21,072 nt of DNA from a virus. The stretch's first letter is position 1; each line of letters begins with the position of its first letter. The notes under the pieces were generated by a model, which worked only from the letters and a program-made list of their open reading frames with translations, was not told the origin of the DNA and did not search any database. Shown piece by piece: positions 1 to 21,072 of the stretch. The position numbers were made by a program, and so were the translations under genes. Where the stretch lies: the IMG/VR virus record IMGVR_UViG_3300020125_000248, positions 1 to 21,072 of that record. The stretch is one strand, 5' to 3'.

Positions 1-61
1 CAGAAAGTTGTCCCTCTCCGCGCGGGGACGCGGGCCGGCCGCCGGGCCGGGGAGTTGCCCC

Positions 62-1915
62 GTGTCGGTTAGCACGCTCGAGTTGCCGCCGGCGTCGCTG
101 TCGGACGATCCGACGTGGCCGGCGGCCCGTCGGGCGTTCCTGGCGTCGTTGCCGGCGCATCCGCGGTGCGGCCGCTGTTTCGGCCCGATCCTTGGCCCTG
201 TCGACGTGGATCACGCCGAGTCGTGGGCGATCGTGCGTAATCACGAGAATCTGATCCCGGCGCATCCGTGGTGCAACCAGTCCGCCGGCGGCCGCCTGGG
301 CGTGCAGCGCAAGCGGGCGCGGGTCGCGGCCGCCGCGGCATCCGAGGGGAATGCGGCTGCCGCGGCGGGTCCGTGGCCGGTGGAGGTGTCCCCGGACGTC
401 GATGGTCTGGGGGGTCCGGACGCGGCGGTGTGGGAGGTGGCGTGGCTGGCGGACCTGCGGGAGGTGCCGGCGGATGCGACGTGGCCGCGGCTGATGTCGG
501 CGCCGCACCCGCGGGCGGTGGACTCCTGGGGGGCGGAGCTGGAGGAGTACGCGCTGCACCGCACGGGGCGTCCGCTGCGCTGGTATCAGCGGTTGGCGGC
601 GCGTCGGATCCTCGAGGTGGACGAGCACGCCCGGCTGGTGTGGGAGGAGTACCTGCTGTCGGTGTCGCGGCAGCTTGGGAAGTCGTGGCTGCTGCGGGAG
701 TTGCTGGGGTGGCGCCTCGAGGTGGGGATCTTCGAGGAGCCGCAGACTATCCTGCACACCTCCAAGGACGAGCCGTCGGCGATCGAGGTGCAGCGACCGT
801 ATCGGACGTGGGCGAAGGCGCAGCGACGCGACCTGGAAGGGCAGTCGGTGCCGCGGTTCGCGGTGCGGGAGACGAACGGCCAGTTCGCGGTGGAGCTGGT
901 AGAGGATGGGTCGCGGTGGCTGGTGAAGGCGTCCCGGTCGGTGTATTCGTTCTCGGCGTCGACGGTGCTGGCGGATGAGGCCTGGTCGATCCCGGCGTCG
1001 GTGATCGAGGACGGTGTAGTCCCGACGATGGCCGAGCGGGACCAGCCGCAGCTGGCGCTGGTGTCGACGGCGCACCGGCAGGCGACCGGGTTGATGCTGG
1101 ACCGCCGGGCCGGGTGTCTGCGCCGCCTGGCCTCGCCGGGCCGAACGCTGCTGCTGGAGTGGTCGACGCATCCGCGGCGCGACGACGACGACGAGGACGG
1201 GTGGCGGGAAGCGTCGCCGCACTGGACCCGGCGACGCCGCGACCTGATCGCCGACCGGTTGGAGACCGCACGGTCCGGGGTGTCGGTGGACCCGTCGGAG
1301 CCGGACCCGATGACCAGCTTCCGGTGCCAGTGGCTCAACCAATGGCCGAAGTTCAAGCCGCGGACGAAGCGTGGGCAGGATCTGCTGGCCGAGGGCGTCT
1401 GGGAGTCGCTGGCCGCGACGGATGCGCGGGAGCGGGACGAGTCGCCGGTGGTGGTGGCGGTCGAGGACGCGGTCGGCGATGGGGGCGCGGTCGTCGCCGC
1501 GGTGGAGACCACCGACGGCCGGCTGGCGGTGTGGGGCCGCGAGTTCGACGGCCGTACCGAAGCGTTGGGCTACGCGGCCGAGCTCGCCCAGGCCTACGAC
1601 GGCCGGTCCCTCGTCCTCGTCGGCGCGTCGATGTCCGGTGATCCGGCGTTGACCGGGATCGCGGGCCGGGTCGAGTTGACGGGGTCGCGGGAGTTCGCGA
1701 CGGGTCTGCCGCTACTCCGATCGCTGGCGAACGCCGGCCGGGTGGTCCATGACGGTGGGGCGGAGCTGGCCCGGCAGGTCGCCGAGGTGCGGGTGTTGGA
1801 GGGGCCGGCGGGGCTGTCGCTGGTCGGTGGTGTCCGCGCGGATCTGCTGCGCGGTCTGGTGTGGGCGGTGCAGTCCTGCACGGTGCGGCCGTGGGTTGTC
1901 CCGCAGGTCTACTAG
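62..1915 (+). CDS. terL: Terminase large subunit with N-terminal HNH domain
   Basis: This is the DNA-packaging motor that translocates phage DNA into the prohead and cuts it. From the GTG at 62 it is 617 aa; that start has GGGGAG seven bases upstream. A TTG at 8, or an open frame to the left edge, is also possible. Residues ~35-75 form an HNH fold: CxxC at 36/39, DH at 50-51, N63, and HPWCN at 68-72. The ATPase follows: Walker A RQLGKS ~203-208, Walker B VLADEA with D305/E306, and coupling motif VSTAH ~334-338. An RNase H-like nuclease begins near AVEDAVGDG (D469). HNH proteins normally sit beside terminase as separate genes; fusion to TerL is unusual. No small subunit is visible, so it would lie left of the window. 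TerL is clear; the fusion is seen directly as one uninterrupted frame. Confidence 0.93.
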   Translation: MSVSTLELPPASLSDDPTWPAARRAFLASLPAHPRCGRCFGPILGPVDVDHAESWAIVRNHENLIPAHPWCNQSAGGRLGVQRKRARVAAAAASEGNAAAAAGPWPVEVSPDVDGLGGPDAAVWEVAWLADLREVPADATWPRLMSAPHPRAVDSWGAELEEYALHRTGRPLRWYQRLAARRILEVDEHARLVWEEYLLSVSRQLGKSWLLRELLGWRLEVGIFEEPQTILHTSKDEPSAIEVQRPYRTWAKAQRRDLEGQSVPRFAVRETNGQFAVELVEDGSRWLVKASRSVYSFSASTVLADEAWSIPASVIEDGVVPTMAERDQPQLALVSTAHRQATGLMLDRRAGCLRRLASPGRTLLLEWSTHPRRDDDDEDGWREASPHWTRRRRDLIADRLETARSGVSVDPSEPDPMTSFRCQWLNQWPKFKPRTKRGQDLLAEGVWESLAATDARERDESPVVVAVEDAVGDGGAVVAAVETTDGRLAVWGREFDGRTEALGYAAELAQAYDGRSLVLVGASMSGDPALTGIAGRVELTGSREFATGLPLLRSLANAGRVVHDGGAELARQVAEVRVLEGPAGLSLVGGVRADLLRGLVWAVQSCTVRPWVVPQVY

Positions 1916-1923
1916 GAGACGAG

Positions 1924-3333
1924 ATGGCCAAGAAGGACCACGACCGTGGGGCGTCACCGTTCAGCGGTGCGGATGCTGGCACGCCGCCGGACCCGACCGC
2001 GCACGTGGATGACGTGCCTCGGACGGAGCCGAGCAACGACAACCCGCAAGTGGGTTCGGTCGGCCCCGGAGTGCCGGCCGGGTTCGGCGACGTGCACGCG
2101 GTGTACCCGGTCGGGGGCTGGCACTCAACAGCCTGGCAGGGCTGGCCGGTGGGCTGGGAGACGCCGTTCTACTCGCCGATCACCGGCGGGCCCGGGACGA
2201 TCCTGCCGGGTACCTGGACCGGGTCGGCGATGGACAACTGGCTCTCGACGGTGGTGTGGGCGTGCGTCGACCTGAACTCGCGGGCGCTGCAGCAGATGCC
2301 GCCGACGATCACCAAGTCCCAGGTGGTGTCCAGCCAGGTGGTGCAGGTGCCGGTGTTCGACAACCTGCCGTCCTGGCTGACCAACCCGCACCCCGAGGGC
2401 CAGGTCTACACGTCCTGGGGGGACTTCATCCAGGCCCTGGTCGTGGCACTGGAGATCTTCGGCGAGGCGTTCGTCGTCGCCGACTCGTACTTCGCCACTG
2501 GCTACCCGGCGTCGTTCTTCGTCGCGAACAACATGGCCGTGCAGATCGCCGAGAACCCCGATCCGGAGGGCGTCGGCCCGGTCTACCGGTGGACGAAGAC
2601 GGGCGAGGAGATCGACAACCTGCTGCACATCCGGTACATGACGGTTCCCGGTGACTGCCACGGCCACGGCCCGCTCGAGGGCTCATGGCGGGCGCTGACC
2701 GTGGTGCGCGCCCTGGAGAACTACGCCGCCGAGCTGGCCTCCCAGGGAGGCGTGCCGTGGGGCGTGATCTCCTCCGCGGTCAATCTCGGCAAGGGCGGAG
2801 CCGAAGCGCTGCAAGCACAATGGCGGCAGGCAGCGGCGAACCGGCGCGGTGGGCCCGCGGTGCTGACCGGCGATATCAAGCTGGACATGCTCGCGTTCAA
2901 CCCGTCCGACATGGCGATGCTGGACCTGCTGACGCACTACAGCCAGCGGATCTGCGCCGCGTTCGGCGTGCCGCCGTTCCTCGTCGGGGTGCCCAGCCCC
3001 GAAGGGCTGACGTACTCGAACGCGAACGGGCTGTTCGACTTCCACTACCGCTCCACGCTCAAGTCGTTGTCGGCCAACATGATGACCGCGCTGTCCGGGT
3101 GGGCGTTGCCGTGGGGGACGAACGTCGGGCTGCTCGCTGAGGGCTACGTGCAGCCGGACCTGCAGACCCGGACCCAGGCCAAGCAGCTGATGGCCGCGGC
3201 CGGCGCCCTGACGATCAACGAGTGGCGGGCGTCCGAGGGTCTGCCGCCGCTGCCCGGTGGCGACGGGCCGCCGGGTGTTCCCGCCGCACCGGTGACCACT
3301 CCGAGCGCAGCCGAACTGGAGGCCATGCTGTGA
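1924..3333 (+). CDS. Portal protein (HK97/phage_portal family)
   Basis: The portal ring forms the DNA entry channel at one capsid vertex and docks terminase and connector. The protein is 469 aa from the ATG at 1924, with AGGAG five bases upstream, nine bases after terL stops; upstream in-frame starts inside terL are rejected. Family signatures are the N-terminal segment WLSTVVWACVDLNSRALQQM, a mid-protein ASQGGVPWG stretch, SQRICAAFGVPPFLVG in the clip/stem region, and the C-terminal INEWRASEGLPPLPGGD followed by a Pro/Gly tail. Length fits HK97-type portals. Its end overlaps the GTG of the protease gene, as expected for a coupled head operon. Nothing looks damaged. Confidence 0.93.
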   Translation: MAKKDHDRGASPFSGADAGTPPDPTAHVDDVPRTEPSNDNPQVGSVGPGVPAGFGDVHAVYPVGGWHSTAWQGWPVGWETPFYSPITGGPGTILPGTWTGSAMDNWLSTVVWACVDLNSRALQQMPPTITKSQVVSSQVVQVPVFDNLPSWLTNPHPEGQVYTSWGDFIQALVVALEIFGEAFVVADSYFATGYPASFFVANNMAVQIAENPDPEGVGPVYRWTKTGEEIDNLLHIRYMTVPGDCHGHGPLEGSWRALTVVRALENYAAELASQGGVPWGVISSAVNLGKGGAEALQAQWRQAAANRRGGPAVLTGDIKLDMLAFNPSDMAMLDLLTHYSQRICAAFGVPPFLVGVPSPEGLTYSNANGLFDFHYRSTLKSLSANMMTALSGWALPWGTNVGLLAEGYVQPDLQTRTQAKQLMAAAGALTINEWRASEGLPPLPGGDGPPGVPAAPVTTPSAAELEAML

Positions 3334-3971
3334 ACGACGACGACGTGCTGACCCGTTCGGTCGCACCCGATGACGTGAAGGTCGGCCGCGACGGGCTGGT
3401 CCGGGCGCTCATGGTGCCCTGGATGGTGCCCGCCGACATCACCTAGGTCCGCGGCAACCGGGTGCTCGAGTACCGCGAACAGTGGGCCCGAGGCGCGTTC
3501 GAGCGGGCCGAGAAGGCGCCGCACCGGGTCGCGCTGACCTACACGCACTCGACTGAGTTCCCGAACCTGCTGGGCCGCGGTGTCGAGTTCATCAACGATC
3601 CGGCCGGTGCCATCGGTCTGTTCCGGTTGCTGCCCTCGGTCGCCGACAAGGCGCGCGAGGTGCTCGAGGACTCGCCGGTCTCGATCTCGTTCCGGACGAT
3701 CCGGCCGCAGTTCGGCACCGAGCGCCAGGGCCAGCTGGTGACCCGGCAGGAGGCGCACCTGTCCTACCTCGCCGCCGTCGACAACCCGGCCTACGTCGAC
3801 GCCAGGGTGTTGGCGATCCGGGAGGCGGACCAGGAGGCCCAGGAACGGGCCGCGGCGCGGGCCGAGAGTGACAGGATGCTGGCCGCCACGTTGGCCATGC
3901 TCAAGGCCAACGGGCACGCCCTGTCGGCCGAGCAGGAACGCTGGCTGGCCGAGAATCAGCCCGTCGAGTAG
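3330..3971 (+). pseudogene. HK97-type prohead protease interrupted by in-frame amber codon
   Basis: Family S78/U35 prohead proteases cleave the capsid N-terminal scaffold domain during maturation. The GTG at 3330 overlaps the portal stop and has GGAGG seven bases upstream, so it is the natural start. The frame reads LVRALMVPWMVPADIT, then TAG at 3444-3446 (codon 39). The same frame continues with RGNRVLEYREQWARGAFE and the full protease body to TAG at 3969. Typical family pieces lie on both sides: the leading 'VPW' strand before, YREQ..GAFE after, a candidate catalytic His in TYTHS (~73 in read-through numbering), and a candidate Ser in SPVSISF (~118-120). The interruption is therefore a single nonsense codon in one gene. 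Reinitiation at GTG 3462 would give 169 aa without the first strands. Options are a true knockout, suppression or read-through, or a base-call error. Confidence 0.85.
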
Positions 3972-3980
3972 CGCACCGTC

Positions 3981-4003
3981 CGGGGCCGGTGCTACGGTCC
4001 CCG
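3981..4003 (+). terminator. Hairpin after protease gene
   Basis: CGGGGCCG and CGGTCCCCG pair as an eight-base-pair stem with one bulged T around a six-base GTGCTA loop. It begins nine bases after the protease stop. There is no T tract. It may act as a weak terminator, or as an RNA processing or stability element separating protease from capsid expression; this role is inferred. Confidence 0.4.
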
Positions 4004-4009
4004 ACCAAC

Positions 4010-4102
4010 GGACACCTCGAGAAGCCGCAGTAGCCTCCGGACACCTCCGCACCCAGCACGACGTGGACACCTCCGCCGAAGCGGCGATGGACGACACCTC
4101 CG
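4010..4102 (+). repeat. Four direct repeats of GACACCTC(CG) in the capsid leader
   Basis: GACACCTC cores occur at 4011, 4040, 4066 and 4093, spaced 29, 26 and 27 bases; the last three extend to GACACCTCCG. They lie in the 185-base gap between the protease stop and the capsid start, where I see no convincing gene. The spacings are not multiples of three throughout, so a repeated peptide is unlikely. ACCTCC matches the anti-Shine-Dalgarno core of 16S rRNA, so the RNA could pair with the capsid ribosome site (AGGAG, 4147-4151). That regulatory idea is speculative; the repeats themselves are plain. Confidence 0.5.
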
Positions 4103-4156
4103 ACGTAATGGCCGCGCCCCGGCCTGCCGTCGGAGCGCCTGTCCCCAGGAGTTCCG

Positions 4157-5434
4157 ATGGGCAATGCCCTGCTCGACCACTACTCCGGCAAGCGCGCCGA
4201 GGTGGAGCGTCAGATCCAGACCATCACCGACCTCGCGTTCCAACGCGACGACAAGCAACTGTCCGACCAGGACCGCGAGCAGCTCACCGTCCTCCAGGGC
4301 GAGCTCGACGCGGTCACCCGCGACATCGAGACCGTGGCCAAGCGGTCGGACCTGTCGCAGGGCGCACGGGATGCGTTGCGTTCCAACGACGTCCGCCAGT
4401 CGCAGTCCGGACACCAGTACCGCTCCGCTGGCGAGGTCGTCTGGGACTTGCTGCACCGCCACGACGACGCCGGCGCCCAGCAGCGCTGGGACCAGTTCCG
4501 CGCCGCGAACCCGCAGGGCGCCGAGGTGCAGGACCGGGCCGCGCAGCACATGGGCACCACCGCCGCGGCGACCACTCCGACCGCCGGCGGGTTCGGGTCG
4601 CTGTGGGTGTCCCCGATCCGGGGACCCGTGATCGCGCTGGGCTGGACCGGCACGCCGTTCCTGAACCTGCTGGGCCCGCAGGAGATCACCGCTCCCGGCC
4701 CGTTCATGCGGCCGCGGTTGGTGGACCCGGACTTCTACACCGCGGCCGGGCCGCAGGCCGGTGGTCTGCAGAAGGGCGAGCTGCCGAGCAAGAAATGGGA
4801 CTACGCCTCGGACTTGGTGACCCCGGCGACGGTCGGGAACTACATCAACCTGTCGCTGCAGGCGCAGACCTGGGTGCCGTCCGCGCTGCAGCTGGTCATC
4901 GACCACCTGCAGGCCCGCACCGAGGTGGCGATCGAGAAGGCCGCCGTCGCCGCGGCCGCCAGCACCGACAAGACCGTGATCCTGGCCGCGGACGCGACCG
5001 GCGCCGAGGTCCAGGCCGCGGTGTGGGAGGCCATCGCCGCGGTGTTCACCGCGACGGGCCAGCCGGCGTCGTGGATGACAGCGGGCCCGCTCGGTGCCGC
5101 GATGCTGGGCTCTACCGTCGACCTCGCCGGTCGTCCGCTGTTCCCGATCATCGGGCCGGCCAACGCGCTGGGCACGGCCAACGCGGGGCAGATCATCGCG
5201 CCGTTCGGCCTGGCGTTCGCGGTCACCCCGGCCATCACCGACACCACCCTGTTCGTCGGGAACTCGGTCGGCCTGGAGGCCTACGTCTACCGGTACCCGG
5301 TTCTGGACGCCCTCGAGCCGTCCATCTTGGGCCGTCAGATCGCCGCGGCCGCTGACACCGCGTTCTACAAGGTCCCGACGACCGAGGGCGCACCGGCCAC
5401 CTACGCCGGCATCGTCAAGATCGCCCCGGCCTGA
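4157..5434 (+). CDS. Major capsid protein (HK97 fold)
   Basis: This is the shell protein of the icosahedral head. It is 425 aa from the ATG at 4157, with AGGAG five bases upstream. The N-terminal ~110 residues are charged and helical (EVERQIQTITDLAFQRDD..., then QDREQLTVLQGELDAVTRDI), as in the delta/scaffold domain that prohead protease removes. After a Thr/Ala linker (GTTAAATTPTAGGFG, ~135-150) the HK97 core begins with LWVSPIRGPVI. It contains an E-loop-like segment near KGELPSKKW and a C-terminal FVGNSVGLEAYVYRYPVLDA strand region. Position after portal and protease is canonical. Hairpins lie on both sides of the gene, which may insulate its high expression. If the protease really is null, this scaffold domain would not be removed. 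Confidence 0.93.
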   Translation: MGNALLDHYSGKRAEVERQIQTITDLAFQRDDKQLSDQDREQLTVLQGELDAVTRDIETVAKRSDLSQGARDALRSNDVRQSQSGHQYRSAGEVVWDLLHRHDDAGAQQRWDQFRAANPQGAEVQDRAAQHMGTTAAATTPTAGGFGSLWVSPIRGPVIALGWTGTPFLNLLGPQEITAPGPFMRPRLVDPDFYTAAGPQAGGLQKGELPSKKWDYASDLVTPATVGNYINLSLQAQTWVPSALQLVIDHLQARTEVAIEKAAVAAAASTDKTVILAADATGAEVQAAVWEAIAAVFTATGQPASWMTAGPLGAAMLGSTVDLAGRPLFPIIGPANALGTANAGQIIAPFGLAFAVTPAITDTTLFVGNSVGLEAYVYRYPVLDALEPSILGRQIAAAADTAFYKVPTTEGAPATYAGIVKIAPA

Positions 5435-5438
5435 CACC

Positions 5439-5482
5439 TCCGCCCGGTCCCTGGTTCTTGGCGGTCCTGGGGGCCGGGCGGA
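5439..5482 (+). terminator. Strong hairpin four bases after capsid stop
   Basis: TCCGCCCGGTCCC (5439-5451) pairs with GGGGCCGGGCGGA (5470-5482) over 13 positions, with one U-G wobble in RNA, around an 18-base loop. It starts just after the capsid TGA. No T run follows. In actinobacteria such stems can terminate partially or protect the upstream message. The likely effect is that capsid mRNA exceeds that of downstream genes; this is inferred. Confidence 0.55.
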
Positions 5483-5514
5483 CTTCCCGCACCTACAACC
5501 GATCCGAGGCAACC

Positions 5515-5889
5515 GTGACCGAGGCGTCGCGCGGCTATTACGAGGAGTCCTACCCGCCGTCGGTGTTCGCCGGGGCGCCGGCCGGGCCTATCCAGGTCAA
5601 CCTCACCGCCGGCTGGACAGCCGGCCCGGTCGCAGTCACCGGAACCCCGGTCACGATCGAGGTCCTGCAGGACGGGGCGCCGGTCGCGCCGACGACGGTC
5701 AACTGGGGCGACGGCACCACCAACGCCCTGCTGACGCACACCTACTCGTCCCAGCTGGCCAGCGGACGCATCTCGGTGCTCGCCGGCGGCCGCGCCGGAC
5801 AGTCCCCGGTGTTCACGGTCATCGACCCGGGCACCACGACAACCGGCTCGGACGATCCCGAGCCGTGCCCGGACGAGGACGACGAATGA
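5515..5889 (+). CDS. Small PKD/Ig-like head protein (putative decoration protein)
   Basis: The protein is 124 aa from the GTG at 5515; a weak GAGG lies ahead, and an upstream TTG at 5458 falls inside the hairpin region and is less likely. The central part is Ig-like: strands PVTIEVLQDGAPV, then VNWGDGTTNALLTHTY (~62-77), which carries the PKD hallmark WGDGT...HTY. The tail ends in an acidic DDPEPCPDEDDE. There is no signal peptide or membrane segment. Small Ig-fold proteins encoded next to capsid genes often decorate the outer head surface, and PKD domains can bind carbohydrate or protein surfaces. Decoration is inferred from fold and position; a connector role cannot be excluded. Its TGA overlaps the next ATG. 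Confidence 0.65.
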   Translation: MTEASRGYYEESYPPSVFAGAPAGPIQVNLTAGWTAGPVAVTGTPVTIEVLQDGAPVAPTTVNWGDGTTNALLTHTYSSQLASGRISVLAGGRAGQSPVFTVIDPGTTTTGSDDPEPCPDEDDE

Positions 5890-6239
5890 CCACGCCCGCC
5901 GCGACCTATGTGACCCCGGAGGAGCTGCGCAAGGCGCTTAAGCTGCGCGACACCTCCGACCCCAGGCTGGACCGGGTGTGCACCGCGGTTTCCGACGCGA
6001 TCGACTGGTTCACCGCCCACTGGGACTACGCCAACGACGCGCCGGTGCGGATGGACCCGGTGCCGGCCGGGGTCGCCGAGATCGCCCTGTCCTGGGGCGT
6101 GGACGCCTGGAAATCCCCTGACGCCGGGTTCGGCATCGTCGGCATGGGGGAGACCGGGCCGGTGCGGATTCCCCGCGAGGAGTACAAGCGGTTTATTGAG
6201 CAGCTCGCCCCGTACACGGCCGCCTGGGGGATCGCGTGA
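5886..6239 (+). CDS. Head-tail connector (HK97 gp6-like adaptor)
   Basis: The protein is 117 aa. The ATG at 5886 overlaps the preceding TGA, indicating translational coupling. The sequence is mostly helical: TPEELRKALKLRD, then SDPRLDRVCTAVSDAIDWF, IALSWGVDAWKSPDAGFG, and a C-terminal IPREEYKRFIEQLAPY helix. This pattern (N-terminal 'T..EL...L.......L......A...I...', Trp-containing centre) is that of gp6-like adaptor proteins, which form a ring under the portal. Position after the capsid agrees. Identity rests on pattern, length and place rather than on a single diagnostic motif. Confidence 0.75.
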   Translation: MTTPAATYVTPEELRKALKLRDTSDPRLDRVCTAVSDAIDWFTAHWDYANDAPVRMDPVPAGVAEIALSWGVDAWKSPDAGFGIVGMGETGPVRIPREEYKRFIEQLAPYTAAWGIA

Positions 6240-6607
6240 AACTCGCCGCCGTCCGCGAGCAGCTCGCCGCCGACATCGCCGGCGTCACCAGCGCCGAGGT
6301 CGCGGTGGTCGACTTCCCACCCGATCAGGTGTCCGTCCCGGCCGCGTTCGTGATGTGGGGCACGCCCTGGCTCGAGGTGCATAACCGGTGCAAGTGGGAC
6401 GCCAACCTCGACGTCTTGCTGGTCGCAGCACGGTTCGAGCCGGAAGGCGCGTTCGACACCATCGAGGACCTGGTCGAGGACATCGTGCCGATCCTGGCGG
6501 GCGGCGCCTGGCGTTTTTCGTTCCTGGAATCGCCCGCCCCGATGGATGTCGGGGGCGTCACCTACTTGGCCGCCCGCCTCACCGTGGCCACCACCATCGA
6601 CAACTGA
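6236..6607 (+). CDS. Putative tail terminator / head-tail joining protein
   Basis: The protein is 123 aa; the GTG at 6236 overlaps the previous stop. It has an alpha/beta layout: N-terminal helix KLAAVREQLAADIAGV, central strands around AAFVMWGTPWLEVH and LDVLLVAARF, a helix DTIEDLVEDIVPIL, and a closing strand GGVTYLAARLTVATTI. That closing strand and the size resemble tail terminator proteins of actinophages, which cap the tail tube. It directly precedes the tail tube gene, as terminators usually do. A head-closure (stopper) role is the main alternative. Confidence 0.6.
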   Translation: MKLAAVREQLAADIAGVTSAEVAVVDFPPDQVSVPAAFVMWGTPWLEVHNRCKWDANLDVLLVAARFEPEGAFDTIEDLVEDIVPILAGGAWRFSFLESPAPMDVGGVTYLAARLTVATTIDN

Positions 6608-6618
6608 AGGAGAAGGAA

Positions 6619-7134
6619 ATGTCCGTCGCACTGGGACCGGGCGTGTTCACCATCACGATCGGCACGGCCGGCACCCCGGTCGACCATTCATGCCTGGTCA
6701 ATTCGATGACCCTGTCAACGGACGTGTCCGTCGGCGATTCGACGTTCAAGCTGTGCGGCACCGAGATCCCCGGCACGCTCACCCCGACCGGGACGCTGGC
6801 CGGCAACGTCGACCAGGACATCGACGCTGGCGCCGGTGGCGGGCTGTTCCAGGCGTGCTCGGAACACTGGGGCGAGACCGCGGCGTTCACGTTCGAACCC
6901 TCGACCTCGGCCGGGCTCGAGGCCGGCGGGTCGGTGCTGCTGACGCCGCTCACGTTCGGCGGGGACGAGTACGGGGCGCCGATGGTCTCGGATTTCTCGT
7001 TCCAGACCGTCGGCGACATCACCTACAAGCAGGGCGCGACCCTGACCTGGACGCAGACGATGTCCCCCAAGGCCGGCGTCGCCGCCGGGACGTTGGTAGC
7101 TGCCGCGACCGCGGTCGACGAACCAGCGGCGTGA
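6619..7134 (+). CDS. Major tail tube protein
   Basis: The protein is 171 aa from the ATG at 6619, with a strong AAGGAG ribosome site. It is beta-rich with Thr/Gly/Ser-rich strands: VFTITIGTAGTPVDHSCLV, GTLTPTGTLAGNVDQDIDAG, GLFQACSEHWGETAAFTFEP, then SVLLTPLTFGGDEYGAPM and VSDFSFQTVGDITY. The pattern of a Gly-Leu-Phe followed ~15 residues later by FxFxP, and a C-terminal 'SDFSFQTVG', is typical of siphovirus tail tubes, which polymerise as stacked hexamers. Its own good ribosome site, in an operon otherwise relying on overlaps, fits a protein needed in high copy. Confidence 0.8.
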   Translation: MSVALGPGVFTITIGTAGTPVDHSCLVNSMTLSTDVSVGDSTFKLCGTEIPGTLTPTGTLAGNVDQDIDAGAGGGLFQACSEHWGETAAFTFEPSTSAGLEAGGSVLLTPLTFGGDEYGAPMVSDFSFQTVGDITYKQGATLTWTQTMSPKAGVAAGTLVAAATAVDEPAA

Positions 7135-7137
7135 CGG

Positions 7138-7527
7138 GTGGCCGGGTTCGACACCCCGAAGGCGTTGGCCAAGGCCATGGCGAAGGCCGCCGACGAGGTA
7201 CGCGGACTGGATGAGGCGTCCGCCGAGCTCGGTGCCACCTTGGTGGCCTTGGCCCGCCGCGGCGTCCCGGTGCGCAGCGGAAACCTTCGCTCCACCATCG
7301 GGTTCCGGGTCGGCAAGCCCGGCAAGAAGATCGACTCGCAGGTCCGCGTCTCGGCGGGCGGGGCGCGGGCACCGTACGCGGCGCCGATCCACTGGGGCTG
7401 GGCCAAACGCAACATCGAGAAGAACCCGTTTCTGATGGACCCGCTCGGCCGCATGGTCGACAGCGGAACGATCCAGGAGGCCTACGCCGACAAGGTGTCC
7501 GAGATATTGAGGAAAGCGTTGGGGTGA
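7138..7527 (+). CDS. HK97 gp10-like head-tail/tail completion protein
   Basis: The protein is 129 aa from a GTG three bases after the tail tube stop. The family signature is clear: a helical N-terminus (ALAKAMAKAADEVRGLD), then VPVRSGNLRSTIGFR (~43-57), the RAPYAAPIHWGW motif ('YA..ve.G') and NPFLMDPLGRMVDS, ending in a helix. These proteins sit at the neck or help tail completion. The place is odd: gp10-like genes normally come before the tail tube, yet here the gene follows it and precedes the chaperones. The fold assignment is firm; the exact role is inferred. Confidence 0.78.
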   Translation: MAGFDTPKALAKAMAKAADEVRGLDEASAELGATLVALARRGVPVRSGNLRSTIGFRVGKPGKKIDSQVRVSAGGARAPYAAPIHWGWAKRNIEKNPFLMDPLGRMVDSGTIQEAYADKVSEILRKALG

Positions 7528-7530
7528 CAG

Positions 7531-7848
7531 GTGTCTGACAAGCAATGGACCCGGGACAGTTTCGACGTGCTGCTCGAGGACGGCACGGAATTTCTGGGCG
7601 TGGCCGTGTCCTACGCCGACCGGATCGCCTGGGCGAAATTCGCCGCCGAACGCAAGGAGTCCGGCGCCGGCGACTGGCGCGTCGACACCGCCGGCACCCT
7701 GTGGTGCGCGCTGCGCCGCACCGGTCTGATTGCCCAGTCGTTCACCTGGCCCAGCTTCTGGCCGCAGATCGCGGACTGGGACAAGGTCGACATCGAGCGG
7801 GTGGACCCTACCGGGCAGGCGAGTGGCAGCGACTCGCCTGCGAACTAG
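7531..7848 (+). CDS. Tail assembly chaperone G
   Basis: The protein is 105 aa from a GTG three bases after the previous stop. It is acidic and aromatic-rich (SFDVLLEDGTEFLGVAV, WPSFWPQIADWDKVDIERVD) and ends TGQASGSDSPAN. Immediately upstream of the tape measure gene and overlapped by a second frame, it matches the G component of the G/GT chaperone pair that coats the tape measure protein during tail assembly. Sequence conservation in this family is poor, so identification relies on position, size and the overlapping frame. Confidence 0.72.
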   Translation: MSDKQWTRDSFDVLLEDGTEFLGVAVSYADRIAWAKFAAERKESGAGDWRVDTAGTLWCALRRTGLIAQSFTWPSFWPQIADWDKVDIERVDPTGQASGSDSPAN

Positions 7849-7982
7849 CGATCGCCGTCCCGGGCACGACGCCCGACTATTGGATGGCCGCCGATGACCG
7901 GGTGACAGCAACGATGCTCGACGTGTTGGAGGCCCGGAACAGCAAGCGCGACAAGGCGAGAGGCGGCAGGCGTGGCCACTAA
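7531..7982 (+). CDS. Tail assembly chaperone GT (-1 frameshift product)
   Basis: The frame one base back from G stays open past the G stop and ends at TAA 7980-7982, inside the start of the tape measure gene. It reads GEWQRLACELAIAVPG, then TPDYWMAADDRVTATMLDVL and a basic tail. That is the usual T-extension style (helical, with a 'MLDVLEA' helix). The geometry is the conserved -1 frameshift of long-tailed phages. I find no canonical XXXYYYZ heptamer in the overlap. The best local slip candidate is the CCCT run at 7806-7809, where a Pro codon CCT could re-pair as CCC. The fused product is therefore inferred, and the exact crossover is uncertain. Confidence 0.6.
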
Positions 7983-9741
7983 GACCACCAGGGTTGTCGC
8001 GCAAATCGCCGCCCAGGTCACCGGCACCGACGACATGACCGACCTGTCCAAGCAGCTCGACAAGATCCCCGACAAGACCGACGCCGTGGTCGCCGCCACC
8101 GTCACCGGCTGGCAGGACGTCGACGGCCTGTCCGCCGACCTGAAGGCGCTACCCGCCACGACCGACACCGCGGTGTCGACGACTGTCACCGGCGATGACA
8201 AGGTCGACGGCCTGGCCACCGACATCGCCGGCCTGCCGTCGTCGACGACACCCAAGGTCGCCGCCACGGTCACCGGCGATGACAAGGTCGACGGGATCGC
8301 CGCGGACATCAACGGCATACCCACGTCGACGACACCGAAGGTCTCCGCGACTGTGACGGGCGCCGACAAGGTCGACGCCCTGGTCGACAAGCTGGCCAAC
8401 GCGCCCAAGTCGGACACGTTCACTGTGACCGCCAACATCAAGGAGACCGGCGCCAAGGGCGGCATCAAACAGGTCGGCGAGGACATCGACACCGTCAAGG
8501 GCAAGGCGTCCGGGCTGGCCACGTCGGGCGCCGGGTTCGCCTCCACGTTCCTCGGCCCGTTCTCCAACGCGACCGGCATCTTCGGCGACCTCGCAGAACA
8601 GATCAGCGCCGTGTCGGGGGAAGCGGAGGAGACCGGCGGGAAGCTGAAAGGGCTGGGCACTGCCGCCGCCGGCGCCGGCGTGACCATCGTGGCAGGCCTG
8701 GCCGTCGACGCCATCGTCGGGGCGTTCCAGGAGATAGGCGCCGCGCAAGCCGAGGTGAAAGGCGTCACCGATGACCTGACGCAGTCGCTGGTTGACAACG
8801 GCGGCGCATGGGACGACAACGCGCAACGCGCACTGATCGCGAGCCTGTCACAAACGGACGCATTCAAAAAACTGTCCGCCGCCGGCATCGACTACGACAC
8901 GATCATGGACGGTCTGACCGGCAAGCAAGGCGGAATGGAAAAGCTGAATCAGGCCATCATCAATTCCGGCGACTTCGGCGCGCTCAAGACATTGAAAGAG
9001 GCCAACGCGCTGTCACACGTGGGCGCGAACAGTCGGAAGGCCGCGCAGGCCGCGCTGGCCTACGCGAAGAAAAACGACCTATTGACCGACGCCCAAAAAG
9101 CCGGGCTGGCATCCGCCGACAAACAGGCGGACGGCCTGGACGACCTGGGCACCGCCGCCTCCGACGCCGGCGACAAGATCGGCGACACCACCAGTCAGGT
9201 CAAGACCTACAACGGCACCGAGATACCGCCCAAGGACGCCGTCATCACCGGGGACGCCTCCGACGCCAATCAAGCGATCCGGGAGGTCCAGGACGCCCGC
9301 CTACCGCCGAAGGTGCAGACGCTACGCGGCGACGACACCGACGCAACCCGGAAGATCGCCGCGCTCAAGGGCGAAAAGTTCCCGCCGCTAGAGGCGAAGA
9401 TCAACGTCACCGACAACTCCGCGCACGCCCAAGGCCGCATTCAACAGGTCGCCGACCACGGCTACGAGGCGAAGATCAAAGTCACCCCGGTATTCGGCCA
9501 CGCCGAAGGACATTTCACCGTCATTGTCGACGGCGCGCCGCGCTCGGCCGGCACCTCGCCGGCGCCGGCGCCGACCCTGCGGGGCGTGGGCGCCTCGGCG
9601 ACCACCTCGGCCGGCCCGGCCGTCGTGAACATCACCGTGAATGGGGCGATCGACAAGGACGGCACCGCGCGGACCATCGGCCGGCTGCTCGGCGGGCGGG
9701 CGCGCCGGCTGCACCCGACCCGGATCGGCGGGCGCACGTGA
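7972..9741 (+). CDS. Tail tape measure protein
   Basis: It sets tail length and is ejected with DNA. It is 589 aa from the GTG at 7972, overlapping the GT stop. Residues 14-153 are five tandem 28-residue units (ATVTGDDKVDGIAADINGIP type). A helical, Gly/Ala-rich hydrophobic stretch at ~225-255 (GAGVTIVAGLAVDAIVGAF) is the membrane-interacting segment usual in tape measures. Residues 423-503 are three 27-residue units of similar strand-helix-strand pattern. The C-terminus (~515-589) is Ala/Pro-rich, then basic (GRLLGGRARRLHPTRIGGR). At roughly 0.15 nm per residue, a known rule for tape measures, the tail would be near 90 nm. Position between the chaperones and the hub protein is canonical. Confidence 0.9.
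   Translation: MATKTTRVVAQIAAQVTGTDDMTDLSKQLDKIPDKTDAVVAATVTGWQDVDGLSADLKALPATTDTAVSTTVTGDDKVDGLATDIAGLPSSTTPKVAATVTGDDKVDGIAADINGIPTSTTPKVSATVTGADKVDALVDKLANAPKSDTFTVTANIKETGAKGGIKQVGEDIDTVKGKASGLATSGAGFASTFLGPFSNATGIFGDLAEQISAVSGEAEETGGKLKGLGTAAAGAGVTIVAGLAVDAIVGAFQEIGAAQAEVKGVTDDLTQSLVDNGGAWDDNAQRALIASLSQTDAFKKLSAAGIDYDTIMDGLTGKQGGMEKLNQAIINSGDFGALKTLKEANALSHVGANSRKAAQAALAYAKKNDLLTDAQKAGLASADKQADGLDDLGTAASDAGDKIGDTTSQVKTYNGTEIPPKDAVITGDASDANQAIREVQDARLPPKVQTLRGDDTDATRKIAALKGEKFPPLEAKINVTDNSAHAQGRIQQVADHGYEAKIKVTPVFGHAEGHFTVIVDGAPRSAGTSPAPAPTLRGVGASATTSAGPAVVNITVNGAIDKDGTARTIGRLLGGRARRLHPTRIGGRT
8011..8430 (+). repeat. Five tandem 84-bp coding repeats in tape measure N-terminus
   Basis: Five consecutive 28-codon units encode the pattern [A/T]xVTGxDxVxxLxxxLxxIPxxT...V. 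Units two to five share VTG, a D/V pair, and an 'LP/IP..T' turn. Units three and four are nearly the same (VTGDDKVDGLATDI versus VTGDDKVDGIAADI). The whole array stays in frame. It may expand or contract by recombination and so change tail length. Confidence 0.9.
9238..9480 (+). repeat. Three tandem 81-bp coding repeats in tape measure C-terminal part
   Basis: Three 27-codon units read AVITGDASDANQAIREVQDA, TLRGDDTDATRKIAALKGEK and INVTDNSAHAQGRIQQVADH, each followed by a seven-residue strand (RLPPKVQ, FPPLEAK, GYEAKIK). DNA identity is low but the protein periodicity is exact. The strand-helix-strand pattern resembles the N-terminal 28-residue units. Confidence 0.75.
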
Positions 9742-11066
9742 CCGTCACCGCCGCGCTGTTCATCGCCAACCGGCTCATCCCCGGATCCGTGGTCGGCGCG
9801 GCCGCCGACCCGACCGGGCTCTACGCCGCCGACACCCTGGACGTCGTGTGGGGACGAGAGGACACCACCAGCCAGCCCGACGCCTCCACCGCGTCATTCC
9901 GGCTGGTCCGGCCCGCGCCGGTGGATTGGTTGCGCGTCGGCGCCGGCGTGACCGTGCTCGCGTTCGCGTCCGGGCAGCAGGTCACCGTATTCATCGGCTC
10001 GGTGACCAGCCTCGAACTCAGTTGGGATGACGAGACCGGGCAGCCGGTGGTCGACGTCATCGCCGACGACGTGCTCGGCGATTTCGGTCACCGGCGGGTG
10101 GCGTCGACACCGTGGCCGGCCGAGACACTGGGTGCACGGGTCGCGCACGTCATGGCAGCCGCTCGGCAGGACATCGCCTACACGGTCGGCGCCGGCATCG
10201 CCGGCCGGGCCCTGGCGAAACAGGACGTCTACACGCTGTTCGCCTTCGACGTGCTCGGCGCGGTCGCCGCCTCGGTCGACGCGGTCCTGTGGTCCACGGT
10301 GACGATCACCGGGCAGGCCGCGGCGCTGCTGGTGGAGGATACCGGCGCCCGCCCGGCGCTGCGCCGGCTGGCGAAACCGGCCGCACTCATCGTCATCGTG
10401 GTCGACGTCGACCAGCTGGCCGGCATCGCGACCACACTCGACGGGTGCGTGTTCGACCGCGATGACGCCGGGTTCACCCAGAACACCGACGATTACGTCA
10501 CGGGCGTCTCGGTCACCTACTACACGCCCGACACCGACACCTCGGCCCCTGACCTGGCCATAACGGTCGACGTGACCGACCCGACGTCCGAATCCCCGAC
10601 GGGGCACTGGGGCGTCCGCCGGATCACCGCCGACACCCTGCTGACCAACGCCGCCGACGCGACCGACCTCGGCACCCGGATCCTCGGCCGGCTCCGCCCG
10701 GCCGGGCAGTGGCGGGCGCCGCTACTCGGGTTCGACCAGGCCGAAACCCCGGCGATCACCGACGCGCAGCTATTGCAGCTACTTGACTGCCGCACCCGGA
10801 TCGGCCGGCCGCTGGTCGTGCCGATGCCCGGCTGGGCGCCGCTCGGCGGCGATCCGCTGGTCGGATACCTCGAGGGCGCGACCGCGACCTATTCGGCCGG
10901 CTGGTGGTCGCTGACCCTGACCGTCTCATCGGCGCAGTCCTACGGCGCCGCGGACGTGATGTGGAACGACATGCCCGACGACGCGACCTGGACGTGGAAC
11001 GCGTGGGACCCGGGGATCCAGTGGGATGAACTGTCCGGCGTCGGCCCGCCGGTAGGAGTGATCTGA
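9738..11066 (+). CDS. Minor tail protein (baseplate hub-like)
   Basis: The protein is 442 aa. The GTG at 9738 overlaps the tape measure stop; the longer open frame to the left is ignored. It is beta-rich with mixed helices: an N-terminal TLDVVWGREDTTSQPDAST strand domain, a VTVFIGSVTSLELSWDDETG segment, a helical centre (VYTLFAFDVLGAVAASVDAV), and a Trp-rich C-terminus (WNDMPDDATWTWNAWDPG, then IQWDEL). That C-terminal W/D pattern recurs in actinophage minor tail proteins encoded right after the tape measure. It probably forms the tail tip or hub that carries fibres. No peptidase or glycosidase motif was recognised. A separate distal tail protein gene is not seen, so this protein may combine roles. 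Confidence 0.7.
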   Translation: MTVTAALFIANRLIPGSVVGAAADPTGLYAADTLDVVWGREDTTSQPDASTASFRLVRPAPVDWLRVGAGVTVLAFASGQQVTVFIGSVTSLELSWDDETGQPVVDVIADDVLGDFGHRRVASTPWPAETLGARVAHVMAAARQDIAYTVGAGIAGRALAKQDVYTLFAFDVLGAVAASVDAVLWSTVTITGQAAALLVEDTGARPALRRLAKPAALIVIVVDVDQLAGIATTLDGCVFDRDDAGFTQNTDDYVTGVSVTYYTPDTDTSAPDLAITVDVTDPTSESPTGHWGVRRITADTLLTNAADATDLGTRILGRLRPAGQWRAPLLGFDQAETPAITDAQLLQLLDCRTRIGRPLVVPMPGWAPLGGDPLVGYLEGATATYSAGWWSLTLTVSSAQSYGAADVMWNDMPDDATWTWNAWDPGIQWDELSGVGPPVGVI

Positions 11067-11067
11067 G

Positions 11068-11592
11068 ATGGCAGGCAGCACTTCCCGAGGTCTCCCCTAC
11101 CCGTCCGGTACGGACAAGGTCCGCGGCGGCGCCGCGGCGATCCAAGCCCTGGCCGAGGCCGTCGACCCGCTGCTGGTCCGGCCGTTCCGGGCGCAGCTGG
11201 GCACCGCCGGGATCTCCGTCGGGGGTGGCGGGGTCTGGACGCGGCTGGCCTGTCCCACCGATGACGGGTCCAACGGGGGCGGGACCACGTTGGGCGGGAC
11301 CGGTCCCGTGTTGACCGCGTCGGGGATCTGGCGGGTGACCGCGTACGTGACCTGGCCGACCACCGCGGCGACCGGCGGGGAACGACTGATCGGCGTGTGC
11401 ACCACGGCGCAGTCGACGCCTGGGTGGTCGGCCACCGATTCGCAGCCCGGCCGCACCGCCCAGATCTATCAGAGCCTCACCGCCGACCTGGCCTTCGCCG
11501 CCGGCGACCAGGTGTCGATCATGGCGAACTCGACCGCCGGGACCGCGATGACCGTCACGACCCGGCGGATCAGCGTTCAACGGATCAGCTAA
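11068..11592 (+). CDS. Short tail fibre / receptor-binding minor tail protein
   Basis: The protein is 174 aa from the ATG at 11068, with TAGGAG upstream inside the end of the hub gene. The N-terminus STSRGLPYPSGTDKVRGGAA, then IQALAEAVD, is the attachment segment seen in many actinophage tail fibres ('YP.GTD.V..G..AI..LAEA.D'). The rest is Gly/Thr-rich beta sandwich (GIWRVTAYVTWPTTA, LTADLAFAAGDQVSIMANS, TAMTVTTRRISVQRI), resembling a C1q/TNF-like head domain. It is probably the host-contacting tip; the fold assignment is inferred from pattern only. Confidence 0.65.
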   Translation: MAGSTSRGLPYPSGTDKVRGGAAAIQALAEAVDPLLVRPFRAQLGTAGISVGGGGVWTRLACPTDDGSNGGGTTLGGTGPVLTASGIWRVTAYVTWPTTAATGGERLIGVCTTAQSTPGWSATDSQPGRTAQIYQSLTADLAFAAGDQVSIMANSTAGTAMTVTTRRISVQRIS

Positions 11593-11610
11593 CGGAAAGG
11601 GTGAAACCCC

Positions 11611-11871
11611 GTGTCCTACTGGGATGTTGCGCAGATGAGCGCCGACCCTGACCTGACCGCCCGGGTCGCCGCGTCGGCCGCGCAGGAAGGCAAACCGGAC
11701 CCGCGGAACTGGGCGGCCGACAACATGCTGACGCTGGCCGCCTCGCCCGGCTGGGGTGAGGCCTGGGCCAGCGCGGTCGCCGCAGGCAACGAAAGCCCGG
11801 GCCGTGACGGCGCCGTCATCACGGACGGCATGATCTTGTCCGCGGTCCAGCTGGAGCTAAGCGCCCCGTGA
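11611..11871 (+). CDS. Small conserved phage protein of unknown function
   Basis: The protein is 86 aa from the GTG at 11611, with GGAAAGGG upstream. It begins SYWDVAQMSADPDLTARVAA, continues with an Asp/Pro/Trp region (PDPRNWAADNMLTLA) and ends DGMILSAVQLELSAP. Small proteins starting 'S..DVA.M..DPD...R..A' occur after tail fibre genes in other actinophages; their function is not known to me. It has no membrane segment. Its stop overlaps the next GTG, which places it in the tail-to-lysis junction. Confidence 0.65.
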   Translation: MSYWDVAQMSADPDLTARVAASAAQEGKPDPRNWAADNMLTLAASPGWGEAWASAVAAGNESPGRDGAVITDGMILSAVQLELSAP

Positions 11872-11990
11872 CGTCGTTCTTGGCCGGGTTCGCCGGCGGG
11901 CTCGCCGGCGTGTTCACGGTTTCGATAGTGGTGGCGATCGTTCGCCGCCGACGGCCGAAAGGTAGGCGCAATGACGACGCCGACGAATGA
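11868..11990 (+). CDS. 40-residue membrane protein, holin candidate
   Basis: The GTG at 11868 overlaps the previous TGA. The peptide has an N-terminal hydrophobic helix (FLAGFAGGLAGVFTVSIVV, residues 4-22), extended by AIV, then a strongly basic cluster RRRRPKGRR and an acidic end NDDADE. One membrane span plus a charged cytoplasmic tail, just upstream of the endolysin, fits a small holin or a lysis accessory protein. It is shorter than most holins (60-150 aa). The following gene starts inside it. Nothing in sequence proves pore formation; another membrane role is possible. Confidence 0.6.
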   Translation: MTSFLAGFAGGLAGVFTVSIVVAIVRRRRPKGRRNDDADE

Positions 11991-12186
11991 TCCCGCGGTC
12001 CACCAGATCGGTCCCGAGCGGCAGCGGCACTGGGACCCGCAACCGGGCGACGCGCAACTAATCGCCAAGCACCTGCTACGCCAGGCCGACCTGCCGGCGG
12101 ATCGGGTGCGGCTAGATGACGGCCAGGTCGTCCTCGTCGGCGCGGACGCGGTCGGAGAAGGTGATGACAATGACTGTGACCGATGA
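11971..12186 (+). CDS. Hypothetical protein in lysis cassette
   Basis: The protein is 71 aa from an ATG with AAAGGTAGG upstream, overlapping both the holin candidate and the endolysin start. It is soluble and acidic, with WDPQPGDAQLIAKHLLRQAD and LPADRVRLDDGQVVLVGADA, ending in GEGDDNDCDR. No family is recognised. It is kept as a gene because of its ribosome site and overlaps; its position suggests a role in lysis timing or none at all. Confidence 0.55.
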   Translation: MTTPTNDPAVHQIGPERQRHWDPQPGDAQLIAKHLLRQADLPADRVRLDDGQVVLVGADAVGEGDDNDCDR

Positions 12187-13003
12187 TTACCGCGACGTCG
12201 TGGCCCGTCTCCGCGACTGGGGATTCAAGGTCACCGAGTGGTCCGGGTGCTACGGCCGGTCGAACGGCGGGTCATGGGCGGAGGGCAAGCCGATCGGGCA
12301 TGGCAACCACCACTACGTCTGCTCCCTGAACCCGGACCAGGGCTACATCAACGGCCTGGTCGGCAACCTCGCCAACGGGAAAGTGGTCAACTGGTTCGCC
12401 GACGTCAACGGCGTCGCCTACCTCATCGGCACCGGACCCATGAACCACTTCGGCACCGGCAACAGCTCCGTCCGGGACCGAACACGCAAGGGCCAGCCGC
12501 CGCCCGGGCCGGCGTCGTCGTCGGGCGACATGTCCGGGAACTCCTACTACTCCGGCACCGAGTGCCAGCACCCCGGCGACTCAACCCCGTGGCCAGGGCC
12601 GATGCTCGACGTCATGGTGGCGATCAACGCCGCCGAGTTCCTCGTCTGGGGCTACACCTCGGCGAGGGCGATCAATCACTTTGAGTGGACCAGCCGCAAG
12701 ATCGACATGAGCGCCGGCGGGGGCGCCGGCTCGGGAGGCTGGGCCGGCGACGAGCTACGCCGCCGGGTGGCCGCGCGGATGGCAGGCACCACAACACCAC
12801 CGGAGGAAGACGACATGACCCCAGACGAATGCCGATCAGTGATCCGCGAAGAACTGAAGACCTTCTTCTCGCAGAACGAGATCCAGGTGGTGGATGACGC
12901 CATGTCGGAAAACACCCCGTATGTGGCGACCCGCGACTACCGGGCCGCCCGCACCATGTGGCTCGCATCGCTCGCCGCGGCGACCGTCACCGGCAAGACC
13001 TGA
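12170..13003 (+). CDS. Endolysin, N-acetylmuramoyl-L-alanine amidase (Amidase_2/PGRP)
   Basis: It cuts the bond between muramic acid and the stem peptide of the host wall. It is 277 aa from the ATG at 12170, eight bases after GGAGAAGG; earlier in-frame ATGs are too close to that site. The zinc amidase motifs are visible: GNHHYVCS (H47/H48), MNHFGTGNSS (H93), and HFEWTSRKIDMS (H170, K177, D179). A likely catalytic-site Glu lies in SGTECQHPG (E131). After ~190 come a Gly-rich linker and a helical C-terminal part (TPDECRSVIREELKTFF, YVATRDYRAARTMWLASLA) with no known wall-binding repeat. It has no signal peptide, so release by a holin is expected. It is the last late gene. Confidence 0.88.
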   Translation: MTVTDDYRDVVARLRDWGFKVTEWSGCYGRSNGGSWAEGKPIGHGNHHYVCSLNPDQGYINGLVGNLANGKVVNWFADVNGVAYLIGTGPMNHFGTGNSSVRDRTRKGQPPPGPASSSGDMSGNSYYSGTECQHPGDSTPWPGPMLDVMVAINAAEFLVWGYTSARAINHFEWTSRKIDMSAGGGAGSGGWAGDELRRRVAARMAGTTTPPEEDDMTPDECRSVIREELKTFFSQNEIQVVDDAMSENTPYVATRDYRAARTMWLASLAAATVTGKT

Positions 13004-13030
13004 CCCCTGCGCCGCCACCGGCCAGAACCC

Positions 13031-13243
13031 TCAAGCCGCACTGATGCGGCTGACCGCCCCGGCGTCGAGCGCATCCCAGAATTCGGCGAACTCCGCGGGC
13101 CGGAAGCTAAGGACACCGGCACGCCGCCAACCGTCCTTGTCGGACACCATGACGACGACGCTGCGGCTGAGTAGATTCCCAGCTCGGTCATAGTCGGTGC
13201 TCCACGGCATCGCAGCGAACCGAAACACGGGCGTGGGCTCCAC
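13031..13243 (-). CDS. Small hypothetical protein, minus strand
   Basis: The protein is 70 aa from a GTG at 13243, with a strong GAAGGAG (13252-13258 on this strand) eight bases ahead; this ribosome site is the main reason for accepting it. The sequence begins EPTPVFRFAAMPWSTDYD, then SVVVMVSDKDGWRRAGVLSF and RPAEFAEFWDALDAGAV. The final segment ('F.PAEF.EFWDAL.AG') looks like the end of small actinobacterial regulatory-locus proteins, but I do not recognise a family. It converges on the endolysin and diverges from the HTH gene at 13329, so it may belong to the lysogenic transcripts. Confidence 0.6.
   Translation of the reverse strand: MEPTPVFRFAAMPWSTDYDRAGNLLSRSVVVMVSDKDGWRRAGVLSFRPAEFAEFWDALDAGAVSRISAA
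13034..13051. terminator. Bidirectional hairpin between endolysin and minus-strand gene
   Basis: AGCCGCA-CTGA-TGCGGCT is a perfect seven-base-pair stem with a four-base loop. It lies 30 bases after the endolysin stop and within the last codons of the convergent minus-strand gene. A symmetric stem between converging genes is suited to stop transcription both ways; there is no clear T tract. Confidence 0.5.
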
Positions 13244-13328
13244 AGCATGGGCTCCTTCTCTGAAACCCTAGGAATAGCTCAGCAGCACTATGCAGGTCTA
13301 GCACCCGAATAGGTAGACTTGCCCACCA

Positions 13329-13571
13329 ATGCCTAGAAGTGCATATCTCACAGTCGCTACCGTGCCGGTCGTGGACGAGGCCCCTGACATGATCAGCATC
13401 GGTGAAGCCGCCAAGCTGCTCGGCTACTCGATCGACACGCTTCGCCGGTGGGACGAGGCCCAGATCGGCCCCACCGTCATACGCTCGCCCAGCAACCAGC
13501 GTCGCTACAGCCGCGCTGAGGTCCTCGCCTACGCCAAGGGCCGGCCAGAACATCCACGTTCCGTCGAGTAG
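13329..13571 (+). CDS. MerR/excisionase-type helix-turn-helix protein
   Basis: The protein is 80 aa from the ATG at 13329, or 60 aa from the ATG at 13389, which has GAGG about seven bases upstream. The core ISIGEAAKLLGYSIDTLRRW (residues 22-41) is a MerR-like HTH, followed by the wing PSNQRRYSRAEVLAYAKG. There is no effector or dimerisation domain, so it is of the excisionase/small regulator class. It lies directly beside the attP-like region and points at the integrase, which makes it a candidate recombination directionality factor. The longer start sits about ten bases after a TAGACT box, so a near-leaderless transcript is possible. Confidence 0.78.
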   Translation: MPRSAYLTVATVPVVDEAPDMISIGEAAKLLGYSIDTLRRWDEAQIGPTVIRSPSNQRRYSRAEVLAYAKGRPEHPRSVE

Positions 13572-13613
13572 GGCGCTCACGGCACCCCTTCACTTCGTCA
13601 TGATCATTTGTCC

Positions 13614-13879
13614 TGGCCTCAATCTGGCCTCAACATTCCGCGAAACAGTCGGCAACGACGGACACACCGTGACGCCCTCCGACTATCCCACGACGCCGAC
13701 AATCGTTCTCCGTCAATCACATTAGCCGGCCCGCGAGCGCGTCCAGCGTTGTCCACCGTTGTCCCACGTTTCTGGCGGATGGTCCTGGGTGAACCAGCCC
13801 GGCCGGGTGCCGGTATGCCCCTGACCTGCGGAGACACTCATTTACCGGACCCGCTTGGCCTCACTTTGGCCTCAACACT
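13614..13879. other. Candidate phage attachment site (attP)
   Basis: TGGCCTCA boxes occur in two pairs, at 13614 and 13625 and again at 13856 and 13867, each pair spaced 11 bases (one helical turn). The two 24-base pairs match at 21 positions. Between them, at 13741-13770, are three tandem decamers: GTCCAGCGTT, GTCCACCGTT and GTCCCACGTT. Paired arm-type sites flanking a core over ~266 bp is how tyrosine-integrase attP sites are built (lambda attP is ~240 bp). The right pair lies in the 3' end of int. The 266 bases from 13572 to 13837 hold no gene. The crossover core itself cannot be located without the matching attB. Confidence 0.6.
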
Positions 13880-14926
13880 GGTCCACGCTGTGTTCAAAAC
13901 GCTCCGGACCCGCGTCTCCGAGTCCGGCCACAGGTGCGCATACGTCGACAGCGTGATCGTCGGGGACGAGTGCCCCAGGAACGCCGCGACGTCAGTGACC
14001 GGCACCCCCTGGACGATGAGCAGCGACGCGGCGAAGTGCCGCAGGTCGTGCGGCCGCAACCCCGGATCGCACCCTGCGGCCTTGCGGGCCACCTTCCAGG
14101 CCGACCCGATGGTCGTGTGCGCGACCGGCCTGCCGTCCGACCGTGCCATCAGCGTCCCGCTGCCCCGGCCGAACTCAGCCACATACTCGGCCAGGACCTC
14201 GACCGCCCAATCCGGAATCGGCACCGCGCGCTCGCTGCTCGGCGTCTTCAACGGTCCGAGCTCATAGGTCGTCCCGTTCACCTGCCGTTGCACCGAGAGC
14301 GTCCGCCGAAGCCAATCCACATCGCCGGCGGCAACCCCGAGACTCTCGGACGGCCGGAGCCCACAGCCGGCGCCGAGCGCCACGTACGGGCGGAACTCGG
14401 CCGGCATCGCGTCCACCAGCCGGCCCACCTCCTCCACGGTCGGAAGGATGTAGTCGCCTCGCGGCACCGGCGCCCGCTTGACCAGCTCCATCGGATTCGA
14501 CGCCAGCAGCCGGTCCGCCACGGCCGCGCGGAGCACCTGAGACAGCAGACGCATCGTGGCCGCCACGGTGTTGGGCGAATACCGGCGCCGCAAGCCGCGC
14601 TGAAAGGCAGCCAGATCGCTCGGACGCAGCGATGCGAGTAGGCGGTCCCCGAGATCCGGAAAGACGCGGGCCCCGAGGACGTACGCCCGAGTGCGGGCCG
14701 TGGATTCGCGATGCGGCAGGTCCGCCAACCACCGCTCCGCGAACTCCCGCACGGTGATCTTGCGGGCCGCGGCGATGTCCAGGTCGACGCCGCGATCGAT
14801 GTCAGCCCGGCGGGCACGTTCCCACGCCGCCGCATCCTTGCGCAGCGTGAAGTCCTTGGAGTGCTGCCGTCCCGACGTATCGCGGAACCTGGCGCGACAG
14901 GTGCCATTCGATCGTTTCGCGGGCAT
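13838..14926 (-). CDS. int: Tyrosine integrase
   Basis: It catalyses site-specific integration and, with a directionality factor, excision. It is 362 aa from the ATG at 14926, with GAGAGG upstream; an in-frame upstream start inside the repressor is rejected. An N-terminal arm-binding part (RARFRDTSGRQHSKDFTLRK) leads to a SAM-like core-binding domain (~55-145: ITVREFAERWLADL, SPNTVAATMRLLSQVLRAAV). The catalytic domain has R191 (GCGLRPSES), K227 (PLKTP), H293 and R296 (RPHDLRHFAA), H319 (LGHSSP) and nucleophile Y329 (LSTYAHLW). All key residues are present, so it should be active. The start overlaps the repressor stop (TGATG), so both share one transcript, and its 3' end contains two of the arm-like boxes. 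Confidence 0.93.
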   Translation of the reverse strand: MPAKRSNGTCRARFRDTSGRQHSKDFTLRKDAAAWERARRADIDRGVDLDIAAARKITVREFAERWLADLPHRESTARTRAYVLGARVFPDLGDRLLASLRPSDLAAFQRGLRRRYSPNTVAATMRLLSQVLRAAVADRLLASNPMELVKRAPVPRGDYILPTVEEVGRLVDAMPAEFRPYVALGAGCGLRPSESLGVAAGDVDWLRRTLSVQRQVNGTTYELGPLKTPSSERAVPIPDWAVEVLAEYVAEFGRGSGTLMARSDGRPVAHTTIGSAWKVARKAAGCDPGLRPHDLRHFAASLLIVQGVPVTDVAAFLGHSSPTITLSTYAHLWPDSETRVRSVLNTAWTSVEAKVRPSGSGK

Positions 14927-15421
14927 CAGAGGAACCTCTCCGAGATCTCCTCGTTGACCGTCTCGAAGATGTCCTTCCAACCTCGGTCGCTCATGATGAC
15001 CGTCATGTCGCCGCCGGTGTAGAAGTGGCGCTGCGTCAGCGTCGGCCAGCCCGGCGGGCCATTGCGCAGGTAATGCTCCCGGTCAGAAGTCGGGGCGGCG
15101 TCGAACCCGATGACCCACCTAGCGGCGGACCGGGAGTCCATCGTGAGCGTCGGTGAGACCTGGACTCCCTCGCCATCGGCCAGGTCGTCCGGCCCGGGCT
15201 CAGGACTCAGCAGGACCGCCGGCGCGACGTTCAGCGCCAGGGCCAGGACGAACAGCTGGTCCATGCTGACCGACTTCTGTTTGCCGCTCTCCAGCGAGGC
15301 TGGAATCCCGGCTGATGGGCGCTCCGATAGCCGCGGTCCGGTCGGCGAGTTGTGCGGCCGACAGCTCGGCTTGACGCCGCAGGCGGCGCACGTTCGCGCG
15401 GAGGATCTCGTTAGGTGTCAT
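14926..15421 (-). pseudogene. XRE-family phage repressor, reading frame broken
   Basis: It starts at the ATG at 15421: MTPNEILRANVRRLRRQAEL, then SAAQLADRTAAIGAPISR, an HTH_3 N-terminus. In that frame the sequence then turns into low-quality residues. A different frame picks up as IPASLESGKQKSVSMDQLFV, then LALALNVAPAVLLSPEP, exactly the second half of the HTH domain plus linker and a ~90-residue C-terminus ending FETVNEEISERFL. The switch lies near 15308-15312. Homologous HTH domains have six residues between ISR/ITR and ESG/ENG; 16 bases occupy that space here instead of 18, so a two-base deletion (or one-base insertion) is implied. Loss would abolish lysogeny maintenance. A base-call error in the GGG context is the main alternative. 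The gene is coupled to int. Confidence 0.8.
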
Positions 15422-15437
15422 GTGACGATTATTCACA
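15421..15437. promoter_or_regulatory. Inverted repeat TGTGA-N7-TCACA, candidate operator
   Basis: A perfect five-base inverted repeat with a seven-base spacer overlaps the repressor start codon and its -10 box. A dimeric HTH protein bound here would block the repressor promoter, as in autoregulation. It could serve the repressor itself or the divergent HTH protein. Confidence 0.5.
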
Positions 15438-15457
15438 CGGCGGGGAAAACTTGTCAA
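15428..15457 (-). promoter_or_regulatory. Repressor-integrase promoter, leaderless start
   Basis: On the minus strand TTGACA (15457-15452) is followed after 18 bases by AATAAT (15433-15428), which matches the consensus at 5 of 6 positions. Only six bases separate AATAAT from the ATG. Transcription would begin at or next to the start codon, and no Shine-Dalgarno is present, so a leaderless message is predicted. Leaderless repressor mRNAs are known in lambda and in actinobacteria. Confidence 0.62.
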
Positions 15458-15479
15458 ACGACGCGCCGCCGCCTAACGT
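15451..15479 (+). promoter_or_regulatory. Early rightward promoter
   Basis: TTGTCA (15451-15456), a 17-base spacer and TAACGT (15474-15479) form a good sigma-70-type promoter for the HTH gene at 15525 and possibly the early genes beyond. Its -35 box overlaps that of the leftward repressor promoter, so the two polymerases should compete. Confidence 0.62.
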
Positions 15480-15524
15480 CTCTGGCACCCGGGAAACATC
15501 ACCACGAATTGTGGAGGATCACCC

Positions 15525-15719
15525 ATGAATGAGGCGGATAACTATCTCCACCCCGAAGACGTCACCGAGAAGTTCCTCATCCCGACAGCGACGCTCGCGA
15601 CCTGGCGGCACCGTGGTCTCGGCCCGCCGTACCTGAAAGCGGGCCGGCGGGTTCTCTACCTCGAGAGCGCCGTTCGCGCCTGGCTGGATAGCAACACCGC
15701 CGACCTCATCAAGCGATGA
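15525..15719 (+). CDS. Small HTH protein (HTH_17/excisionase or Cro-like)
   Basis: The protein is 64 aa from the ATG at 15525, with GGAGGA six bases upstream, among the best ribosome sites here. The fold is a MerR/HTH_17 winged helix: YLHPEDVTEKFLIPTATLAT (7-26), WRHRGLGPPYLKAGRRVLY (27-45), then LESAVRAWLDS. It is the first rightward gene opposite the repressor. It is thus placed like Cro, while its fold is that of excisionase/AlpA-type proteins. It may act as the lytic switch protein, the excision factor, or both. The second small HTH gene (13329) is the rival for the excision role. Confidence 0.82.
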   Translation: MNEADNYLHPEDVTEKFLIPTATLATWRHRGLGPPYLKAGRRVLYLESAVRAWLDSNTADLIKR

Positions 15720-15777
15720 GAGCGGGCCGGCGGCGCGTCGTGAGCGGGCTGCCGCAGTCGGAACAGCGGGTGGGCGG

Positions 15778-16035
15778 CTACGGCACTGGAACGAGCACTG
15801 GCTCGCTCAGCTCGTTGCAGGTCACTTCCACCAGGCCGGGATTCGGGGCCTCCAACGACGCCGCCAGGGCGAACACCGCCGATTCGTCGGGTTCAAGGGT
15901 CGCGTCCGTTGGTCCGTTCTGCATGAGCATCCCGGGACCCGGCCTGACTGCGACGCCCGTGGCGCGAGCCGTGCCGACATTGCGCACGGCATATCCCGGG
16001 CCCCTGCGCTCCACCCTGAACTCGACCGTTGGCAT
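15778..16035 (-). CDS. Minus-strand orphan protein, unknown function
   Basis: The protein is 85 aa from an ATG at 16035, with GAAAGGGAG seven bases ahead; this decides both strand and start. It begins PTVEFRVERRGPGYAVRNVG, continues TARATGVAVRPGPGMLM and LEPDESAVFALAASLEAPNP, and ends ELSEPVLVPVP. The alternation of strands and the 'VRNVGTA.ATGV' centre suggest a small beta-sandwich domain of the kind that follows 'conserved Gly-Thr-Ala' strands in Ig-like folds. It lies alone against the early operon, so it is probably transcribed from its own promoter during lysogeny (a moron). A long + strand frame over the same bases is considered its shadow. Confidence 0.65.
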   Translation of the reverse strand: MPTVEFRVERRGPGYAVRNVGTARATGVAVRPGPGMLMQNGPTDATLEPDESAVFALAASLEAPNPGLVEVTCNELSEPVLVPVP

Positions 16036-16233
16036 AGATGGCTCCCTTTCGGTTGTCCAGGGCGCTGGAACGCCCGGGGATGACACGACCGTATTGGACA
16101 GCAGGGACGCTCGCGGCGTTGTCGGCCCCTCCGCCGCCAGGGGTGTCCCTGCACCTGTTTCGCGGTAACACGTTGCGCCCTGCCGCGTCCCCGGCCGGGT
16201 ACGCGGTCACGACCCATCCCTCCGGGAGTAGCC

Positions 16234-16485
16234 ATGGCACGCACCCCACGTCCGAACACCGTCGAGGAGGGCTCCTGGGACTTTCAGGCCCACTGCCCCG
16301 AATGCCAGGCCTCGGTGGTCATCCCGATCACGCTCGGGTCGCGGCTGACCGTCGACAACGAGGGCGGCGTGCTCCGCATGAAGGTCACGCAGCAGCCGCA
16401 AGATCACTCGTGTCTGCAGCCGGCTTTGCCGGATCCGGATGAGCCGACGCTGTCCCTGGTCGGCCCCGACGAGCCGGACTTCTGA
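16234..16485 (+). CDS. Small CxxC protein, unknown function
   Basis: The protein is 83 aa from the ATG at 16234, with CGGGAG five bases upstream. It has CPEC at 21-24 and a later HSC (H58, C60) that together could hold one zinc. A strand-rich middle (ASVVIPITLGSRLTVDNEGG) and an acidic Pro-rich tail follow. Its TGA overlaps the ATG of the exonuclease gene, so it is the first gene of the recombination operon. A nucleic acid or protein adaptor is possible; no function can be named. Confidence 0.68.
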   Translation: MARTPRPNTVEEGSWDFQAHCPECQASVVIPITLGSRLTVDNEGGVLRMKVTQQPQDHSCLQPALPDPDEPTLSLVGPDEPDF

Positions 16486-17273
16486 TGACGATCGTGCGCC
16501 GCAACGTCGGCCTGAACCACTACTACGTCGACGTCCTCGACGACGGCACCGAGGTCAAAGTCCAAGGTGTCACAACGATCCTGGGCGACGGGATCCCCAA
16601 GGGCGGCCTGACATCCTGGGCCGCGGAACAGGCCGCCCAGTACGCGATCACCAACTGGGACGACCTCGGCGCGATGGGTCTGCTGGAGCGCGCCAAGGCC
16701 ATCCAATTCGCGTGGAAGGAGGAACGCGACGCCGCCGCCGGCCGCGGCACCCAGATCCACGCGATCGCCCAGAAGCTGCTGCACGGCGAAAAGGTCCCGA
16801 TCCCCGAAGGCCTCGAGGGACACGTCGAGTCGTGCGTCAAGTTCCTCGACCAGTACGAGGTCGAGCCGGTCCTGTCGGAGACCGCGATCGTCAACCGCTC
16901 CGTGGGCTACGCCGGGACTTTGGACCTGGTCGCCGACATGATCGGCCACCGATACCTGCTGGACTGGAAGACCGGCAAGCGGGTCTACGCCGAGACCGCG
17001 TTGCAGCTCGCGGCCTATGCCCGCGGCGAGCACTACCTCGACGAAGGCCACGAGCAGCCGCTGGCCGACATCGGCATCCAGCGTGCCGCGGTCGTCCACC
17101 TCCGCGCGGACGGATTCGACGTCTACCCGATGACCATCACCGAGCCCGTCTTTACCCTGTTCCGGCACGTCGCCTACGTCGCTCGATGGGTGAAGTGGGA
17201 CAAAGACACCCGCCTGGCGCCGATGGACCGCTACAAGGGCAAGGCGTTGCAGCCGGCCCAGGTGTCGGCATGA
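16485..17273 (+). CDS. RecB/Cas4-like PD-(D/E)XK exonuclease
   Basis: The protein is 262 aa; the ATG overlaps the previous stop. The nuclease core is explicit: a conserved His in AAAGRGTQIHAIAQKLL, GYAGTLDLVAD with D147, YLLDWKTGKR with D160-W-K162, and the downstream QLAAY motif (Q174-Y178) that marks RecB-type nucleases. The enzyme should resect duplex ends to give single strands. Directly downstream is RecT, so the two act as a RecE/RecT-like pair in phage DNA recombination, concatemer formation or repair. No helicase part is present. Start and ends are unambiguous. Confidence 0.88.
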   Translation: MTIVRRNVGLNHYYVDVLDDGTEVKVQGVTTILGDGIPKGGLTSWAAEQAAQYAITNWDDLGAMGLLERAKAIQFAWKEERDAAAGRGTQIHAIAQKLLHGEKVPIPEGLEGHVESCVKFLDQYEVEPVLSETAIVNRSVGYAGTLDLVADMIGHRYLLDWKTGKRVYAETALQLAAYARGEHYLDEGHEQPLADIGIQRAAVVHLRADGFDVYPMTITEPVFTLFRHVAYVARWVKWDKDTRLAPMDRYKGKALQPAQVSA

Positions 17274-18325
17274 CCGCCGAGATCGCGATCCCCGCGGATC
17301 CCGACCCGGTGCACGGGTCGGACCTGGTCGACCTCGAGGAGTGGGCCGCCCGCATGGTCCACGCCGGCACCATCGCCCGGGCGATCGCGCCGACCCCGTT
17401 CGTCCCGAAGTCGTTGCGGGTGTACTTCCGGCCCGAAGGATCCAACCGGGACCAGATCGATGTGCAGGCCACCACGGCGAGCGTCGCGGCCGCGGTGCTG
17501 ACCGGGACCGAGGTCGGCCTGTCACCGATGGCCGCGCTGCGCTCGATCGACATCATCGAGGGCACGCCGGCGCTGCGGGCGGTCGCGCTCCGCGCCCTCG
17601 TGCTCCGTGCCGGGCACGACATCTGGGTCATCGAGTCGACCTCGACCCGGGCGATCGTCGCGGGTGTCCGCGCCGGCTCCGTCCATGAGCAGCAGTCGCT
17701 GTGGACGATCGACCGGGCGAAAGGCGCGGGGCTGCTCGGCAAGACGAACTGGCAGAACCACCCGGGGGCCATGCTCGTCGCCCGGGCCACCGCCGAGGTC
17801 GCCCGGCTCATCGCCCCCGACGTGATCCTGGGCCTGCCCTACATCGCCGAGGAACTCGCGGACGGCGACGCCGAGGACACCGAACCGGAGACCGTCACCG
17901 GGCCGGCGGCGAAACCCCGGACCGCGCAACGCAAGTCCAGGGCCAAGCAGATCGCCCTGGCCACCAGCGGACTCCACCTCGAGGACGACCCGCCGTTCGA
18001 CGACTCCGCGGCCGCCGTCGAGGCAGAGGCGGAGACCGTCGTCGCCGAGCCGGTCCCGGATCTCGCCACCAAGGCGCAGGTAACCGCGGTCCGCCGGGCC
18101 CTGGCCGGTGTCGGGATCGGCACTACCGTCGGCCAGCTCGACATCGTGCAGCGGATCACCGGCCGCAAGGTCGGCACCCTGACCGAGCTGTACGCCGCCG
18201 AGGCGGCCGTGGTCCTGCAGGAATGCACCAAGCGGCAGCAGGCCATCAAGGTGCAACCGGCCGAGGACCCCGACGACCGGTGGGACGAATACCTGGCCAC
18301 CAACCCTGTCGAGGAGGCGCCGTGA
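17270..18325 (+). CDS. recT: RecT family single-strand annealing protein
   Basis: The protein is 351 aa from an ATG whose last bases overlap the exonuclease stop; the longer open frame upstream is rejected. The RecT core spans ~25-195: LTGTEVGLSPMAALRSIDII (~78-97), then SLWTIDRAKGAGLLGKTNW (143-161), NHPGAMLVARATAEVARLI and PDVILGLPYIAEE. It anneals complementary single strands made by the partner exonuclease. Beyond ~200 there is a 150-residue extension, first acidic and disordered (DGDAEDTEPETV...), then a helical TKAQVTAVRRALAGVGIGTT module and an acidic tail. This extension is longer than in many RecT proteins and may bind partner proteins. Confidence 0.9.
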   Translation: MTAEIAIPADPDPVHGSDLVDLEEWAARMVHAGTIARAIAPTPFVPKSLRVYFRPEGSNRDQIDVQATTASVAAAVLTGTEVGLSPMAALRSIDIIEGTPALRAVALRALVLRAGHDIWVIESTSTRAIVAGVRAGSVHEQQSLWTIDRAKGAGLLGKTNWQNHPGAMLVARATAEVARLIAPDVILGLPYIAEELADGDAEDTEPETVTGPAAKPRTAQRKSRAKQIALATSGLHLEDDPPFDDSAAAVEAEAETVVAEPVPDLATKAQVTAVRRALAGVGIGTTVGQLDIVQRITGRKVGTLTELYAAEAAVVLQECTKRQQAIKVQPAEDPDDRWDEYLATNPVEEAP

Positions 18326-18684
18326 TCCGCGTCGTCGAGCCGGCCCCGCCGCCACCGCCGCGCGACCCCGACCCGCTCGCCGAACTCCTCGACGCCGCGG
18401 TCGCCTGGCACCACGCACACGACCCGTTCCCCGACGCCGGAACCGTGCCGCCGGACATGAGGTCCAGCAGGGTGTTCGCCGCCCACGCCCGCCGACGCGC
18501 CGCCGCCTCCACGCGGCTCCACGACGCCGTCCAGGCCCTCGAGGACGCCCCACCACGCCGAACCCTCGGCCGGTGGCTCGCCGCCCACGGAATGGCCTCA
18601 CCGGGCGATTGGCTCGCCCTGGCACTGCTGGTCCTCGGGTTCGCCGGCTATTTCGCCTGGCTCACCTGGAGGGCAACCCGATGA
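18322..18684 (+). CDS. C-terminally anchored membrane protein, unknown function
   Basis: The protein is 120 aa; the GTG overlaps the recT stop. It begins with a Pro-rich segment (EPAPPPPPRDPDPLAELLD), has an Arg/Ala-rich helical middle (VFAAHARRRAAASTRLHDAV) and ends in a single membrane span, WLALALLVLGFAGYFAWLTW (97-116), with only RATR outside. The soluble part would face the cytoplasm. A membrane protein within a recombination operon is unexpected; it could tether replication complexes or act in exclusion. No family is recognised. Confidence 0.65.
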   Translation: MIRVVEPAPPPPPRDPDPLAELLDAAVAWHHAHDPFPDAGTVPPDMRSSRVFAAHARRRAAASTRLHDAVQALEDAPPRRTLGRWLAAHGMASPGDWLALALLVLGFAGYFAWLTWRATR

Positions 18685-18824
18685 GACTCCGCCGCCGGCG
18701 ACCCCAACCAGCACCCGAACCGACTGTCGGCGACACCCGGCTCCGCGCCGGTGTCACCGCCGCCATTCACCTCGCCGCGCTGCGCGTCGATCCCTGCCCC
18801 TGGCTACCCCTGGGGTCGGGCTGA
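18681..18824 (+). CDS. Short hypothetical protein
   Basis: The peptide is 47 aa; the ATG overlaps the preceding TGA. It starts with a basic cluster MRLRRRRPQPAPEP and continues TVGDTRLRAGVTAAIHLAAL, ending DPCPWLPLGSG. No domain is recognised. The only support is the ATGA overlap typical of this operon, so it may be spurious. Confidence 0.4.
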   Translation: MRLRRRRPQPAPEPTVGDTRLRAGVTAAIHLAALRVDPCPWLPLGSG

Positions 18825-18870
18825 CGGCCGGCACACGCCCGCCGACCAGCCCACCGAAGGAGAGTCCGCC

Positions 18871-19182
18871 GTGCGCACCGCGCCAGGAACCAGCTTCCTG
18901 CACCGCTGGCTCGCCGCCGTCTACGCCTCCAAATTGACTACCGCCGAAAGGGACACGCTGTGCGCCTATTCGTCATTCATGAGCCCGCAAGGATATGTGC
19001 GCATCCGTCAGCGGGTGATATCCGGCATCACCGGCCGGCCCGAGCGGCATATCCGGACACACCTCGCCGCAGCCCGCAGCGCCGGCCTCATGGACCTTAT
19101 CGTCGCCGGGAATGTCAGCCGGGTTTCCGTCTATCAAGCGACCATTCCAGCATGGGCGCCGGACCCACGGGAACGATCTTGA
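18871..19182 (+). CDS. Winged-helix DNA-binding protein (candidate replication initiator)
   Basis: The protein is 103 aa from a GTG with AAGGAGAG upstream; earlier in-frame starts lack a ribosome site. The layout is a helical N-terminus (FLHRWLAAVYASKLTTAERD) and then a winged helix: YVRIRQRVISGITGRPERHI, THLAAARSAGLMDLIV (helix three), and a wing NVSRVSVYQATI. Domains of this shape occur in phage replication initiators and transcription regulators. It lies directly before the repeat-rich, gene-free stretch, so it is a plausible binder of those repeats. The assignment is by secondary-structure pattern only. Confidence 0.62.
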   Translation: MRTAPGTSFLHRWLAAVYASKLTTAERDTLCAYSSFMSPQGYVRIRQRVISGITGRPERHIRTHLAAARSAGLMDLIVAGNVSRVSVYQATIPAWAPDPRERS

Positions 19183-19191
19183 CCAGCACCC

Positions 19192-19543
19192 CTACGAGGA
19201 CCGTCACGGTCCGCCTAGCGCCAGGTCTACGAGGACATTCACCTCTCCGCCTACAGGGGGACCGTCACGGTCCTCATAGCGCTGCTACCCCTATACCTTT
19301 GAATCCGCGCGCGCGCACGGTACGTAGGTACTTACTAGATAGAGAACCCGTACCGCTCGCCAACCGTCGCCTGCCCGCGGTCCCGGTCTTCGGGTCTGGG
19401 TCGATCTCATCCCGGCCGGCCGGCCGTCACGCTGGGTCCCGCATCGCGCCAGGGTGCCGGCCGCTCACCAATCTTGCGTTCCGTAACGCGCGAGGCAATT
19501 TCGCGCCAATTTCTGGACCCGGCGCAATCGGCCGGCCGGCCGG
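19192..19543. other. Gene-free repeat region, candidate replication origin
   Basis: The 390 bases between 19183 and 19572 hold no convincing gene. GGACCGTCACGGTCC, a palindrome apart from its central base, occurs at 19198 and 19259. Each copy is followed four bases later by AGCGC, so the 24-base units match at 22 positions, 61 bases apart (not a multiple of three). CTACGAGGAC also occurs at 19192 and 19227, with a variant at 19251. Then follow an alternating CG tract (19306-19316), the inverted repeat CGGTACG/CGTACCG (19318-19324 and 19349-19355) around an AT-richer segment, and 15-base CCGG arrays at 19412 and 19529. Iterons, an AT-rich island and stems next to a DNA-binding gene suggest an origin or control site. 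Confidence 0.5.
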
Positions 19544-19572
19544 AACTTTCATGAAATAGGAGAACCACAAAG

Positions 19573-20178
19573 ATGCGAGCCGACAAAATCGCCGTCATCG
19601 AACCATCCGACGGCGAAACCACCATCATCCGCGGCACCGGAATCATCACCATCCTCGGCCAGTTCACTGCCTGGGCCGAGAAGCACCGGCGTGGCGCCGT
19701 CATCCTCACCGACAAGATCCCCATCGCCACGCGGGCGCTACAAGCCGCCGGCTACGTCGTCAGAACCGCGGACGACGACGAGCCACCACCGGCGGAGCCA
19801 CCCCGGTCCCGCCGGATGCCGCTGCCACTCCCGGAGTGCAGGCACTGCCACGCCCCCTATCGGCGCGAGCACACCGTGCGCGCCGGCGAGGTCTGCACCG
19901 AATGCGGCCACCCCCTCGTCCTCGAGCAGCACGACCCCAACGTCCTCGACGGCGACGCACCCGCCGACAAGTGCCCCGAATGCGGACGGAACGTGCGCCG
20001 CGGCTGGAACTTCTGCCCGTGCGGCGCCGAACTCAACACACCCCAGCTCCGCACCGACGACGGTGACCGCAGGCCATGGCACCAGCGGTACGCCGACGAC
20101 CTCGCCCAATCCCGCTCCGCGCACCTCCGAGGACTGGTCGCCGACCTGTTCGCCATGCCCGAAGGCACAGACCAGTGA
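19573..20178 (+). CDS. Double zinc-ribbon protein, unknown function
   Basis: The protein is 201 aa from the ATG at 19573, with TAGGAG upstream. Residues 1-65 form a small alpha/beta domain (KIAVIEPSDGETTIIRGTG, FTAWAEKHRRGAVILTDKIP, ATRALQAAGYVV). After an acidic Pro-rich linker come two zinc ribbons: C89/C92 with C108/C111, and C134/C137 with C148/C150 (CPCG). The tail is helical (WHQRYADDLAQSRSAHLRGL). It probably binds nucleic acid or bridges replication proteins. Its stop overlaps the Hjc-like nuclease gene, which suggests the two work together. Confidence 0.72.
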   Translation: MRADKIAVIEPSDGETTIIRGTGIITILGQFTAWAEKHRRGAVILTDKIPIATRALQAAGYVVRTADDDEPPPAEPPRSRRMPLPLPECRHCHAPYRREHTVRAGEVCTECGHPLVLEQHDPNVLDGDAPADKCPECGRNVRRGWNFCPCGAELNTPQLRTDDGDRRPWHQRYADDLAQSRSAHLRGLVADLFAMPEGTDQ

Positions 20179-20522
20179 CCCAGTACCGGGCCGGCTACGA
20201 CTTCGAACGCCGCGTCGACCAGCACCTCACCGCCGACGGCTACTTCGTCGTTCAATCCCGCGGATCCCACGGCCACGCCGACCTCATCGCGATCAAGCCC
20301 GGCCAGGTCCTCCTCGTCCAGTGCAAGGGCGGCGACAAACCGCTCAGCCACGACGAGTGGAACTCGCTGCACGCCCTCGCCCACCGCCTCGGCGCCCTGG
20401 CGATCATCGCCGACCGCCCAACTCGCGGCCGCATCCGCTACCGCAGCATCACCGCACCGCACTCCGCACGCACCCAACGCTGGCCATCAGCCCCGTTCGC
20501 CACCGACGAGATCGCACCCTGA
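20175..20522 (+). CDS. Hjc-like Holliday junction resolvase / PD-(D/E)XK nuclease
   Basis: The protein is 115 aa from a GTG overlapping the previous stop. It shows the Hjc-type core: a leading YDFERRVDQHLTADGY with E11, VVQSRGSHGHADLIAI with D36, and VLLVQCKGGD with Q49-C-K51 as the E/QxK strand, then a helix DEWNSLHALAHRLG and a closing strand ALAIIADRP. Such enzymes cut four-way junctions or flaps. In a phage with RecB-like/RecT recombination it would resolve branched DNA before packaging. A general structure-specific nuclease is the alternative. The C-terminal ~30 residues are variable. Confidence 0.8.
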   Translation: MTQYRAGYDFERRVDQHLTADGYFVVQSRGSHGHADLIAIKPGQVLLVQCKGGDKPLSHDEWNSLHALAHRLGALAIIADRPTRGRIRYRSITAPHSARTQRWPSAPFATDEIAP

Positions 20523-20618
20523 TCTGTGTGTGGCGCAGACGACACGCCCGACCGCGTGACACCACCACCCGATCGCCGGTCCCACCCGTAATCCACCAGA
20601 CGACCAAGGACACCACCC

Positions 20619-21072
20619 GTGACCGCCAAACCCACCCGCATCGCGGCCGCCGCCATCGCCGCCGCCATCACACTCACCGCCGCCGGCTGCTCCACCACCA
20701 CCGGCAACGCAAAACCAGTCACCTGCACCCAGCAGCTCCTCGTCATCGCCGACGCCCAGTTCGCCTCCACCGACACGGCCATCCGCGCATCCGAACCCTG
20801 GGTCTACGAGATCGCCCAAGGCATGACACCCGAGGCCAGCCTCTCCACCACCGTCTCCGACGCCATGGCCCAGTCCTCCGCCGCCACCCAGGAACACACC
20901 CAGCAGACCGACCAGGTCGGCGCCTGCCCGGCCGCCCAGTCCGACTGGACCTATGGCCAGCTGTTCGACCCCACCGTCCAGGCCGGGGTCGCCGCGACCG
21001 TCGCGATCGGCGACGCATCCGACTACCCGGTCTCCGCGTCCGCCGGCCGCGCCGCACAGGACAAGATCGCCG
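20619..21072 (+). CDS. Secreted lipoprotein, partial at right edge
   Basis: The GTG at 20619 has CCAAGGA about nine bases upstream; the frame stays open for 151 codons to the end of the window. The N-terminus is a classic lipoprotein signal: TAKPTR, then a hydrophobic IAAAAIAAAITLTAAG, then C24 followed by STTTGN. After lipidation the protein would sit outside the membrane. The mature part is helical and Gln/Thr/Ala-rich (TCTQQLLVIADAQFAST, TPEASLSTTVSDAMAQSSAA, GACPAAQSDWTYGQL) with further Cys residues that could bond. Phage-encoded lipoproteins can block superinfection; that is a hypothesis here. The end of the gene and any fold lie outside the window. Confidence 0.75.
   Translation, partial: MTAKPTRIAAAAIAAAITLTAAGCSTTTGNAKPVTCTQQLLVIADAQFASTDTAIRASEPWVYEIAQGMTPEASLSTTVSDAMAQSSAATQEHTQQTDQVGACPAAQSDWTYGQLFDPTVQAGVAATVAIGDASDYPVSASAGRAAQDKIA

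Follow-up and report, generated by a model that had tools for sequence, protein, structure and literature searches.

A single in-frame amber codon (TAG, 3444–3446) interrupts the prohead protease gene of a temperate, GC-rich, actinophage-like genome, and this codon is very probably a single, recent and unconserved nonsense change at a glutamate codon, either as a mutation of the genome itself or as a one-base error of the consensus. The window, i.e., the whole stretch of DNA analysed, is a 21,072-base virus record containing terminase, portal, protease, capsid and tail genes, together with a tyrosine integrase, a candidate MerR-like excisionase and a weak match to RecT. Taken as written, translation would end after 38 residues and yield no active protease. 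The sequenced genome may carry a real nonsense mutation, and would then represent a defective or minor-variant phage, a state that a temperate phage can tolerate; alternatively, the metagenome consensus may be wrong at one base.

The interrupted prohead protease gene

The protease frame (3330–3971) runs from GTG 3330 to TAG 3969–3971 and is open throughout except at codon 39; this gene, all elements described within it and the neighboring portal and capsid genes lie on the + strand. Re-reading the frame confirmed the position of the TAG inside the protease gene given by the original prediction, which had also considered the start to be fixed by a GGAGG motif and an overlap with the portal gene. 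Indeed, GGAGG (3318–3322) sits 7 nt 5′ of GTG 3330, the start codon overlaps the portal stop (TGA, 3331–3333), and the predicted ribosome-binding duplex reaches −10.6 kcal/mol at GTG 3330 versus −3.6 at GTG 3462. A mis-chosen protease start is ruled out by this strong ribosome site combined with the conserved 5′ segment. The gene order is portal-protease-capsid, with an intact portal gene (1924–3333; Pfam PF04860, E 3e-39) and an intact major capsid gene (4157–5434; 75% identical to the relative L002 and 27% to the MooMoo major head protein), both free of internal stops. Among the 28 ORFs checked in the window, the protease alone contains an internal stop.

The part of the protein that follows the stop matches Pfam Peptidase_S78 (PF04586) with an E-value of 1.1e-5 and 26.1 bits (curated cut-off, 21), and the read-through protein matches PHROG 80, the head maturation protease; the 38-residue 5′ part (3330–3443) has no Pfam match by itself, and it aligns unbroken with the relatives described below, in keeping with the earlier claim of homology on both sides of the TAG. 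A fold model of the read-through protease, computed from an alignment of 12 sequences and with glutamine put in place of the stop for folding only, reached a pLDDT of 80. Its best match among solved structures is T4 gp21 (5jbl, E 5e-4), followed by herpesvirus proteases with weaker scores, and it also matches many phage prohead proteases in BFVD. Four predicted strands (residues 7–11, 16–18, 23–31 and 35–41) lie before or around the TAG, the 5′ part containing the first three and the start of the fourth. Downstream of it lie His73 (3546–3548) and Ser118 (3681–3683), which are invariant in alignments of 3, 5 and 12 sequences and are, from this conservation, the candidate catalytic histidine and serine.

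Sequence, gene order and predicted fold therefore place the read-through protein among the S78/HK97-type prohead (capsid maturation) proteases. It shares these three features and the invariant His and Ser with the Peptidase_S78/HK97 family (PF04586), T4 gp21 and herpesvirus assemblin-type proteases, but differs from the family in that its reading frame is broken. Since the TAG at codon 39 leaves no complete open reading frame, the locus is an interrupted homologous gene whose product is a predicted protease only. Note that a tblastn search of the protease against annotated phages, a search of protease and portal in genome contigs and a sequence-profile search of the protease against solved structures gave no match.

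Codon 39 in relatives and selection on the gene

Seven protease relatives (L002, L003, L174, L178, L179, L180 and L181), with 37–66% identity to the window, were compared at codon 39. An initial protein search provided L002, and more were reached through a tail-protein search followed by a search with a three-sequence protease alignment; L003 completes the set. All seven have a glutamate codon at the aligned position, and the stop occurs in the window alone; homology with these relatives is unbroken across both sides of the TAG. Because L174 and L178 are near copies and L179–L181 form one group, these sequences amount to approximately four independent lineages. The original prediction had proposed CAG or GAG as the codon changed to TAG, and the relatives support glutamate. 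In the 12-sequence alignment, more distant freshwater-phage proteases display a gap near codon 39.

Beyond these relatives, no genuine interruption was found among approximately 50 other protease-bearing loci, a small and non-random sample. An apparent stop in the L044 protease was not counted, as the query most likely began before the start codon, nor were several apparent internal stops in capsid matches, for which the queries most likely included leader codons. The closest relative found, L173 (91% identity in the major tail protein), has a sequence that leaves the protease uncovered.

Relative to L002, the pN/pS ratio is 0.505 for the protease, compared to 0.391 for both portal and capsid, suggesting that the gene was under selection until recently. 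Alignment and pN/pS values below 1 indicate coding constraint on both sides of the TAG, weaker on the 5′ side, where the 38 preceding codons give 0.76 from few sites. An old pseudogene is rejected on these ratios and on the intact remainder.

The amber identity of the stop carries little information. Indeed, 57 of the 1917 possible single-base changes in the protease gene create a stop, and 45 of these 57 give TAG, so that most random nonsense changes in this gene would be amber.

Explanations for the amber codon

The original prediction had left five options for the TAG, namely a lethal mutation, host suppression, programmed read-through, reinitiation and a base-call error. With glutamate in the relatives, conserved programmed read-through falls away; natural restart is countered by the upstream segment that the relatives keep, and mutation or base-call error remain. 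A consensus error, in which the phage has a sense codon that the assembly misreports by one base, carries about an even chance. It is consistent with a single internal stop in an otherwise intact contig, with the glutamate being invariant in seven relatives, and with the phage genes found on both sides of the tyrosine integrase (13838–14980), an arrangement by which the contig looks like a free, presumably viable phage rather than an integrated or decaying prophage. Against it, consensus errors are rare in well-covered contigs.

A real nonsense mutation is a serious contender, somewhat short of even odds. The DNA would then belong to a defective or minor-variant phage, maintained in the prophage state or through complementation, or present only as DNA that gives no infectious particles. 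The integrase, the excisionase-like gene and the RecT-like gene point to a temperate phage, in which a protease nonsense mutation is not immediately lethal, but no other decay is seen in the window and the gene order suggests free phage DNA. Published work on bacterial genes has found in-frame stops to be widespread polymorphisms, short-lived for the most part, that are enriched in genes of phages and transposons and include many artefacts (PMC7918605); this over-representation in mobile elements also favors a real mutation. The window resembles that published set in having one stop, purifying selection, a sense codon in relatives and a mobile-element gene, and differs from it in that the published stops were required in two or more species, whereas ours was seen once. 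Taken together, a consensus error or minor variant is slightly favored, as the integrase is flanked by phage genes, giving the look of a free phage, and nothing else is broken.

Programmed read-through, amber reassignment and a natural restart are all three unlikely. Suppression in the host is improbable too: an amber suppressor or leaky termination would have to produce full-length protease in amounts sufficient for infectivity. The whole reading frame is under purifying selection, a pattern that functional suppression would leave as well, and codon 39 falls in a length-variable hairpin region, where several residues might be tolerated. Against this, none of the seven relatives conserves the TAG, no structure was found after the stop (folding z-scores of 0.07 and 0.00), and the 21 kb record, possibly a fragment, yielded no tRNA gene. 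As every one of the seven relatives carries glutamate, conserved programmed read-through is likewise removed: the window shares with known cases a stop in frame and homologous protein to either side of it, but its stop is unconserved and no stimulatory structure was found. It is very improbable that the amber codon acts as a functional, lineage-specific regulator, with low suppression or read-through limiting the protease dose so that heads are assembled before cleavage. If independent genomes had kept the TAG, this would be an uncommon example of an essential head protease with a suppression-set dose.

Reinitiation at GTG 3462 (3462–3464, codon 45), giving a working shorter protease, has a very slim chance. 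This in-frame GTG lies 15 nt 3′ of the stop, and both His73 and Ser118 lie downstream of it, but its ribosome site is weak (−3.6 kcal/mol), and the short form would lose the four predicted strands as well as R9, D15, V29 and P30, which are invariant in 12 sequences. Its single-sequence model is poor (pLDDT 50) and speaks neither for nor against the short form. The original prediction had noted that relatives starting at the equivalent of GTG 3462 would speak against an interrupted gene; on the contrary, the upstream segment is kept in the relatives and none is known to start there. The lost strands and this kept segment rule out GTG 3462 as the natural start.

Some phages read amber as an amino acid, and an in-frame TAG is common to them and the window. 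Genome-wide reassignment has almost no chance here: nothing speaks for it beyond the single codon 39, and if TAG were read as sense, terL would run on for 119 codons, into the portal gene, and the protease for 219, into the capsid gene. Instead of many in-frame TAGs and avoidance of TAG as terminator, the window has one internal TAG and uses this codon as an ordinary terminator in 5 of its 27 complete ORFs (terL, the protease, the 7531–7848 ORF, the excisionase-like ORF and the 15778–16086 ORF), as the original prediction had argued from other genes ending in TAG. On these terminators, reassignment is rejected; no tRNA gene, suppressor or other, was found in the record, which may be a fragment.

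Repeat array before the capsid gene and genome context

The gap between protease and capsid (3972–4156) contains four copies of GACACCTC, with spacings of 29, 26 and 27, forming an array at 4009–4103. More generally, a non-coding CGACACCTCG array of 3–4 copies lies on the coding strand directly 5′ of the major capsid gene. The same array was observed at L002 (2105–2185), L003 (3556–3640), L072, L095, L131, L147 and approximately 45 other loci, and is absent from L174. In a pattern scan of other viral contigs, arrays with three or four copies appeared, their spacings often at or near 22, 17 and 23. Once coding repeats were set aside, 54 array entries had a homologous capsid ORF directly downstream, three of which are the window itself (the window, L001 and L128).

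From 59 arrays, 68 distinct units were obtained, with the consensus gCGACACCTCGc. Twelve leaders were read closely, and each has the motif on a single strand. Array spacing is not a multiple of three. A small hairpin formed by pairing of the unit flanks has weak support, at a single position. The proteases of the other array phages, where matched, are mostly only about 30% identical to that of the window, and Rfam searches with the window, L002, L003, MooMoo and prophiGD91-2 loci gave no match. The sequence ACACCTC is similar to the anti-Shine-Dalgarno end of 16S rRNA. The array looks like a candidate capsid-leader regulatory element.

Different short repeats were observed in the same gap of other actinophages, i.e., MooMoo (L005, 3690–3780), prophiGD91-2 (L006, 3775–3850) and Bipper/Dove (L182/L185). 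They consist of GRCYGAAnnGnAGTARGYC, present in three copies whose 4-base ends apparently covary, or of CCCTGGCACTGGG-like hairpins. The occurrence of different repeats in the same gap suggests that repeated small elements ahead of the capsid gene are a general theme.

Elsewhere in the window, positions 7531–7982 likely encode a tail assembly chaperone pair, in which the first ORF stops at TAG 7846–7848 and an overlapping frame runs to 7982. This layout is the one expected for a programmed frameshift, and the region folds better than shuffled sequences (z −3.1). Compared to L173, the window displays 89% DNA identity from 6607 (L173 2772) onwards and no similarity before, and this point is a sharp junction between head and tail modules. 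In addition, repeats within the tape measure gene (8006–8397) give several overlapping matches to L173.

Altogether, the lone protease TAG is a true observation of an ordinary sort of event. It calls for caution, as a lone in-frame stop at a position where every relative has a sense codon is no evidence of recoding. The CGACACCTCG array is a better lead than the protease TAG and deserves a study of its own.
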